Below, piece after piece: positions 1 to 64,000 of a stretch of 64,000 nucleotides of DNA. Each line of letters begins with the position of its first letter. Position 1 is the first letter of the stretch. The notes under the pieces were generated by a model. The model worked only from the letters and a program-made list of their open reading frames with translations, made no database searches and was not told where the DNA came from. This DNA comes from Promicromonospora sp. AC04 (lineage in GTDB: Bacteria > Actinomycetota > Actinomycetes > Actinomycetales > Cellulomonadaceae): contig NZ_QBUG01000001.1 in NCBI RefSeq assembly GCF_003058225.1, forward strand, positions 1 through 64,000. Direction: 5' to 3'. Position numbers and translations under genes: made by a program.

Positions 1-133
1 GTCAGCAAAGCCACACCCCGCAAAGGGCCAAACAATTTGGCATTGACTATCAAGCACACTGTTGAGTTCTCAAACAACCGACGCACACCGCCAGATCCGC
101 AACCATTCCGATCGCTTCACCGCCCGGGGCAGT
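1..133 (-). promoter_or_regulatory. pre-16S rRNA leader of an rRNA operon (16S gene off the left edge)
   Basis: Read on the minus strand, this stretch contains GTTTGAGAACTCAACAGTG (positions 57-75). That is the conserved box of the actinobacterial 16S leader and is used in antitermination and RNase III processing of pre-rRNA. It continues with the typical TGCCAAATTGTTTGGC segment, which can pair with the far side of 16S. No open frame here looks like a protein. The 16S gene should begin shortly beyond position 1. A 16S-23S spacer is the alternative, but spacers usually carry a different version of the box, and two promoters lie upstream here. Confidence 0.8.
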
Positions 134-139
134 TCCTCA

Positions 140-169
140 AACTTACCAGGCTCTTTCGGACTTTTCCAA
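140..169 (-). promoter_or_regulatory. candidate rRNA operon promoter P2
   Basis: The minus strand has TTGGAA (164-169), an 18-bp spacer and TAAGTT (140-145), followed by the rRNA leader. The -10 sits in a GGTAAGTTTGAG context common in Micrococcales rRNA promoters. The start point is predicted, not seen. Confidence 0.55.
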
Positions 170-339
170 ATCCCCGCCAGCCTGTCGGCCGGGAGAATTC
201 TTCGGGTATCCGAGTGAATTCTGGTTCCCATTTTCGCCACCGTCGGAAGCGTGAACTTCGACGATCTGCAGAGGTAGGGACGTCTCCCGGTAGCTCGCGG
301 CGCTAGCCGCTCCATCTACCTTCAGGAGGCAACCTCTGT

Positions 340-368
340 AACTTACCCTACCACGCTCCCCGGCGCAA
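340..368 (-). promoter_or_regulatory. candidate rRNA operon promoter P1
   Basis: TTGCGC (363-368), a 17-bp spacer and TAAGTT (340-345) lie on the minus strand about 200 bp upstream of P2. The same GGTAAGTT -10 context is repeated. Tandem promoters with matching -10 boxes are usual for rRNA operons. Nothing protein-like lies between 300 and 632. Confidence 0.5.
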
Positions 369-583
369 GCATCCTGGTCAGGATCGCTTCATCGGGGTGC
401 CGATCTGGCAAGCCCTCCCCAGTTCCGGAGCGCACGAGGCTGCTGCCAGATCTGAGTTGGTTTCCGCCCCGGGACCGGCCAGTCGCGCTTTTCGCGCTTC
501 CTGTCCGTGTCTCCCTGCCGGGCGAACAACCGGAACAGTACACAGCCACCGCCGCCACGCCAAATCGGCTTGCCAATGAGCCT

Positions 584-617
584 GCGTCCGGTGCTGCGCC
601 ATGGCATCACCGGACGC
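584..617 (-). terminator. hairpin downstream of glmS
   Basis: GCGTCCGGTG (584-593) pairs with CACCGGACGC (608-617) across a 14-nt loop, a 10-bp GC-rich stem starting 16 bp after the glmS stop. There is no clear U-tract, as is common in actinobacterial terminators. It separates glmS from the downstream rRNA promoters. Confidence 0.55.
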
Positions 618-632
618 TCAGCAGCGCGAACG

Positions 633-2456
633 TCACTCCACTGTGACCGACTTCGCCAGGTTCCGCGGCTTGTCGACGTCGTGCCCGAGCGCCAGCGCTG
701 CGTGGTAGGCCAGCAGCTGCAACGGCACGGTGAGGAGCAGCGGGTCGAGCTCCTTCTCGTTGCGGGGCACGTCGATCCGTTCCACCTTCAGCTCGCCCAG
801 GTCCACGCCGGCGTGCGTCACGACGACGAGGGGGCCGCCGCGGGCGGCGATCTCGTGCAGGGCGGCCACGTTGCGGTCGGTCAGCTCGTCGTCGGGCACG
901 ATCGCGACGGTCGGCACGTCGGACGAGATCAGTGCCAGCGGCCCGTGCTTCAGCTCGGACATCTGGTAGGCCTCGGCGTGCCGGTAGCTGATCTCCTTGA
1001 ACTTCTGCGCGCCCTCGCGCGCCACCGGGAACCCCCGGACCCGGCCCACGAAGAACAGGCTGTCGGCCGCCGCGAGCGCCTTGGCGGCCTGCACGATCCG
1101 CTCCTCGTCGTCGAGCACCTGCTCGATCTGGGCCGGCAGGCTCTGCAGCCCGTCGATCAGCCGGCGCCCGTCGGCGACGGAGAGGTCCCGCACTCGCCCG
1201 AGCTGGAGGGCGAGCAGTGCGAAGCCCACGAACATCGTGGTGAGCGCCTTGGTGGAGGCGACGGCGATCTCCGGCCCCGCATGCAGGTAGATCCCGCCGT
1301 CGCAGGCCCGGGCGACCGCGGAGCCGACCACGTTGACAAGTCCGATGACTCGGCCACCCTTGCGCTTGATCTCCTCCACGGCCAGCAGGGTGTCGATGGT
1401 CTCGCCGGACTGGCTCACCGCGACGTACAGGGTGTCCGGCTCGATGACGGGGCCGCGGTAGCGGAACTCGCTCGCGGCCTCGGCGTCGGCGGGGACGCGT
1501 GCGAGCTCCTCGATGAGCGAGGCGCCCATCTGCCCCACGTAGTACGCCGACCCGCAGCCCAGGATCTTGACGCGCCGGAAGGCACGCAACTCGCGGGCGT
1601 CCATGTCGAGTCCGCCCAGATGGGCGGTGGCGAACCGCTCGTCCAGGCGCCCGCGCAGCGTGCGCTCCACGCTGGCCGGCTGTTCGAGCATCTCGGTGTA
1701 CATGCGCGGGCGGCCGTCGATCTGACCGTGCTCGTAGGCGCTGGGGTCGACGTCGATCTCGCGGGCCGTGGTCTGCGTCTGCGTCAGGTCCCGGCGGAAC
1801 GTCGTGAAGCCCGACGCCGTGACGGTCGCCAGCTCGCCGTCGGCCAGGTGTGCGACCGTGGTGGTGTGGCGCACGAGCGCCGCGAGGTCGGAGGCCACGA
1901 ACATCTCCTTGTCCCCCACGCCGACCAGCAGCGGGCTGCCGTTGCGGGCCACCACTATCCGGTCCGGGAAGTCCGCGTGCACCACGGCCAGCCCGTAGGT
2001 CCCCACCACCGCGTCCAGCGCGTCGACGACCTTGCCCTCGAGCGTGTCGGCGTCGGACAGGGCGACGAGGTGGGCGAACACCTCGGTGTCTGTGTCGCTC
2101 ACGAGCGGTACGCCCTGATCCGTGAGCCGCGCGCGGAGCGCCGCGGCGTTGTCGATGATGCCGTTGTGCACCACCGCCACTGTGCCGCTCGCGTCGGTGT
2201 GCGGGTGGGCGTTGGCGTCCGTCGCGGGGCCGTGCGTGGCCCACCGGGTGTGGCCGATCCCCACCCGCCCGGGCATCCGCTTGGGCAGGATCTCGGCGAG
2301 GTCGCGGACCCGTCCGGCGCGTTTGCTCACCCGTAGCTGGGGGCCGACGACGGCGACTCCCGCTGAGTCGTATCCCCGGTGCTCCAGGCGGCCGAGTGCC
2401 TCCACGAGCAACGGGGCCGCGTTCTGGCCACCGACGTAACCGACGATTCCGCACAT
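633..2456 (-). CDS. glmS: glutamine--fructose-6-phosphate aminotransferase (isomerizing)
   Basis: This cytosolic enzyme makes glucosamine-6-phosphate from fructose-6-phosphate and glutamine, the first step to UDP-GlcNAc for peptidoglycan. The 607-aa protein has the usual family length. It begins MCGIVGYVG, so Cys2 is exposed as the N-terminal nucleophile of the glutaminase domain (about residues 1-220). Two SIS sugar-isomerase domains follow (about 285-430 and 460-600), and it ends with the conserved KSVTVE tail that carries the C-terminal active-site strand. The ATG is preceded by GGAGGAGCAGAATC, a good ribosome binding site. It is monocistronic or leads a short unit, with a hairpin just after the stop. 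Assignment is secure. Confidence 0.97.
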   Translation of the reverse strand: MCGIVGYVGGQNAAPLLVEALGRLEHRGYDSAGVAVVGPQLRVSKRAGRVRDLAEILPKRMPGRVGIGHTRWATHGPATDANAHPHTDASGTVAVVHNGIIDNAAALRARLTDQGVPLVSDTDTEVFAHLVALSDADTLEGKVVDALDAVVGTYGLAVVHADFPDRIVVARNGSPLLVGVGDKEMFVASDLAALVRHTTTVAHLADGELATVTASGFTTFRRDLTQTQTTAREIDVDPSAYEHGQIDGRPRMYTEMLEQPASVERTLRGRLDERFATAHLGGLDMDARELRAFRRVKILGCGSAYYVGQMGASLIEELARVPADAEAASEFRYRGPVIEPDTLYVAVSQSGETIDTLLAVEEIKRKGGRVIGLVNVVGSAVARACDGGIYLHAGPEIAVASTKALTTMFVGFALLALQLGRVRDLSVADGRRLIDGLQSLPAQIEQVLDDEERIVQAAKALAAADSLFFVGRVRGFPVAREGAQKFKEISYRHAEAYQMSELKHGPLALISSDVPTVAIVPDDELTDRNVAALHEIAARGGPLVVVTHAGVDLGELKVERIDVPRNEKELDPLLLTVPLQLLAYHAALALGHDVDKPRNLAKSVTVE

Positions 2457-2522
2457 GATTCTGCTCCTCCGAGGGAATGCATGGACCGGGCGGGTCGGGT
2501 CGACCCGCGCGGCTCGTCAGGC

Positions 2523-2786
2523 TCAGCCGTAGATCATCCGGCGCAGCTGACGCTCGCTGAGCTGCGGCGCCGCGACGACGCGGTGTCCCAGCTCGGCGGC
2601 TATGCGCGCGAAGATCTCGGGGTTTTTCGCCCCGTGGGCCTTCAGCTCAGCATGCCGCCGTCGGACGAAGTCCTCGACCGGTGTGGCGAAATAGGCCATC
2701 ACGTCGCCGATCACCCGCGCGGCCTCGGCGGGCGTGAGCCCCGTGGTCGCCGCCACGTGGGCGACGAGGTCGGAAGACGTCCTCAT
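2523..2786 (-). CDS. small conserved protein of unknown function
   Basis: The 87-aa soluble protein has no signal peptide or membrane segment. The N-terminal third (TTGLTPAEAARVIGDVMAYF) looks like a helix-turn-helix-type pair of helices. It is followed by a charged helix (VEDFVRRRHAEL) and a basic tail (SERQLRRMI). I do not recognise a named family. It lies between tyrS and glmS on the same strand, 66 bp before glmS. High-GC codon use and a protein-like composition support it as real. A hairpin or operator-like inverted repeat lies upstream at 2827-2846. A DNA- or RNA-binding role is only a guess from the helices and charge. Confidence 0.65.
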   Translation of the reverse strand: MRTSSDLVAHVAATTGLTPAEAARVIGDVMAYFATPVEDFVRRRHAELKAHGAKNPEIFARIAAELGHRVVAAPQLSERQLRRMIYG

Positions 2787-2826
2787 GTCTGAGAGAGTGA
2801 CCCATCCGGATCGCGAAGCGCAATTT

Positions 2827-2846
2827 CTTGCCCGGAATCGGGCAAG
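2827..2846 (-). promoter_or_regulatory. inverted repeat upstream of the 87-aa gene
   Basis: CTTGCCCG-gaat-CGGGCAAG is a perfect 8-bp inverted repeat 40 bp upstream of the small gene's ATG. It could be an operator or a short hairpin. It is distinct from the tyrS terminator at 2877-2912. Confidence 0.4.
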
Positions 2847-2876
2847 TCTCGGCTCGAAAGACGTCCGGGCAGACGA

Positions 2877-2912
2877 ACGGCGGCCGCCCGCTGGTCAGCA
2901 GGCGGCCGCCGT
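2877..2912 (-). terminator. tyrS terminator hairpin
   Basis: ACGGCGGCCGCC and GGCGGCCGCCGT form a perfect 12-bp stem with a 12-nt loop, starting 31 bp after the tyrS stop. It is very GC-rich with no U-run, the usual actinobacterial form. Confidence 0.7.
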
Positions 2913-2942
2913 CGTGCACCGGCGTGGCCGGTCAGCGGGAGG

Positions 2943-4211
2943 TCACTCCGAAGCCGCGACCGCCAGCGTCTTCTTGCCGCGGCGCAGCACCGCGTGCTTC
3001 CCGTGGAGCAGGTCCTCGGGGGCGAGCGCGGCGTCGTCGGACGTCACCTTCACGTTGTTCACGTAGGCGCCGCCCTCCGCGATCGCGCGCCGCGCGGCGC
3101 CCTTGGACGCCACGAGCCCCGAGCCCACCAGCAGGTCGGCGACCAGGTCGCCGGCCTTGGCCGTCACGCGCGGCAGCTCGGCCACCGCACCCGCGAGCGT
3201 CCGGGCGTCGAGGTCGTCGAGCGAGCCGCGGCCGAACAGCGCCTGGCTCGCCGCGATGACCGCCTCGGTCGCACCGGCGCCGTGCACCAGGGTGGTCACG
3301 TCACCCGCGAGCGCCTTCTGGGCCTCGCGTGCGAAGGGCCGCTCGGCCACCTCGCGCTCGAGCTCGGTGATCTCCTCGCGCGACCGGAACGTGAACACCT
3401 TGAGGTAGTTCACGACGTCGGCGTCGGCCTGGTTGAGCCAGAACTGGTAGAAGGCGTAGGGGCTGGTCATCTCCGGGTCGAGCCAGATGGAGCCGCCCTC
3501 GGACTTGCCGAACTTGGTCCCGTCGGCCTTGGTGATGAGCGGCGTCGTGAGCGCGTGCGCGCTCACGCCCTCGGACTTGCGGATCAGCTCGACGCCGGCC
3601 AGCAGGTTGCCCCACTGGTCGTTGCCGCCGAGCTGCAGGGTGATGCCGTGCCGCTTGTACAGCTCGCGGTAGTCCATGCCCTGCAGCACCTGGTAGCTGA
3701 ACTCGGTGAAGCTGATGCCCTCGTCCGAGGCGAGCCGCCGGGCCACGATGTCCTTGGACAGCATGGTGCCCATCCGGAAGTGCTTGCCGATGTCGCGCAG
3801 GAACTCGATCGCGGACATCGGGGCGGTCCAGTCGAGGTTGTTCACCATGCGCGCGGCGTTGTCGCCCTCGAAGGACAGGTGCGGCTCGATCTGGGCGCGG
3901 ATGCGCTCCACCCAGCCGGCGACCACCTCGGGCGAGTTGAGCGTGCGCTCGCCGGAGTCGCGGGGGTCGCCGATGAGGCCCGTCGCGCCGCCGACCAGCA
4001 GGTAGGGCCGGTGGCCGGCGTCCTGCAGCCTGCGTGCCGTGAGGATCTGGACGAGGTTGCCGATGTGCAGCGACGGGGCCGTGGGGTCGAAGCCCACGTA
4101 ATAGTCCACGGTGCCCTCCGACAGTGCAGAACGCAGCGCGGCCTCGTCGGTGGACTGTGCCACCAGGCCTCGCCATTGCAGCTCGTCGAGGATGTCGGTC
4201 ACCGTGGTCAC
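2943..4211 (-). CDS. tyrS: tyrosine--tRNA ligase
   Basis: A class I aminoacyl-tRNA synthetase that charges tRNA-Tyr in the cytosol. The 422 aa match the bacterial TyrRS length. The HIGH-type motif is HIGN (about residues 49-52), the KMSKS-type loop is KFGKS (233-237), and GGNDQW with the YQVLQGMDY segment belongs to the tyrosine pocket. An S4 RNA-binding domain forms the C-terminal 65 residues and ends in a basic tail. It lies downstream of the arginine genes in the common actinobacterial order argH ... tyrS. A strong hairpin follows the stop. Confidence 0.97.
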
Positions 4212-4315
4212 TCCTTGTTCCGTGGGGCGCGGCCCGGGACGGGCCGCTCGGCGGGCTCGTCGGCCCGCTGGTCATAGTCTGCCCGACGGCGGTAGGGGAA
4301 CCCGCCTTTACGACG

Positions 4316-6022
4316 TCAGGGCCCGACGGCGCTGCCGCCGTCCGGGGTGGCGCGCACCATCACGATCGCGACGTCGTCGTCTGCGGTGGCCTCGAGCATG
4401 CCGGACAGGGCCGTCTGGACGACGGAGCCCAGGTCGGCGGTGTGGGTTCCCTCGAGGACCCTGGCGAGCTGGTCCAGGCGGGCACGCAGGCCGCTGTCCC
4501 GCGTCTCGATCAGCCCGTCGGTGTACAGCACCAGCGTGTCGCCGGGGCCGATGTCGACCGTGTGGTCCCGTCGTGGCGCGCCCGGGTCCATGCCGAGCAA
4601 CAGGTCGTTGCGGACCGCCAGGATCTCGGACCTGCCATCGGCGCGGACCACGATCGGGGGCGGATGGCCCGCACTGGACCACCGCACCGTGCGGAGCCGG
4701 CCCGGCCGTTGCCCGGGTGTCCGCTCGACGCGCGCCACGAGCGCGGTGGCCGTCGCCGCGCTCCCGAGGGCGAGCCCGTCGATGGCCGCGTCGACGCGTT
4801 GCAGCACCCGCGCGGGCGTCTCCTGGCTGTCGTACCCGATGGCCCGCACGAGGGCGCGGAGCTGACCCATCACGACCGCGGCACCGAGGTCGTGCCCGAT
4901 CACGTCGCCGATCACCACGAACGTGGAACCGTCACGCGTCGCGAACGCGTCGTACCAGTCGCCGCCGATGTCACGCTCGGCCGCGGCCGGCTGGTAGTGC
5001 ACGACCACCTCCAGGTCGTCGAACTTCGGCGGGTCGGTCAGCACGGCCCGCTGGAGCGCCAGCGACACCTCGGTGGCCCTGGCCCGCTCCTGCTCCGAGC
5101 GCAGGGCCCGGAGCCGCAGCGCGTCGTCGTGGGCGCGGCGGCGGACGACGTCGCGCAGCGCCGCGGCGACCGTCGTCGACATGACCACCATGAAGCGGGC
5201 GTAGTCCGCGTCCCACGGTCGCACCACGGTCGCGCGCAGGACGAGGACGGCGAGGACGCCGCTGCCGCGGTCCGACCGCACCGGCTTGACCACCATGCCG
5301 GGGACGACCTGGCGCCGACCGGAACGGAAGGCCCGGACGACGAGGTCCAGCTCGTCCGCCTCCCGGGCCTCCCCGGACTCCAGCACGACCTGGGGCCCGG
5401 TCACGCCGTAGACGGCCGCACGGGAGATGTCCGGGCACCCGGACAGCGCCTTGACCACGGGCAGGGCGAAGTTCCGCAGGTGCGTGAAGGTCGTCGGCAG
5501 GGCCGCCTGCACCTCGCCCAGCGCCGCCAGGCGCCTCTGGTTGACGACCTCGTGCGTCGTCTCGGTCGCGATGTCCAGCACGCCGACGATCCGGCCGTCG
5601 TCGTCCGACAGGGGGCTGTAGGAGAAGGTGAAGTAGGTCTCCTCGTCGTACCCGGACCGGTTCATCAGCAGGAACAGGTCACGGCTCAGCGTCGGCCGGC
5701 CCGTGGTCAGCACGGTGTCGAACAGCGGGCCGATCTCGTCCCAGATCTCGGCCCAGACCACCCGCGCGGGAGCGCCCTGTGCACCGGGATGCTTGTCCGT
5801 GCCGAGCATCTCCCGGTAGCCGTCGTTGTAGATCAGTGTCAGGTCCGGGCCCCAGACCATCATCACCGGGAACCGCGTCGAGAAGCACAGCCGGACGGCG
5901 TGGCGCAGCGACTGCGGCCACGTGCTCGGCGGACCCAGTGGCGTGGCATCCCACGCGACGGTCCGGGCCTCGCGGCCGACCGCGCTGCGCGCTGTCGCGT
6001 CCTCGAACCATTCCGCTCCCAC
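4316..6022 (-). CDS. PAS-GAF-PP2C (SpoIIE-type) serine phosphatase
   Basis: A probable sensor phosphatase of the partner-switching type (RsbU/RsbP-like), which dephosphorylates an anti-sigma-factor antagonist and so controls a stress sigma factor. In its 568 aa, an N-terminal PAS-like domain (about 25-165, with the WPQSLRHAVRLC and YFTFSYSPL segments) is followed by a GAF-like region (about 180-310). A PP2C/SpoIIE domain (about 345-560) carries GGDWYDAF, GDVIGHDLGAA and DTLVLYTDGLIE, which hold the metal-binding aspartates. It has no membrane segment. The GTG start has no Shine-Dalgarno, but TAGCAT lies 6 bp before it, so the mRNA may be leaderless. No anti-sigma factor gene lies beside it, so its target is elsewhere. 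Confidence 0.85.
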   Translation of the reverse strand: MGAEWFEDATARSAVGREARTVAWDATPLGPPSTWPQSLRHAVRLCFSTRFPVMMVWGPDLTLIYNDGYREMLGTDKHPGAQGAPARVVWAEIWDEIGPLFDTVLTTGRPTLSRDLFLLMNRSGYDEETYFTFSYSPLSDDDGRIVGVLDIATETTHEVVNQRRLAALGEVQAALPTTFTHLRNFALPVVKALSGCPDISRAAVYGVTGPQVVLESGEAREADELDLVVRAFRSGRRQVVPGMVVKPVRSDRGSGVLAVLVLRATVVRPWDADYARFMVVMSTTVAAALRDVVRRRAHDDALRLRALRSEQERARATEVSLALQRAVLTDPPKFDDLEVVVHYQPAAAERDIGGDWYDAFATRDGSTFVVIGDVIGHDLGAAVVMGQLRALVRAIGYDSQETPARVLQRVDAAIDGLALGSAATATALVARVERTPGQRPGRLRTVRWSSAGHPPPIVVRADGRSEILAVRNDLLLGMDPGAPRRDHTVDIGPGDTLVLYTDGLIETRDSGLRARLDQLARVLEGTHTADLGSVVQTALSGMLEATADDDVAIVMVRATPDGGSAVGP

Positions 6023-6179
6023 AAGCGAATGCTAACGACAGCAACGCGCCGAATCAGCGTCCGGCGTGGATGAGAAAACAGGTATCGCACCGATGAGTTC
6101 GGGTCAGGTCCGTCGTCGGACGTCGCATGGAAACGAAAATGCCTCAGCGTTCCGCCGGGACCTCAGGCAGGGTGGAACC

Positions 6180-7463
6180 GTGAGCGACGTCGAAATGCCG
6201 CGCTGGAAGCGGAACGTCGGGCTGTTCCTGGCCGGCCAGACCATCTCCCTGTTCGGGTCGATGGTGGTCATGTACGCGGTCATGTGGCACCTGACCATCG
6301 AGACGCAGTCCGGGTCCGTGCTCATGCTGAGCATCGTGTTCGGCATGCTGCCGCAGGCGTTCGTCTCGATCTTCGGCGGCGTGTGGGCGGACCGGCACCA
6401 CCGCAAGTTCCTGATCATGGGCTCGGACACGGTCATCGCGGTAGCGACCCTCGGGCTCGCCCTGCTCATGGTCAGCGGCGTCGACTCGCTGTGGGTCATC
6501 TACGCGGCCCTTGCCGTGCGGTCCGTGTTCGCGGGCATCCAGACACCTGCGGTCAGCGCGATGATCCCCCAGATCGCGCCCACCGATCAGCTCATGCGCG
6601 TCAACGGGATCTTCCAGTCGATCCAGTCCGGGATGATGCTGCTCGCCCCGGCGCTGGCCGCCGCGATCTACGCCTCGTTCGACATCGTCACCGTGTTCTT
6701 CGTGGACGTGGTGACCGCCCTGCTCGGTGTGGGGATGCTCGCGCTGGTCGCCGTACCGCGGCTGGTCCGGTCCGACGCCGGTGAGCCGGTCAGCTACTTC
6801 GGTGACCTCGTGGCAGGCGTGCGGTACATCCGGTCGAACGCGCCGATGCGGTGGCTCATCACCCTCTTCGCGCTGGTGATGTTCCTGGTCGGCGCACCGA
6901 GCTTCCTCACGCCGCTCATGGTGGCCCGCACGTTCGGCGACGAGGTGTGGAAGCTGACCGCCAACGAGCTGTTCTGGGGCGGCGGGATGCTGCTGGGCGG
7001 CATCATCATGGCGTCCGTCGGCCCCCGGATCACTCGCCGGGTCCGGCTCATGGTGGGGTCCGTGATCGCCACGGGCGTGCTGGTCGCCGGCCTGGGTGTG
7101 TCCACGAACATGTGGGTGTTCTTCTCGATCGGGCTGGTGATCGGCGTCATGTTCGCCGCGCTGAACACCCCGGCGATGACGATCATCCAGGAGCGCGTCG
7201 AGCCCGAGATGCAGGGGCGGGTCTTCGGCTTCGTCGGCATCGTCATGACGGTCGCCATGCCGCTGTCCATGGTGATCTTCGGCCCGCTGGCCGACCAGTT
7301 CTCCGTGGAGTCGCTGCTGATCCTGGCCGGCGTCCTGCTGGTCGCGGTGCTGGGCGCGATCCTCGCGTTCCCCGGGGCACGACGCTCGCTGGCGGAGGTC
7401 GACGCCGCTCCGGAGCCCGCGGCCGACTCGAAGGTGGACGCCGCGCCGGAGCACACCCGCTGA
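6180..7463 (+). CDS. MFS transporter (DHA3-type efflux family)
   Basis: An integral membrane exporter, probably proton-driven, of the major facilitator superfamily. The 427-aa protein has about 12 hydrophobic segments. It carries the loop 2-3 motif GGVWADRHHRKFLI, the shortened MFS signature, and SQ-type helices typical of the macrolide/enterobactin efflux branch. The substrate cannot be read from sequence. I chose the GTG at 6180 because GGTGG lies just upstream and the hydrophobic core starts shortly after; an in-frame ATG at 6195 is the alternative, and further upstream starts add a non-membrane leader. The C-terminus ends in an Ala/Pro-rich tail of about 30 residues with a repeated DAAPE motif. 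It is divergent from the PP2C gene. Confidence 0.85.
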   Translation: MSDVEMPRWKRNVGLFLAGQTISLFGSMVVMYAVMWHLTIETQSGSVLMLSIVFGMLPQAFVSIFGGVWADRHHRKFLIMGSDTVIAVATLGLALLMVSGVDSLWVIYAALAVRSVFAGIQTPAVSAMIPQIAPTDQLMRVNGIFQSIQSGMMLLAPALAAAIYASFDIVTVFFVDVVTALLGVGMLALVAVPRLVRSDAGEPVSYFGDLVAGVRYIRSNAPMRWLITLFALVMFLVGAPSFLTPLMVARTFGDEVWKLTANELFWGGGMLLGGIIMASVGPRITRRVRLMVGSVIATGVLVAGLGVSTNMWVFFSIGLVIGVMFAALNTPAMTIIQERVEPEMQGRVFGFVGIVMTVAMPLSMVIFGPLADQFSVESLLILAGVLLVAVLGAILAFPGARRSLAEVDAAPEPAADSKVDAAPEHTR

Positions 7464-7565
7464 CCGAGGCGTGCCGTGTGCCGGACAGCACATTCACCCG
7501 GCCCTGCCCGCGTGCCAGTATTGATGCGTCCCATAGACGGCAGCTCTGTGTCCCGGAAGGTCCCT

Positions 7566-8549
7566 GTGCCCACCCCCAAGATCTACGCCCTGCACGAGAA
7601 CCCCGAGTGGTTCCCTCCGTTCGCCGAGGCCTTCGCGGCCGAGGGCGTCGACTACGTGGAGTGGGTGCTGACCGACGGCGTGCTCGACCTCGACGAGGCG
7701 CCGCCCGAGGGCATCTTCTGGTCCCGCATCTCGGCGAGCAGCCACACGCGTGACCACGGCCTCACCAAGGACTACTCGCGCGCCGTGCTGTCCTGGCTGG
7801 AGGCGTACGGGCGCCGCACGGTCAACGGCCGCCGCGTGCTGGAGCTCGAGGTCAGCAAGGTGGACCAGCTCACCGCCCTGCGCGCCGCCGGGATCGACAC
7901 CCCGCGCACCGTGGCCGCCGTCGGGCGGGACCAGGTGCTGAAGGCCGCACAGGGTTTCCCCACCCCGTTCGTCACCAAGCACAACCAGGGCGGCAAGGGC
8001 CTGGGCGTGCGCAAGTTCGAGTCGTTCGACGACCTCGCCGACTACGTCGGGTCCGACGAGTACGAGGAGCCCGTTGACGGCATCACGCTGGTCCAGGAGT
8101 ACGTCGTCGCGGCCGACGGCGGCATCACGCGCGTCGAGATCGTCGGCGGTGAGATGGTCTACGCCGTCCGGGGCGACACCGAGCGCGGCGGGTTCCAGCT
8201 CTGCCCCGCCGACGCGTGCGTCATCGACCCGGAGACGGGCCGTCCGGTCCCGCCGGTCGGCGCGACCATCTCCATGGCACCCGACGAGGACTGGGGACTG
8301 TTCTCCGAGCGCGAGGGCTACGACGACCCGGTGGTCGCCAAGTACGTCGCGTTCACGAAGCGGCACGGCATCGAGGTGGCGGGCATCGAGAACATCCGGA
8401 CCGCCGACGGCCGCGTCCTGACGTACGACGTGAACACCAACACGAACTACAACAGCGACGTCGAGCAGGGCACCGCGAAGTCTGGCCCGCGCGAGATCGT
8501 GCGCCACCTGGCCCGCGTGCTGCGGGAGACGTACCCCGAAGCACGTTGA
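7566..8549 (+). CDS. ATP-grasp protein, RimK-like ligase
   Basis: A predicted carboxylate-amine ligase that uses ATP through the ATP-grasp fold. From the GTG at 7566 (GGAAGG, 5-bp spacing) the protein has 327 aa. The ATP-grasp part covers about residues 95-300: PFVTKHNQGGKGLGV is the nucleotide-binding loop, VQEYV follows, and YDVNTNTNYN holds the metal-binding Asn residues. RimK relatives add glutamate or other amino acids to protein C-termini or small molecules; the substrate here is unknown. An upstream in-frame ATG (7476) would add 30 residues that look non-coding. The gene stands alone and is followed by a long palindrome. Confidence 0.8.
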   Translation: MPTPKIYALHENPEWFPPFAEAFAAEGVDYVEWVLTDGVLDLDEAPPEGIFWSRISASSHTRDHGLTKDYSRAVLSWLEAYGRRTVNGRRVLELEVSKVDQLTALRAAGIDTPRTVAAVGRDQVLKAAQGFPTPFVTKHNQGGKGLGVRKFESFDDLADYVGSDEYEEPVDGITLVQEYVVAADGGITRVEIVGGEMVYAVRGDTERGGFQLCPADACVIDPETGRPVPPVGATISMAPDEDWGLFSEREGYDDPVVAKYVAFTKRHGIEVAGIENIRTADGRVLTYDVNTNTNYNSDVEQGTAKSGPREIVRHLARVLRETYPEAR

Positions 8550-8594
8550 GCACCGGCCCCCGAGCCCTGGTGCGGGCGGGTCCGGGGAGAGATC

Positions 8595-8659
8595 ACGCGA
8601 GTGGGGTGTGTTGCGCAGCGTAGACATCGTCTACGCAGAGCAACACACCCCACTCGCGT
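8595..8659. repeat. 65-bp near-perfect palindrome, intergenic
   Basis: Arms of 31 bp (ACGCGAGTGGGGTGTGTTGC... and its complement) flank a 3-nt centre. The only break is a 3-bp mismatch (GCA against TCT) 8 bp from the centre. It lies between the convergent ATP-grasp and membrane-protein genes, so it can act as a bidirectional terminator, but the stem is far longer than needed. The sequence is unlike the other palindromes in the window. Confidence 0.85.
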
Positions 8660-8707
8660 AACCGTTCCCCGACGGGGATGCGGCGTCAGCCCCGTCGGAC
8701 GGCTCGT

Positions 8708-10102
8708 CTACACGAAGCCGAAGATCGGACCGAAAGCCACCACCACTATCGCCGCCCAGACGGCGTAGACCGGCAGGTACTGGGTCTGCCAGCGCTCGAT
8801 CGCACCGAACGTGCGCTGCCCGCGGACGAACCCGGTCGCGAGCCAGGCCGCCCACGCGAGGTGCACCAGGAGCACCAGGTTGAGCCCGAGCGCGGCGACC
8901 TTGTTGGCGGTGAACCCGAACTCGGCGATGCGGGTGAGCATCGCGGTCAGCGCAACGGCGTCGACCGCGAGCGCCGCGCCGAGCAGCACCAGCTGCATCC
9001 AGTCGAAGATCCCGGGCGGGGCGTGCGGGTCACGGGCCGAGATCGAGTACAGCAGGAGGAACAGGACGAGGACCAGGATCGCGTCCATGAGGATGAGCAG
9101 GTCGCGATCCACCGCGGTGAGCGGCCCGTTCACGAGCAGGACGACGAAGATGGCGAGCAGCATCACGATCGTCAGGGGCGTGAACACGCGGGTGAGCACC
9201 GGGGCGATGTTCTCGACGACGTTCTTCTTCGCCTCCACCAGCCACGCGCCGACCAGCAGCGCACCCGGTATCGCGAACGGCAGGAGCCAGTCGCCCAGGA
9301 ACGGCTCGAAGTCGACGCCGACCAGGTCGAGCACGCCGAACGTGAGCCCGATGAGCAGGCCGCCGCCGAGCTGGATCAGCGCGAGGTAGATGATGAGCTC
9401 GCCCGTGAACCGGACGAAGTCCATGCGCCGCGCGCTGGACCGCCACGCGCCGCCCGCGTACACGACCCCCAGGAGCAACCACAGCACCACCGGGGTGTGG
9501 GTGATCGCGAGGAACAGGGTCATGCCGGGTTCGCCGTCGGGCCCCGACTCGAACGGGTAGAGGTTCACCACCAGCGCGAGCACGGCCGTGGCGGCGAGCA
9601 GCGTCGCCCCGATACGCCACGGGACGCGCCGCTTCCACACGAAGTAGCCCGCCAGGAACGGCAGGACGGCGAAGGACGCGTTGCGCACGACCACCAGCTC
9701 GTCGTCGCCAGCGATGTCGAGCAAGATCTTGACCCAGATGCCCGCGGTGACGGCCAGGGCGAGCACGACGCCCAGCTCGCGCCAGCGGCCGCCGTCGCCG
9801 GGCTCTTCCGGGACGAGCACCAGCTGCTTCCAGAGCCGGTCGGAGTGCTCGCGGGCGAACTCACGCGACACCTCGTCGAGGTTGCCCATGCGCTTGACCG
9901 CCACGAGGAACGCCTCCTCGTCGTCGAGCCCGCTCGCGGTCAGGTCGTTGACCTGGCCGCGCAGGTGGTCCTCCATCTCGTCGACGTCGGCCGCCGAGAT
10001 CGCCCGGCGCCGCTGGACGTAGCCGCGCCACTGGTCGAACTGCTCCTCCAGGGCGGCGTGCTCGGTCGGGACGACTGCGCCGTCGGCGTTCTGCTCGCTC
10101 AT
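8708..10102 (-). CDS. membrane protein with N-terminal permease-prefix (HAAS-like) domain
   Basis: The 464-aa integral membrane protein starts with a cytosolic helical domain (about residues 15-95, LEEQFDQWRGYVQRRRAIS ... EEAFLVAVKRMGN). This resembles the HAAS/permease-prefix domain that is habitually encoded next to PadR regulators. About 10-12 hydrophobic segments follow. The ATG overlaps the padR stop by one base (TGATG), so the two are translationally coupled. The known partnership suggests it helps sense or carry a membrane-active compound controlled by PadR, but substrate and mechanism are unknown. Confidence 0.75.
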   Translation of the reverse strand: MSEQNADGAVVPTEHAALEEQFDQWRGYVQRRRAISAADVDEMEDHLRGQVNDLTASGLDDEEAFLVAVKRMGNLDEVSREFAREHSDRLWKQLVLVPEEPGDGGRWRELGVVLALAVTAGIWVKILLDIAGDDELVVVRNASFAVLPFLAGYFVWKRRVPWRIGATLLAATAVLALVVNLYPFESGPDGEPGMTLFLAITHTPVVLWLLLGVVYAGGAWRSSARRMDFVRFTGELIIYLALIQLGGGLLIGLTFGVLDLVGVDFEPFLGDWLLPFAIPGALLVGAWLVEAKKNVVENIAPVLTRVFTPLTIVMLLAIFVVLLVNGPLTAVDRDLLILMDAILVLVLFLLLYSISARDPHAPPGIFDWMQLVLLGAALAVDAVALTAMLTRIAEFGFTANKVAALGLNLVLLVHLAWAAWLATGFVRGQRTFGAIERWQTQYLPVYAVWAAIVVVAFGPIFGFV

Positions 10103-10464
10103 CAGGCCCACCCTTCCGCGACGGCGGGACCCGGCTGGACGTCCTGCCAGACCTGCTTGAGCGCCTCCGAGACGACCGCCCACTGCTGTCGCCGCTCGGC
10201 GAGCGCCTCGCGGCCGGCGCGGGTGATCGCGTAGTGCTTGCGGCGCCGTCCGACGTCGGACGTGCCCCACGTCGCCCCGACGTATCCGAGCCGTTCGAGC
10301 CGGTGGAGCAGGGGGTAGAGCATTCCGTCGGTCCACTGCATGCGGCCGCCGGAGAGCTCGTTGACGCGTTTGAGGATCGCGTAGCCGTACGACTCGCCGT
10401 CGGCCAGGATGCCGAGGACGAGCGGTGTGGCCGACGCCGCGACCAGGTCCTTGTCGATGTGCAC
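10102..10464 (-). CDS. PadR-family transcriptional regulator
   Basis: A 120-aa winged-helix repressor. The segment LVLGILADGESYGYAILKRVNELSG ... GMLYPLLHRLERLGYV is the PadR N-terminal domain, followed by the wing and a short C-terminal dimer helix (RREALAERRQQW region). I chose the GTG at 10464 because AGGAG lies 5 bp upstream and homologues begin (M/V)HIDKDL; a start 18 codons further up would run through the operator. The gene is the first of a two-gene unit with the HAAS membrane protein. It is probably autoregulated through the inverted repeat that covers its own ribosome binding site. Confidence 0.88.
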   Translation of the reverse strand: MHIDKDLVAASATPLVLGILADGESYGYAILKRVNELSGGRMQWTDGMLYPLLHRLERLGYVGATWGTSDVGRRRKHYAITRAGREALAERRQQWAVVSEALKQVWQDVQPGPAVAEGWA

Positions 10465-10468
10465 CTGC

Positions 10469-10524
10469 ACTCCTATGCCTAGTTCTGCCAGGTGTTGAAC
10501 CCTAGCAGAACTAGGCATAGGAGT
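10469..10524 (-). promoter_or_regulatory. probable PadR operator overlapping the ribosome binding site
   Basis: A 20-bp arm, ACTCCTATGCCTAGTTCTGC, is repeated inverted across a 16-nt centre. Nested within it is CCTAGNNNNNCTAGG (10501-10515, minus strand CCTAGTTCTGCTAGG). The right arm contains the AGGAG ribosome binding site of padR. Actinobacterial PadR operators are often CTAG-containing dyads, and position plus symmetry argue for autorepression. An RNA hairpin hiding the binding site is an alternative. Confidence 0.65.
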
Positions 10525-10574
10525 CCTAGGCTCACGAACTTCGTGGTGCAGGCAGGCAGGAACCCGCGCCGGAC

Positions 10575-10599
10575 GACGGGAGCCCGGCCTTCGCGCTGC
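10575..10599 (-). repeat. 25-bp direct repeat, copy 1 (terminator-associated)
   Basis: GACGGGAGCCCGGCC followed by TTCGCGCTGC is identical to positions 48647-48671. Here it immediately follows the mpg stop and includes half of a GCCGG/CCGGC hairpin, so it probably acts in termination. Confidence 0.7.
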
Positions 10600-11250
10600 C
10601 TAGGCGCTGGGTCGACGCCGGGGCTGGGCGGCGCGGTAGACCGACACCGTCGGCTCACCGTCGAGCCAGAAGCGCCAGGGGTACAGGTCGGCGCGGCCGC
10701 CGTCGCCGCTCACACCCACGCGGGGCCCGGACAGCACGGTGCCCGACGGCGCCCCGGCGGCTTCCAGCACCACGGCACCTTCCGGGTCGGTGACGTCGGC
10801 GCCGTCGTCGGCCAGGTCCAGGCCGAGTGCCACCGCGAGGCGGGCCGGGCCGCGTGCCAGGTCGCGGTCGGCGCGCACCACGCCGGACGCGAGGCGCCTC
10901 GCCCGGGCGAGCGCAACACCGTCGGGGTCCGGCCCCGTCACCTCGCCGGCCCGGAGCAGAACCGCCGACGCCGTCCCCTCCGGCCCGCAGACGACGTTGG
11001 CGCAGTAGTGCAGACCGAGGTGCCGGTACACGTACAGGCGTCCGGGCTCGCCGAACATCGTCTCGTTCCGCCGGTTCGGGCCGCGGAAGGCGTGGGAGCC
11101 GGGGTCGTTGGTGCCGTCGTACGCCTCGACCTCGGTGATGCGCAGGGCCACCGTGCCCTGCGGCGTGTGCCGGGTGAGAGTGGCGCCGAGCAGGTCGCGG
11201 GCGACGTCCACGACGGGCCGGTCGAAGAAGTCACGAGCCGGGATGGTCAT
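10600..11250 (-). CDS. mpg: DNA-3-methyladenine glycosylase (AAG/MPG family)
   Basis: A base-excision repair enzyme that removes alkylated purines such as 3-methyladenine and hypoxanthine. The 216 aa match the bacterial AAG family. [20 protein letters not shown] is the catalytic signature, with Glu of EVEAY as general base. [19 protein letters not shown] and VLLRAGEV are further conserved blocks. I chose the ATG at 11250; an upstream in-frame start at 11319 would overlap the neighbouring gene and add an atypical leader. The ribosome binding site is weak (GGAG only 2 bp away). It follows the immunity gene by 7 bp but is unrelated to it in function. Confidence 0.9.
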
Positions 11251-11257
11251 GACTCCG

Positions 11258-11581
11258 TCACTCAGGTTGTCCTCGAGATTGCTGGAGCACAAGAGCCGCA
11301 AGCCGCTCGCGGAGGTCACTCAGGTGTCGCCGCGACTCGGGACTCATCTCAGACTCAAGTTCGGCACCGATCGCGCCGTGCAACCACGATCCGACGATCG
11401 CAGGATCGCCATCGTCCATCTGCGTGAAGTCGACACCAACGACGCTGACGTACTTTTCGAGCACTGCCCTGACCTGCCCAACCACCGGCTCGAGGTGCAA
11501 CTCAAGGAATCCGGTCCACCAGGAGGTGTTCGCATACCAATCGGTGCTGCTGTCGTCGGTCACCACCACCAGCGCAGACAT
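11258..11581 (-). CDS. probable immunity protein for the adjacent HINT-domain toxin
   Basis: A 107-aa acidic, soluble protein without signal peptide or membrane segment ([20 protein letters not shown]...). I do not recognise the family. Three observations support an immunity role. Its ATG overlaps the toxin stop codon by one base. It has a strong GGAGG ribosome binding site inside the toxin gene's end. It is also visibly more AT-rich than the core genes, as is the toxin tip. The pattern of polymorphic toxin followed directly by a small acidic cytosolic protein is established; the pairing here is inferred from it. Confidence 0.7.
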
Positions 11582-13755
11582 CAGTAGTCCTCCCCGAGGA
11601 TGATGAGCTTGTTCAGTTCCTTGCGAGGGCCGGCTTGGAGCTCGTCCAGCCTCGCGAAGACCTGGTCGATCTGTGTTCTCGACGCTCCGGTCAGGTCGAG
11701 AACGGTGTAGGTGTTCCCCTGTTTCTCGTAGATGTGCTTCTCGATCGACTTGAGCATCGCGCTCATCTGGCGGTCGGGATTCTGCTTCCATCCGTTGTGC
11801 GTCCACGCAGTAGGTCCGCCCACCGCGTCGTACGTTCGATTCTTCTGATCGATGAAGTCCGGGTTGTTTGTGTCCTTGAAACCTCTGAGCTTCCCGCCGT
11901 CCTTGGGGTAGTCCCGGTCTTCCATGAGGCGACGGGCTGTATCCGGCTCGTCTCCCTTCAGATCAGATATATCGCAGTACTTGCCCTTGTTGTCGTTGTG
12001 AACGAGGACGCTGTGCTCACCGACACGGTAGGTGTGCCATCCGGTGACTGTCAGGTTGTACGCCAGTCCGTCCGCAGGGAGTGAGGCCTTGATCGGGTGC
12101 GTAACAACGAGGTTGCGTTCCTCCGCGCCCAGCACCCGCTCCCCCGCACCGAGTTCGTCGGCGCGCTCGAAGCGCTGGTCCGTCACGGACCAGAACGGGT
12201 GGTCCTCGGTCGTGACGATCGTCTCGCCGTCGATCTCCAGCTCGAAGAGCTCGTCCTGGTGCACCCACACGTGTGTCACCTCGCGCGGACCGCGCTCCCC
12301 GCTCACCGGGTCGGCCGCCCAGACCTTGTCGCCGACCTCGATGTCCTGGATCGGCTTGCGCGTGCCGTCGCCCATGAGCACTGGGGTCGCCCCGGCAAAA
12401 CTGCAGAACTTGCCCTGGTCCATCAGCGCCTTGCGTCGGTCGCCGAGCTGGGAACGCAGTACCTCGACCCGCACGTTTGCCACGGCGAGCACTTGCGCAT
12501 CCACGCTGTACGGCACCTGGTACGAGACCGTGCAGCGGCAGGCGTTGGCCCTCGCCTGTGCTTGCGCGCCCTCCCGCGCGTCCGCGGCGGCGAACACGCC
12601 ACCCGCCGCAGGCGACGAGCAACTCATCGACGACGTCCCCTTGAGCGCGAGGCTCGACGACGACCCGCAGGTCCCGGCGAGCCCGCCCTGCACCGTGAAG
12701 ACCGAGACGAGCTCGCCCGTCACCGTGCCGCCCGTCACCGTGCCCTGAGCCGCGGAGACGTCGGTGGTCACTTGAACGTTCGACGTGCAGCCACCCGAGC
12801 TGCAGCTGACCTGGGCCTGGCCGTTCAGGTCGAAGCGGATGCTCGGGTTGACAGCGTTCTTGAGCTCCTGGGTCGCGCCGTCCATCCCGTCGAACAGGTC
12901 GCCGACCTCGTCGCGGGATAGCTGCGAGACCGCGGACGGCCCCTCGGGACCGTCCGGCGCGTCGACGTCGGCGCCCTCGTCCTCGGAGGCCGCGCCCTCG
13001 TCGTCCGTCTCCGTTCGCAGCGCGGCGAGCGCGACGCTGCGCGGGCTCGGGCTCCCGTCGCGCAGACTCTCGGGCGACGGGCTGGACTCCGCGCTCGGCG
13101 TCGAGTCGTCGGGCTCCGCCACATGCAGGATCTCGTAGGGTGGCTCGCTCGTGACGTAGATCGAGCCGGCCCACGTGTCGGCCCGCAGGGCGGGAACGCC
13201 GTCGACCTCGACGGCACTCGTCGAGACGGTGCCGCCCGCGTCGAACGCGGACCGCAGGTAGTCCGCGTACTGCTGCGGCGTCTGGATCAGGTCATCGACC
13301 GGGAGCGCCAGGTCGCCCTCGTTGACGAGCCACCGGCCGTCGAGCTCATGTTTCAGTGCCTTGGTCGCATCGGGACCGGCCAGGGTGCCGGCCGGTGGCT
13401 TGAGGTAGGCGTCGTCGCCCACGCGCAGCACCCGGTAGGTGTCCTCGGACAGCGTGACGGTCCCGTAGGCGTCGCCGTCGGACGTGACGCTCAGGTCGTA
13501 CTCGACGCCCTCCGCCACCGGACCCAGGTAGCGCACCGCGGCCGTCTGCGCGAGATCGTCGAGCGCCAGCTCGAACGGCTGCCTCGCCTCCTCCTCCGCG
13601 GCGGCGTCGTCCACGAAGCCCAGGAAGGTCGACACCAGGGTGACGATGCCGGCGACCCCCAGCCCGACGAGCACCACGCCTCCGGCGATGAGCCAGACCC
13701 ACCACTTGCGCCACCAACGCACCACAGCCACATGTCCCCCGTCGTGGTCGACCAT
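11581..13755 (-). CDS. polymorphic toxin with HINT autoprocessing domain and C-terminal nuclease-like tip
   Basis: The 724-aa protein starts with a cytosolic RWWRKWW stretch, then one membrane helix (about 21-48). An extracytoplasmic lipoprotein-like domain follows (about 65-215), then an acidic Ser/Pro-rich linker (215-285) and a Cys-containing domain (300-445). The HINT (intein-like) domain starts at Cys451 (CSFAGATPVL), has the block-B motif TTEDHPFW with His519, and ends at VLVHN587. The remaining 137 residues are the toxin tip: DFIDQKNRTYDAVGG, a helical KSIEKHI segment, TVLDLTG and a terminal KLIIL strand. This layout resembles the nuclease tips of contact-dependent inhibition proteins, but I cannot name the family. 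GTG codons at 13731, 13725 or 13722 are alternative starts. The tip's base composition differs from the rest. Confidence 0.8.
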   Translation of the reverse strand: MVDHDGGHVAVVRWWRKWWVWLIAGGVVLVGLGVAGIVTLVSTFLGFVDDAAAEEEARQPFELALDDLAQTAAVRYLGPVAEGVEYDLSVTSDGDAYGTVTLSEDTYRVLRVGDDAYLKPPAGTLAGPDATKALKHELDGRWLVNEGDLALPVDDLIQTPQQYADYLRSAFDAGGTVSTSAVEVDGVPALRADTWAGSIYVTSEPPYEILHVAEPDDSTPSAESSPSPESLRDGSPSPRSVALAALRTETDDEGAASEDEGADVDAPDGPEGPSAVSQLSRDEVGDLFDGMDGATQELKNAVNPSIRFDLNGQAQVSCSSGGCTSNVQVTTDVSAAQGTVTGGTVTGELVSVFTVQGGLAGTCGSSSSLALKGTSSMSCSSPAAGGVFAAADAREGAQAQARANACRCTVSYQVPYSVDAQVLAVANVRVEVLRSQLGDRRKALMDQGKFCSFAGATPVLMGDGTRKPIQDIEVGDKVWAADPVSGERGPREVTHVWVHQDELFELEIDGETIVTTEDHPFWSVTDQRFERADELGAGERVLGAEERNLVVTHPIKASLPADGLAYNLTVTGWHTYRVGEHSVLVHNDNKGKYCDISDLKGDEPDTARRLMEDRDYPKDGGKLRGFKDTNNPDFIDQKNRTYDAVGGPTAWTHNGWKQNPDRQMSAMLKSIEKHIYEKQGNTYTVLDLTGASRTQIDQVFARLDELQAGPRKELNKLIILGEDY

Positions 13756-13841
13756 CCTCTGGCGCCCAGGCGAGACACCAACCGAGACGTTAGAGGCGCT
13801 ACCTCACACTGACAAGCAAATGCGAAGGCCCGGCGAGTTGC

Positions 13842-14393
13842 TCAGGACGGAGTTCCGAACCCGTCGATCAACACATCAGCGCGCTCGCGGGTTCGTTCGC
13901 GCGCGAAGTGCTCCGCCTCGTCCGTCATCCAGCGCAGCCAGTGGTCGCGGGCGTCCTCGCCGTCGCGCTCCAGCCCGCGGCGCAGCCGCTCGGCGTCGTC
14001 CGCCTCGACCCAGATGCGGAACGCGCCCAGCGCGTCCACCTGGCGCGCGGCCGCGCCGCAGCCCTCCACCACGAGGTGGGCCGACGGCGGGACGTCGTGC
14101 CACTCGGCCCATGCGCCGTCGATCCAGTCGTAGCGGCGATAGCGGACAGGCTCCCCCGCGACCAGCGGGTCCAGGACCCAGCGGCGGAGGTTCGCGGCGC
14201 CGCCGTCGGGGCCGGCGGCCCAGCCCTCGTAGAGGTCGTCCATGTGGACCACCGGGGCCTCCAGGGCGTCGCCCAGCTGGGCGGCCAAGGTCGTCTTGCC
14301 GGAACCGGCTGGTCCGTCGACGCATACGAGACGCGCGTCGGCGGACCGGATCCGGTCCAGAAGATCGCCGAGAACCGAAGGCGGGACAGTCAC
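13842..14393 (-). CDS. P-loop kinase, uridine-kinase-like
   Basis: A 183-aa cytosolic nucleoside or small-molecule kinase of unknown substrate. CVDGPAGSGKTTLAAQL (about residues 20-36) is the Walker A loop and VVHMDDLYEGW the lid/base region typical of uridine-kinase relatives. VVEGCGA precedes a charged helical C-terminus. I chose the GTG at 14393 because GAGGA lies upstream and the fold begins just after; the reading frame further upstream runs through the argH-proximal hairpin and is not credible. It follows argH on the same strand, separated by that hairpin, so it is probably transcribed on its own. Confidence 0.72.
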   Translation of the reverse strand: MTVPPSVLGDLLDRIRSADARLVCVDGPAGSGKTTLAAQLGDALEAPVVHMDDLYEGWAAGPDGGAANLRRWVLDPLVAGEPVRYRRYDWIDGAWAEWHDVPPSAHLVVEGCGAAARQVDALGAFRIWVEADDAERLRRGLERDGEDARDHWLRWMTDEAEHFARERTRERADVLIDGFGTPS

Positions 14394-14420
14394 GTCGACA
14401 TCACTTCCTCTTGAGAGCCG

Positions 14421-14481
14421 CCGGCTCAGCGATTGTGCCCAGAACTCACCACCTGAGTTCTGGGCACAATCGCTGGGCCGG
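14421..14481 (-). terminator. argH terminator / long hairpin, family II member
   Basis: The 22-bp arm CAGCGATTGTGCCCAGAACTCA (14427-14448) is perfectly complementary to 14454-14475 across a 5-nt loop. After one mismatch, another 5 bp (CCGGC/GCCGG) pair. It begins about 22 bp after the argH stop. The sequence is related to the hairpin at 32807-32870. Confidence 0.8.
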
Positions 14482-14502
14482 CGGCGAAACGGGACAGCGC
14501 GA

Positions 14503-17333
<2,831 letters not shown>

Positions 17334-17385
17334 GATTGACGTTCTCTTTCCGGTGGTGGTTTTCGAGTGCGATTGTGATGTGTCT

Positions 17386-17897
17386 TCAGGCGCTGAGCGC
17401 GAGGAAGCGTCCCGCCAGCGCGGCGCCGTCGGCGTCGCGGGCGATGACGAGGATCGTGTCATCCCCGGCGATGGTGCCGAGCATCCCGGGGAACACGGAG
17501 TGGTCGATGGCCGAGGCCAGCAGGTTCGCCGCCCCCGGCGGGGTGCGGAGCACCACGAGGTTGCCCGACGACTCGGCCGAGACCAGCAGCTCCTTGGCCA
17601 GCCGGGCCAGCCGCGCGGACAGGTACTCCTCGCCCGCGTCCGACTGCGCGCTGCGGTCCCCACCCTCGCCCGGGACCGCGTAGACGAGCGTGCCGTCCGA
17701 GCCGCGGACCTTCTCGGCCTGCAGCTCGATGAGGTCACGCGAGAGCGTGCCCTGCGTGACGCTCACGCCGTCGGCCACCAGGGCGTCGGCGAGCTCGGCC
17801 TGCGAGTGGATGGCGTTCCGGCTGACGATCTGTGTGATCCGGGCGTGCCGGGCGGCCTTCGTCGTAGCGGTCGTCGCCGTCGTCTGTCTGGTGACCA

Positions 17898-17898
<1 letters not shown>
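17386..17898 (-). CDS. argR: arginine repressor
   Basis: An arginine-dependent hexameric repressor (or activator) of arginine genes. In its 170 aa, the N-terminal winged helix (about 15-80: [22 protein letters not shown] ... [13 protein letters not shown]) recognises ARG boxes. The C-terminal domain (about 100-170) has [15 protein letters not shown], which binds arginine and drives oligomerisation. The first 15 residues are Thr/Ala-rich. The ATG overlaps the argF stop (TGATG). The regulator is encoded inside the operon it most likely controls through the boxes near argC. Confidence 0.96.
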
Positions 17899-20124
<2,226 letters not shown>

Positions 20125-20128
<4 letters not shown>

Positions 20129-21039
20129 GCGGTCACACCTTCCTTCGCCGGAACCACCATCGTCCCGTTACCCCTCGTGGTAAAGACCTCCAGCAGCGCA
20201 CTGTGCGGCTGGCGGCCGTCGATGACCGTCGCGGCGGCCACGCCGCCCTCGACCGCGCGCAGGCACGCCTCCATCTTCGGCACCATCCCCGCCTCCAGGG
20301 TCGGCAGCAGCTCCGAGAGCTCCGGCGCGGTGATGCGTTCCACCAGCGAGCCCCGGTCGGGCCACCGCGTGTACAGCCCCTCGACGTCGGTCAGGACTAT
20401 GAGCTTCTTGGCGCCCAGGGCCACCGCGAGCGCCGAGGCGGCCGTGTCCGCGTTGACGTTCAGCACCTGCGTCGGATCGTCCTTGTCGGGCGCGATGGTG
20501 GACACCACAGGGATGCGGCCGGCTTCCAGCAGGTCCTCCACGGCGCGCGGGTCCACCTGCACGACGTCGCCCACGAGGCCGACGTCGACGGGCTCGCCCT
20601 GCACGATGGCGTGCCGGCGCTCGGCGCCGAGCAGGCCGCCGTCCTCCCCGGACAGGCCGACGGCGACCGGGCCGTGCGCGTTGATCAGGCCGACCAGCTC
20701 GCGGCTGACCTGGCCGGTCAGGACCATGCGCACCACCTCCATCGCCTCCGGCGTGGTGACGCGCAGGCCGCCCTTGAACTCCGAGGCGATGCCGAGGCGG
20801 TCCAGCATCGCGTTGATCTGCGGTCCCCCGCCGTGCACGACGACGGGCCGCAGCCCCACCTGCCGCAGGAACACCATGTCCTGCGCGAACGCGGCCTTGA
20901 GCCCGGCGTCGATCATGGCGTTGCCGCCGTACTTGACGACGACGAGCGCGCCGGAGAACTCCTGCAGCCACGGCAGGGCCTCGATCAGCACCTCGGCCTT
21001 CTGGTCGGGCCGCAGCCCGTTCACGATGTCGCTGCTCAT
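20125..21039 (-). CDS. argB: acetylglutamate kinase
   Basis: Phosphorylates N-acetylglutamate, the usual arginine feedback point. The 304 aa belong to the amino-acid kinase family. [10 protein letters not shown] (about 33-42) is the phosphate-binding start, VHGGGPQIN binds substrate, and the Asn/Asp-rich [14 protein letters not shown] completes the site. The N-terminal helix of about 25 residues ([18 protein letters not shown]) is the extension found in arginine-inhibited hexameric forms, so feedback inhibition is likely. It overlaps argJ and argD by 4 bp each. Confidence 0.97.
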
Positions 21040-22217
21040 GAGCTGTACGCGCTGTTCTCGTGGACGTAGTCGTGCGTCAGGTCGTTGGTCCAGAGCGTGA
21101 CCTCGGCGTCGCCGGCGTGCAGGTCGACCGTGATCGTCACGTCCCGCGCCGCGGCCATGTCCACCTTCTCCCGCGGCTCGTAGGCGCCGCCGGCCTTGCA
21201 GACCAGCACCCCGTTGACGCTCACGTCGAGCTCCGCGGGGTCGTACGGCGCGACCTCCTCCGGCACCGTGCCGACCTGCGACAGGATGCGGCCCCAGTTG
21301 GGGTCGTTGCCGAAGATCGCGGCCTTGACCAGGTTCGACCGGCTCACGGCGCGCGCGACGGCGAGCGCCGCGTCCTCGGTGGTGGCGTTCGTGACGGTGA
21401 TGGCGATGTCGTGGGACGCGCCCTCGGCGTCGGCTATGAGCTGCCGGGCCAGGTCGGCGCAGATCGCCGTGACGGCCTCGGTGAGCACGGCCAGGTCCGG
21501 CGTGACGCCCGACGCGCCCGAGGCCATCAGGACCACGGTGTCCGAGGTGGACATGGCGCCGTCGGAGTCGACGCGGTCGAAGGTGACCCGCGTGGCAGCC
21601 CGCAGGGCGGCGTCGGCGTCCGCTGCCGGGACGACGGCGTCGGTGGTCACCACGCACAGCATCGTCGCCAGGGCGGGGGCGAGCATGCCAGCGCCCTTGG
21701 CCATGCCGCCCACGGTGAAGGTGCCCGACGGCGTCTCGACGATGCGCACCGCCGTCTTCGCCACGGTGTCGGTGGTCATGATCGCGGTGGCCGCGGCCTT
21801 GCCCGCTGCGTCGTCGGCCGCGAGGGCGCCGACCGCGACGGGGACGCCGGCGAGCAGCTTGTCCGCGGCCAGGCGCACGCCGATCAGGCCGGTGGAGCCC
21901 ACCAGCACGTCGATCGCGCCGATCCCGAGCTCGTCGGCGACCTTCTCGGCGGTGGCGTGCGCGTCCTGGAACCCGCCCGGGCCGGTGCAGACGTTGGCGC
22001 CGCCGGAGTTGAACACCACGGCGCGCGCGACGCCGTCCTTGACCGCCTGCCGCGACCACATGACGGGCGCGCCGACCACGCGGTTGCTCGTGAACACGGC
22101 GGCGGCGGTGTGCTCGGGGCCGTCGTTGACGACGAGGGCCAGGTCCGGGGTGCCGGACGCCTTGAGGCCGGCCGTGATCCCGGCCGCCCGGAACCCTTGT
22201 GCGGCGGTGACGCTCAC
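21036..22217 (-). CDS. argJ: bifunctional ornithine acetyltransferase / N-acetylglutamate synthase
   Basis: Recycles the acetyl group from N-acetylornithine to glutamate and may also acetylate glutamate from acetyl-CoA. The 393 aa have the usual length. The self-cleavage site lies in [21 protein letters not shown], where the Thr of ATML becomes the N-terminal nucleophile of the beta chain. NRVVGAPV and the C-terminal NSAYSS tail are typical. The GTG start has AAGGAG 8 bp upstream and overlaps the argC stop by 4 bp. No argA is needed for the cyclic pathway, though initial acetylglutamate must come from ArgJ or another synthase. Confidence 0.97.
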
Positions 22218-23296
22218 GGTGCGACTCCTTCGGTGATGAGGCCGGCGGTCTCCCGCAGGCCGAGGGCGAGGTTCATGGACTGGATCGCGGCGCCCGCGGT
22301 CCCCTTGACGAGGTTGTCGATGGCGGTGACGGTGACGACCCGGCGGGCGGCGGCGTCGACCGCCACCTGCACGCACGCGGTGTTGGCGCCCAGCGTCATC
22401 GCGGTGCTGGGCCACTGGCCTTCCGGGAGCAGGTGCACGAACGGCTCGTCCGCGTACGCCGCCTCCCAAGCGGCGCGGACCTGCTCCGGGTCGATGCCCT
22501 TGACCAGCGGGGCGGTCGCCGTCGCGAGGATGCCGCGCGCCATCGGCACGAGGGTCGGCGTGAAGCTGATGGTCACCTGCGGCGCCCCGGCGGCCCGCAG
22601 GTTCTGCTGGATCTCCGGGATGTGCCGGTGCGTGCCACCCACCGCGTACGGCTGCGCGGCGCCCAGCGCCTCGCTCGCCAGGAGGTGCGGCTTGAGCGCC
22701 TTGCCCGCGCCGGAGTATCCGTTGGCCAGCACGGCCACGATGTCGGTGGGTTCCACGACGCCGGCCGCGACACCCGGCTGCAGGCCCAGGGTCACCGCCG
22801 TGACGTTGCAGCCGGGCACGGCGATGCGGCGCGTGCCGGGCAGCTTGTCCCGCTGGCGGGCGGCCGTCGCGACGTCGACGCCGGGCGCCTCGGCGTGGAT
22901 CAGCTCGGGCAGCCCGTACGGCCAGGTCCCGGCGTGCGTCGACCCGTAGAACTGCTCCCAGTCGCTCGCGGACTCCAGCCGGTGGTCGGCGCCGAGGTCC
23001 ACGACGAGGACGTCGTCCGGCAGCTGGGCTGCCACCTGACCGGACGCGCCGTGCGGCAGGCCGAGCAGCACGACGTCGTGCCCCCGCAGCGCGTCGGGAG
23101 TGGTGGGCTCCAGGATGCGGTGCGCGAGGCCGCGCAGGTGCGGCTGGACCTCACCGAGACGCGACCCGGCGCTGGTGTGCGCGGTGAGCGTGCCGATCTC
23201 GACGAAGGGGTGGGCCGCGAGGAGGCGCAGGACCTCACCGCCCGCGTAGCCGGACGCGCCGGCGACGGCGACTCGGATGAGCTGGCTGCTGGACAT
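22214..23296 (-). CDS. argC: N-acetyl-gamma-glutamyl-phosphate reductase
   Basis: NADPH-dependent reduction of acetylglutamyl phosphate, the third arginine step. In its 360 aa, the N-terminal Rossmann part starts [18 protein letters not shown] (residues 8-25). The catalytic cysteine is in [15 protein letters not shown], and [11 protein letters not shown] and the C-terminal dimer segment follow. It leads the arg operon. There is no Shine-Dalgarno sequence, but TACACT lies 7 bp upstream of the ATG, so transcription probably starts at the A of ATG. ARG-box-like sequences overlap this promoter. Confidence 0.97.
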
Positions 23297-23393
23297 ATTC
23301 GGTAGTGTACATAATTATGCGGCGGTGCGAAAACCCGGCCGGACGGCGCGGCACACTATCGTTGCGTCCGGAATGGGCGGGTGAATATTCTGT
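23292..23393 (-). promoter_or_regulatory. argC promoter with ARG-box-like operators
   Basis: On the minus strand, TACACT (23304-23309) lies 7 bp before the argC ATG, with a TTTCGC-type -35 about 17 bp further up. GCATAATTATGT (23309-23320) overlaps the promoter, and GAATATTCA (23382-23390) lies about 70 bp upstream. Both resemble the AT-rich ArgR box TGAATAATTATTCA, and the start-codon region (CCGAATATGTC) is a weaker third. Binding of the operon's own ArgR would block polymerase. The boxes are inferred by eye. Confidence 0.7.
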
Positions 23394-23474
23394 GCGCTGG
23401 CGCTGCTAGCCCTGCTGTCGAGCGGCGGGCCTCTCCCGGCAGGTCGGCCGGCCCAGAGAGGACTGTCAGAACCG

Positions 23475-24095
23475 ATGCTCAGCACCAGCCACCCGGTGGT
23501 TGCCACCGTCGGCGTGATTGCTTCCGTCGTCGCCGCGATCGGTCTGTCCGGTTGTTCGGGTCAAGCCGACGCGGCGGCGACGGCGTCCCCGTCGGTCTCC
23601 GCGTCGGTGTCACCGTCGCCCACGTCGTCGCCGTCGCCGGCCAACCCGGCCGAGGCCGCCAAGCAGGAACGCGTCGACGATGCGCTCCAGCGGTACGAGG
23701 AGTACCGCACGATCGACGAGAAGCATCAGAAGGCGGGCACCAACGGCTACGAGGAGCTCGCGCTCTACCTTGGCCACCCGGACATCCTCAACAACGAGTA
23801 CATGAAGTGGGAGTACATCACCGAGTACGACTACAAGATGGTCGGGGACAGGAAGCCTGTCGTCTCGGTGGTCAATGCGAAGTACGACGGTGACCCGCTC
23901 GCGGACACGATCAGCGGCCACCGGGTGCACCTCGACCTGTGTATCGACGCAACCGGAGCAGACATTGTCGATGCCGATGGGGAGGTTGTTCCCGTCGACA
24001 GCCCCGACAAGTACATCGAGAAGGTACTGATGCAGGGGCAGCCAAGTGAGAAGTGGACGATCGTTGAGGTCGCATACACGAAGAAGCAGTGCTGA
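23475..24095 (+). CDS. putative secreted lipoprotein
   Basis: The 206-aa protein has a lipoprotein signal, with hydrophobic residues 8-24 and lipobox LSGC at Cys27. A Ser/Pro/Ala/Thr linker follows (about 30-60), then a polar domain with many Asp, Glu and Tyr residues (VDDALQRYEEYRTIDEKHQ ... WEYITEYDYKM). The fold is unknown, possibly an NTF2-like cone from the pattern, but this is a guess. It is anchored outside the membrane. It is the first gene of the plus-strand accessory cassette. A 13-bp gap separates it from the next gene, which points to cotranscription. Its promoter probably lies between 23300 and 23470, next to the argC operators. Confidence 0.75.
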   Translation: MLSTSHPVVATVGVIASVVAAIGLSGCSGQADAAATASPSVSASVSPSPTSSPSPANPAEAAKQERVDDALQRYEEYRTIDEKHQKAGTNGYEELALYLGHPDILNNEYMKWEYITEYDYKMVGDRKPVVSVVNAKYDGDPLADTISGHRVHLDLCIDATGADIVDADGEVVPVDSPDKYIEKVLMQGQPSEKWTIVEVAYTKKQC

Positions 24096-24108
24096 GGTGG
24101 GCCGCTTC

Positions 24109-25056
24109 ATGCTCGCGAACGCGCTCCGGCCCGTTGTGCTGGCGATCTGCGTTCTCACGATCCTGGCTGTCACGATCGCACCCACTGCCTATGCGAGCGA
24201 GTCTGATGCCCCCGGACAGGACTCGGGAACCTGTGGCCCCCATGGCATTGGCGGATGGACCTGCGAGGGGCAGGAGGGCGAGTCCCCCGGAGATTCCTCG
24301 CCCGGTGACACGACTCCCGTCAAGGGCGACGAGCCCGTGTGTCGGGAGGGCACCAGAGAAGTCCCTTGCACGGACCGGGACGGGGGCGTGTGGAACGGGC
24401 GCTGCTACGCGACCGTGCTGGATCCGCCGCCGGCCAAGACCGATCCCATCTGGAGAGGCCACGACGACGGCGTCATCATGACCTGCATTCTGCGGATCGA
24501 GGCGTGCGACCAGTCCGCAGGGATTCATCTGCCGCCCGAGGACTGCGTGTTTCGATGGTGGGCGCCCGTCCCCGAGGGCAGCGTGGATGTCGAGCAGATC
24601 GCCCGCGAGGCGTTCGCCCGCGCCAACCCGACCACGATCCCGATCGGGATCGTGCCCGAGAACAAACCCGGCAGCATCGGCCTCGTTGGAATGCCCGTGT
24701 GGATGTGGGTCCAAGACCCCGGGATCCACACCATGGGCCCGCTGACCGCCACCGCCCCCGCAGGCAGCGCGACCGTGACCTCCACCGGACGCGTGGCGAG
24801 CATCGACTGGGACATGGGCGACAGGACCACCGTGACCTGCCGCGGCACTGGCACCGTCTACAAGGACAGCTACGGCACCAAGGACTCCCCCGACTGCGGC
24901 CACCGCTACGAGAAGCAGGGCGACCCCTACACCGTCACCGCCACCTCCCACTGGGTCGTGGCGTGGCATGGCGCCGGCCAGTCCGGCACCTTCACCCTGG
25001 ACCGCACCAGCACGACCCAGATCGTCGTCGGCGAGGCACACGTCATCACCCAATAG
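24109..25056 (+). CDS. secreted protein with PKD-like domain
   Basis: From the ATG at 24109 (GAGGTGG, 8-bp spacing) the protein has 315 aa. It has a Sec signal peptide (residues 1-29, cut after TAYA) and a Gly/Ser/Asp-rich linker with paired cysteines (GTCGPHGIGGWTCEG). A domain with further Cys pairs follows. The C-terminal region (about 220-310: SIDWDMGDRTTV ... CGHRYEKQGDPYTVTATSHW) is a PKD-like beta-sandwich. No transmembrane anchor is seen. Such proteins occur next to lipoproteins and alpha/beta hydrolases in Micrococcales accessory loci; the function is not known to me. Confidence 0.75.
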   Translation: MLANALRPVVLAICVLTILAVTIAPTAYASESDAPGQDSGTCGPHGIGGWTCEGQEGESPGDSSPGDTTPVKGDEPVCREGTREVPCTDRDGGVWNGRCYATVLDPPPAKTDPIWRGHDDGVIMTCILRIEACDQSAGIHLPPEDCVFRWWAPVPEGSVDVEQIAREAFARANPTTIPIGIVPENKPGSIGLVGMPVWMWVQDPGIHTMGPLTATAPAGSATVTSTGRVASIDWDMGDRTTVTCRGTGTVYKDSYGTKDSPDCGHRYEKQGDPYTVTATSHWVVAWHGAGQSGTFTLDRTSTTQIVVGEAHVITQ

Positions 25057-25112
25057 CTGGTGCGGGCACGATCCATGTGGATCGGGTGGATCGAGTGGAG
25101 GGTGGGGGGCTT

Positions 25113-27122
25113 GTGACCAGCGAGGTGACCGACACGTCGGGGCTGATCGATCCCGAGGCGTTCGCATTCCGGTCAGGCGCGCTGTGGACGAGCCTGGACG
25201 ATGTGTCGGAGAACGCGCGGTTCTGCCGACAGACCGGTCAGGCCGTCGGGGATGCTTCCAGCGCCGTGTATTCGGCGTGGGCGGGACTGCGGGAGTCGTA
25301 CCAGGCGCCCGAGGGCGAGGATCTCTACGCGAAGATGGACCCTGTCAAAGCGTCGGGCGACCAGGAGTGGGACATCCTGGACCAGGCCGGCGGGTTCATG
25401 GACGCCTATGTGGAAGAACTGATGCCGGCGCGGCAGAAGCTGTCGGTGCTGGAGGCCGAAGCCCAGGAACTCCGTACCCGAGTTGCCGGTGGCGTCAGGC
25501 TGACGGCACAGGAAGCGGCGCTTACCTTGCGGCCACCGAGCCCGGGCAACGAACACCTGAGCTGGGCAGCCTGGGACACGCTGCGACGTGAGGGCGGGCG
25601 GACACCGTGGCAGCATCACCAGCCCTCGATCGACAGCAACTTCCTCCTGGTCTCCCAGGCCCTCGACCTGATGGAGCAGATCCGCCAAGCAGGGCTAGAC
25701 CTCGCCCAGGGCCTGGACGGGCTGGACCCGGGCACGCCACTCACCCCCGCGGCAAGCGAGTACGGGTGGGGACCGTATGCGCCTGGTGTCCAGGCGCCGG
25801 GGTGGAGGTTCAGACAGGCACCCGCGGCGGACGTGTCAGGGTTCGCCCCGGGACAGGACGTGCTGGGCGGCACGGCCGATCAGGTCCGCGCCTGGTGGGA
25901 CGCGCTCACACCCGCCCAGCGGTCCGCGCTGATCACTGCGATGCCGCTGGTGATCGGGAACCTGAACGGTGTGCCGCTCAAGTACCGCGCCGAGGCCAAC
26001 ACGATCAATCTGACGGGCGAGATCGCGAACCTACGTGCCGAGCAGGCCCGCATTGACCAGGAGATGGCCGCGGTACAGGCACAGCGGTTCGGTCGCGGCA
26101 ACCCCATGCAGATCGCCGCGGAGCTCCTACGGCTCAAGGCCGAGCGTGACCGGCTGGACGAACCGATCCGGGAGTACGAGCACTACCTGCACCTGCGCAC
26201 CCCGCAGAACGAGTACGACGAGAACGGCCGGAGGACCACACGCACGAATGTGGAAGTCGTCGCGTTCGACCCGACTGCTCACAGCATCGCGACCTACCAC
26301 GGCCGGTACGACGAGAACGGCGACATCTCGGCGAACGTCGAGAACCTCGGGGTGTATGTGCCAGGCACCAAGACCCGGACCGACAACTTCAACGGCGCCG
26401 ACGCCCGCGCCTACAACCTCTATGTCGGGTCCAATGCCGAAAAGTTCGGGCCTGGGCGGACGGCGATGATCGCTTGGGCGGGCGGTGAGTTCCCGACGAG
26501 CATCCCTGAGGCGATCAACGGGAAGTACGCCGAGGACTTGGGGCCCAAGCTCCGGGACTTCGTCGCCGCAGTCGACACGCGGCCCGACTCATCGGCGTTA
26601 GCGATCGATGGGCACTCCTACGGGGGCCTCACGGTAGCCCGGGCCGAGGCTGCGGGGCTGGCTGCCGACCGGGTGATGTACACCTCCTCAGCAGGCTTGG
26701 GCGACGGGGTGCACTCCGTGACCGAGTTCCCGAACACCGGTGACGTGCCGCACTACTCGATGATTGGCCGCGGGGACAGCGTGGTCGGCCTGGTCCAGCA
26801 GGACCCCTTCGGTGTTCATGGCGATGCGCCGCCGTACGTCGAGCACATAACGCGCCTGGAGACCGGGTTCCAAGAGGACGGTGACACGTCCAGCGGCACG
26901 ATCGAGGAAACCGGCCCGTTCAAGCAGCACTCGAGCGTGTACGACGTCGGTTCGACGGCGTTCAACGGGCATGTCGGCTTCTTCACCGGTACCCAGGTCG
27001 AGCTCTTCTCCCAGAACCAAACCATCGGGACCCGGTACGGGGGCGTTGAGTGGGTCGACGGCATCAAGCACCCCGACTACGAGGCCACCATGATCGACGT
27101 GTCCGAACAGGAGAAACAGTGA
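25113..27122 (+). CDS. large alpha/beta hydrolase (DUF1023-like) with helical WXG-like N-terminus
   Basis: A 669-aa predicted secreted or surface effector. There is no signal peptide. Residues 1-130 form a helical region (LIDPEAFAFRSGALWTSLDDV ... GLRESYQAPE) of the kind found at the N-terminus of type VII secretion substrates. Residues about 285-355 carry the GNLNGVPLKYRAEANTINL segment and a coiled coil typical of DUF1023 proteins. The alpha/beta hydrolase domain (about 380-600) has the nucleophile elbow IDGHSYGG with Ser502. I chose the GTG at 25113 for its strong GGAGGGTGGGGGG. The substrate is unknown (lipid ester or peptide bond). The next gene, a lipoprotein, starts 28 bp later. Confidence 0.78.
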   Translation: MTSEVTDTSGLIDPEAFAFRSGALWTSLDDVSENARFCRQTGQAVGDASSAVYSAWAGLRESYQAPEGEDLYAKMDPVKASGDQEWDILDQAGGFMDAYVEELMPARQKLSVLEAEAQELRTRVAGGVRLTAQEAALTLRPPSPGNEHLSWAAWDTLRREGGRTPWQHHQPSIDSNFLLVSQALDLMEQIRQAGLDLAQGLDGLDPGTPLTPAASEYGWGPYAPGVQAPGWRFRQAPAADVSGFAPGQDVLGGTADQVRAWWDALTPAQRSALITAMPLVIGNLNGVPLKYRAEANTINLTGEIANLRAEQARIDQEMAAVQAQRFGRGNPMQIAAELLRLKAERDRLDEPIREYEHYLHLRTPQNEYDENGRRTTRTNVEVVAFDPTAHSIATYHGRYDENGDISANVENLGVYVPGTKTRTDNFNGADARAYNLYVGSNAEKFGPGRTAMIAWAGGEFPTSIPEAINGKYAEDLGPKLRDFVAAVDTRPDSSALAIDGHSYGGLTVARAEAAGLAADRVMYTSSAGLGDGVHSVTEFPNTGDVPHYSMIGRGDSVVGLVQQDPFGVHGDAPPYVEHITRLETGFQEDGDTSSGTIEETGPFKQHSSVYDVGSTAFNGHVGFFTGTQVELFSQNQTIGTRYGGVEWVDGIKHPDYEATMIDVSEQEKQ

Positions 27123-27150
27123 GAACTCATCGACAACCCGGAGGATCCCG

Positions 27151-27687
27151 ATGACACGCTTGAAGAGGGTCCGGCGACCCGCTCTGCTGACCGCGTGTGT
27201 CGCAGTGGTCCTGGCGATGACTACCGCATGTGGCCCGAGGAGTGACGTGACGATCGAAGAGTACGAGACCGAGGCCGAACAGATCGCCGACCGGCTCATG
27301 GTCACCATCGAGGACGTGGAGCGCTACCAGGACGACATCATCGCCAGCCAGAGCGAGTTCGTGGACGACGTGGGCCACGACCAGGAGGACCACCCCTGGC
27401 AGTACTGGCACTGGACCGGAGGCATCGAACTCGCCCCCGACGCAACCATCACGCCCGAACAGGCCGCCGACCGCATCGCAGCCGTCCTGGAGGACGAGGG
27501 ATGGACAGCCCGCGAACCTGACCTGAACGAAATGGGCGGTGAGTACGCCTACGACCTTCCCGGCGGTCAGGACGGCGACGCCTGGTACGTCGGAATCGGC
27601 TTTGCGCGCAGAGACGTCCCCGCACCCCAGAACGTCAGCATCACGATCGTGAGCCCGTCCACGGACCGCACAGCATCCGACTCATGA
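27151..27687 (+). CDS. putative lipoprotein downstream of the hydrolase
   Basis: The 178-aa protein has a lipobox at TTAC (Cys27) after a basic and hydrophobic signal (residues 4-26). An acidic helical segment follows (VTIEEYETEAEQIADRLM), then a compact domain with WQYWHWTGG and an AADRIAAVLEDEGW helix. The ribosome binding site GGAGGATCCCG precedes the ATG. Its stop overlaps the next ATG by 4 bp (ATGA). A surface partner or protector against the hydrolase is a reasonable guess from position. A decayed partial copy of its 5' end lies at 28051-28180. Confidence 0.75.
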   Translation: MTRLKRVRRPALLTACVAVVLAMTTACGPRSDVTIEEYETEAEQIADRLMVTIEDVERYQDDIIASQSEFVDDVGHDQEDHPWQYWHWTGGIELAPDATITPEQAADRIAAVLEDEGWTAREPDLNEMGGEYAYDLPGGQDGDAWYVGIGFARRDVPAPQNVSITIVSPSTDRTASDS

Positions 27688-27992
27688 CCGCCTACCGAAT
27701 CAACCCCGACCTGACTGACAAGACGCTGCGACAGGCCGGCCGGCACGCGGAGCGGCTGCTTTCGGCAGCCCAGCAGATTGCCGCGCGCAGCGACGGGTCG
27801 GGCCTGAGCGGCGACCCCGTCGTCGTCCGCGCCGTGGCCGGGTTCTACGTGCTCCACGAACGGCGCGTTCGAGACCTGGCAGCGCAGGCGAACAAGGCCA
27901 TCGACGGCGCCGACCAGGCAATCCGGGCCTACGACGAAGCCGACGAGAAGATGGCGGCCGACCAGCGACGGTTCGGGAGCGGAGCCGTATGA
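27684..27992 (+). CDS. WXG100-sized helical protein
   Basis: The 102-aa protein has no signal peptide and looks like two long helices joined by a short GSGLSGDPVVV turn, the size and layout of ESX/WXG100 and DUF6507-like small secreted proteins. The W-x-G turn itself is not present. The C-terminal end (YDEADEKMAADQRRF) contains the tyrosine/acidic pattern YxxxD/E used as a type VII export signal (Y..AD..). It is translationally coupled to genes on both sides by ATGA overlaps. A role as secretion partner of the hydrolase is inferred. Confidence 0.65.
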   Translation: MTAYRINPDLTDKTLRQAGRHAERLLSAAQQIAARSDGSGLSGDPVVVRAVAGFYVLHERRVRDLAAQANKAIDGADQAIRAYDEADEKMAADQRRFGSGAV

Positions 27993-28180
27993 CTCAGGAG
28001 TCGGCCCACAACGGTCGACCTGTCGAACGAAGACAGACAACTCGACCCGGAGCCCCGATGACGCGCCCGAGCGATGTCCGGCACTCGATGGCGACGGCCG
28101 CGCGCAGCGCGGTTGCCTTGACGCTGAAGACGGCCTGCGCCCCGAGGCGTGCCGTGACGATCGAAGAGAACGCGGAATGA
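27989..28180 (+). pseudogene. truncated duplicate of the lipoprotein start, still in frame
   Basis: The 63-codon frame is coupled on both sides (ATGA at 27989 and 28177). From the internal ATG at 28058 it matches the 5' end of the lipoprotein at 27151. Upstream, ACCCGGAG...CCCGATGAC is shared. In the protein, TACAPRRAVTIEEN mirrors TACGPRSDVTIEEY. The signal core has been altered and the reading frame stops right after the match, so the mature domain is missing. I read it as the remains of a duplicated module, though a small functional peptide cannot be ruled out. Confidence 0.6.
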
Positions 28181-28497
28181 CGACGGATCCCAGCACCATC
28201 GCCCCCGCATCGCGTCCGCAGTCATCCGAGCTGGCGCGGGCCTGGCGCTTCGTCTGGTTACCGCCGACGCTCGTGGTTCTCGGGATAGGCGTCGGCCGCC
28301 TGTGCTTGTGGATCGCGATGCAGGACAACCCCAAGCCCGGAGCACTCCCCGGCCCGCTCGACCTGGTGGGCTTGCTCGGGTACGTGATCCAGATCGCAGC
28401 GGTGGTCAGCTGGCCGGTCGTGATCAGCTTCATCGTCGTCGGCCTCGTCAAGCTCCGCAGAGCACGTCAAGCGGCCCCTGCGCGGGACGCGCAATGA
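28177..28497 (+). CDS. small membrane protein with two to three helices
   Basis: The 106-aa protein has hydrophobic segments at about residues 26-47 (FVWLPPTLVVLGIGVGRLCLWIA) and 62-92 (LVGLLGYVIQIAAVVSWPVVISFIVVGLV), followed by a basic tail. It has no recognised family. It overlaps its neighbours by 4 bp on both sides, so it belongs to the same translationally coupled unit. It may form part of the membrane side of this cassette. Confidence 0.65.
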   Translation: MTTDPSTIAPASRPQSSELARAWRFVWLPPTLVVLGIGVGRLCLWIAMQDNPKPGALPGPLDLVGLLGYVIQIAAVVSWPVVISFIVVGLVKLRRARQAAPARDAQ

Positions 28498-29351
28498 CGT
28501 CTGCACAAGCTGCCCGGCCCGCAGAACGCACGAAGGGGCGGGCTCATGGTTGCTTGACGAGCATCGCCGTCGGTGTCGTCGTGGTCGCCCTCCTGCTGGC
28601 ATGGCTCAACTATGAGATCACCAGCACCCTGAACGGCGACAAGGCTGCCGCAGAGTTCGAGCGCGCCCAGGATCGTTTCGGGGATCGCACGGGCGTCCTG
28701 GACATGTACCACGATGAGTTCGGCAATACGACCATGAAGCTCGCTCCGGTCGCCACGGTCACCGAGGAGTACGAGGACCTGGCGCAGGACGCCGCCTCGT
28801 ACTTCGAGGACCGGGACCACGGCACCGTCACCCTCAGGATTGACCAGACCGAACTGACGCTCCGGGACGACGACGATGATGCTCGTCGACTCGGACTGCG
28901 ACTCGTCGACCAGCTGCGCAGCCTCGATGGCCTTCAAGAGATCTTGATCTCGGCGTCGGCTCACAACCCCACTGTTGAGGTCGACGATGGCCTGAACCGG
29001 AGCGTCGTGTCTGTGTATCGCGATGTCCAGGAGGCATGTGCCGGCGTTGCGCGCGACGAGGATGTTGGCGTTTCAGTCTCCGCCTGGGGCATGCCGCGAG
29101 GCCACATCAGTGACGAGCTGGGCTACGACTACGACGCCGAAGAAGACCAGGATCGCAGCGCCGACCTATCGCGAGAGTTTGCGATCTACCAGCGTTACGC
29201 CCGCACGTACGAGGTCGTCGAGGTCTTCATCGAACCGGCAGACGTCAGGCTCACGATCAACGAGAACGTCGCCGACGCACGCTCTGATGCCCGTCGTGAC
29301 CACGGATCCAGCGGTATCGAGATCACGATCGACGCGGCGGAGGCGAGATAA
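28494..29351 (+). CDS. membrane-anchored extracytoplasmic protein of unknown function
   Basis: From the ATG at 28494 (ATGA overlap) the protein has 285 aa. One N-terminal transmembrane helix (about 22-41, TSIAVGVVVVALLLAWL) is preceded by basic residues, so the bulk faces outside. The soluble part is acidic (LRDDDDDARRL, YDYDAEEDQDRSADL) and may hold two alpha/beta repeats (VTLRIDQTELTL ... VEVFIEPADVRLTI). I do not recognise a family. It is the last gene of the cassette; the opposite-strand GNAT gene ends 21 bp later. Confidence 0.65.
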   Translation: MTSAQAARPAERTKGRAHGCLTSIAVGVVVVALLLAWLNYEITSTLNGDKAAAEFERAQDRFGDRTGVLDMYHDEFGNTTMKLAPVATVTEEYEDLAQDAASYFEDRDHGTVTLRIDQTELTLRDDDDDARRLGLRLVDQLRSLDGLQEILISASAHNPTVEVDDGLNRSVVSVYRDVQEACAGVARDEDVGVSVSAWGMPRGHISDELGYDYDAEEDQDRSADLSREFAIYQRYARTYEVVEVFIEPADVRLTINENVADARSDARRDHGSSGIEITIDAAEAR

Positions 29352-29372
29352 GGCGAGACACAAGCAGAACTC

Positions 29373-29873
29373 TCATGACCCCACCAACGGCAGGTACATC
29401 ACGTGCAGACCCGTGTACCCGTGCGTCGGCGAGCGGAACGCGCCGGGCACCGTGCCGACGATCTCGAACCCGAGCGACTGCCACAGGCGCACGGCCGCCG
29501 TGTTCGACTCCACGACGGCGTTGAACTGGATGCCCCGGAACCCCTGATCCCGGTGCCACGCGATCACGTGCTCGCCCAGAGCGCGGCCGACCCCGCGCCC
29601 GCGGGCGGCGTCGGACACCATGAACGACGCGGTGCCGACATGGGCGCCGTTGCCCGGGCGGTTGGGGCCCATCTTGGCCGTGCCGAGCACCTCGCCGTCC
29701 TCCTCGAGCACCACGGTGGCGCCGGGCGGGCGCTCGATCCAGTACGAGCGGGCGTCTGCCTCGGAGATGTCGACGGGGTAGGTATAGGTCTCGCCCTCCC
29801 GGCAGACCGCGTCGATGATCGGCCAGACGGCAGGCCAGTCGGCCTCGGCAAAGGGGCGGATGGTTCGGGTCAC
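29373..29873 (-). CDS. GNAT-family N-acetyltransferase
   Basis: The 166-aa acetyl-CoA-dependent transferase starts RTIRPFAEADWPAV and has the acetyl-CoA motif A region ARGRGVGRALGEHVI. The C-terminal AAVRLWQSLGFEIVGTVP block follows, with the usual wedge strands. The substrate is unknown; LGTAKMGPNRPG... is typical of the phosphinothricin acetyltransferase-like branch. The GTG at 29873 lacks a Shine-Dalgarno but has TAGCGT 7 bp upstream, suggesting a leaderless mRNA. It is divergent from the quinone reductase gene with only 35 bp between start codons. Confidence 0.88.
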   Translation of the reverse strand: MTRTIRPFAEADWPAVWPIIDAVCREGETYTYPVDISEADARSYWIERPPGATVVLEEDGEVLGTAKMGPNRPGNGAHVGTASFMVSDAARGRGVGRALGEHVIAWHRDQGFRGIQFNAVVESNTAAVRLWQSLGFEIVGTVPGAFRSPTHGYTGLHVMYLPLVGS

Positions 29874-29908
29874 GCCGAGCACGCTACCGGCGTCGTAGGC
29901 TCGGCCGC
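29874..29908. promoter_or_regulatory. compact divergent promoter pair for two leaderless genes
   Basis: In 35 bp, TAGCGT (29881-29886, minus) lies 7 bp before the GNAT GTG and TAGGCT (29896-29901, plus) lies 7 bp before the reductase ATG. Neither gene has a ribosome binding site. Each promoter's -35 region must fall inside the other gene's start. Confidence 0.6.
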
Positions 29909-30892
29909 ATGCACGCAGTCGTAGCCCGCGAGCCGGGCGGTCCCGAGGTCCTGTCGTACACCGAGCTCCCTGACCCGACACCCGGCCCAGGGCAGGTGCT
30001 GGTCCGTGTCGCCGCGGCGGGCGTGAACTTCATCGACACCTATCGCCGCGCCGGCGTCTACCCGATGCAGTACCCCCACGTGGTGGGCGTCGAGGGCGCG
30101 GGCACGGTCGAGGCCATCGGCGACGACGTCACGGGCTTCGCCGTGGGCGACCGCGTGGCCTGGCTCGACGGTCCCGGTTCGTACGCGGAGCTCGTGGCCG
30201 TGGACGCCGCGGGGGTCGTGCACGTGCCCGGCTTGCTGGACCTGACCACCGCCGCCGCGCTGCTCCTGCAGGGCATCACCGCGCACTACCTGGTGCGCTC
30301 CACGTTCGAGGTGCAGCCCGGGCACGACGTGCTGCTGCACGCGGGCGCCGGCGGCGTCGGCCTGCTGGCCACGCAGCTGGCCGTCGCACGCGGCGGGCGG
30401 GTCGTGACCACGGTCTCGACACCGGAGAAGGCGGCGCTGTCCTCCGCGGCCGGTGCCGCGCACACCATCGACTACGCCGCGATGGCCGACATCACCACCG
30501 AGCTGCCGTCGATCGTACGCGACCTCACCGATGGCCAGGGCATGCACGTCGTGTACGACGGCGTGGGCCGGTCCACGTTCGAGGCCTCGCTCGCCTCGCT
30601 GCGCGTGCGCGGGATGCTGGTGCTGTTCGGCGCGGCGTCCGGCCCGGTGCCGCCGTTCGATCCGCAGCGGCTCAACAAGGGCGGCTCCCTGTACCTCACG
30701 CGGCCGACGAGCTCGCACTACCTACGCACGCGCGGCGAACTCGAGTGGCGCACCTCCGATGTGCTCGAGTCCGCGGCGGCGGGCGACCTGGAGGTCCGCA
30801 TCGGGGCCACCTACTCGCTGTCCGACGCCGGGGAGGCGCACCGGGCGCTGGAGGGACGGGCCACGACCGGCAAGGTGCTGCTCGTTCCCTGA
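29909..30892 (+). CDS. NADPH:quinone oxidoreductase (zinc-free medium-chain reductase)
   Basis: The 327-aa cytosolic MDR-family enzyme reduces quinones with NADPH. The N-terminal catalytic domain includes VAAAGVNFIDTYRRAGVYP and PHVVGVEGAGTVEAIG, without the zinc-binding cysteines of alcohol dehydrogenases. The Rossmann region is LLHAGAGGVGLLATQLAVARG (about 145-165). YDGVGRSTFEASL and FGAASGPVPPFDPQRLNKGGS are typical of Qor. The ATG has no Shine-Dalgarno. The gene is followed by the tandem repeat array. Confidence 0.92.
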   Translation: MHAVVAREPGGPEVLSYTELPDPTPGPGQVLVRVAAAGVNFIDTYRRAGVYPMQYPHVVGVEGAGTVEAIGDDVTGFAVGDRVAWLDGPGSYAELVAVDAAGVVHVPGLLDLTTAAALLLQGITAHYLVRSTFEVQPGHDVLLHAGAGGVGLLATQLAVARGGRVVTTVSTPEKAALSSAAGAAHTIDYAAMADITTELPSIVRDLTDGQGMHVVYDGVGRSTFEASLASLRVRGMLVLFGAASGPVPPFDPQRLNKGGSLYLTRPTSSHYLRTRGELEWRTSDVLESAAAGDLEVRIGATYSLSDAGEAHRALEGRATTGKVLLVP

Positions 30893-30894
30893 CG

Positions 30895-31106
30895 CCGGGG
30901 TCGAGGTCGGTCTCTTGCTGGGTCAGCCGGGGTTGAGGTCGGCCGGTTGGTCGACTGCGCTCGCTGAGATCGGCCCCATGCTGGACCGCGCTCGTTGAGT
31001 TCGGCCCCTTGCTTCGCCACGCCCGTTGAGATCGGTCCCATGCTGGACTGCGCTCGCTGAGATCGGTCCCTTGCTGGACTGCGCTCGCTGAGATCGGTCC
31101 CTTGCC
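30895..31106 (+). repeat. tandem array of a degenerate 31-bp repeat
   Basis: The core GAGATCGGTCCC (variants GAGGTCGG, GAGTTCGGCC) recurs at 30903, 30935, 30966, 30997, 31028, 31059 and 31090, that is, every 31 bp with one 32-bp step. The last copies are nearly identical: CTGCGCTCGCTGAGATCGG followed by TCCCTTGCTGGA. Copies become more degenerate toward the qor stop. There are no spacers, so it is not a CRISPR array. The last copy runs directly into the long palindrome. Confidence 0.85.
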
Positions 31107-31157
31107 TTGAGATCGGTCCATCGATGGACCGATCTCAAGGCAAGGGACCGATCTCAG
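31088..31157. repeat. perfect 70-bp palindrome without loop
   Basis: Two 35-bp arms meet at 31122/31123. The outer part is CTGAGATCGGTCCCTTGCC (the 31-bp repeat core) and the inner part is TTGAGATCGGTCCATC, followed by their exact complement. The inner core GATCGGTCCA-TCGA-TGGACCGATC recurs at 31240-31257 and 63698-63723 with other central tetramers. Confidence 0.95.
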
Positions 31158-31239
31158 AGCCGGCCTCAGGGCATGCGACCGATCTCGATACAAACGACCG
31201 ATCTGGAGGCACACGGGCGGCGTCGGACGCGCCATCGAT

Positions 31240-31257
31240 CGGTCCAACGTTGGACCG
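31240..31257 (+). promoter_or_regulatory. 18-bp palindrome, possible LacI-type operator of the GH43 gene
   Basis: CGGTCCAACGTTGGACCG is perfectly symmetric with a central CG, as in LacI-family operators. It lies 37 bp upstream of the predicted -35 of the GH43 gene. It shares CGGTCCA-N4-TGGACCG with the long palindrome, so it could be either a regulator site or another copy of the repeat. Confidence 0.5.
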
Positions 31258-31293
31258 GAACGCGGGTCAGCGCCACAACCTTGGAGCGCACCC

Positions 31294-31322
31294 TTTACAG
31301 AGAGTGGCGTGGTCGCGACAAT
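31294..31322 (+). promoter_or_regulatory. promoter of the GH43 gene
   Basis: TTTACA (31294-31299), a 17-bp spacer and GACAAT (31317-31322) lie 36 bp before the GTG start, leaving room for the GGAGG ribosome binding site. Confidence 0.6.
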
Positions 31323-31358
31323 TCACCCGTCGAGTTTTCCCTCGCCCGGAGGTTCAAC

Positions 31359-32780
31359 GTGGTACTTCCTCGCTTCTCCCGTGCTCTCCTTGTCGGCGCG
31401 GCCATCACCGCCCTGGCACTCGGGGCCCTCACTACCAGCTCCGCCGCTGCCGCACCCGCCGACGACGCCGACGACGCAGGCACCCCGCCGTCGTCCGACA
31501 ACGTCGCCACCCACAGCGGCGAGATCTCCACCCAGGCGACCGTTCGCCCGAGCCTCGTGCTCGACCGCAACTTCCCCGACCCGGACGTCACCAAGTTCGG
31601 GAACACCTACTACGCGTACGCGACGAACGAGGGCAAGAACCTGCCGTGGGCCACGGCGCCCGACCCGGACGGGCCGTGGACCTACCAGTCAACGGACGCC
31701 CTGCCGAGCCTCGGGGCGTGGGCCAAGACGGGGCGCACCTGGGCACCCGACGTCTCGCAGCGGTCCGACGGCCGCTACCTGCTCTACTACACGGCCTGGC
31801 ACACGGCGTCCGGGCGGCAGTGCATCGGCGCCGCCCTGTCGGACTCCCCCGGCGGCCCGTTCGCCCCGGTCGGGAGCGAACCGCTCGTGTGCCCGCTGGC
31901 GGCGGGCGGCGCCATCGACGCGTCCAGCTTCGTCGACACCGACGGCGCCCGTTACCTGGTCTGGAAGAACGACGGCAACGCCATCGGCGCCACCACCTGG
32001 ATCCACGTGCAGCGCGTGGCCGCGGACGGCGTGACCTTCCAGGGCGGAGCTACACAGGTATTGCGCAACGACCGCGCCGACGAGGCGGGCATCATCGAGG
32101 CGCCCGTCATCACCAAGGTCGGCAGCCAGTATGTGCTGTTCTACTCGGCCGGCCCGTACTCGACCAACCAATACGGCACGAACTACGCGGTGTCGAGCTC
32201 GATCACCGGGCCCTACACCAAGGCGTTCCGCTTCCTCATGACCACCGAGTCGCTCGACGGCGCGGTGGCCGGCCCCGGCGGCGCCGACGTCCTGCGCGAC
32301 GGCGGGGGCGACAAGCTCGTCTTCCACGGCCACCGGGACGCTGGCGGCCGCGGCATGTACGTCGCCGACCTCGGCTGGGCCAACGGTTACCCCGTGGTGC
32401 GCGGCAGCCGCGTCCGCTACGAGGCCGAGCGCGGCACCCTGAACAACTGCTCGGTCCGCGAGAACGCGGCCGGCGCATCGGACGGCAAGGTCGCCGCGTA
32501 CATCGACCACGCAGACAGCTGGGTCGACGTCCGCTCGATCTACGTGCCCACGTCCGGCAGCTACTCGCTGCACGTCGGCTACGCCAACGGGTCGGTCGAG
32601 ACGGCGACGCACACGGTAACGGTGAACGGAGCGGCGGCCGGGTCCATCAGCTATCCCGTGACCGGCTGGGACAACTGGCGGCAGTCGACGCGGGACGTCA
32701 CCCTGCAGGCGGGCTGGAACACTATCCGGCTGGCCAAGGGGACGGCGTTCGCGGAGCTCGACTACATCGAGGTCGCCTAG
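31359..32780 (+). CDS. secreted GH43-like glycoside hydrolase with C-terminal CBM
   Basis: A probable exported arabinofuranosidase, xylosidase or arabinanase acting on plant cell-wall polysaccharide. From the GTG at 31359 (GGAGG, 7 bp) the protein has 473 aa. The signal peptide (1-32, cut near AAAA-PADD) is followed by an Asp/Thr-rich linker. The five-bladed propeller (about 65-350) has candidate catalytic acids Asp74 (FPDPDV), Asp187 (AIDASSFVD) and Glu247 (IIEAPVI). A CBM35/CBM6-like beta-sandwich follows (about 360-473, RYEAERGTLNNCSVREN ... LDYIEVA). The exact substrate cannot be read. It is probably regulated by a sugar-responsive repressor. Confidence 0.87.
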   Translation: MVLPRFSRALLVGAAITALALGALTTSSAAAAPADDADDAGTPPSSDNVATHSGEISTQATVRPSLVLDRNFPDPDVTKFGNTYYAYATNEGKNLPWATAPDPDGPWTYQSTDALPSLGAWAKTGRTWAPDVSQRSDGRYLLYYTAWHTASGRQCIGAALSDSPGGPFAPVGSEPLVCPLAAGGAIDASSFVDTDGARYLVWKNDGNAIGATTWIHVQRVAADGVTFQGGATQVLRNDRADEAGIIEAPVITKVGSQYVLFYSAGPYSTNQYGTNYAVSSSITGPYTKAFRFLMTTESLDGAVAGPGGADVLRDGGGDKLVFHGHRDAGGRGMYVADLGWANGYPVVRGSRVRYEAERGTLNNCSVRENAAGASDGKVAAYIDHADSWVDVRSIYVPTSGSYSLHVGYANGSVETATHTVTVNGAAAGSISYPVTGWDNWRQSTRDVTLQAGWNTIRLAKGTAFAELDYIEVA

Positions 32781-32806
32781 CCGCCGGGCGGCGGTCCCCG
32801 GCGGAC

Positions 32807-32870
32807 GCCGCAGCCCAACGATCGCGCCCAGAGCAGCCACCTGCTCCGGGCGCAGTCGCTGGGCCGCGGC
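32807..32870 (+). terminator. GH43 terminator / family II hairpin
   Basis: Two 30-nt arms (GCCGCAGCCCAACG... and its partner ending GGGCCGCGGC) pair with 5 mismatches across the loop CCAC. It begins 26 bp after the GH43 stop. CGATNGNGCCCAGA, CCACCTG and TCGCTGGGCCG are shared with the argH hairpin at 14421-14481. Confidence 0.7.
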
Positions 32871-32904
32871 GCGGATCGGCACCCCGGACGGCCCTCGCGT
32901 GATA

Positions 32905-32922
32905 TATCTTGACATCAAGATA
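32905..32922 (+). promoter_or_regulatory. MarR-type operator at the tam promoter
   Basis: TATCTTGA-CA-TCAAGATA is an 8-bp inverted repeat 20 bp upstream of the tam start. MarR/PecS-like regulators such as TamR are known to control actinobacterial tam through dyads of this kind. No marR gene is adjacent here, so the regulator must be elsewhere. Confidence 0.65.
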
Positions 32923-32942
32923 CTCGACGACGAGGAGCGGCG

Positions 32943-33701
32943 ATGGCGGACTGGAACCCTGGTGCGTACCTGCAGTACACGGACGAGCGGTCCCGTCCGT
33001 TCACGGAGCTGGTCGCCCGGGTACCCGGGTCACCGGCCACGATCGTCGACCTGGGGTGCGGACCCGGGCACCTCACCGCCGTGCTCCGCGCGCGCTGGCC
33101 CGAGGCCCGGGTGACCGGGGTGGACGCCTCCCCCGCCATGATCGAGAAGGCACGCGCCGCCGACCCGGACACCGAGTACGTGCTGGCCGACCTCGGCACC
33201 TACGACCGCACCGCCGACCTCGTCATCAGCAACGCCGCCCTCCAGTGGGTGCCCGCGCACCGCGTGCTCCTCACCACGCTCGCCGACCGGGCCGCGCAGA
33301 CGTTCGCCTTCCAGGTCCCGGGCAACCACGACGCGCCCAGTCACCTCCTCCTGCGGGAGGTCGCCGCCCGGGAGCCGTACGCCGACGTCGTCGGGCCGGT
33401 CGAGCGACGCGCCACCGCCGACCCCGCCGAGTACTTCGACCTCCTTGCCCGGCCGGGCTGGACGGTGGACACCTGGGAGACCACCTACACGCACCTGCTG
33501 CAGGGGCCGGACCCCGTGTTGCGCTGGATCTCGGCAACTGGCGCCCAGCCCACGCTCCAGGCGCTGGAGGCCAAGGACCCCGCGCTGCGCGCCCGGTTCG
33601 AGGCGGAGTTCGGTGCGGCGCTGCGCGAGGCTTACCCCGAGCACGCCCACGGCACGCCGCTGGCCTTCCGCCGGGTGTTCGCGGTGGCCACCCGGGCCTG
33701 A
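32943..33701 (+). CDS. tam: trans-aconitate 2-methyltransferase
   Basis: Methylates trans-aconitate, a spontaneous product that inhibits aconitase, with S-adenosylmethionine. The 252 aa match the family. It begins with the typical MADWNPGAYLQYTDERSRPF, motif I is IVDLGCGPGHLTAVLRARWP (about 33-52), then VTGVDASPAMIEKA and LVISNAALQWVP. The C-terminal GTPLAFRRVFAVA is also usual. GAGGAG lies 7 bp before the ATG. A dyad operator covers the promoter. Confidence 0.93.
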   Translation: MADWNPGAYLQYTDERSRPFTELVARVPGSPATIVDLGCGPGHLTAVLRARWPEARVTGVDASPAMIEKARAADPDTEYVLADLGTYDRTADLVISNAALQWVPAHRVLLTTLADRAAQTFAFQVPGNHDAPSHLLLREVAAREPYADVVGPVERRATADPAEYFDLLARPGWTVDTWETTYTHLLQGPDPVLRWISATGAQPTLQALEAKDPALRARFEAEFGAALREAYPEHAHGTPLAFRRVFAVATRA

Positions 33702-33770
33702 GCAGGGGCCGACGCCGCCGTGCACCAGCAGGCGCTGGTGTGCGGGCCGGCCGCCGCTCGGGCCGGCCGC

Positions 33771-34526
33771 TCAGACCGTGGGTGGCGTCGGCCAGGTCGG
33801 GCAGGTCAGGCCCTGCTCGAAGAAGCGGTACTCGTGCACCGACGAGATCTCGAACGCGCGCAGCATGCGCGCCCGTTCCTCCGGGGAGACCCAGCGCGCG
33901 GCGGCGTCGGCCAGGAGCCGTGCCTGCCGGGTCGACTCCTGGAAGCCCTCGTCGCCGTACGTGCCGATCCACGCGGCGTACGGGTGGCCGGCCAGGCCAC
34001 CGGGGTGCCGTCCGGCCAGGTCCACGAGCACGCTCCCGACGTGCGCATACAGCCAGAAGCAGGGCAGCAGCGCCGCGACCGTCTCCGCGTACGTACCCGA
34101 CGCCGCCGCATGCAGGTGACCGGTGTACGCCGCGGTCACGGGTGAGGGCTCGACGGCCGCGACCTCGTCCGCGCCGAGGCCCGCGTGCGTGCCCAGCCAG
34201 TCCCGGTGCAGCGCCGTCTCCACCTCCAGCGCCTCGACGGACGAGCGGGCGAGAAAGCCCTGCGCGGCGGCGTCGGGCGCGAGCTGGGCCGCCCGCGCCA
34301 GGACCCGCGAGTACTCGCGCAGGTAGGCGGCGTCCTGGCTGAGATAGAACGCGAAGGACCCGGCGGGCAGCGAGCCGGCCGCGAGCGCCCGGACGAACGG
34401 CATGCGGTCCACCGCGTCGCGCCAGCCCGCTATGCGTTCCCAGGCTTCCTCAGTGAAGGGGCGGACGGCGGCGCCGTCGGCCGGCACGGCGGGGGTAGAG
34501 GTAGAAACGGAGACAGCAGAAGTCAT
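33771..34526 (-). CDS. tenA: thiaminase II / aminopyrimidine aminohydrolase
   Basis: Salvages thiamine pyrimidine (HMP) by hydrolysing aminopyrimidine breakdown products, feeding thiamine synthesis. The 251 aa include a 20-residue Ser/Thr/Ala leader, then PFTEEAWERIAGWRDAVDRMPFVRALAAGSLP and FYLSQDAAYLREYSR. The catalytic-type LLPCFWLYAHVG cysteine and EYRFFEQGL near the end are also present. ATG 34526 has GAAGGG 9 bp upstream, which is the 3' end of the TPP riboswitch; an ATG 9 bp earlier is too close. The gene appears monocistronic and converges with tam. Confidence 0.93.
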   Translation of the reverse strand: MTSAVSVSTSTPAVPADGAAVRPFTEEAWERIAGWRDAVDRMPFVRALAAGSLPAGSFAFYLSQDAAYLREYSRVLARAAQLAPDAAAQGFLARSSVEALEVETALHRDWLGTHAGLGADEVAAVEPSPVTAAYTGHLHAAASGTYAETVAALLPCFWLYAHVGSVLVDLAGRHPGGLAGHPYAAWIGTYGDEGFQESTRQARLLADAAARWVSPEERARMLRAFEISSVHEYRFFEQGLTCPTWPTPPTV

Positions 34527-34530
34527 TGTG

Positions 34531-34605
34531 GACATCCCTTCGCCAGCATGATCTGGATCAGGTTCGACGGGTGTGGTCTCAGCCCCGGGCGGGGCACCCC
34601 GTGTC
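34531..34605 (-). promoter_or_regulatory. TPP (THI-box) riboswitch
   Basis: On the minus strand, GGGGTGCC ... GGCTGAGA ... ACCC ... GAACCTGATCCAGATCATGCTGGCGAAGGGA is the canonical thiamine-pyrophosphate aptamer; CTGAGA and CCTGATC are the pyrimidine- and pyrophosphate-binding cores. Its last helix includes the GAAGGG ribosome binding site of tenA, so TPP should block translation start. Confidence 0.95.
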
Positions 34606-34616
34606 ACGTGCCGCAG

Positions 34617-34645
34617 AGAGTACCGGAACCGTCCGGCAGCGAAAA
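34617..34645 (-). promoter_or_regulatory. promoter for the riboswitch-tenA transcript
   Basis: TTTTCG (34640-34645), 17 bp and TACTCT (34617-34622) place the start point near 34610, just before the aptamer. Confidence 0.5.
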
Positions 34646-34663
34646 GCACTGGCATGCCGGTCG

Positions 34664-34669
34664 TACGCT
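34664..34669 (+). promoter_or_regulatory. -10 element of the F420-type oxidoreductase gene
   Basis: TACGCT lies 6 bp before ATG 34676 and no Shine-Dalgarno is present, consistent with a leaderless transcript divergent from tenA. Confidence 0.5.
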
Positions 34670-34675
34670 GCTGGC

Positions 34676-35455
34676 ATGACAGAGCGACCGATTCGAGTCG
34701 GTGTCCAGATCCAGCCCGAGCACTCCGACTACTCCGGTATCCGTGACGCGGTTCTCCGCGCCGAGGACGCCGGTGTCGACGTCATCTTCAACTGGGACCA
34801 CTTCTACCCGCTTCACGGCGACCCGGAGGGCAAGCACTTCGAGGCCTGGACCATGCTGGGCGCATGGGCCGAGCAGACCGAGCGTGTCGAGATCGGCGCG
34901 CTGGTGACGGGTATCGGCTACCGCAACCCCGACCTGCTGGCCGACATGGCGCGGACCGTCGATCACATCTCCGGCGGGCGGCTCATCCTGGGCCTGGGCG
35001 CCGGCTGGTTCGAGAAGGACTACGACCGGTTCGGCTATGAGTTCGGCACGGCGGGGTCGCGCATCGCGAGCCTGGCCGAGGCCATGCCGCGCATCAAGGC
35101 CCGGCTGGCGGCCGGCAACCCGGCGCCCACGCGCGAGATTCCGATCCTGATCGGTGGTGGCGGCGTCCGGAAGACGCTGCGGATCGTGGCCGAGCACGCG
35201 GACATCTGGCACTCGTTCGGCGACCTGCCGACCCTCACCAGCAAGTCCGCGATCCTCGACGAGCACGGCGCCGCCGTCGGCCGGGACACCGCGGCGCTCG
35301 TGGAGCGGTCGGTGGAGGCCGAGGGCTCGCCCGCGGTGGACGGCGAGGCACTCGTCGCCGCGGGTGCCACGCTGTTCACGCTGGGTGTGGACGGCCCGGA
35401 CTACGACCTGACCAGGGTCAAGGAGTGGGTCGCCTGGCGCGACGCCCGCGGCTGA
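34676..35455 (+). CDS. LLM-class F420-dependent oxidoreductase
   Basis: A 259-aa luciferase-like TIM-barrel oxidoreductase, probably using F420. RVGVQIQPEHSDYSGIRDAVLRAEDAGVDVIFNWDHFYP is the start of the F420-type fold. VTGIGYRNPDLLADMARTVDHISGGRLILGLGAGWFEKDY is the signature block, and IPILIGGGGVRKTLRIVAEHAD the phosphate-binding part. The substrate is unknown. There is no operon partner; tenA is divergent. It ends at a bidirectional terminator. Confidence 0.87.
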   Translation: MTERPIRVGVQIQPEHSDYSGIRDAVLRAEDAGVDVIFNWDHFYPLHGDPEGKHFEAWTMLGAWAEQTERVEIGALVTGIGYRNPDLLADMARTVDHISGGRLILGLGAGWFEKDYDRFGYEFGTAGSRIASLAEAMPRIKARLAAGNPAPTREIPILIGGGGVRKTLRIVAEHADIWHSFGDLPTLTSKSAILDEHGAAVGRDTAALVERSVEAEGSPAVDGEALVAAGATLFTLGVDGPDYDLTRVKEWVAWRDARG

Positions 35456-35468
35456 GCCGCAGCGCGCT

Positions 35469-35502
35469 GGACGTACGGGTCACTCGAGCAACCCGTACGT
35501 CC
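35469..35502. terminator. bidirectional terminator
   Basis: GGACGTACGGGT and ACCCGTACGTCC form a perfect 12-bp stem with a 10-nt loop between the convergent oxidoreductase and secreted-protein genes. Confidence 0.75.
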
Positions 35503-35513
35503 GACACGTGGGG

Positions 35514-36734
35514 TCAGAACGACGAGGCGTCCGCCGCGTAAACCCACCGGTAGCCAGGGTGCTCGCCGAGCGACCAGAGGTAGTCGCGGGTGGGGTCGTA
35601 GGACAGGTCCTCCGACCCCACGGTCAGCGCGTTGCCGTGCCGCACCATGGCGCCGGACGGCGCGGCGAACGTGTGCAGGTCGCCGTCGGCATTCGGGTCG
35701 GAGAAGTTGGTGCCGTCGCTCTGCGAGTAGAAGAACTCGCCGTTGATCGCCGTCGAGCCCTGCACGCTCTCCAGGTCGATCCGGTAGGCCTCGGTCGCCT
35801 TGATGATGCCGTCCGAGGCCGGCTTGAGGTACCGGTTGGTGTAGTCGATCGGGACGCGGATCGTCCTGACCTGGGCGCCGTTCGCGATGTCCGTGGCGGT
35901 GCGGTACTCGCTGACGACCACCGAGTCGGGTGTGCTCGTGCGGTCGAGCGAGACCGACGAGTGCTGCAACTGCGCGTAGCCGCCCGCCGTCGAGTCGGTG
36001 AACTTCGCCGTCTGCGGCAGCACGTACTTGTAGTCGAAGGCGTGGTAGGAGCCGTCGGACTGGCGCCCGATGGCGGACGAGCTGCCCGTCGAGACCTGCC
36101 ACAGGTGGTCCAGGTCGAACACGCGGAAGCCACCGCCCGTGTCCGCCACGTACAGCAGGTTTCCGTACCACATGATGCCGCCGGCGTGGACGTTGATCGG
36201 CTTGTACGACGGCGCGCTCGTGGTGCCGCTCGGCTCGACCAGCAGGATGTGCCGGTACGGCGGTGCCGACGCGCTCGCCGACAGGTTCGACACGCTGATG
36301 CGGACGCCCTTGTCGATGCCGTCGTCGGCGTGGTCGTACCAGCTCACCAGGTTGATGCGCTTGCCGTCGTAGGTCCCGGCCTCGTACGCGTCGGAGCTGG
36401 TCGTGATGCCCTGCGGGTACCAGTCGCTCGTGCCCTGGTCGCCAGCGTTCCAGCAGTAGTACGCGGTGCGGTTCGTGACCGACGGTGCGCTGTCGCAGCT
36501 CGGGGTGCGGTTGGCGTCGTCGGCCACCGTTCCCATGGAGACGTTCGGGAGCGCCGCGTCGAGTGCGCCGACCAGGGACGACGACGTCTGGGACAGCGTG
36601 TAGCGGAAGTTGCTCGCGGTGAGGGTCGTGGCGGCGGCCGCCGGTGGCGCGGTCGCAGCCACGAACAGTGCGCCCGCGACGAGGGCACCTGCGAGTGAGC
36701 TCGCGGCAGCAAGGGCGGAGCGACGGTGGCGCAT
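35514..36734 (-). CDS. secreted protein of unknown function, propeller-like
   Basis: From the ATG at 36734 (GGAG, 9 bp) the protein has 406 aa with a clear signal peptide (1-34, cut at AAAA-TTLT). The mature part is rich in Ser, Thr, Asp and Tyr. Repeated segments of the type GGIMWYGNLLYVADTGGGFRVFDLDHLW and YDPTRDYLWSLGEHPGYRWVY look like propeller blades. It has no membrane anchor or recognised catalytic motif. Similar extracellular proteins are common in Streptomyces and relatives. An additional upstream in-frame ATG (36773) gives an extension without signal-like features and is rejected. Confidence 0.75.
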   Translation of the reverse strand: MRHRRSALAAASSLAGALVAGALFVAATAPPAAAATTLTASNFRYTLSQTSSSLVGALDAALPNVSMGTVADDANRTPSCDSAPSVTNRTAYYCWNAGDQGTSDWYPQGITTSSDAYEAGTYDGKRINLVSWYDHADDGIDKGVRISVSNLSASASAPPYRHILLVEPSGTTSAPSYKPINVHAGGIMWYGNLLYVADTGGGFRVFDLDHLWQVSTGSSSAIGRQSDGSYHAFDYKYVLPQTAKFTDSTAGGYAQLQHSSVSLDRTSTPDSVVVSEYRTATDIANGAQVRTIRVPIDYTNRYLKPASDGIIKATEAYRIDLESVQGSTAINGEFFYSQSDGTNFSDPNADGDLHTFAAPSGAMVRHGNALTVGSEDLSYDPTRDYLWSLGEHPGYRWVYAADASSF

Positions 36735-36872
36735 GGTGGTCTCCTGGTCATGAGGGGACATGTGTATGCCCACCGTAGAGGGTGAAACCCCTCAAACCAG
36801 TACAACCGAGTGAACGCTGTGCATCCGTCACCCCGCCACGGGCCCTGCGGGGCCGACCAGCGAAGCCGCTGG

Positions 36873-37745
36873 TCAGCGCTTGGTGAAGGCCCTCGCCTGC
36901 GGGTCGTTGCTGCCCGCGGGGAGCACCCGCAGCCGGCGGGCCGTCGCCGCGACGCCCTGCTCCGCGGCGTCGGCCGCCAGCGCCTTCAGCGACTCGGGCG
37001 TGTCGTCCGTGACGCGCAGGAACCAGCCCGAGCACGCGTCGAGCTCGCCGGTCGCTATCGCGTTCACGACGTCGGTCACCCGCTCGACAGGGGTCCACTC
37101 CGTGCGGCCCTCGTGCAGCGTCATGCCCGTCGACATGTCGGTCCGCACGACCCCTGGCGCCAGCTCGAAGACGCGGATCCCGTGCCGGAAGCCGTCGTTG
37201 TGCAGGTTGGCGCCCATCCGCACCAGGGCGGTCTTGCTCGCGTTGTACGCCGAGCTGCCGCCCGGCATCTCGTGCGAGCTCGCACCCGAGGCCAGGTCGA
37301 CGATCCGGCCACCGCCGCGCGCGATCATGCCCGGCACCGCGTAGCGGCTGAACAGGAACGGCGCGCGCACGTTGGTCTCGAACACCGACCACCACTCGTC
37401 GGGGTCGGCCTCCCACAGGGGGTGCTCCGACTCGATGGCGCCCGCGTTGTTGACCAGCAGGTCGATCGACCCCAGCGCATCCTCCGCCTGCCCGACGGCG
37501 GCAAGCACCGCCGCCGGGTCGGACACGTCCGCGGTGAGCACCACCGCTGTCCCACCGGCCGCGCGGATCTCCGCGGCGACGGCTTCGAGCCGCGCCGCGT
37601 CCCGCGCGAGCAGGGCAACGTCCAGCCCTGCTCGCGCGAGACCCAACGCGATCTCCCGGCCGATACCGCGAGAGGCACCCGTGACGAGCGCGGTGCGTGC
37701 CGGCGGGGTCTCGACGGGCTCGGCCGCCGAAGACGTGTCAGCCAC
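36873..37745 (-). CDS. short-chain dehydrogenase/reductase
   Basis: A 290-aa NAD(P)-dependent oxidoreductase of the SDR family. TALVTGASRGIGREIALGLA is the cofactor loop (about residues 18-37) and LLVNNAGAIES the NNAG motif. The catalytic triad is Ser in ASGASSHEMPGGSS, Tyr and Lys in SAYNASKTAL, followed by PGVVRTDMS. The substrate is unknown. The GTG start overlaps the pheT end by 8 bp. The C-terminal 45 residues beyond the SDR core are not typical. Confidence 0.85.
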   Translation of the reverse strand: MADTSSAAEPVETPPARTALVTGASRGIGREIALGLARAGLDVALLARDAARLEAVAAEIRAAGGTAVVLTADVSDPAAVLAAVGQAEDALGSIDLLVNNAGAIESEHPLWEADPDEWWSVFETNVRAPFLFSRYAVPGMIARGGGRIVDLASGASSHEMPGGSSAYNASKTALVRMGANLHNDGFRHGIRVFELAPGVVRTDMSTGMTLHEGRTEWTPVERVTDVVNAIATGELDACSGWFLRVTDDTPESLKALAADAAEQGVAATARRLRVLPAGSNDPQARAFTKR

Positions 37746-40302
37746 GCAGCACCGCGCCGACCTCGGCCGCCGCCGACTCCACGACGGCGTCCCGCACCGA
37801 ACGGACCTCGTCCGCGGACAGTGTCCGGTCCTTGGCACGCAGCCGGAGCGAGTACGCGAGCGACTTCTTGCCCTCGCCCACCTGCTCCCCCGTGAAGACG
37901 TCGAACAGCGCCACGTCCTCGAGCAGCTCACCGGCCCCGGCGACGATCGCCGACCGCACCGCCTCGGCGGGCACACCGCCGTCGACCACGAAGGCGAAGT
38001 CCTCCTTGGCCGCCGGGAAAGCCGACACGGGCGTGGCGGCTACGGGCTCGGTCGACGCCGCGGCGACCAGGACGCTCAGGTCCACCTCGAACGCCGCCGC
38101 ACGGGCGGGCAGCCCCAGGGCCTCGACGACCTTGGGGTGCAGCTCGCCGGCGTAGCCGACGACCGTGCCGTCCGTGAGCTCGAGGCGCGCGCAGCGACCT
38201 GGGTGCCACGGCATCCGGTCGGTGTCGGCAGAGACGACGACGTCGGCCCCCGCGCGATCGGCGACCAGGCGGGCCGCCGCGAGGGCGTCCTCCCAGCCGG
38301 CGGCGCGGCCCGCGCCCCACCAGCCGGCGAGCTCGCGCTTGCCGGTCAGCACACCGGCGACCCGGCGCGGCTGGTCCGGGACCGCGGCCGCGAGCGCCGC
38401 GAGCTGCTCGTCGGTGGGCCGCACACCGCCGGGCAGCGTGGGCGCGGCGGGGGCGTCCGTTGCCGGGACGGTGACGAGGCCGACCTCGTACACCGCGAGG
38501 TCGGTCAGCCCGCGGGACACGTTGCGCCGCACCGTGTCGAGCAGCGTGACCAGCAGGTTGGACCGCATCAGCGGCTTGTCGTCCGCCATCGGGTTGACGA
38601 GGCGGAGCGAGACGCGGCGCGGGTCGTCGGCGGGCAGGCCGAGCGCGTCGTACTCGGGGGTGCCGACGAACGGATAGCTGAGCGTCTCGACGAAGCCGGC
38701 CTCGGCCAGGGCGCGCGCGACGGAGCGGCGCGTACGCTGCTCGGCCGTGAGCCCGCGACCGCCCGTTGCGGACGGGAGCACCGACGGCACCTGGTCGTAG
38801 CCCTGGATGCGCACGACCTCCTCGACCAGGTCGGCGGGCTCGGTGAGGTCGGGCCGCCAGGACGGGGGCGTGACGGTGAGCACGCCCTCGGCAACCGCCT
38901 CGACGGTGGCGCCGATCTCCTCGAGCGTGCTGCGCACCTGCTCGGGGGTGTACGGGACGCCCGCGAGCCGGGTGGGCTCGGTGACCTTGAGCGCGATCGG
39001 CTGCTGCGGGGTCGCCTCGGCAGTGCTGTCCAGGTCGCTCACTGCGGGGTCGGCGGTGCCGCCCCCGAGCTCGACCAGGAGGTCCACAACACGCTGGGCC
39101 GCGACCGGGGGCAGCTTCGGGTCGACGCCGCGCTCGAACCGCTTGGCCGCCTCGCTGGGCAGCTTGTGCCGGCGGGCCGTGCGGGCGACGGTGATCTGGT
39201 CGAAGTGCGCCGCCTCGACGAGCACGTCAGTGGTCGTGTCGCTGACCTCCGACGACGCCCCACCCATGACGCCGGCCAGGCCGAGCACGCGGCTGCCTGC
39301 GCCGTCGGGCGAGTCCGTGATCAGGAGGTCCTCGGTGTCCAGCGCGCGATCGGCGTCGTCCAGGGTGGTGAGGCGCTCGCCGACGGCGGCCCGGCGGACC
39401 ACGATCGGCGCCGAGACCTGCGCGAGGTCGTAGGCGTGCAGCGGCTGCCCGAGGTCGAGCATCACGTAGTTGGTGATGTCGACGGCCAGGGAGATGGACC
39501 GCATGCCGGAGCCCTCGAGGCGGTGCTTCATCCACGCGGGCGTGGGTGCGGACGGGTCGATGCCGCGCACGATGCGCGTAACGAACCGGTCGCAGCCGAC
39601 GACGCCGTTGATCGGCGCCTCGTCCTGCACCCGTACCTCGAACCCGTCCGGGGTCGCCGACGGCTCCGCGCCAGTGGCCAGGCCGCGGTCGGTGAACTTC
39701 GCACCCGTGGAGTGGGCGTACTCGCGCGCCACGCCGCGGTAGCTGAACGCGTACCCGCGGTCAGGTGTCACGTTGATCTCCAGGACCTCGTCCCCGAGGC
39801 CGAGGAGCGCGATCGCGTCCTGGCCGGGGGTGAGGTCCTCGGCGGCGAAGCCCATGTCGCGGGGCAGCACGATGATGCCGTGCGCGCCGTCGTCGCCCAG
39901 GCCGAGCTCGGCGGTGGAGCAGATCATGCCGTCGGACACGTGCCCGTACGTCTTGCGGGCGGCGATGGCGAACGGGCCGGGCAGCACGGTGCCGGGCAGG
40001 GACACGACCACGAGGTCGCCGGGCGCGAAGTTGTGCGCGCCGCAGACGATGCCGCGGGACCCGTCGATGTTGTGCTCCGGGCCGACGTCGACCTGGCACC
40101 AGTTGATCGTCTTGCCGTTCTTCTGCGGCTCGGGGTTCATCTCGAGCACGCGGCCCACCACGAGGGGTCCGGTGACGGCCGCCCCGTGGATCGCCTCTTC
40201 CTCCAGGCCCACCTTCACGAGGTCGGCCGCGAGCTGCTCGGCGGTCAGGTCCGCCGGCAGCTCGACGTGGTCCGCGAGCCAGTCCTTCACGATGAGGGGC
40301 AC
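37738..40302 (-). CDS. pheT: phenylalanine--tRNA ligase, beta subunit
   Basis: With PheS it forms the heterotetramer that charges tRNA-Phe. The 854 aa have full length. An N-terminal EMAP-like tRNA-binding domain (about 40-160) is followed by B3/B4 editing domains, B5, and a core homologous to the catalytic domain. The C-terminal FDX-ACB anticodon-binding domain (about 760-854, PVSAFPAAKEDFAFVVDGGVPAEAV) completes it. The GTG start lies one base after the pheS stop, with GGAG inside the pheS end. Confidence 0.97.
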   Translation of the reverse strand: MPLIVKDWLADHVELPADLTAEQLAADLVKVGLEEEAIHGAAVTGPLVVGRVLEMNPEPQKNGKTINWCQVDVGPEHNIDGSRGIVCGAHNFAPGDLVVVSLPGTVLPGPFAIAARKTYGHVSDGMICSTAELGLGDDGAHGIIVLPRDMGFAAEDLTPGQDAIALLGLGDEVLEINVTPDRGYAFSYRGVAREYAHSTGAKFTDRGLATGAEPSATPDGFEVRVQDEAPINGVVGCDRFVTRIVRGIDPSAPTPAWMKHRLEGSGMRSISLAVDITNYVMLDLGQPLHAYDLAQVSAPIVVRRAAVGERLTTLDDADRALDTEDLLITDSPDGAGSRVLGLAGVMGGASSEVSDTTTDVLVEAAHFDQITVARTARRHKLPSEAAKRFERGVDPKLPPVAAQRVVDLLVELGGGTADPAVSDLDSTAEATPQQPIALKVTEPTRLAGVPYTPEQVRSTLEEIGATVEAVAEGVLTVTPPSWRPDLTEPADLVEEVVRIQGYDQVPSVLPSATGGRGLTAEQRTRRSVARALAEAGFVETLSYPFVGTPEYDALGLPADDPRRVSLRLVNPMADDKPLMRSNLLVTLLDTVRRNVSRGLTDLAVYEVGLVTVPATDAPAAPTLPGGVRPTDEQLAALAAAVPDQPRRVAGVLTGKRELAGWWGAGRAAGWEDALAAARLVADRAGADVVVSADTDRMPWHPGRCARLELTDGTVVGYAGELHPKVVEALGLPARAAAFEVDLSVLVAAASTEPVAATPVSAFPAAKEDFAFVVDGGVPAEAVRSAIVAGAGELLEDVALFDVFTGEQVGEGKKSLAYSLRLRAKDRTLSADEVRSVRDAVVESAAAEVGAVLRG

Positions 40303-40303
40303 T

Positions 40304-41841
<1,538 letters not shown>

Positions 41842-42438
41842 TCAGCCCTCGAGGTCCCAGGTCTCCACGATCTCGTACCGCGAACCACCCTGCGGGCCCT
41901 CCCCCGGGTGGGACTCGACGAGTGCGAACGAGCCCGCCGTCCAGTCAGGTCCGGCGTACACGGACAGCGCCTGCGCGGCGGGCTCCAGCGCCGACCGTGG
42001 CTCGCCCCCGGCGCGCTTGCCCCAGCGGTCCCGCCCACGCGGCGGCTTCACCTGCCCGGCGCGCGCGTAGGCGACGGTCACGTGGGCCCGGTGCGGCCTG
42101 ACGTGGTCGGGCACCTCGCGGGGCGAGGCCGCCAGGCAATCCGTCGCGAGGCCCTTCAGCGCGTCCGTCCCGCCGTCGACACCCATCCACAGCACGCGGG
42201 CGCCGAACGATCCCGCACCACGCAGCCGCAGGTCGATGGGCCCGTGCTTGCGCGCGACGTCGGCCAGGTCGTCCCGCAGCTCGGGGATCGTCCCCTCCGG
42301 GAGGTCCGCGTAGAACGCGAGGGTGATGTGGAGGCTCTCCCGGGGGACCCACCGTGGAGAGGCCGGCACGCCATCGATAGCAAGCCCGAGATGGTCCAGG
42401 ACACTCTGGGGCGGGATGACCGCCGTGAACAACCGCAC
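41842..42438 (-). CDS. thpR: RNA 2',3'-cyclic phosphodiesterase (2H family)
   Basis: A 198-aa 2H phosphoesterase that opens 2',3'-cyclic phosphates at RNA ends (LigT/ThpR family). The two catalytic HxT motifs are HITLAFY (about residue 37) and HVTVAYA (about 121). A basic insertion (VKPPRGRDRWGKR) lies after the second motif. The GTG start is 9 bp after the stop of the P-loop kinase gene, so the pair is an operon. Confidence 0.88.
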   Translation of the reverse strand: MRLFTAVIPPQSVLDHLGLAIDGVPASPRWVPRESLHITLAFYADLPEGTIPELRDDLADVARKHGPIDLRLRGAGSFGARVLWMGVDGGTDALKGLATDCLAASPREVPDHVRPHRAHVTVAYARAGQVKPPRGRDRWGKRAGGEPRSALEPAAQALSVYAGPDWTAGSFALVESHPGEGPQGGSRYEIVETWDLEG

Positions 42439-42447
42439 CCGGTGATC

Positions 42448-42990
42448 CTAGGCGAGCGCCTCGTCGAGACGGGAGATGATTTCGTCGACCGTCTTCGCGG
42501 GCTCCTGGTCGGACGTGTCCAGCCACAGCCCGATCCGCGGGGTCTCGGCGCGCAGGTCCGCGTCCAGCATCTCGGGCGTCCACTCGCCGTAGCCCGACTT
42601 CGCGCGCCCGGCCTCCCGGCGCCGGACGGCGTCGGGGCTCGGCGCGAGGACCACCACCGCGACCGGCCGGCTGGTGACGTACTTCAGCATGTCGCCGAGC
42701 GCCGGGCCCAGGATGATGTCCTGCACGACGACGGTGAACCCGGCGGCCGCGTACTCGTCGGCCACCTTGCCGGCGATGCGGTAGCGCAGGTCGAGCTGCT
42801 CTTCGGCCTCCGGCCCGGCGTCGGGCACGGGCTCCGCTCGGCCGTTGACGATCACCCGCCGGAAGGTGTCGCCCCGCAGGTGGACGGACCTGGGCAGGCG
42901 CTCGGCCAGCGCCTGCGCAACCGTCGACTTTCCCGCCGCCATGATGCCGGTGACGATGATGACCTTCGGTCCGTCGTCGGCCTGCGACAT
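42448..42990 (-). CDS. P-loop kinase/phosphotransferase-like protein
   Basis: The 180-aa P-loop NTPase has Walker A GIMAAGKSTVAQ (about residues 15-26) and the substrate-side VHLRGDTFRRVIVNGR. VVVQDIILGPALGDML and VVLAPSPDAVRRREAGR (lid arginines) follow. The pattern resembles chloramphenicol-phosphotransferase and polynucleotide-kinase-like proteins. GGAGGAAGTAGGG precedes the ATG. It is encoded directly before the 2H phosphoesterase, which hints at RNA-end processing, but a small-molecule kinase is equally possible. Confidence 0.75.
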   Translation of the reverse strand: MSQADDGPKVIIVTGIMAAGKSTVAQALAERLPRSVHLRGDTFRRVIVNGRAEPVPDAGPEAEEQLDLRYRIAGKVADEYAAAGFTVVVQDIILGPALGDMLKYVTSRPVAVVVLAPSPDAVRRREAGRAKSGYGEWTPEMLDADLRAETPRIGLWLDTSDQEPAKTVDEIISRLDEALA

Positions 42991-42992
42991 CC

Positions 42993-43442
42993 CTACTTCC
43001 TCCGACGGCGGGCCACGGCCCAGCCGAGGACGGCCGCCGCGAGCACGAATGCCACCTGGCCCCCGAGCACAATGCGGTTCACGTTGAGGGCCGGGACCCA
43101 GCGCGCACCGTGCTCGTCCACGACGAACGCGCCGGCCGGTTCGGCCCGACGGCCAAAACCGATGCCGCCGCCACCGCCTTCGGCCGGGGTCTCCGGCTCG
43201 CCGCCCGCCTTGGTCTTGACCTTGGCCTTCGCCTTGGCGTCGGCTCCGTCCCCGACCGCGGGTTCCACCACCGCACCGGGCTCGGTGCCGCCTCCGCCAC
43301 CTGCGCCCGCACCCGACCACACGCGTGCAGCCGGGATGACGAGCACTCCGTCGCGCTCGATCGGTTCGCCGTACACCTGCCGCACGCCGAACGACTCGGC
43401 CACGGCCTCGCTGATACGGCTCAGATCAGGTGCATACCTCAT
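42993..43442 (-). CDS. GerW/YtfJ-family protein with C-terminal membrane helix
   Basis: From the ATG at 43442 (GGTGGG) the protein has 149 aa. RISEAVAESFGVRQVYGEPIERDGVLVIPAARV is the GerW (sporulation protein YtfJ) core. A Gly-rich linker and a Lys/Ala stretch (DAKAKAKVKTKAGG) follow, then GIGFGRRAEPAGAFVV and a hydrophobic C-terminal helix with a basic end (FVLAAAVLGWAVARRRRK). In non-sporulating actinobacteria the role is unknown. The kinase gene starts 2 bp after its stop. Confidence 0.8.
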   Translation of the reverse strand: MRYAPDLSRISEAVAESFGVRQVYGEPIERDGVLVIPAARVWSGAGAGGGGGTEPGAVVEPAVGDGADAKAKAKVKTKAGGEPETPAEGGGGGIGFGRRAEPAGAFVVDEHGARWVPALNVNRIVLGGQVAFVLAAAVLGWAVARRRRK

Positions 43443-43559
43443 CTGCCCACCGTAGGTGACCGTCGACCGGCGTGGTACGAAATTAGCCCGCACGCCCGGG
43501 AGCAGCGCGTTCGAGGGGAGTCGCGGCGAAGGCGGGTCGCCGGCGGAGACGTCCGGAGG

Positions 43560-44405
43560 CTAGCGCTGCGCCCTGCTGCTCGCGTACAGGCAGACCGTCG
43601 CCGCCGTCGCCAGGTTGAGCGACTCGGCCTTGCCCCGGATCGGCACGCGCACGACGGCGTCGGCCAGGGCGCGGTCCTCCTCGGGCAGGCCCCAGGCCTC
43701 GTTGCCGAACACCCAGGCGGTCGGCCCGGCGAGGTCCGGGGCGGCACCGCTCCCGGCGTCGTCGAGTAGGTCGTCCAGGTCGAGCGGCCCCGTGCCGTCG
43801 GCCGCGAGGACGTGGCACCCCGCCGCGCGCAGCTCCGCCAGCGCGGCGGCCAGCGGGAGGCCGGTGACGACGGGCAGGTGGAACAGCGACCCTGCGGTCG
43901 AGCGCACCACCTTGGGGTTGTGCACGTCGACGCTCTCTCCCGCGAGGACCACCAGGTCGGCGCCCGCGGCGTCGGCGGCGCGAATCACCGTGCCGGCGTT
44001 TCCGGGGTCGCGAACGGTGGCGAGCACGGCGACCAGCAGCGGCCGGCCGGCCCGCTCGGGATCCCGTGCATCCAGCGCCTCGCGCAGCGAGGGCGCGGCA
44101 GAGCGCACGACGGCGAGCACGCCCTGCGCGTCGGCGCTCATCGCGTCGAGCACCTCGGGGGCGCCGATGTGCAGGTACAGGCCGGCCGCGCGTGCGTCGT
44201 CGACGATCTCGGAGTAGCGCGACGCGGCCGAGGGCGTCAGGTACACGTCACGGACCGACGACGGCGCGTGCCGCACCGCCTCCCGCACTCCCTGGGGCCC
44301 TTCCACCAGGTACAGCCCGTGCCGGGAGCGCGCCGAACGCCCGGCCAGTGCCCGCACGTGCTTGACGCGGTCGGCTCGCGGGTTCGCGAGCGTCACGTCA
44401 GGCAC
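43560..44405 (-). CDS. TrmH/SpoU-family RNA 2'-O-methyltransferase
   Basis: A 281-aa SPOUT methyltransferase that modifies rRNA or tRNA ribose. The N-terminal substrate-binding domain (about 1-100) includes the LYLVEGPQGVREAV segment. The knot motifs are ATVRDPGNAGTVIRAADAAGAD, WVFGNEAWGLPEE and VRVPIRGKAESLNLATAATVCLY. The location after rplT matches the TsnR-like enzyme of many actinobacteria. The GTG at 44405 has GGAGG 8 bp upstream. Confidence 0.92.
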   Translation of the reverse strand: MPDVTLANPRADRVKHVRALAGRSARSRHGLYLVEGPQGVREAVRHAPSSVRDVYLTPSAASRYSEIVDDARAAGLYLHIGAPEVLDAMSADAQGVLAVVRSAAPSLREALDARDPERAGRPLLVAVLATVRDPGNAGTVIRAADAAGADLVVLAGESVDVHNPKVVRSTAGSLFHLPVVTGLPLAAALAELRAAGCHVLAADGTGPLDLDDLLDDAGSGAAPDLAGPTAWVFGNEAWGLPEEDRALADAVVRVPIRGKAESLNLATAATVCLYASSRAQR

Positions 44406-44458
44406 GGGCGGGGCCTCCGAAGAGGAACCTGTCCGGGCGTCCGGTGAACTGCTCAACC

Positions 44459-44842
44459 TCAGGCAGCGGCCGGGGCGTTGACATCCGCCGGCAGCGCGTC
44501 CTTGGCGACCTGGACGAGGGCGTTGAACGCCGCGACGTCGTTGACCGCGAGCTCGGCGAGCATGCGGCGGTCGACCTCGACACCAGCGGCCTTGAGGCCC
44601 TGGATGAGGCGGTTGTAGGTCAGACCCTGCGCGCGGGACGCAGCGTTGATGCGCTGGATCCACAGCTTGCGGAAGTCACCCTTGCGCGCCTTCCGGTCGC
44701 GGTAGGCGTAGACGAGCGAGTGAGTAACCTGCTCCTTCGCCTTGCGGTAGAGACGCGAGCGCTGGCCGCGGTAACCGGCGGCGCGCTCGAGGGTTGTACG
44801 GCGCTTCTTCTGGGCATTTACTGCCCGCTTCACGCGTGCCAC
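44459..44842 (-). CDS. rplT: 50S ribosomal protein L20
   Basis: The 127-aa basic protein begins [21 protein letters not shown] and contains the conserved [22 protein letters not shown] and [14 protein letters not shown]. It is an early 23S rRNA assembly protein. It is in the infC-rpmI-rplT operon. A short Ala-rich tail follows the core. Confidence 0.98.
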
Positions 44843-44910
44843 GTGAGACTCCTTGTACTTCGGGGCTAAAAGGGTTCTTGGTGACGCCCGTCAGGCGCAC
44901 ACCACAAAGA

Positions 44911-45105
44911 TCACTTACCGAGCAGCTTCTTGACCTTCTTGACGTCGGCCGGCGCAACGACCTGGTCCATGGCCAGACGACGCGTGCGACGGCTGGACTT
45001 GTGCTCGAGGTAGTGGCGGGCGTTGGTCTGCTCACGCATGATCTTGCCGCTACCGGTGACCCTGAACCGCTTCTTCGAGCCCGAGTGCGTCTTGTTCTTC
45101 GGCAT
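44911..45105 (-). CDS. rpmI: 50S ribosomal protein L35
   Basis: The 64-aa basic protein [20 protein letters not shown]... has the full L35 length. It is the middle gene of the infC-rpmI-rplT operon, 68 bp before rplT. Confidence 0.98.
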
Positions 45106-45209
45106 GACTGCCGTCTCTCCTCATGTCGGTCGACCGCTGCTGGAGCGGCGACGTTGTACCTGGGCCGGTGGGCCGGCCCGGTGTCGTAGTGGTCTTTGGG
45201 ACCGTGGCC

Positions 45210-46175
45210 TCAGCCGGCCTTGCGTGGTGCACGCGGCTTGGGGGCCACGGGCTTCGGCACCGGCTTGGGGGCCGGAACGGGCTTGGGAGCTGCCTTGGCG
45301 GCGGGCTTCGCTGCCGGCTTGGAGGCAGCCTTGACCGCAGGCTTGGTGGCCGGCTTCGGCGCTGCCGGAGCAGGCGTCTCGACGACGGGCTCGGGCTCCG
45401 GCTCGGCCTTCGCGACAGGCTCGGGCTCGACAACCGGCTCGGGCTCGACCTCGGCGACCGGCTCGGGCTCCGTCTCCGCGACGGGCTCGGGCGCCACGAC
45501 GGGCTCCTCGACCGAGGTCTCGACAGTCTCGTCGACCAGGTCCTCGACCGGCTCCGAGCCCTCGGTCTCGTCTGCCGCACGGGCCTGTGCCTTGGCCTCC
45601 GACTTGGTCATCCGGCCAGCGTTGATCTCGGTGGCGCGCTTGCGCTGCTCGACCTTCGCGTCGGCCTTCTTCTTGACCGGCCCGAGGACCATGGTCATGT
45701 TGCGGCCGTCCTGCTTCGGCATGGACTCGACGAAGCCGAGCTCGGCGACGTCCTCCGCCAGGCGCTCCAGCAGACGACGACCCATCTCCGGACGCGACTG
45801 CTCGCGGCCACGGAACATGATCATGACCTTGACCTTGTCGCCGGCCGAGAGGAAGCGAACGACGTGGCCCTTCTTGGTGCCGTAGTCGTGCGGATCGATC
45901 TTCAGGCGGAAGCGGATCTCCTTGAGAACCGTGTTCGCCTGGTTGCGCCGCGCTTCTCGCGCCTTCATGTCGGACTCGTACTTGAACTTGCCGAAGTCCA
46001 TGAGCTTGGCGACGGGCGGGCGGGCGTCCGGCGCAACCTCGACGAGGTCGAGGTCAGCGTCCTGGGCGAGCTTCAGGGCGACCGCCGTGGCAACCACGCC
46101 GACCTGCTCCCCGCCAGGACCGATGAGTCGGACCTCGGGAACACGGATCCGGTCGTTGATGCGAGGCTCGGTGAT
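45210..46175 (-). CDS. infC: translation initiation factor IF-3 with long C-terminal extension
   Basis: Binds the 30S subunit and selects the start codon. The start is the rare ATC at 46175 ([19 protein letters not shown]), with AGGAG 7 bp upstream; a second ATC 6 bp earlier is too close to it. No ATG, GTG or TTG in frame fits. Rare starts are a hallmark of infC autoregulation. The IF3 N-domain (about 1-75), linker and C-domain (to about 175) are normal, including the conserved [12 protein letters not shown]. Beyond residue 190 an extension of about 130 aa is made of Pro/Glu/Val repeats, then Lys/Pro/Ala repeats. The total of 321 aa is far above the usual 180-200. Confidence 0.93.
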
Positions 46176-46431
46176 GGTGATGCTCCTAAGAAGTCGTTGA
46201 TTGACCACCAGGAACGGGAAATGGCTCCCGCCCTGAACACAGGTGGAAGCCATCGCACGGAAGGGACGACACGAAACAACGTGCCGTCCGACCGGGACCC
46301 GGACACTGTCGGCGCTTCTCCTGCGATCAACAGGACGACGCACAGTCGCGACTCGGGTGGGATGGAATCCACTTGGTGCACCCAGCCTCGTAGCGTCTAC
46401 CACGGTGCCGGGTCGGTCGCGGAACAGATTA
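46176..46431 (-). promoter_or_regulatory. long infC leader with candidate promoter
   Basis: A minus-strand -10 TAATCT (46426-46431) would give a leader of about 240 nt before infC. Other infC operons have attenuating or autoregulatory leaders. I cannot name an Rfam-type structure in this one, and no protein-like frame lies in it. Confidence 0.35.
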
Positions 46432-46480
46432 GCACGGTGGCGCCGTCATCCCCAGTTCAGGCGATGTGACGTCGCACCAC

Positions 46481-46512
46481 AACTGGAACGATTCCAGTTT
46501 AGGGTCTAGGCT
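46481..46512 (+). promoter_or_regulatory. promoter and operator of the Fur-family gene
   Basis: TGGAAC (46484-46489), 17 bp and TAGGCT (46507-46512) lie 7 bp before GTG 46520. AACTGGAA-CGA-TTCCAGTT (46481-46499) is an 8-bp inverted repeat overlapping the -35, a probable autoregulatory site. Confidence 0.7.
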
Positions 46513-46519
46513 CCTGTTC

Positions 46520-46972
46520 GTGACTTCACCCGCTCCCGCTGCCGCCATGCCGGAGGACCTCCTCCGCGGCGTCGGCCTGCGCGTGACGTCCGCCCGCGTG
46601 GCGGCATTGCACGCGGTGGGCGAGAACCAGCACGCCACGGCCGACGACGTCCTGAGCTCGGTCCGGGCGGAGCTCGGCACCGTGTCCGTGCAGGCGGTCT
46701 ACGACGTCCTGCACGCGCTGACCGACGCCGGCCTCCTGCGCCGCATCGAGCCCGCCGGCCACCCCGCTCGGTACGAGCGCCGCACCGGCGACAACCACCA
46801 CCACATCGTCTGCCGCGTCTGCGGCACCATCGGCGACGTGGACTGCACGGTCGGCCACGCGCCGTGCCTCACCCCGAGCGACGACCACGGTTTCGTGGTC
46901 GAGACCGCCGAGGTCACCTACTGGGGCCTGTGTCCCGCCTGCCGCGCCTCGGGCGCCGCCCCAAGTACCTGA
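46520..46972 (+). CDS. Fur-family peroxide/iron regulator
   Basis: A 150-aa metalloregulator of the FurA/PerR/CatR type. The N-terminal winged helix (about 10-85) includes GLRVTSARVAALHAV and VSVQAVYDVLHALTDAGLLRRIEP. The metal-binding part has HHHIVCRVCG, DCTVGHAPC and the C-terminal CPAC, so two CxxC pairs bind structural zinc. The GTG at 46520 has no Shine-Dalgarno (leaderless). It is directly upstream of katA, the usual arrangement in which the regulator represses both genes until oxidised by peroxide. Confidence 0.92.
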   Translation: MTSPAPAAAMPEDLLRGVGLRVTSARVAALHAVGENQHATADDVLSSVRAELGTVSVQAVYDVLHALTDAGLLRRIEPAGHPARYERRTGDNHHHIVCRVCGTIGDVDCTVGHAPCLTPSDDHGFVVETAEVTYWGLCPACRASGAAPST

Positions 46973-46983
46973 CCGAGAAGACT

Positions 46984-46999
46984 TTCCAGCCCGCTGGAA
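46984..46999 (+). promoter_or_regulatory. possible second regulator site before katA
   Basis: TTCCAG-CCCG-CTGGAA uses the same half-sites as the operator at 46481 but in the opposite orientation. It lies 48 bp before the katA ATG. Confidence 0.5.
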
Positions 47000-47047
47000 C
47001 CCCGCAATGAACCCCCGCAAGCAGCAGCAAAGGAAGGCACGTCTGAG

Positions 47048-48496
47048 ATGACTACTCCCTACACCACCACGCAGACCGGCACGCCGGTCGTCAGCGACGC
47101 GCACTCGCTGACCGTCGGCGCCGACGGCGCCACGGTCCTCCACGACCGCTACCTGGTCGAGAAGCTCGCCCAGTTCAACCGCGAGCGCATCCCGGAGCGG
47201 ATCGTGCACGCCAAGGGCGGCGGCGCCTTCGGTGAGTGGGAGATCACCGGTGACGTGTCGCAGTACACGCGTGCGGCGGCCTTCCAGCCGGGCGCCAAGG
47301 GTGAGGTGGCGCTGCGCTTCTCCTCCGTCGCCGGCGAGATGGGCTCCCCCGACACCTGGCGCGACGTGCGCGGCTTCGCCCTGCGCTTCTACACGTCCGA
47401 GGGCAACCTCGACATCGTCGGCAACAACACGCCGGTGTTCTTCATCCGCGACGCGATCAAGTTCCCGGACTTCATCCACTCGCAGAAGCGCCTGCCGTGG
47501 TCGGGTCTGCGCGACGCCGACATGCAGTGGGACTTCTGGACCCTGTCGCCCGAGTCGGCCCACCAGGTCACCTACCTCATGGGCGACCGTGGCCTGCCGG
47601 CCTCGTGGCGCGAGCTGAACGGCTACGGCTCGCACACCTACCTGTGGACCAACGCCGCGGGCGAGAAGTTCTGGGTCAAGTACCACTTCATCTCCCGCCA
47701 GGGCGTCAAGTTCCTCGACAACGACGAGGCCGCGAAGATCGCCGGCGCGGACGCGGACTACTACCGCCGCGACCTGTACGAGGCCATCGAGCGCGGCGAC
47801 AGCCCGACGTGGGACATCAAGGTCCAGGTCATGCCGTACGACGACGCGAAGACCTACCGCTTCAACCCGTTCGACCTGACCAAGGTCTGGCCGCACGCGG
47901 ACTACCCGCTGATCCACTTCGGCCACTTCACGCTGAACCGGAACCCGAAGAACCACTTCGCGGAGATCGAGCAGATCGCGCTGTCCCCGGCCAACCAGGT
48001 CCCGGGCACCGACATCTCGCCCGACAAGATGCTGATGGCCCGCGTGTTCTCCTACCCGGACGCGCAGCGCTACCGCGTGGGCACCAACTACCAGTCGGTC
48101 CCGGTGAACCAGCCGCACGCCGCGCCGGTGCACAACTACTCGCAGGACGGCTCGCAGCGGCACCACTTCAACGAGGTGGGCACGCCCAACTACGCGCCGA
48201 ACTCGTTCGGTGGCCCCGTCGCCGACCCGGCCCGCGGCCAGGACGGCACCTGGGAGTCGGACGGTGAGCTGGTGCGCACCGCCGCCACGCTGCACAGCGA
48301 GGACTCCGACTTCGTCCAGCCCGGCACGCTCTACCGCGAGGTCTACGACGACGGCGCCAAGGCCCGTCTGCTGGAGACCCTGACCGGCCAGGGGCAGTCC
48401 ATCACGATCGACGAGATCCGTGAGCGGTTCTTCCAGTACTGGACGAACGTCGATGAGGAGCTGGGCGCCAAGCTCCGCGCGGCCGTCGCGGCCTGA
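47048..48496 (+). CDS. katA: monofunctional haem catalase
   Basis: Decomposes hydrogen peroxide in the cytosol. The 482 aa are of the small-subunit class. Catalytic His54 is in [12 protein letters not shown], Asn127 in VGNNTPVFF, and the haem-ligand Tyr336 in [12 protein letters not shown]. The NADPH-binding-type region is present. AAGGAAGG lies upstream of the ATG. Probably read with, and repressed by, the upstream Fur-family gene. Confidence 0.97.
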
Positions 48497-48508
48497 TGAT
48501 CCACCGTC

Positions 48509-48540
48509 CGCTGTCGGGCAGCCTGGGCTGCCCGACAGCG
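48509..48540 (+). terminator. katA terminator
   Basis: A perfect 14-bp stem with a 4-nt loop starts 12 bp after the katA stop. Confidence 0.85.
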
Positions 48541-48646
48541 GCGCGAGGTGCGTGGACGACTGGCGCGAAGTCAGCACGCCACGCAAACTGAAGACAGCCA
48601 CCTCCCGCTGGGAGGATCGGAAGTGAGGCCGGGACCCCCGCCGTAG

Positions 48647-48671
48647 GACGGGAGCCCGGCCTTCGCGCTGC
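48647..48671 (+). repeat. 25-bp direct repeat, copy 2
   Basis: Identical to 10575-10599. Here it forms the right half of a GGCCGGG ... CCCGGCC hairpin. Confidence 0.7.
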
Positions 48672-48860
48672 TCCGGGATAGTCGCTCCATCGCCGAACGT
48701 AGACTTCGTCGCCTTATCGGGGCTCATGCACCTACCACCCCTACGTTCGGCCGGTCCGTCGTCCGCATCCCGGCGCCGAGTTGGCATCAGGGATATCCGC
48801 AGGATCTGGGCAGCCTTCTTGCCCGACGGCGTTTGCTGCCGCTACGGTCCCGAAGGTGTC

Positions 48861-48874
48861 CTAAAGCGCTTTAG
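48861..48874 (+). promoter_or_regulatory. LacI-type operator of the GH18 gene
   Basis: CTAAAGCGCTTTAG is a perfect 14-bp palindrome with the central GCGC typical of LacI-family carbohydrate regulators, 49 bp before the ATG. Confidence 0.65.
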
Positions 48875-48923
48875 CGCTGGACGACGCCCCACGATCACCG
48901 CATCGAGAACAAGGGAGTCAACG

Positions 48924-49877
48924 ATGTCTCGCTCGCTCATCCGACTTGGCGCCGCTCTCGCGGCCGGGCTGCTGGCACTGACGGCAGCGGCCGGGCCGGC
49001 GGCCTCGGCACCGAAGCACGACCCGAAGCCGGCGCCGACCGCGGCTTCCCACCGGGTCCTGGCCTTCTACCAGACGATCTACGAGACCGGCTCCGACGGC
49101 ATACGCCGCTACGTCGACCCCAAGCCGCTGCTCGGTTCGGTCACGGACGTCAACGTTGGCGCGATCCACCTGAACTCCGACGCCTCGCTCACGGTCAACG
49201 ACATCCCCGCCAACCATGCCGAGCTCGGAGTCATGTGGGACGACCTGGCGACGATGCAGGACCAGGGCGTGACGGTCAGCGCGTTCGTCGGCGGCGCCGC
49301 CCCGGGTACCTACCGGTACCTGCGCGAGGACTTCGACCGGTACTACCCGGTCCTGCGTGACTTCCTGCGCACCTACGGCCTGGACGGCGTGGACCTCGAC
49401 ATCGAGGAGACGTTCTCCCTGGCGGACACGATCCACCTGGTCGACACGCTGCGCGCCGACTTCGGCCCCGACTTCATCATCACCCTGACCCCAGTCGCCA
49501 CCGACATGGCGGGCCGGACGAGCTTCTCCGGCGGCTTCTCGTACGCCGAGCTCGAACGCCAGGCGGGCGACCGGATCGACTGGTACAACACCCAGTTCTA
49601 CTGCGGCTGGGGCGACCTGAGGTCCACCACTGTGTACGACCAGATCCTCGCCAACGGCTTCACCCCCGACCGCGTCGTGGCGGGCACCGTGACCAACCCC
49701 GCCAACTGCAGCGGATACGTGGACTGGCCCACCTTCGACGCCACGGTCGGCTCGCTGGTGGCGGCACACCCGGACTTCGGCGGCGTCTTCGGCTGGGAGT
49801 ACTTCAACTCCGTCGGGTACGACGGCGGCGGCCGGGCAAGCTGGTTCGCCCACGTGGCCGACGTCGTCGGCTCCTGA
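48924..49877 (+). CDS. secreted GH18-family glycosidase (endo-beta-N-acetylglucosaminidase/chitinase-like)
   Basis: The 317-aa exported enzyme has a signal peptide (1-29, cut at ASA-PK). DGVDLDIEE at 154-162 is the GH18 DxxDxDxE motif, with Glu161 as the acid. The protein is compact with no carbohydrate-binding module. The overall pattern (YWNTQFYC..WG, GVFGWEYFNS) fits endoglycosidase-type GH18 enzymes that cut N-glycan or chitin-like chains. AAGGGAG precedes the ATG. A sugar-responsive LacI-type repressor probably controls it. Confidence 0.88.
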   Translation: MSRSLIRLGAALAAGLLALTAAAGPAASAPKHDPKPAPTAASHRVLAFYQTIYETGSDGIRRYVDPKPLLGSVTDVNVGAIHLNSDASLTVNDIPANHAELGVMWDDLATMQDQGVTVSAFVGGAAPGTYRYLREDFDRYYPVLRDFLRTYGLDGVDLDIEETFSLADTIHLVDTLRADFGPDFIITLTPVATDMAGRTSFSGGFSYAELERQAGDRIDWYNTQFYCGWGDLRSTTVYDQILANGFTPDRVVAGTVTNPANCSGYVDWPTFDATVGSLVAAHPDFGGVFGWEYFNSVGYDGGGRASWFAHVADVVGS

Positions 49878-49915
49878 CGGGACCGGCGGCGAGCCGGACG
49901 ACGGGCCGGACCACG

Positions 49916-49955
49916 CGCCCGTCCGGCTGCCCACCGCGGGGCGGCCGGACGGGCG
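49916..49955. terminator. bidirectional terminator
   Basis: CGCCCGTCCGGC and GCCGGACGGGCG form a perfect 12-bp stem with a 16-nt loop between the convergent GH18 and ABC genes. Confidence 0.75.
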
Positions 49956-49962
49956 TCTCCCG

Positions 49963-51801
49963 TCAGGAGGCGACGGCGTCCGGGACCCCCGGGCGCGGGA
50001 TCGACTCCAGCAGGCGGCGCGTGTAGTCCCGCTCCGGGTCGGCGAAGATCCGCTCGACGGGGCCCGCCTCCACGACCCGGCCGCGGTGCAGCACCGACAC
50101 CGTGTCCGCGAGCTGGCGCACCAGGGCCAGGTCGTGCGAGACGAAGACGTAGGTCAGGCCCAGCTCGGCCTGCAGGCGCACCAGCACCTCCACGATGTCG
50201 GCCTGCACGGTCACGTCGAGGGCGGACGTCGGCTCGTCGAGCACCAGCACGTCGGGGCGCAGCACCAGCGCGCGAGCGATCGCCACGCGCTGCCGCTGCC
50301 CGCCGGACAGCGCGGCGGGGCGCCGCGACAGGAGGTGCTCGGCCAGGCCGACGGCCGCGAGAGCCTCGCGTACCCGGCCGGCGCGCACGGCGCGGCCGCC
50401 GATCCTGAACCGGTCGAGCGGCTCGCGCACGAGCTGCTCGACCCGCCACGTCGGGTCGAGCGACGTGAACGGGTTCTGGTAGACGAGCTGCAGGTGGCGG
50501 CGTACGGCGCGGAGTCCGGCGGCGGACCGGCCGTGGACCGGCTCACCGGCGACGAGGATCTCGCCGTCGTCGGCCTGGTCGAGGCCAAGCAGGAGGCGTA
50601 CCGCCGTCGTCTTGCCCGAGCCCGACTCCCCCACCAGCGCGTGCGTCGTGCCGCGCTCGATCGCGAAGGACACGCCGTCGAGCGCGGTGAGGCGGCGGCC
50701 CTCGACGGTGAACGACTTGGTGACGCCGCGCAGCTCGATCTTCGGCGTGGCGTCCGGGGCGTCCTCGGAAGCGGCGACCGGCGGGGACACCGGCGCGGTC
50801 GCCGCCGGATCGGCCGGGTCGACGGACCGAACCGCGACCGGGTCGAGGTCCCGAACGGCGACCGAGTCGACGTCCCGAGCGACGGCCAGGCCGGCGCCCC
50901 CGGCGACGGCCAGGTCGACGGACCGAGCGACGGCCGGGGCCGACGGAGACCGGCCCTCCCGCAGGGCCCGGTAGCGGTCCGGGTTGAGCGCAGGCACGTC
51001 GGCCTGCAGCTCGCGCGCGTAGGCGGAGCTGGGCGCGGCGAACACGGTCGCCGTGGGCCCCGCCTCCTGGACCGCGCCGTCCCGCAGGACGACGAGCGAG
51101 TCGGCCCGCTCGGCGGCGATCGCCAGGTCGTGCGTGATGAGCAGGAGGCCGATGCCGAGGTCCGCCCGCAGCTCGGAGAGCAGGTCGAGGATCCGCTTCT
51201 GGATGGTCACGTCGAGGGCCGACGTCGGCTCGTCCGCGACCAGCAGCGCCGGTCGCGGCAGCACCGCGAGCCCGATGAGGACGCGCTGCAGCATCCCGCC
51301 CGAGAGCTGGTGGGGATAGGAGTCGTACGCCCGCCGCGGGTCGTCGAGGCCTACCTGCGCGAAGGTGTCGAGGATCAGCTGTTGCCGCACCCCGGCGTCG
51401 CGCTCGCCGGTCAGCGCCGCAGCCTCCTGCGCCTGGGCGCCGATGGTGCGCACCGCGTTGAGCGAGCTGCCCGGGTCCTGCGGCACGAACCCGAGGGCCC
51501 GGCCGCGCAGCGGGCGGAACTGCCGCTCGGGGAGCGCGAGGACGTCGCGCCCCTCGAACTCGACCCGCCCGCGAGCCGCGCCGCCGTCGGGCAGCAGGCG
51601 CAGGACCGAGCGGGCGATGGTGGACTTGCCGGAGCCGGACTCACCGATGAGCGCGAGGCTCTCGCCCCGCTCCAGGGAGAAGGACACGTCGGAGACGACC
51701 TCGGTGCGGCCGTAGGCGACCGACAGGCCCTCGACGCACAGCAGGGCGGACGAAGCGGGTGCAACGACGCCCGCTGCGGGCGCGGTGGCGGTGACGGTCA
51801 T
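49963..51801 (-). CDS. ABC transporter fused dual ATPase (peptide/nickel/opine type)
   Basis: The 612-aa protein carries two complete ATP-binding cassettes, equivalent to DppD and DppF fused. Cassette 1 has GESGSGKST and signature LSGGMLQRV; cassette 2 has GESGSGKTT and LSGGQRQRV. The linker of about 70 residues between them is made of short Val/Asp/Arg repeats, visible in DNA as tandem GACCGAG/GACGGCC-type units. It is the last gene of an operon reading from the binding protein through two permeases. A 145-bp gap separates it from the permease gene. Confidence 0.92.
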   Translation of the reverse strand: MTVTATAPAAGVVAPASSALLCVEGLSVAYGRTEVVSDVSFSLERGESLALIGESGSGKSTIARSVLRLLPDGGAARGRVEFEGRDVLALPERQFRPLRGRALGFVPQDPGSSLNAVRTIGAQAQEAAALTGERDAGVRQQLILDTFAQVGLDDPRRAYDSYPHQLSGGMLQRVLIGLAVLPRPALLVADEPTSALDVTIQKRILDLLSELRADLGIGLLLITHDLAIAAERADSLVVLRDGAVQEAGPTATVFAAPSSAYARELQADVPALNPDRYRALREGRSPSAPAVARSVDLAVAGGAGLAVARDVDSVAVRDLDPVAVRSVDPADPAATAPVSPPVAASEDAPDATPKIELRGVTKSFTVEGRRLTALDGVSFAIERGTTHALVGESGSGKTTAVRLLLGLDQADDGEILVAGEPVHGRSAAGLRAVRRHLQLVYQNPFTSLDPTWRVEQLVREPLDRFRIGGRAVRAGRVREALAAVGLAEHLLSRRPAALSGGQRQRVAIARALVLRPDVLVLDEPTSALDVTVQADIVEVLVRLQAELGLTYVFVSHDLALVRQLADTVSVLHRGRVVEAGPVERIFADPERDYTRRLLESIPRPGVPDAVAS

Positions 51802-51946
51802 GGCGGTGCTCCCCCTCGGTGATGGGACAGGGCGGCGGGCGGGTCGGGACTGGTGGGTAGGGACAGGTGGCTCGCCGGACAGGTGGCTGGTCGGGACAGG
51901 GTGGCGGACGGGGACGGCGTGGCCGGTCACGAAGGACAGGGCGAGA

Positions 51947-52795
51947 TCAGTCGGTCCGGCGCAGCCAGCGGCTGATCCGGTTCACGGACAGGACGGTCGC
52001 GACGACGACCAGGGCGGGGGCGTAGACGAGCCACGGCGCCGTCGGGTAGTCCTTGCCCGACGAGACGAGCAGGCCCCAGTCCGACGCCGGCGGCGGGTCG
52101 CCGTAGCCGAGGAACGCCAGGCCGGCGATCACGAGGATCGACAGGCCGAACTGCAGCACGGCCAGCGCGAGCAGCGAGCGCGAGGCGTTGGGCAGCACGT
52201 GCCGCAGCAGGACGTGCGTGCGTGAGCCGCCCTGCAGGACCGACGCCTCGACGAACACGGCGCGGCGCGTCTTGATCACCTCCGCGCGCATCACCCGGGC
52301 GAACACGGCCACGGCGGAGACCCCCGTCGCGATCGCCGCGTTGACCGTCTCGAAGCCCAGCCAGCTGACGATGACCACCGCGAGCAGGAAGCTCGGGATG
52401 GCCAGGAGCACGTCGACGATGCGGGCCAGCACGATGTCCGCCCAGCCGCCGGCGGACCCGGCGACCAGGCCGATCGCGCCCCCGACGACGACGCCGATCG
52501 TCACGGCCACCAGCGCGCTGGCGACCGACGAGGCGGTGCCGTGCACGACCCGGGAGAACAGGTCGCGGCCCAGGTGGTCGGTGCCGAACCAGTGGTCGGC
52601 GCTCGGCCCGAGGAGCTTGTCGGCCGGCACGCCGTTGACCGGGTCCTGGCTCGCGAGGACCCCGGGCAGGAGCGACCACAGCAGCACGACCAGCAGCACG
52701 GCGAACGAGACCAGGACGGTGGGTGGCACGACGGCGGACCAGCCGCGGACCGTTGCAACACCCCGCGAGCCGACGACGGTGGTGGTGGCGGTCAT
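51947..52795 (-). CDS. ABC transporter permease (DppC-like)
   Basis: The 282-aa inner-membrane subunit has about six helices. The N-terminal ADHWFGTDHLGRDLFSRVVHGT is the DppC/OppC signature, and the EAA-type loop is ...ASVLQGGSRTHVLLRHVLPNASR. The ATG overlaps the upstream permease stop by 4 bp (ATGA). Confidence 0.93.
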   Translation of the reverse strand: MTATTTVVGSRGVATVRGWSAVVPPTVLVSFAVLLVVLLWSLLPGVLASQDPVNGVPADKLLGPSADHWFGTDHLGRDLFSRVVHGTASSVASALVAVTIGVVVGGAIGLVAGSAGGWADIVLARIVDVLLAIPSFLLAVVIVSWLGFETVNAAIATGVSAVAVFARVMRAEVIKTRRAVFVEASVLQGGSRTHVLLRHVLPNASRSLLALAVLQFGLSILVIAGLAFLGYGDPPPASDWGLLVSSGKDYPTAPWLVYAPALVVVATVLSVNRISRWLRRTD

Positions 52796-53811
52796 GGCAC
52801 GCTCACCTGCCTCTCCAGGATGGGCTGCTCCGGGGCTTCCCCGAGCCCGGCCTTCCCCGAGGCGGAGGCCGGCTCCGTCCGGACCCGCGGGTCGAGCAGC
52901 GGGTAGACGAGGTCCGCGAGCAGGTTGACGACGACGAACACGACGGCGGCGAGCGAGACGACCGCCTGGAGCACCGGCAGGTCCTGCGTGGAGACCGACC
53001 GCTGCACCAGGCTGCCGATGCCGGTGCGGCCGAAGATCGTCTCGATGATCAGCGCGCCGCCCAGCAGCTCGCCCACGGTCAGCGCGACGACGGTCACCAC
53101 CGGCAGGGACGACGGCTTGAGCAGGTGCTTCGCGAACAGCCGGGCCTGACCGAGCCCGCGCGAGCGGGCCACCGCCGCGTACTCCTGCCGCGACTCGTGG
53201 TCGAGCCCCGTGATGAGCACCTCGGCCACCTGGGCGGAGACCGGGATGCCGAGCGCGACGGCGGCGAAGAACGTCGCCCACGCGCTGTCCGGCTCGATCA
53301 CGCTGAAGAGCCCGAGCTGGAACGCGAAGACCTGGATGAGCAGCAGGCCGACCACGAACGCCGGCACCGACAGGAACAGCGACGGGAACGCCCGCAGCAC
53401 GCCCTGCCCGTACCTCCGCGGCAGGTTCTGGGTGCCGTAGGCGATCGCGAAGGCCAGGACCAGCGCGACCGCCAGGGCGGACGCCGCGAGCGCCAGCGTG
53501 GAGGGCACCACCTCGGCGACCAGCCGGGTCACCGGCAGGTTCGAGCGCAGGGAGACGCCGAGGTCGCCGACGAGGAAGTGGGACAGCGACTGCCAGAGCT
53601 GGACCGCTATGGGCTGGTCCAGGCCGTAGTAGGAGACGATCCGCGCGATCTCCTCCTCGGTGAACCCGTTCTCCGGGTTGCGGAGCGTGTTGGTCACCGG
53701 GTCGCCCGGCAGCACGCTGATCACCACGAAGGTGAACACGTACGCCAGGAGCACCACCACCACCGCCTGGACCAGGCGCCGGCCCGCGTACCGCAGATAG
53801 CTCGCGTTCAT
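52792..53811 (-). CDS. ABC transporter permease (DppB-like)
   Basis: The 339-aa inner-membrane subunit begins RYAGRRLVQAVVVVLLAYVFTFVVISVLPGDPV, the usual DppB start. A large periplasmic loop with GLDQPIAVQLWQSLSHFLVGDLGVSLRSN follows, and the EAA loop is YAAVARSRGLGQARLFAKHLLKPSSLP. The C-terminal extension of about 30 residues is cytosolic and Pro/Glu-rich. It is cotranscribed with the binding protein and DppC-like genes. Confidence 0.93.
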   Translation of the reverse strand: MNASYLRYAGRRLVQAVVVVLLAYVFTFVVISVLPGDPVTNTLRNPENGFTEEEIARIVSYYGLDQPIAVQLWQSLSHFLVGDLGVSLRSNLPVTRLVAEVVPSTLALAASALAVALVLAFAIAYGTQNLPRRYGQGVLRAFPSLFLSVPAFVVGLLLIQVFAFQLGLFSVIEPDSAWATFFAAVALGIPVSAQVAEVLITGLDHESRQEYAAVARSRGLGQARLFAKHLLKPSSLPVVTVVALTVGELLGGALIIETIFGRTGIGSLVQRSVSTQDLPVLQAVVSLAAVVFVVVNLLADLVYPLLDPRVRTEPASASGKAGLGEAPEQPILERQVSVP

Positions 53812-53829
53812 GGCTGCCGCACCCCGCCG

Positions 53830-55497
53830 TCAGTCCTCGAGCCAGGCCGTGTAGTAGCTGGCGTAGGCGACGCCGTTGTACGTGACGTCGTGGAGCTCGG
53901 GGTTCTGTACGTAGATGCGCTGCACGATCTGGGTGACCGGCGCGAAGTAGGCCTGGTCCAGGAGGTGCTCCTGCAGCTCGTCGACGGACTTCGCGCGCTC
54001 GTCCAGGTCGGTGGCCTGCGCGACGGCGTCGCGCAGCTTGTTGGTCCTCGGGTCGCTCTCGCCCAGGCCGAACCAGTCCTCGCCGTTCTCGGCGTCGGTG
54101 AGGATGCTCGCCACGGTGCCGACGTCGATGAAGCTGCGCGTGACCTCGTAGTTGGACAGCGACGTGTTGTCGGAGACCCGCTCGCCGAACGTGACGACGT
54201 CGTACGCCTGGATGTCGACGTCGAAGCCGAGCTCGCCCAGCTGCTGGGCCACGAGCTCGTCGATCGCCTTGGACGTGGCCAGGTACGGGTTGGGGTAGAG
54301 CGTGAGCTCGAGCTTCTTGCCGTCCTTGGTGCGGACGCCGTCGGCGCCCTCGGTCCAGCCCGCATCGTCGAGCAGGGAGGCAGCGAGCTCGGGGTCGTAG
54401 GCGAACGAGTCGGAGTGGTCGGTCGCCTCGGGGACGTTGCTCTGGATGAGCGACTCGGCCGGGGACCAGTCGTCGGTGTAGACGGTCGACAGGATCTCGT
54501 CGCGGTCGATGCCGTGCTGGAACGCCTGCCGCACCAACGCGTCGTCGAACGGTGCCACCCGGGTGTTGAGCCGGTACCCGTTGACGAAGCCGAGGTAGCG
54601 CGGGACGGCGACGACGAAGCCCTGGTCCTTGAACGAGTCGAGCTCCTGCGGCGTGGCGTTGTAGGCGACGTCGGCCTGGCCGGACCGGACAGCGCCCGTG
54701 CGGGTCGAGGACTCGGCGACGAGCTTGTAGGTGATCGTGTCGAGGTAGGCCGGGCCGGTGTGGCCGACCGCCTCGGGCCCCCAGTCGTAGTCCGCGCGCT
54801 TCTTGAGGACGACGCTGTCGCCCTCCTTCCACGACTCGACGACGAACGGGCCGGAGCCGATGTCGTTGGACAGGTCGGCCTGCTCCTCGGCCGGCAGGGC
54901 GAGGGCCTTGGGCGAGATGAGGATCGAGCCGTGGTAGCCGAGGGTCGGCACGAACCCGAGGGTCGGGGCGTCGAAGTGGACCTTGACCGTGGTGTCGTCC
55001 ACGGCCTCGGCGTGGTCGTACGTCTTGGGGAACAGGCCGATGGGGCTGATCCCGGCGTCCGGGGCGCCGAACGCCCAGGTGTCGAGGTTCTTGACCACCG
55101 CGTCCGCGTCGAGGGGGCTGCCGTCCGAGAACGTCACACCGTTCTTGAGGTGGAGCGTGAACTCGGTCGCGTCGTCGTCCTGCTCCCAGCTCTCGGCGAT
55201 CCAGGGGCTGACCTCGCCCACCTCGTCGACGTAGACGAGCTTGTCGGCGACGTGGCCCCAGATGTGGCCCTGGAAGCTCGAGATCGAGCTGTTGTTGGGG
55301 ATCCAGGTGTCGCCGAGCGAGTCGATGAGGAAGGTGATGTCCCCGCCGTCGTGCGGTTCGCCCGTGCCCCCGCCCGACGACGCCGGGCCGCCGGCCGCGC
55401 AGGCCGCCGCGAGCGTGACGGTGGCGAGGGCGCCGACGGCGGCCTGGATCGCCCTGCGCGTACGCCCGGCCCAGCGGCCGGCATGCGTTGTGGTCAT
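53830..55497 (-). CDS. ABC transporter substrate-binding lipoprotein (SBP family 5)
   Basis: From the ATG at 55497 (AAGGAG) the 555-aa protein has a lipoprotein signal with Cys33 in LAAACAAGG. The mature protein shows the family-5 pattern: WIAESWEQDDDATEFTLHLKNGVTFSDGSPLDADAV, then GIDRDEILSTVY and the C-terminal lobe. Family 5 members bind peptides, nickel, opines, glutathione and other small organics, so the ligand is open. It is the first gene of the importer operon. It lies behind the shared GAGAAGTCCGG motif, which links it to the monooxygenase genes. Confidence 0.93.
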   Translation of the reverse strand: MTTTHAGRWAGRTRRAIQAAVGALATVTLAAACAAGGPASSGGGTGEPHDGGDITFLIDSLGDTWIPNNSSISSFQGHIWGHVADKLVYVDEVGEVSPWIAESWEQDDDATEFTLHLKNGVTFSDGSPLDADAVVKNLDTWAFGAPDAGISPIGLFPKTYDHAEAVDDTTVKVHFDAPTLGFVPTLGYHGSILISPKALALPAEEQADLSNDIGSGPFVVESWKEGDSVVLKKRADYDWGPEAVGHTGPAYLDTITYKLVAESSTRTGAVRSGQADVAYNATPQELDSFKDQGFVVAVPRYLGFVNGYRLNTRVAPFDDALVRQAFQHGIDRDEILSTVYTDDWSPAESLIQSNVPEATDHSDSFAYDPELAASLLDDAGWTEGADGVRTKDGKKLELTLYPNPYLATSKAIDELVAQQLGELGFDVDIQAYDVVTFGERVSDNTSLSNYEVTRSFIDVGTVASILTDAENGEDWFGLGESDPRTNKLRDAVAQATDLDERAKSVDELQEHLLDQAYFAPVTQIVQRIYVQNPELHDVTYNGVAYASYYTAWLED

Positions 55498-55538
55498 CGG
55501 TGTCTCCTTGAGGTGCTGTGGTCTGGCAACTGGCGCGG

Positions 55539-55597
55539 ACGGTAGCGAGCGCACGCCGCACGTCCATGCCTCACGCCGGACTTCTCACATTTTGAGA
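55539..55597 (-). promoter_or_regulatory. importer promoter with shared regulon motif (copy 1)
   Basis: On the minus strand, GAGAAGTCCGG (55576-55586) lies 42 bp before -10 TACCGT (55539-55544). A dyad TCTCA-N5-TGAGA (55583-55597) overlaps the motif. The same motif and spacing occur upstream of 57289 and 58663. Confidence 0.65.
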
Positions 55598-55622
55598 CAC
55601 ATTTCTGAGACAGCCCGCCCGG

Positions 55623-57044
55623 TCAGTTCACGGCACTGCCGTCGTCGGCCAGGAAGCCGCCCGGCGCGAGGATGCCCGCCGGGTCGAGGACCGCCTTGAT
55701 CGCGCGCTGCAGGGCGACCTGCTCGGGCCCGAGCTCGTCCTCGAGCCAGGGGCGCTTGGCCGAGCCGACGCCGTGCTCCCCGCTGAGCGTGCCGCCGTGC
55801 GCCAGCGCGGCGCGGACCAGGGCGTCGGCCGCCTCGTGGAGGCGGGCCGGCGGCGCCGTCTCCCCCGGCAGGCGCGGCACGCTCAGTCCCGGGTGCAGGT
55901 TGCCGTCGCCGGCGTGCGCGACGGCGGTCACCCCGACGTCGAACCGGCGGCCGATCTCCTCGATCGCCTCCAGCACGGGCACCAGGGCCGAGCGCGGCAC
56001 CGCCACGTCCTCGCCCACGGACCACAGGTCGTCGCGCCGGCCGCGTCCCGTGCGGCGCAGCTCGTGGTAGCGCTCGCCCTCGGCGTCGTCGAGCACCTGC
56101 GCCGTCAGGCCGGCGGCCGCGAGCGCGTCGGCCAGGGCCGCGATCTCGGCGTCGGCCCCCGGCCCGTCCGTGCGGACGAGCACCAGGCCGCCGCCGTGCC
56201 GCTCCACCAGGTCGGTGCCGCTGTGCGCGTCGATGTTCTCCAGCGTCGCGGCGTTGAGGAGCTCGACGGTGGAGGGGCGCACGCCCGACCCGGTCACGAC
56301 GCCGACCGCGCGGCCGGCGTCGGGCAGGCTCGGGACCGACACGACGAGCGTGCGGACCACCGTCGGTGCGGGCAGGAGCCGCAGCGTCGCGCCGACGACG
56401 ATCCCGAGCGTCCCCTCGCTGCCCACTATCAGGCTCACCAGGTCGTAGCCCGTGACGCCCTTGACGCTGCGGTGCCCGGTGCGCAGCAGCGTGCCGTCCG
56501 CCAGCACCACGTCCAGCGCCAGCACGGACTCGCGCGTCACGCCGTACTTGACGCAGCGCAGACCGCCCGCGTTGGTCGCGATGTTGCCGCCGATCGTCGA
56601 CGTCTGCGACGACGCCGGGTCCGGGGCGTACATCAGGCCGTGCTCGCGCGCCGCGACGTCGACGTGGTCGGTGATCGCGCCCGGGCCGACGACGGCGACC
56701 TGGTCGTCCGGGTCGATCCGGAGGCCGGCGAGGCCCAGGGTCGACAGGACGATGCCGCCGGCCGGCGCCGTCGCCCCGCCGGACAGGCCCGTGCCGGCGC
56801 CGCGCGCGACAAGCGGCACGCCGTGCGCGCTCGCGACCCGCGCGACCGCCTGGACCTGCTCGACGGTGCGCGGGACGACAACGACGGCCGGCGGCCGGGC
56901 GGCGCGCACGCCGGTGCTGTCCGAGCGGTAGGGCTCGACGTCGTCGGGGGCCGTCAGCACGTCGGCCGGGTCGAGGTGCGCCAGCAGCGCGGCGGCGAGG
57001 GTCGTGGGCGGCGGGGCCGGTTTCGTCACGGAGGGGGTCGACAT
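55623..57044 (-). CDS. FAD-linked oxidase (GlcD / D-lactate dehydrogenase family)
   Basis: The 473-aa flavoprotein has an N-terminal PCMH-type FAD domain (about 45-225: VPLVARGAGTGLSGGATAPAGGIVLS, PDPASSQTSTIGGNIATNAGG, VKYGVTRESVLALDVVLADG). The C-terminal cap carries VAHAGDGNLHPG and GTLSGEHGVGSAKRPW. It oxidises a 2-hydroxy acid such as glycolate or D-lactate; the exact substrate is unknown. The ATG lacks a ribosome binding site; TAGAAC lies 6 bp upstream. It is divergent from the aminotransferase gene. Confidence 0.9.
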   Translation of the reverse strand: MSTPSVTKPAPPPTTLAAALLAHLDPADVLTAPDDVEPYRSDSTGVRAARPPAVVVVPRTVEQVQAVARVASAHGVPLVARGAGTGLSGGATAPAGGIVLSTLGLAGLRIDPDDQVAVVGPGAITDHVDVAAREHGLMYAPDPASSQTSTIGGNIATNAGGLRCVKYGVTRESVLALDVVLADGTLLRTGHRSVKGVTGYDLVSLIVGSEGTLGIVVGATLRLLPAPTVVRTLVVSVPSLPDAGRAVGVVTGSGVRPSTVELLNAATLENIDAHSGTDLVERHGGGLVLVRTDGPGADAEIAALADALAAAGLTAQVLDDAEGERYHELRRTGRGRRDDLWSVGEDVAVPRSALVPVLEAIEEIGRRFDVGVTAVAHAGDGNLHPGLSVPRLPGETAPPARLHEAADALVRAALAHGGTLSGEHGVGSAKRPWLEDELGPEQVALQRAIKAVLDPAGILAPGGFLADDGSAVN

Positions 57045-57136
57045 GAGGCGGTTCTACGAGGCGCCCGCCCGCGAGTCAACGGTCCGCCGCGACGTCTCGG
57101 ATCCTGGGCGGCCGGCGGCGGCGCGCTGTCCAGGGA

Positions 57137-57184
57137 CTGAGAAGTTCCGGCCCGGCGGTGGCGTCCGGGGCGACGTGCCCTATA
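57137..57184 (+). promoter_or_regulatory. aminotransferase promoter with shared regulon motif (copy 2)
   Basis: GAGAAGTTCCGG (57137-57148) lies 42 bp before TATACC (57179-57184), within CCCTATACCTGCC. The same block occurs at 58552-58600 as GCCTATACCTCCC. The leader to the ATG is about 100 nt. Confidence 0.65.
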
Positions 57185-57288
57185 CCTGCCCGCCGTAGCC
57201 GCACGCCGCGGCTACCCGCCCTGGCTGCGCGCCACACCTGCCCATGCCCGACGCCCGCGCCCGACCGCCCGACCCCTGAGGAGACGAC

Positions 57289-58521
57289 ATGACGCTCACC
57301 GACCCGACAGTCCCGGACTCTGCCGCACCGTCGCCGACGACACCGATCTCCCTCGTCCCGTCCGCCCTCGCCCGGGGCCTGACGGTCCCGAAGGGCTTCG
57401 GCGACCAGAGCCTGCTGTCGCCGCGCCGGGACGCGATCCGCCTGCTCGGCGGCATCCCCGACCCGTCCGCGCTGCCTCTCGACGAGCTGCGCGAGGCGCT
57501 CGGCGAGGTCTGGGACGCCGGCGGCGCCGCGGCGTCCCTGCAGTACTCGGGCTCGCACGGCTTCGAGGGGCTGCGCGGCTGGATCGCCGAGCGCGAGGGC
57601 GTCGACCCGCGCCGGATCCTGATCACCAACGGCGGCATGCACGGCCTGTCCCTGACCGTGCAGGCCCTCGTCGAGCACGGCGCCGTCGTCGCCGTCGACA
57701 ACCCGGTCTATCCCCTGTTCCTGCGCACCCTGGAGCTCGTCGGCGCCGGCACGCTACCCGTGCCGGTCGAGGCGGACGGGCTCGACGTCGAGCACCTGGC
57801 GAAGCGGCTGGCCGACGGCGAGCGCATCGCCGCCGTCTACACGGTGCCGGACTTCCACAACCCGTCGCAGGGCACGCTGTCGGCGGCCAAGCGCGCCGCG
57901 CTCGTGGGGCTGGCGGAGCGGTACGGCTTTGTCGTCATCGCCGACGACCCGTACCGCGAGCTGCGGTTCGCGGGCGAGGACCAGGGGCGGCGCGTGTTCT
58001 TCGACTCCGGGCACGTGGTGCACGTCAACACGTTCACCAAGACGCTCGGTCCGGGCCTGCGCCTGGGCTGGCTGGTGCTCCCGGAGCACCTGGTCGACGC
58101 CGTCCTGCGGCTGCGCAACCGGCAGGACTCGCACTCCTCGACGTTTGTCCAGACGCTCGTCGAGCACCTGCTGGTCAGCCGCCCCGGCTGGTTCGACACC
58201 ACGCTCGCCCAGGCGCGCGAGCTGTACCGGCATCGCGCGGAGGTGCTCGTCGCCGAGCTGGAGACCCGGCTCCCCGGGCGGTTCGAGGTCACCGCGCCCG
58301 AGGGCGGGTTCTTCCTCTGGCCGCGGCTGACCGACGACGGCGTGGACACCCGCGAGCTGCACGCGCGCGCCGCCGCCGAGGGAATCGACTACCAGCAGGG
58401 CGAGTTCTTCATCACGGGACCCGGCACGGACTCCGAGCGCCGCCTGCGGCTCGCGTACGGCGACCGGACCGACGAGGAGCTGCGCACCGCCGTCGACCGC
58501 CTGGCCAAGGCCCTCGGGTGA
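57289..58521 (+). CDS. PLP-dependent aminotransferase, class I/II (2-aminoadipate-like)
   Basis: A 410-aa enzyme of fold type I. ISLVPSALARGLTVPKGF precedes the core. LQYSGSHGFEGLRGWIAEREG and ITNGGMHGLSLTVQALV hold the PLP phosphate loop, YTVPDFHNPSQGTLS follows, and the PLP lysine is in NTFTKTLGPGLRLGWLV. The pattern matches LysN-like 2-aminoadipate and aromatic/branched aminotransferases. The link to the neighbouring monooxygenases suggests it handles an amino acid or amine freed from the imported compound. GAGGAG precedes the ATG. Confidence 0.9.
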   Translation: MTLTDPTVPDSAAPSPTTPISLVPSALARGLTVPKGFGDQSLLSPRRDAIRLLGGIPDPSALPLDELREALGEVWDAGGAAASLQYSGSHGFEGLRGWIAEREGVDPRRILITNGGMHGLSLTVQALVEHGAVVAVDNPVYPLFLRTLELVGAGTLPVPVEADGLDVEHLAKRLADGERIAAVYTVPDFHNPSQGTLSAAKRAALVGLAERYGFVVIADDPYRELRFAGEDQGRRVFFDSGHVVHVNTFTKTLGPGLRLGWLVLPEHLVDAVLRLRNRQDSHSSTFVQTLVEHLLVSRPGWFDTTLAQARELYRHRAEVLVAELETRLPGRFEVTAPEGGFFLWPRLTDDGVDTRELHARAAAEGIDYQQGEFFITGPGTDSERRLRLAYGDRTDEELRTAVDRLAKALG

Positions 58522-58551
58522 GGCCGTCGGGCGAGACCGGGTCCGGATAGT

Positions 58552-58600
58552 GAGAAGTCCGGGCCTGGTCCTGGTCATCTCCGGTCTTGCCGCCTATACC
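58552..58600 (+). promoter_or_regulatory. monooxygenase operon promoter with shared regulon motif (copy 3)
   Basis: GAGAAGTCCGG (58552-58562) lies 43 bp before TATACC (58595-58600). Flanking CCGGA ... TCCGG (58544-58562) adds symmetry. The leader to the first ATG is about 55 nt. Confidence 0.65.
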
Positions 58601-58662
58601 TCCCTCACGGTCACCCGCCCGCCGCGCGACCAGCCAGATCAACAAGTTGCGAGGAGCTCTCC

Positions 58663-59247
58663 ATGACTGCACCGAACCCTCCGTCCGCACCCACCGTGGT
58701 GGTCGTGTCCGGGAACCCCCGTCCCGGGTCCCGCACCCTGGGCGCCGCCGAGGCGGCCGCGCGCAGGATCGCCACGGTCCTGGGCATCGACGACGTCGCG
58801 ACGATCGACCTGGCGACCTTCGCCGCCGAGATCCTCGCCCCCGAGCACCCGGCGGCCGACGCCGCGAAGGAGCGCCTCGCGGGCGCCACCGTCGCCGTGA
58901 TCGCCACCCCCGTCTACAAGGCCGCCTACACCGGCCTGCTCAAGTCCTTCCTCGACCTGTACGGCAACGACGGCCTGGCCGGCGTCGTCGCGGTGCCGCT
59001 CGTGGTCTCGGGCAGCCCCGCGCACGCGCTGGCCGGGGAGGTGCACCTGCGGCCCGTGCTCGTCGAGCTCGGGGCCGTGGTGCCCGCCCGGTCGCTGACC
59101 GTCACGGAGGCCCAGCTCGCCGACCTCGACCCGGTGATCGACGCCTGGCTGGACAGGGCGAGCGAGCCGCTGCGGCGCGCGGCGAGCCCCGCCGTCGTCC
59201 TCGCCGGTGCCGGCGCCACCGCCCTCGTCGAGGAGGTCGTCCGATGA
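58663..59247 (+). CDS. NAD(P)H-dependent FMN reductase (SsuE-like)
   Basis: The 194-aa flavodoxin-like reductase supplies reduced FMN to partner monooxygenases. VVVVSGNPRPGSRTLGAAEAAARR (about 11-34) is the FMN phosphate loop of the SsuE family. ATPVYKAAYTGLLKSFLDLYG is the second conserved block. The stop overlaps the next gene by 4 bp (ATGA). Its position before two LLM monooxygenases matches sulfonate- or sulfone-using operons. Confidence 0.92.
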   Translation: MTAPNPPSAPTVVVVSGNPRPGSRTLGAAEAAARRIATVLGIDDVATIDLATFAAEILAPEHPAADAAKERLAGATVAVIATPVYKAAYTGLLKSFLDLYGNDGLAGVVAVPLVVSGSPAHALAGEVHLRPVLVELGAVVPARSLTVTEAQLADLDPVIDAWLDRASEPLRRAASPAVVLAGAGATALVEEVVR

Positions 59248-59819
59248 CCGCCGAGAACATCGACCTGTCTGCCCTGGAGGAGCTCTTGGCCCAGCAGGAC
59301 GAGCCCCAGCTGAGCCCCGAGGAGTTCAAGACGATCTTCCGCAACCACCCCGCGGGCGTCGCCGTCGTCGCGCTCCAGCACGAGGGCCGGCCGGTCGGCT
59401 TCACCGCCACCTCCGTCATCTCCGTGTCCGCGGCACCGCCGCTGCTGGCGTTCTCGCTCGCCTCCACCTCGTCCTCCTGGCCGGCGATCTCCGAGGCCCG
59501 CACCCTCGCGGTCAGCTTCCTCGCCGACCACCAGGACGATGTCTCCGCCCGGTTCGCCACCAGCGGCATCGACCGGTTCGCCGACGGCGGCTGGACACCG
59601 CTGCCCACGGGCGAGCCCGTCATCGACGGCGCCGTGTCCTGGTTCCGGGCCCGCGTCGTCCAGCGCACGCCAATCGGCGACAGCTACCTCGTCTCGCTGC
59701 GCGCCCTGGAGTCCAACCTCACCGCGGCCGGCGACGACAACCCCCGGGAACCGAAGGCCTCTCCCCTGGTCTACAAGAACCGCAACTACCACCGGCTCGG
59801 CGACGACACCACGATCTGA
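59244..59819 (+). CDS. flavin reductase-like FMN-binding protein
   Basis: The 191-aa split-barrel flavin reductase has FRNHPAGVAVVALQHEGRPVGFTATSVISVSAAPPLLAFSL, the family core (about 30-70). LAVSFLADHQDDVSARFA and the C-terminal LVYKNRNYHRL follow. It is a second, structurally unrelated source of reduced flavin in the same operon. The ATG overlaps the preceding stop. Confidence 0.9.
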   Translation: MTAENIDLSALEELLAQQDEPQLSPEEFKTIFRNHPAGVAVVALQHEGRPVGFTATSVISVSAAPPLLAFSLASTSSSWPAISEARTLAVSFLADHQDDVSARFATSGIDRFADGGWTPLPTGEPVIDGAVSWFRARVVQRTPIGDSYLVSLRALESNLTAAGDDNPREPKASPLVYKNRNYHRLGDDTTI

Positions 59820-59844
59820 CCCACGACGACATCGGAGGATCTCC

Positions 59845-61008
59845 TTGCCCTCTTCACCCTTCTTCGTCGGCCTCGACGCCGACGGGGCCGGCGCCCACCC
59901 GGCGGCCGCTGCCGTCGCTCGTCTCGCCGGCACGGACCTGGTGTCCGGCACCCGGCTGGCCCGCACGGTCCGGCAGGCCGAGAACGCCGGCCTGACCTTC
60001 GTCTCCTTCACCGACGCGCTGCTGCCTGCAGTGCCCGGCTCGCCGGCGTCGGCCCGCCTGGACTCGGTCACGCGGGCCGCGTTCGTCTCCCGCACGACGA
60101 CGGCGATCGGCCTGGTGCCGCAGGTGCCGACCACCTATCCCGAGCCCTTCCACGTCGCCGCGCAGCTCGCGTCGCTGGACATCGCTGCGGCGGGGCGCGG
60201 GGGCTGGATCCCGTCGGTCACGCGTGACGCCGCCACGGCCGACGCCTACGGCCGCGCCGTCGTCGGCGACGTAGCCCGCGAGGCGCGCGACGTCGTGCAA
60301 GTGGTGCGGGACCTGTGGGACTCGTGGGAGGACGACGCGGTCATCCGCGACGTCGCCACCGGCCGGTACATCGACCGCGAACGGCTGCACTACGTGGACT
60401 TCCGCGGCGAGACCTTCTCGGTCAAGGGGCCGCTCATCACGCCCCGGCCGCCCCAGGGTCAGCTCGTCGTCCTGGCGTCCGACGGCGACGTCGCGCCGGT
60501 GCTCGACCCGGCCGGCGGCGCCGGGCCGCTCGTCGACGTCACGCTGGTCGGCGGCTCCGGGGCCGCCACGGCCCGCGGCAACGCGGTGGCCGCTCGCGAG
60601 CACTCGCCGCTGACCGGCATCGACATCGAGGTGGTGCTCGACGCCGGCGGGCGCACCGGCGCCGACCGCCTCGCCGTCCTGGACGCCAGCACGCCCGCCG
60701 GCGTCCGGTCGCCGTGGGACACGAGCGCCCTGCGCCACGTGGGCAGCGCGGCCGGGCTGGTCGCGCTGCTCACCGAGCTCGCCACGCCCGGTCCCGACGG
60801 GCGGCGGCCGGTCGACGGCGTGCGCCTGCTGCCCGCCGTGCTCGACGTCGACCTGCCGGTGCTCGCGCGCGACGTCCTGCCCGCCCTGCGTGCGGCCCGC
60901 CTCACCGCGGTGCCCCGGCCGGGCGCCTCGCTGCGCGAGTCCCTCGGGCTGCCGCGCCCCGCCAACCGCTACGACACGCGCGTCCAGGCCGACGCGCTGA
61001 GCGCCTGA
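59845..61008 (+). CDS. LLM-class flavin-dependent oxidoreductase (TTG start)
   Basis: The 387-aa luciferase-like monooxygenase starts at TTG 59845, with CGGAGG 7 bp upstream; no in-frame ATG or GTG fits. TFVSFTDALLP, AAFVSRTTTAIGLVPQVPTTYPEPFHVAAQLASLD and AAGRGGWIPSVTRD match the N-terminal half of the NtaA/SsuD-like family. The C-terminal part is shorter and less typical. It is the third gene of the operon, 11 bp before the second monooxygenase. Confidence 0.85.
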   Translation: MPSSPFFVGLDADGAGAHPAAAAVARLAGTDLVSGTRLARTVRQAENAGLTFVSFTDALLPAVPGSPASARLDSVTRAAFVSRTTTAIGLVPQVPTTYPEPFHVAAQLASLDIAAAGRGGWIPSVTRDAATADAYGRAVVGDVAREARDVVQVVRDLWDSWEDDAVIRDVATGRYIDRERLHYVDFRGETFSVKGPLITPRPPQGQLVVLASDGDVAPVLDPAGGAGPLVDVTLVGGSGAATARGNAVAAREHSPLTGIDIEVVLDAGGRTGADRLAVLDASTPAGVRSPWDTSALRHVGSAAGLVALLTELATPGPDGRRPVDGVRLLPAVLDVDLPVLARDVLPALRAARLTAVPRPGASLRESLGLPRPANRYDTRVQADALSA

Positions 61009-61019
61009 GGAGTCCCGCC

Positions 61020-62492
61020 ATGACCATTCCTGTTACCCGCCCCAGCCGCCCCCAGACCCACCCCAGCCGCCCCCAGACCCACCCCGACCACCCCGACCAC
61101 CCCGACCACCCCGACCACCCGAGCCACCCCATCACCCGCCCCGCCGCCCAGGTGCACTTCGGCGTGTTCTTCCAGGGCGTCAACCACACCACCATCTGGT
61201 CCGACCCCGAGTCCGGCTCGCAGACCGACTTCGCCACCTTCGAGCGCGTGATCCGCACCGCCGAGCGCGGCCTGTTCGACGCGTTCTTCCTCGGCGAGGG
61301 CCTGCGCCTGCGCGAGTCCCGGGGCGCCCTGCACGACCTGGACGTCGTCGGCCGCCCGGACGCGATCACGCAGCTCGCGGCCCTCGCGGCGATCACCACG
61401 CACATCGGCCTGGTGGCCACCCAGAACACCACCTACAACGACCCGGCCGACCTGGCCCGCCGCCTGCAGAGCCTCGACGTGCTGTCCGGCGGGCGCGCCG
61501 CCTGGAACGTGGTGACCACGGACAACGCCTGGACCGGGGCCAACTTCCGCCGCGGCGGCTACCTCGACCACGCCCTGCGCTACGAGCGGGCGCAGGGGCA
61601 GCTGAACGTCGCGCGCCAGATCTGGGACGCCTTCCCCGACTCCGCGGACGGCGCGGGCTCGCCCGGCTCCTCCGACGGCGGCGTGGCCCACGTCTCGGAG
61701 CACAGCGACCTGTTCGACGTCGAGCTCGACCCGACCACGCCGCGCAGCCCGCAGGGCCACCCGGTGATCTTCCAGGCCGGCGACTCGCCGCAGGGCCGGG
61801 ACTTCGCGGCGGCCAACGCGGACGTCATCTTCTCGCGCCACGGCTCCGTGCTGGCCGAGGCGCTCGAGTTCGCCGCTGACGTGCGGCGCCGGGCCGTGGC
61901 GGCCGGCCGGCCCGAGGACGACGTGCAGATCTTCCCGGGCACCGGCATCATCGTCGGCGACACGCCCGCCGAGGCCGAGGAGAAGGCCCGCTGGGTCCGC
62001 TGGAACCAGGTCACCCCGGCCACTGCGCTCTCGACAGTCGGCAACATCTGGGGCGAGGACCTGTCGGGCTACGACCCGGACGGCCCGCTGCCCGCGCACG
62101 ACCCGGTGGTGGAGGAGCTGGGCGGCGAGCGCGGCTCGGCCACCACCGGGGCGCGGACCCGCGAGATCGCCGCGCAGTGGCGGGCGCTGGCCGAGGCCGA
62201 GCACCTGTCCATCCGCGAGCTGGTGGTCCGCAACAGCAGCGAGCGCGGGTTCCAGGGCACGCCCGCGGCGGTGGCCGAGGACCTGGTCCGGTGGGTGCGC
62301 ACCGGCGCCGTCGACGGGTTCAACATCAGCCCGTGGATCGTGCCGTCCGGCCTCGACGACATCGTCGACAAGGTGGTCCCGGAGCTGCAGGAGCGCGGCG
62401 CCTACCCGGCGTCGTACACCGGGACCACGCTGCGCGAGAACCTGGGGCTGCGCGCGCCGCTCACCCGGCGCGCCGCCGTCGGCGCGGCGTAG
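61020..62492 (+). CDS. LLM monooxygenase, NtaA/SnaA/DszA/SfnG type
   Basis: The 490-aa FMNH2-dependent monooxygenase has full-length family features: VHFGVFFQGVNHTTIWSDPESGSQ, GLFDAFFLGEGLRLRE, GLVATQNTTYNDPADLARRLQSLDVLSGGRAAWNVVTT and HPVIFQAGDSPQGRDFAA. Relatives open sulfones, nitrilotriacetate or EDTA. Residues 8-40 are an added His-Pro-Asp repeat (DHPDHPDHPDHP). GAGGAG precedes the ATG. It is the last gene of the operon; reduced flavin comes from the two upstream reductases. Confidence 0.92.
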   Translation: MTIPVTRPSRPQTHPSRPQTHPDHPDHPDHPDHPSHPITRPAAQVHFGVFFQGVNHTTIWSDPESGSQTDFATFERVIRTAERGLFDAFFLGEGLRLRESRGALHDLDVVGRPDAITQLAALAAITTHIGLVATQNTTYNDPADLARRLQSLDVLSGGRAAWNVVTTDNAWTGANFRRGGYLDHALRYERAQGQLNVARQIWDAFPDSADGAGSPGSSDGGVAHVSEHSDLFDVELDPTTPRSPQGHPVIFQAGDSPQGRDFAAANADVIFSRHGSVLAEALEFAADVRRRAVAAGRPEDDVQIFPGTGIIVGDTPAEAEEKARWVRWNQVTPATALSTVGNIWGEDLSGYDPDGPLPAHDPVVEELGGERGSATTGARTREIAAQWRALAEAEHLSIRELVVRNSSERGFQGTPAAVAEDLVRWVRTGAVDGFNISPWIVPSGLDDIVDKVVPELQERGAYPASYTGTTLRENLGLRAPLTRRAAVGAA

Positions 62493-62640
62493 CCCGCGCA
62501 CCGGCCAGGGGTGTCGGGCCAGGCCGCCGCCTCATAGCGGGCTGTCAGTTCTGCGTCAGGACGAGCGCAGGCAACGTTCGTAAGTTCTCCTCGTTGAGCA
62601 GCACCGCGCACGACCCTCGTGCCCAACGAAGGAGACATAC

Positions 62641-63627
62641 ATGGCCCGCATACCGGAACCCCCCGTTCCCTCGCAGTCCGGCCTGAGCTATCAGGGCAGG
62701 CCACTGCCCAGGCCGGACGACGAGGTGGTCGACCAGGGCCTGTCGTTCGACGTCGGGACCCTCGTCAGCCGGCGGCGCGTCCTGTCGCTGCTCGGGGTCG
62801 GCATCGGGGCCGTCGGGCTGGCCGCCTGCGGCGCGTCCGACCCGACCGGGACGTCAAGCTCCGCGGCGACGACGTCGGACGGCGAGATCCCCGACGAGAC
62901 CGCCGGCCCCTACCCGGGCGACGGCTCCAACGGCCCGGACGTGCTGGAGGAGACCGGGATCGTCCGCAGCGACATCCGCTCGAGCATCGGCGGGGGCGCC
63001 ACCGCCGCCGGTGTGCCGATGACCCTCACGCTGACCCTCCTGGACATGGCGAACGACGACGCCCCGTTCCAGGACGTCGCCGTCTATGTCTGGCACTGCG
63101 ACGCCGCCGGCGGCTACTCGATGTACTCCGAGGGCCTGGAGGACGAGACGTACCTGCGCGGTGTCCAGGTCACCGACTCCGACGGCGTCGCGACCTGGAC
63201 GTCGATCTTCCCGGCCTGCTACACCGGCCGCTGGCCGCACATCCACTTCGAGGTCTACCCGGACGTGGGCTCGATCGACGACTCGACCAACGCGATCGCC
63301 ACCTCGCAGGTCGCGCTGCCCGAGGACGTGGCCCGCACCGTGTACGCCCTGGACGAGTACGCCGGCTCGACCGAGAACCTCGACCAGGTCACCCTCGACA
63401 CCGACAACGTCTTCAGCGACGACGGCGGAGAGCTGCAGCTGGCCACCGTGTCCGGCGACGCCGACTCCGGTTACACGGTGGCGCTCACCGTCCGCGTGGA
63501 CACCGCCACGGAGCCCACCGGTGGCGCGGCGCCGGGCGGTGGGGGCGGGGCCGGTGGCGGTGGCGGGGAGCCGCCGTCGGGCGGTCCGTCCGGCGAGCCG
63601 CCGTCGGGCGCGCCGCCGGAGGGGTGA
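62641..63627 (+). CDS. secreted intradiol-dioxygenase-like lipoprotein
   Basis: In this 328-aa protein, an unusually long N-terminus (about 43 residues) precedes a twin-arginine-like signal (SRRRVLSLLGVGIGAVGLAAC) with lipobox Cys63. The mature domain resembles catechol/protocatechuate dioxygenase-like proteins. Candidate non-haem iron ligands are Tyr159 or nearby, Tyr194, His200 and His202 in CYTGRWPHIHFEVY. A Gly/Pro-rich tail (residues 293-328) ends it. GGAG precedes the ATG. Real catalytic activity on aromatics outside the cell is uncertain. Confidence 0.83.
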   Translation: MARIPEPPVPSQSGLSYQGRPLPRPDDEVVDQGLSFDVGTLVSRRRVLSLLGVGIGAVGLAACGASDPTGTSSSAATTSDGEIPDETAGPYPGDGSNGPDVLEETGIVRSDIRSSIGGGATAAGVPMTLTLTLLDMANDDAPFQDVAVYVWHCDAAGGYSMYSEGLEDETYLRGVQVTDSDGVATWTSIFPACYTGRWPHIHFEVYPDVGSIDDSTNAIATSQVALPEDVARTVYALDEYAGSTENLDQVTLDTDNVFSDDGGELQLATVSGDADSGYTVALTVRVDTATEPTGGAAPGGGGGAGGGGGEPPSGGPSGEPPSGAPPEG

Positions 63628-63660
63628 CCTGCGGGGCCGTCGAACGTATCCGGTGCGGCG

Positions 63661-63738
63661 TCGGCAGTTTGCATCACAAACACGGCAGTTTGCATCGAGG
63701 TCGGTCCAGGCCTGGACCGACCTCGATGCAAACTGCCG
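63661..63738. repeat. direct repeat plus perfect 56-bp palindrome, family I
   Basis: CGGCAGTTTGCATC occurs at 63662 and again at 63683, where it begins a 56-bp perfect palindrome (63683-63738) without loop. The inner core GAGGTCGGTCCA-GG/CC-TGGACCGACCTC matches the core of the 31088-31157 palindrome apart from one base per arm. A short CTGCCGA copy follows at 63751. Confidence 0.9.
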
Positions 63739-63797
63739 ACAGCACAGGAGACTGCCGACCCGGACGACCTTGGCTCCGCAGGCCCGGTCGTGCTGGG

Positions 63798-64000
63798 TCA
63801 GAGGCGTTTCTCGAAGCAGATGCTCGACTCCGCCGGGTAGGGCGGGTAGGGGTCGATCCGGGTCCAGCCCTCGCGCTCGTACAGCGCCACCGCCTCGGGC
63901 TGGCGGGTCCCGGTCTGCAGGCGCAGCACCTCGATCCCCCGGTCGCGCGCGGAGCGTTCGACGGCGGCCAGCACGTCCGCGGCCAGGCCTCGACGGCGGT
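63798..64000 (-). CDS. GNAT-family N-acetyltransferase, C-terminal part
   Basis: Translating the minus strand into the stop at 63798 gives RRRGLAADVLAAVERSARDRGIEVLRLQ, TGTRQPEAVALYEREGWTRI and a CFEKRL end. This is the acetyl-CoA-binding and C-terminal part of a GNAT enzyme. The 5' part lies beyond the right edge. The substrate is unknown. Confidence 0.85.
   Translation of the reverse strand, partial: RRRGLAADVLAAVERSARDRGIEVLRLQTGTRQPEAVALYEREGWTRIDPYPPYPAESSICFEKRL

What the first reader, a model, noticed from the sequence alone, without database searches (positions are those of the whole stretch)
30895..31157. 31-bp tandem repeat array running into a perfect 70-bp palindrome
Seven copies of a GAGATCGGT-centred unit repeat every 31-32 bp and grow more alike toward the right. 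The last copy forms the outer arm of a loop-free palindrome with 35-bp arms. Such perfect palindromes are usually lost by cruciform cleavage, so this one is either recent or kept by selection. The architecture suggests repeat units generated by slippage or by hairpin-primed copying. It sits in a promoter gap before a glycosidase gene.
Basis: seen in the sequence. Interest (0 to 1): 0.75.

Follow-up and report, generated by a model that had tools for sequence, protein, structure and literature searches.

The report
Nuclease-linked palindrome repeats at gene ends
The odd palindrome is one of dozens of related DNA hairpins scattered at the ends of genes in a soil bacterium, and the family appears to be tied to a nuclease-like gene that is itself sandwiched between two copies, which would be a new kind of partner for such repeats.

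Summary
The palindrome is real: 31088-31157, 35-bp perfect arms, with a 31-bp array on its left. It is no one-off. The host genome (Promicromonospora, judged from relatives) has 62 core palindromes; all 13 genus genomes held carry the core. Sites lie mostly just after stop codons or between convergent genes. At the same site, linkers and arrays differ between species, yet arms stay complementary. Outer boxes keep 30/31-bp spacing although spacers are nearly unrelated.

The host has no REP-type Y1 transposase. In the loci fetched, all six element pairs 1.0-1.6 kb apart (six genomes, three genera) flank one gene: AbiEi-like, with a probable DUF559/MTES_1575-type nuclease domain. Homologs found by protein search have their own, different, dispersed repeats on both sides in 6 of 7 loci (6 of 8 with a host paralog); controls 0 of 300 genes.

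Best reading: a REP-like family with a nuclease-like partner instead of a RAYT, settled at gene 3' ends and homogenised by copying. Association and location are shown; binding, cutting and copying are inferred.

The parts
30903..31089 (+). left array: outward direct repeats of the outer-arm unit (box GASWTCGGTC + NNTTGC, then a locus-specific spacer), period 31; outer copies more diverged
   Evidence: TRF period 31, 5.5 copies at 30934-31105; box matches; 30/31 spacing is general for the family
31088..31157 (.). perfect palindrome, 35-nt arms, no spacer
   Evidence: the repeat finder I1; RNA fold of 30893-31265 z -7.0
31090..31105 (+). left outer-arm unit GAGATCGGTCCCTTGC
   Evidence: sequence; family comparison
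31106..31108 (+). left linker CTT, pairs with AAG at 31137-31139; linkers differ between sites but match between arms at 100 of 136 sites
31109..31118 (+). left inner box GAGATCGGTC
31119..31126 (.). 8-nt centre CATCGATG, variable in the family
31127..31136 (-). right inner box (GACCGATCTC on the + strand)
31140..31155 (-). right outer-arm unit
63683..63738 (.). second member of the family in the window (subfamily B), 28-nt perfect arms, between convergent genes
29909..30892 (+). zinc-type alcohol dehydrogenase gene whose stop precedes the element
   Evidence: Pfam ADH_N and ADH_zinc_N
31359..32780 (+). GH43 glycosidase gene with a CBM35/CBM6-type match, downstream of the element
   Evidence: Pfam Glyco_hydro_43 5.6e-37, scanned on the longer ORF from 31107; start by my gene call

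Best explanation
The window feature is a dispersed, non-coding member of a REP-like palindrome family. SHOWN: it is multi-copy and genus-wide, lies mostly at gene 3' ends, has fixed box geometry and compensated arms, and pairs of its copies flank, in three genera, a gene for an AbiEi-like protein whose homologs carry a probable DUF559/MTES_1575-type nuclease domain. INFERRED: the AbiEi-like winged-helix part binds the 10-bp boxes; the nuclease-like part nicks or cuts the palindrome (as duplex or extruded hairpin); repair copies sequence from another site. That would spread copies, keep the two arms alike and make copies within one species resemble each other. Gene 3' ends are where such inserts do least harm and where a long hairpin can also serve as a transcript end or insulator. 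Tandem units beside the hairpin grow by slippage and are held in about three-turn register by protein binding. In short: it works like a REP-RAYT pair, with a different enzyme.
For: Copies: 62 in host, reverse-read control 0; 13 of 13 genus genomes with the relaxed core; strict core 12 of 13 in the genus and 3 of 187 outside it. Location: of 66 sites between tandem genes 57 lie nearer the stop; of 119 placed sites 38 are in convergent and 15 in divergent gaps, against 53 and 114 of 363 gaps >=100 bp in the same loci, element gaps included. Arms: linkers match at 100 of 136 sites; shuffle mean 12 (max 24), within-species shuffle mean 33 (max 46). Homogenisation: A-type linker similarity within a species 0.541, permuted 0.419 (max 0.453 of 500), orthologous sites 0.506, other pairs 0.398. 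Geometry: next outward box at 30/31 bp on 95 of 111 sides with a box within 60 bp, host alone 35 of 36; spacer identity between loci 0.316 vs 0.278 shuffled; in genus G196 next box at 19 bp on 43 of 44 sides (22 of 28 sites examined). Gene link: in the loci fetched all six pairs 1.0-1.6 kb apart flank this gene family, in four different neighbourhoods. Protein-first homologs: same-repeat flanks on both sides (E < 1e-5) in 6 of 7 plasmid-record loci, 6 of 8 with host paralog L062; controls 0 of 300 host genes and 0 of 17 neighbours. All six of those repeats recur in records of the same host species or strain (5 to 36 places, both strands, gene flanks included) and matched no other organism in that collection. 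Domains: PADLOC AbiEi 2.9e-12 to 1.9e-15 in three orthologs; DUF559 above Pfam cut-off in 3 of 6 homologs. No Y1 transposase in host.
Against: No binding or cleavage test exists here. The Promicromonospora and Cellulosimicrobium proteins themselves gave no DUF559 or REase match in Pfam at E <= 1, none in NCBIfam, and one gave no meaningful PDB match; the nuclease domain rests on homologs, conserved residues and weak profile hits to an endonuclease-like protein (0.019) and PvuRts1I (0.03). The AlphaFold model was poor (mean pLDDT 42.6). Two homologs, L403 Nonomuraea and L062 host paralog, have no flank repeats, and by the same 350-bp test two element-flanked loci fall short (L144 no match, L282 1e-4), though with 450 bp finds L144. 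Loci were fetched because they hold elements, so pairs say what lies between copies, not how often the gene is flanked; its presence in each genus genome was not tested. Outer arms are slightly more alike at orthologous sites (0.81) than within a species (0.784), against strong homogenisation. Long hairpins of other families show the same 3'-end bias (67 of 73 tandem), and stem-loops prefer convergent gaps in bacteria at large (PMC1590033, passages), so location is not specific. No clean empty site with a target duplication was found.
Confidence: 0.6

Rival explanations
1. Ordinary transcript-end hairpins: the palindromes are long GC-rich intrinsic (bidirectional) terminators kept for RNA folding; the repeat family and the gene link are side effects.
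For: 3'-end placement; RNA fold z -7.0; 151 long hairpins in 1.664 Mb of host with the same bias; other hairpins (score >=15) at the same slot in other species, L056 slot 9 of 12 readable and L044 slot 6 of 13; Streptomyces terminators are long and poor in U (PMC12207403, passages); hairpins without poly-U are common terminators in one survey (PMC8355165, abstract and one section).
Against: No T run after 31157; in the 10 nt after the hairpin 40 of 66 tandem sites have 0-1 T and none more than 4. No G.U bias among stem mismatches in the sense direction, 19 G.U vs 20 A.C. Boxes outside the hairpin keep orientation and 30/31-bp spacing, which RNA folding does not need. In G196 box spacing is kept while linkers are only 54% complementary. 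At the L060 slot no other hairpin of that strength replaces the family. Does not explain the flanked nuclease-like gene.
Confidence: 0.2
2. Arrayed binding sites for a host chromosome protein (gyrase or nucleoid type, as reported for BIMEs), with the nuclease-like gene merely using these sites as safe insertion points.
For: Fixed box orientation and 19 / 30-31 bp spacing with free spacers; placement between convergent genes.
Against: The repeats beside homologous genes in other hosts have entirely different sequences, as expected of enzyme-specific targets rather than of one conserved host protein.
Confidence: 0.12
3. Passive product of mutation: hairpin template switching plus slippage generates and perfects palindromes, with no dedicated protein.
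For: Compensated linkers without wobble bias; template switching can create and mend stems (PMC8794818, abstract and opening paragraphs).
Against: Does not explain one box at 62 sites, box conservation between genera, or the flanked gene against 0 of 300 controls.
Confidence: 0.08

Closest known systems
REP / BIME with REP-associated tyrosine transposase (RAYT, TnpA-REP; 'REPtron')
   Same: Dispersed extragenic palindromes; a gene flanked by two copies; element and protein type vary together; clusters (PMC2817692 and PMC8266576, abstracts and outlines).
   Different: No Y1 transposase in the host; partner is AbiEi-like plus a probable DUF559/MTES_1575-type domain; no excess of GTAG or CGTC tags; four-box hairpin of 66 bp with phased outer boxes.
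Intrinsic terminators of GC-rich Actinobacteria
   Same: Long GC-rich hairpins shortly after stop codons, few U (PMC12207403, passages).
   Different: Sequence-defined boxes, outward arrays, dispersed family, linked gene.
AbiEi antitoxin operators
   Same: AbiEi binds 11-bp inverted repeats and has a winged helix (PMC3985639, passages).
   Different: There the repeats lie in one promoter; a fused nuclease domain is not mentioned in the passages seen.
Free-standing homing endonuclease genes
   Same: Nuclease-like gene beside its presumed target, copies spreading to like sites (recalled).
   Different: Target is a many-copy palindrome family; cutting untested.

Membership tests
REP/RAYT (REPtron) | many dispersed extragenic palindromes | tested here: met
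   62 core palindromes in host
REP/RAYT (REPtron) | Y1 (PF01797) transposase gene in the genome | tested here: not met
   0 matches in host; control found it in 5 of 14 known genomes
REP/RAYT (REPtron) | a gene flanked by two copies | tested here: met
   six of six pairs 1.0-1.6 kb apart in the fetched loci, but the gene is AbiEi/DUF559-like, not a RAYT
REP/RAYT (REPtron) | GTAG or CGTC tag beside the palindrome | tested here: not met
   within 10 nt outside the arm: GTAG 3 and CGTC 14 of 268 sides; 60-70 nt away 1 and 15
Intrinsic terminator | hairpin close after a stop codon | tested here: met
   median 89 bp from stop to centre at 66 tandem sites
Intrinsic terminator | U-rich tract after the hairpin | tested here: not met
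   no T run at the window copy; 4 of 66 tandem sites have 4 T in 10 nt, none more
Intrinsic terminator | transcripts end there | not testable with these tools
   no RNA data
PD-(D/E)XK-type nuclease (DUF559 / REase_MTES_1575) | profile match and conserved acidic residues | tested here: inconclusive
   none in Promicromonospora proteins; weak in L282; DUF559 above cut-off in 3 of 6 plasmid-record homologs; invariant E206, R210, D237, D250, G251, R276 in 11 sequences; AF2 model poor
IS / MITE | target-site duplication at insertion | tested here: inconclusive
   3 of 111 both-flank pairs lacked the element and no junction was worked out

The most novel reading that the evidence does not exclude
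A widespread class of nuclease-driven palindromes in Actinobacteria: each AbiEi-DUF559/REase gene owns a private palindrome family, is sandwiched between two copies, seeds further copies at gene 3' ends through cut-and-repair copying, and keeps them alike. This would be a second, independent answer to how REP-like repeats arise, with an enzyme unrelated to RAYTs.
Probability: 0.5. Interest if true: 0.88.

Novelty: new variant of a known kind. Interest (0 to 1): 0.74.

Why it matters
REP-like palindromes are common, and the enzymes tied to them in what I read and recall are tyrosine (Y1) transposases. This family has none in its host. A second enzyme class, built on a domain Pfam still lists as of unknown function (DUF559), would explain orphan families in Actinobacteria, give DUF559 genes a testable role, and offer a tractable case of nuclease-driven concerted evolution that also reshapes transcript ends.

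Tried and rejected
Plasmid and phage DNA collections: no match to the window element. Rfam at gathering threshold: only a TPP riboswitch. RAYT: none in host. Hits in Methylobacterium BTF04 (L141) and a Bdellovibrionaceae MAG (L180) lack the outer arms and were set aside as chance or contaminant. Of 151 core sites (up to 3 mismatches), 15 were dropped before the arm tests: those two, Cellulosimicrobium, Isoptericola, and sites with weak arms or lying in arrays; 136 remain. In the first context table 4 of 34 host rows fell inside called genes and were left out, and a few of the 34 are array pieces or weak copies. RNA-only selection: wobble test 19 vs 20, no support. Structure: model too poor, so no fold search was run. 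Viral-contig scan for more homologs: 30 pattern matches, none confirmed. PHROGs: one weak unnamed match in one of four proteins. Literature: ten searches. Judged from listings (title and start of abstract), none links DUF559 or AbiEi proteins to dispersed palindromes, and none of six papers holding 'Promicromonospora' and 'palindromic repeat' is about this; those were not opened. RAYT + 'REP sequences' + Actinobacteria gave no paper. Passages of PMC12306157, PMC3733652 and PMC1590033 named no Promicromonospora repeat. The library lacks most subscription journals.

Full report
OBSERVATION. The palindrome at 31088-31157 has 35-nt arms that are fully complementary with nothing between them. To its left is a period-31 array, 30934-31105 by TRF, whose boxes are more diverged outward. 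Two inverted boxes lie on the right. The gap runs from a zinc-type ADH stop (30892) to a GH43 start (31359).

FAMILY. A blastn search of the host genome with the element gave 67 matches, about 34 places, many of them hit on both strands. A pattern for the inner core with up to two mismatches gave 62 copies, and none for the pattern read backwards (the listing was cut, the count is whole). All 13 Promicromonospora genomes held match a relaxed core exactly, 4 to 47 copies each. With the strict core 15 of 200 family genomes match: 12 of 13 in the genus (host included) and 3 of 187 outside it. The window holds a second copy, 63683-63738.

ANATOMY. The hairpin is box (10) - 9 bp - box (10) - 8 nt - box' - 9 bp - box'. 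In subfamily A the 9 bp are NNTTGC plus a 3-nt linker; subfamily B has other outer arms. Outer boxes point to the centre: left forward 117 vs reverse 31, right reverse 108 vs forward 28. Their distance from the outer-arm box is 30 or 31 on 95 of 111 sides that have a box within 60 bp (11 further sides have the next box beyond 60), while spacers are nearly unrelated, 0.316 identity against 0.278 shuffled. In the host alone it is 35 of 36 sides. 103 of 209 scored sides carry at least one outer unit in register. In G196, another genus, the next box is at 19 bp on 43 of 44 sides (22 of 28 sites examined) while the 9-nt linkers are only 54% complementary. So box geometry is kept more strictly than pairing.

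LOCATION. Of 136 sites from nine Promicromonospora genomes, 119 could be placed between two called genes: 38 convergent, 66 tandem, 15 divergent (10 at locus edges, 7 inside gene calls). Of the 66, 57 lie nearer the stop; medians 89 and 191.5 bp. The gene caller is a simple codon model of mine trained on host loci. In 1.664 Mb of the host, 151 long hairpins of any family show the same bias: 57 convergent, 73 tandem (67 nearer the stop), 8 divergent, 13 inside genes; a shuffled 200 kb gave 0 against 18. By my blastn clustering, eleven families have two or more members (47 of 151) and ours is the largest, 14.

TURNOVER AT FIXED SITES. At the window site 8 of 13 species carry a family palindrome, with different arrays, linkers, loops and even subfamily; one keeps a remnant box, one is empty, and three have another downstream gene. 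Two of the eight have core changes that are compensated (GGCT..AGCC, GGCA..TGCC). At other sites the family is rarer: L056 site 1 of 12 readable and L044 site 2 of 13, L055 site 2 of the 4 genomes with the gene, L060 site 5 of 13 (four, one). Other hairpins of score >=15 fill the slot in 9 of 12 (L056) and 6 of 13 (L044), but none do at L060. Linkers match between arms at 100 of 136 sites; shuffled 12 (max 24), within species 33 (max 46). For A-type sites linker similarity is 0.541 within a species (permuted 0.419, max 0.453), 0.506 at orthologous sites, 0.398 otherwise. The outer arms do not follow: 0.81 at orthologous sites, 0.784 within a species. Stem mismatches are 19 G.U and 20 A.C in the sense direction, so RNA wobble is not favoured.

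THE LINKED GENE. In host locus L038 two elements lie 1313 bp apart around one gene. Scanning the loci from L036 to L401 and the window for core pairs (up to one mismatch, under 4 kb), every pair 1.0-1.6 kb apart, from six genomes (host, two P. iranensis strains, P. kroppenstedtii, Cellulosimicrobium, G196), flanks a homolog of this gene. Pairs 0.2-0.3 kb apart leave no room for it; of three pairs 2.0-2.3 kb apart, L106 and L117 hold two other genes and L093 was not looked at. These loci were mostly fetched because they hold elements, so this says what lies between pairs, not how often the gene is flanked. The gene sits in four different neighbourhoods. Host and P. iranensis copies have A-type elements, the P. 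kroppenstedtii copy B-type; these two protein types are 62-63% identical.

PROTEIN-FIRST TEST. A tblastn search of plasmid records with the P. kroppenstedtii protein found six records; a second search with the Tsukamurella protein added one. In these seven loci six have a copy of one repeat on both sides of the gene at E < 1e-5: L402, L404, L405, L406, L407, L408; L403 has none. The host paralog L062 has none either, giving 6 of 8. Gene bounds for L403-L405 were approximate. By the same test the element-flanked loci L038, L095, L096 and L125 pass, L282 reaches only 1e-4 and L144 nothing within 350 bp, though 450 bp finds it. Controls: 0 of 300 host genes of 600-1500 bp and 0 of 17 neighbours. 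The repeats differ in each case; those of L402, L405, L406 and L407 fold back as hairpins or inverted copies. Each of the six recurs in records of its own host (L402 20 places, L404 36, L405 11, L406 12, L407 10, L408 5; both strands, gene flanks included) and matched no other organism in the collection. One L402-type site was viewed in each of seven further records: 5 convergent, 2 tandem gaps. In L406 the upstream copy lies in a divergent gap, so 3'-end placement is not absolute. A further homolog, L196, is cut by its locus edge and ends in yet another repeated palindrome.

PROTEIN. N-terminal part: AbiEi-like (PADLOC 2.9e-12, 5.6e-14 and 1.9e-15 for L038, L125 and L144; Pfam AbiEi models below cut-off). 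C-terminal part: no Pfam or NCBIfam nuclease match in those three; weak REase_MTES_1575 (1.2e-4) and DUF559 (0.022) in L282; DUF559 above cut-off in L402, L406 and L408, REase_MTES_1575 below cut-off in all six plasmid-record homologs. E206, R210, D237, D250, G251 and R276 are invariant in 11 sequences and would fit a PD-(D/E)XK-like site (assignment by eye). A profile search of the PDB gave weak matches to an endonuclease-like protein and PvuRts1I over that region. The AF2 model was too poor to use.

MECHANISM. Shown: repeats, geometry, location, turnover, gene association. From passages: AbiEi binds inverted repeats and has a winged helix (PMC3985639). Inferred: box recognition by the AbiEi-like part, nicking or cutting by the nuclease-like part, copying into like sites. 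This one chain accounts for dispersal, within-species likeness of linkers, arm likeness and the sandwiched gene. A role in ending transcripts may be added and may be why hairpins persist at stop codons.

COMPARISON AND NOVELTY. It works like a REP-RAYT pair (abstracts) but fails the Y1 and tag tests, so it is not filed as a member. Judged from listings, no paper in the searches made links these proteins to dispersed palindromes; absence from a partial library is weak evidence of novelty.

Noticed in passing
window 34518-34611 (-): TPP riboswitch, upstream of a TENA/THI-4 family gene on the - strand.
   Followed up: no
window 31235-31257: Short palindrome CGGTCCAACGTTGGACCG before the GH43 gene; an AACGTT core recurs before GH43 in several other species (by eye), so it may be a regulator's operator rather than part of the element.
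   Followed up: no
window 8595-8659, 10469-10524, 14417-14485: Other long hairpins at gene ends; the first belongs to a second host family with 9 members in 1.664 Mb.
   Followed up: partly
L056 and L044 sites in 13 species (L211-L223, L238-L250): Unrelated palindrome types (with GAGGTAGAAC, CCCGGGTGACCTGAGG or TCGAGCTTGTCGAGACC) replace each other at the same gene end.
   Followed up: partly
L196 333-396 and 981-1046: A paralog of the linked gene in genome G097 ends in a different repeated palindrome (GGTCGGCAGAACGTCAGGT).
   Followed up: partly
L079 and L125 (Cellulosimicrobium): Boxes repeat every 19 bp rather than 30/31 bp.
   Followed up: partly
L186 (genome G105), cores at 647, 872, 1128, 1365: Four family cores 225-256 bp apart in tandem beside the window's orthologous gene.
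   Followed up: no
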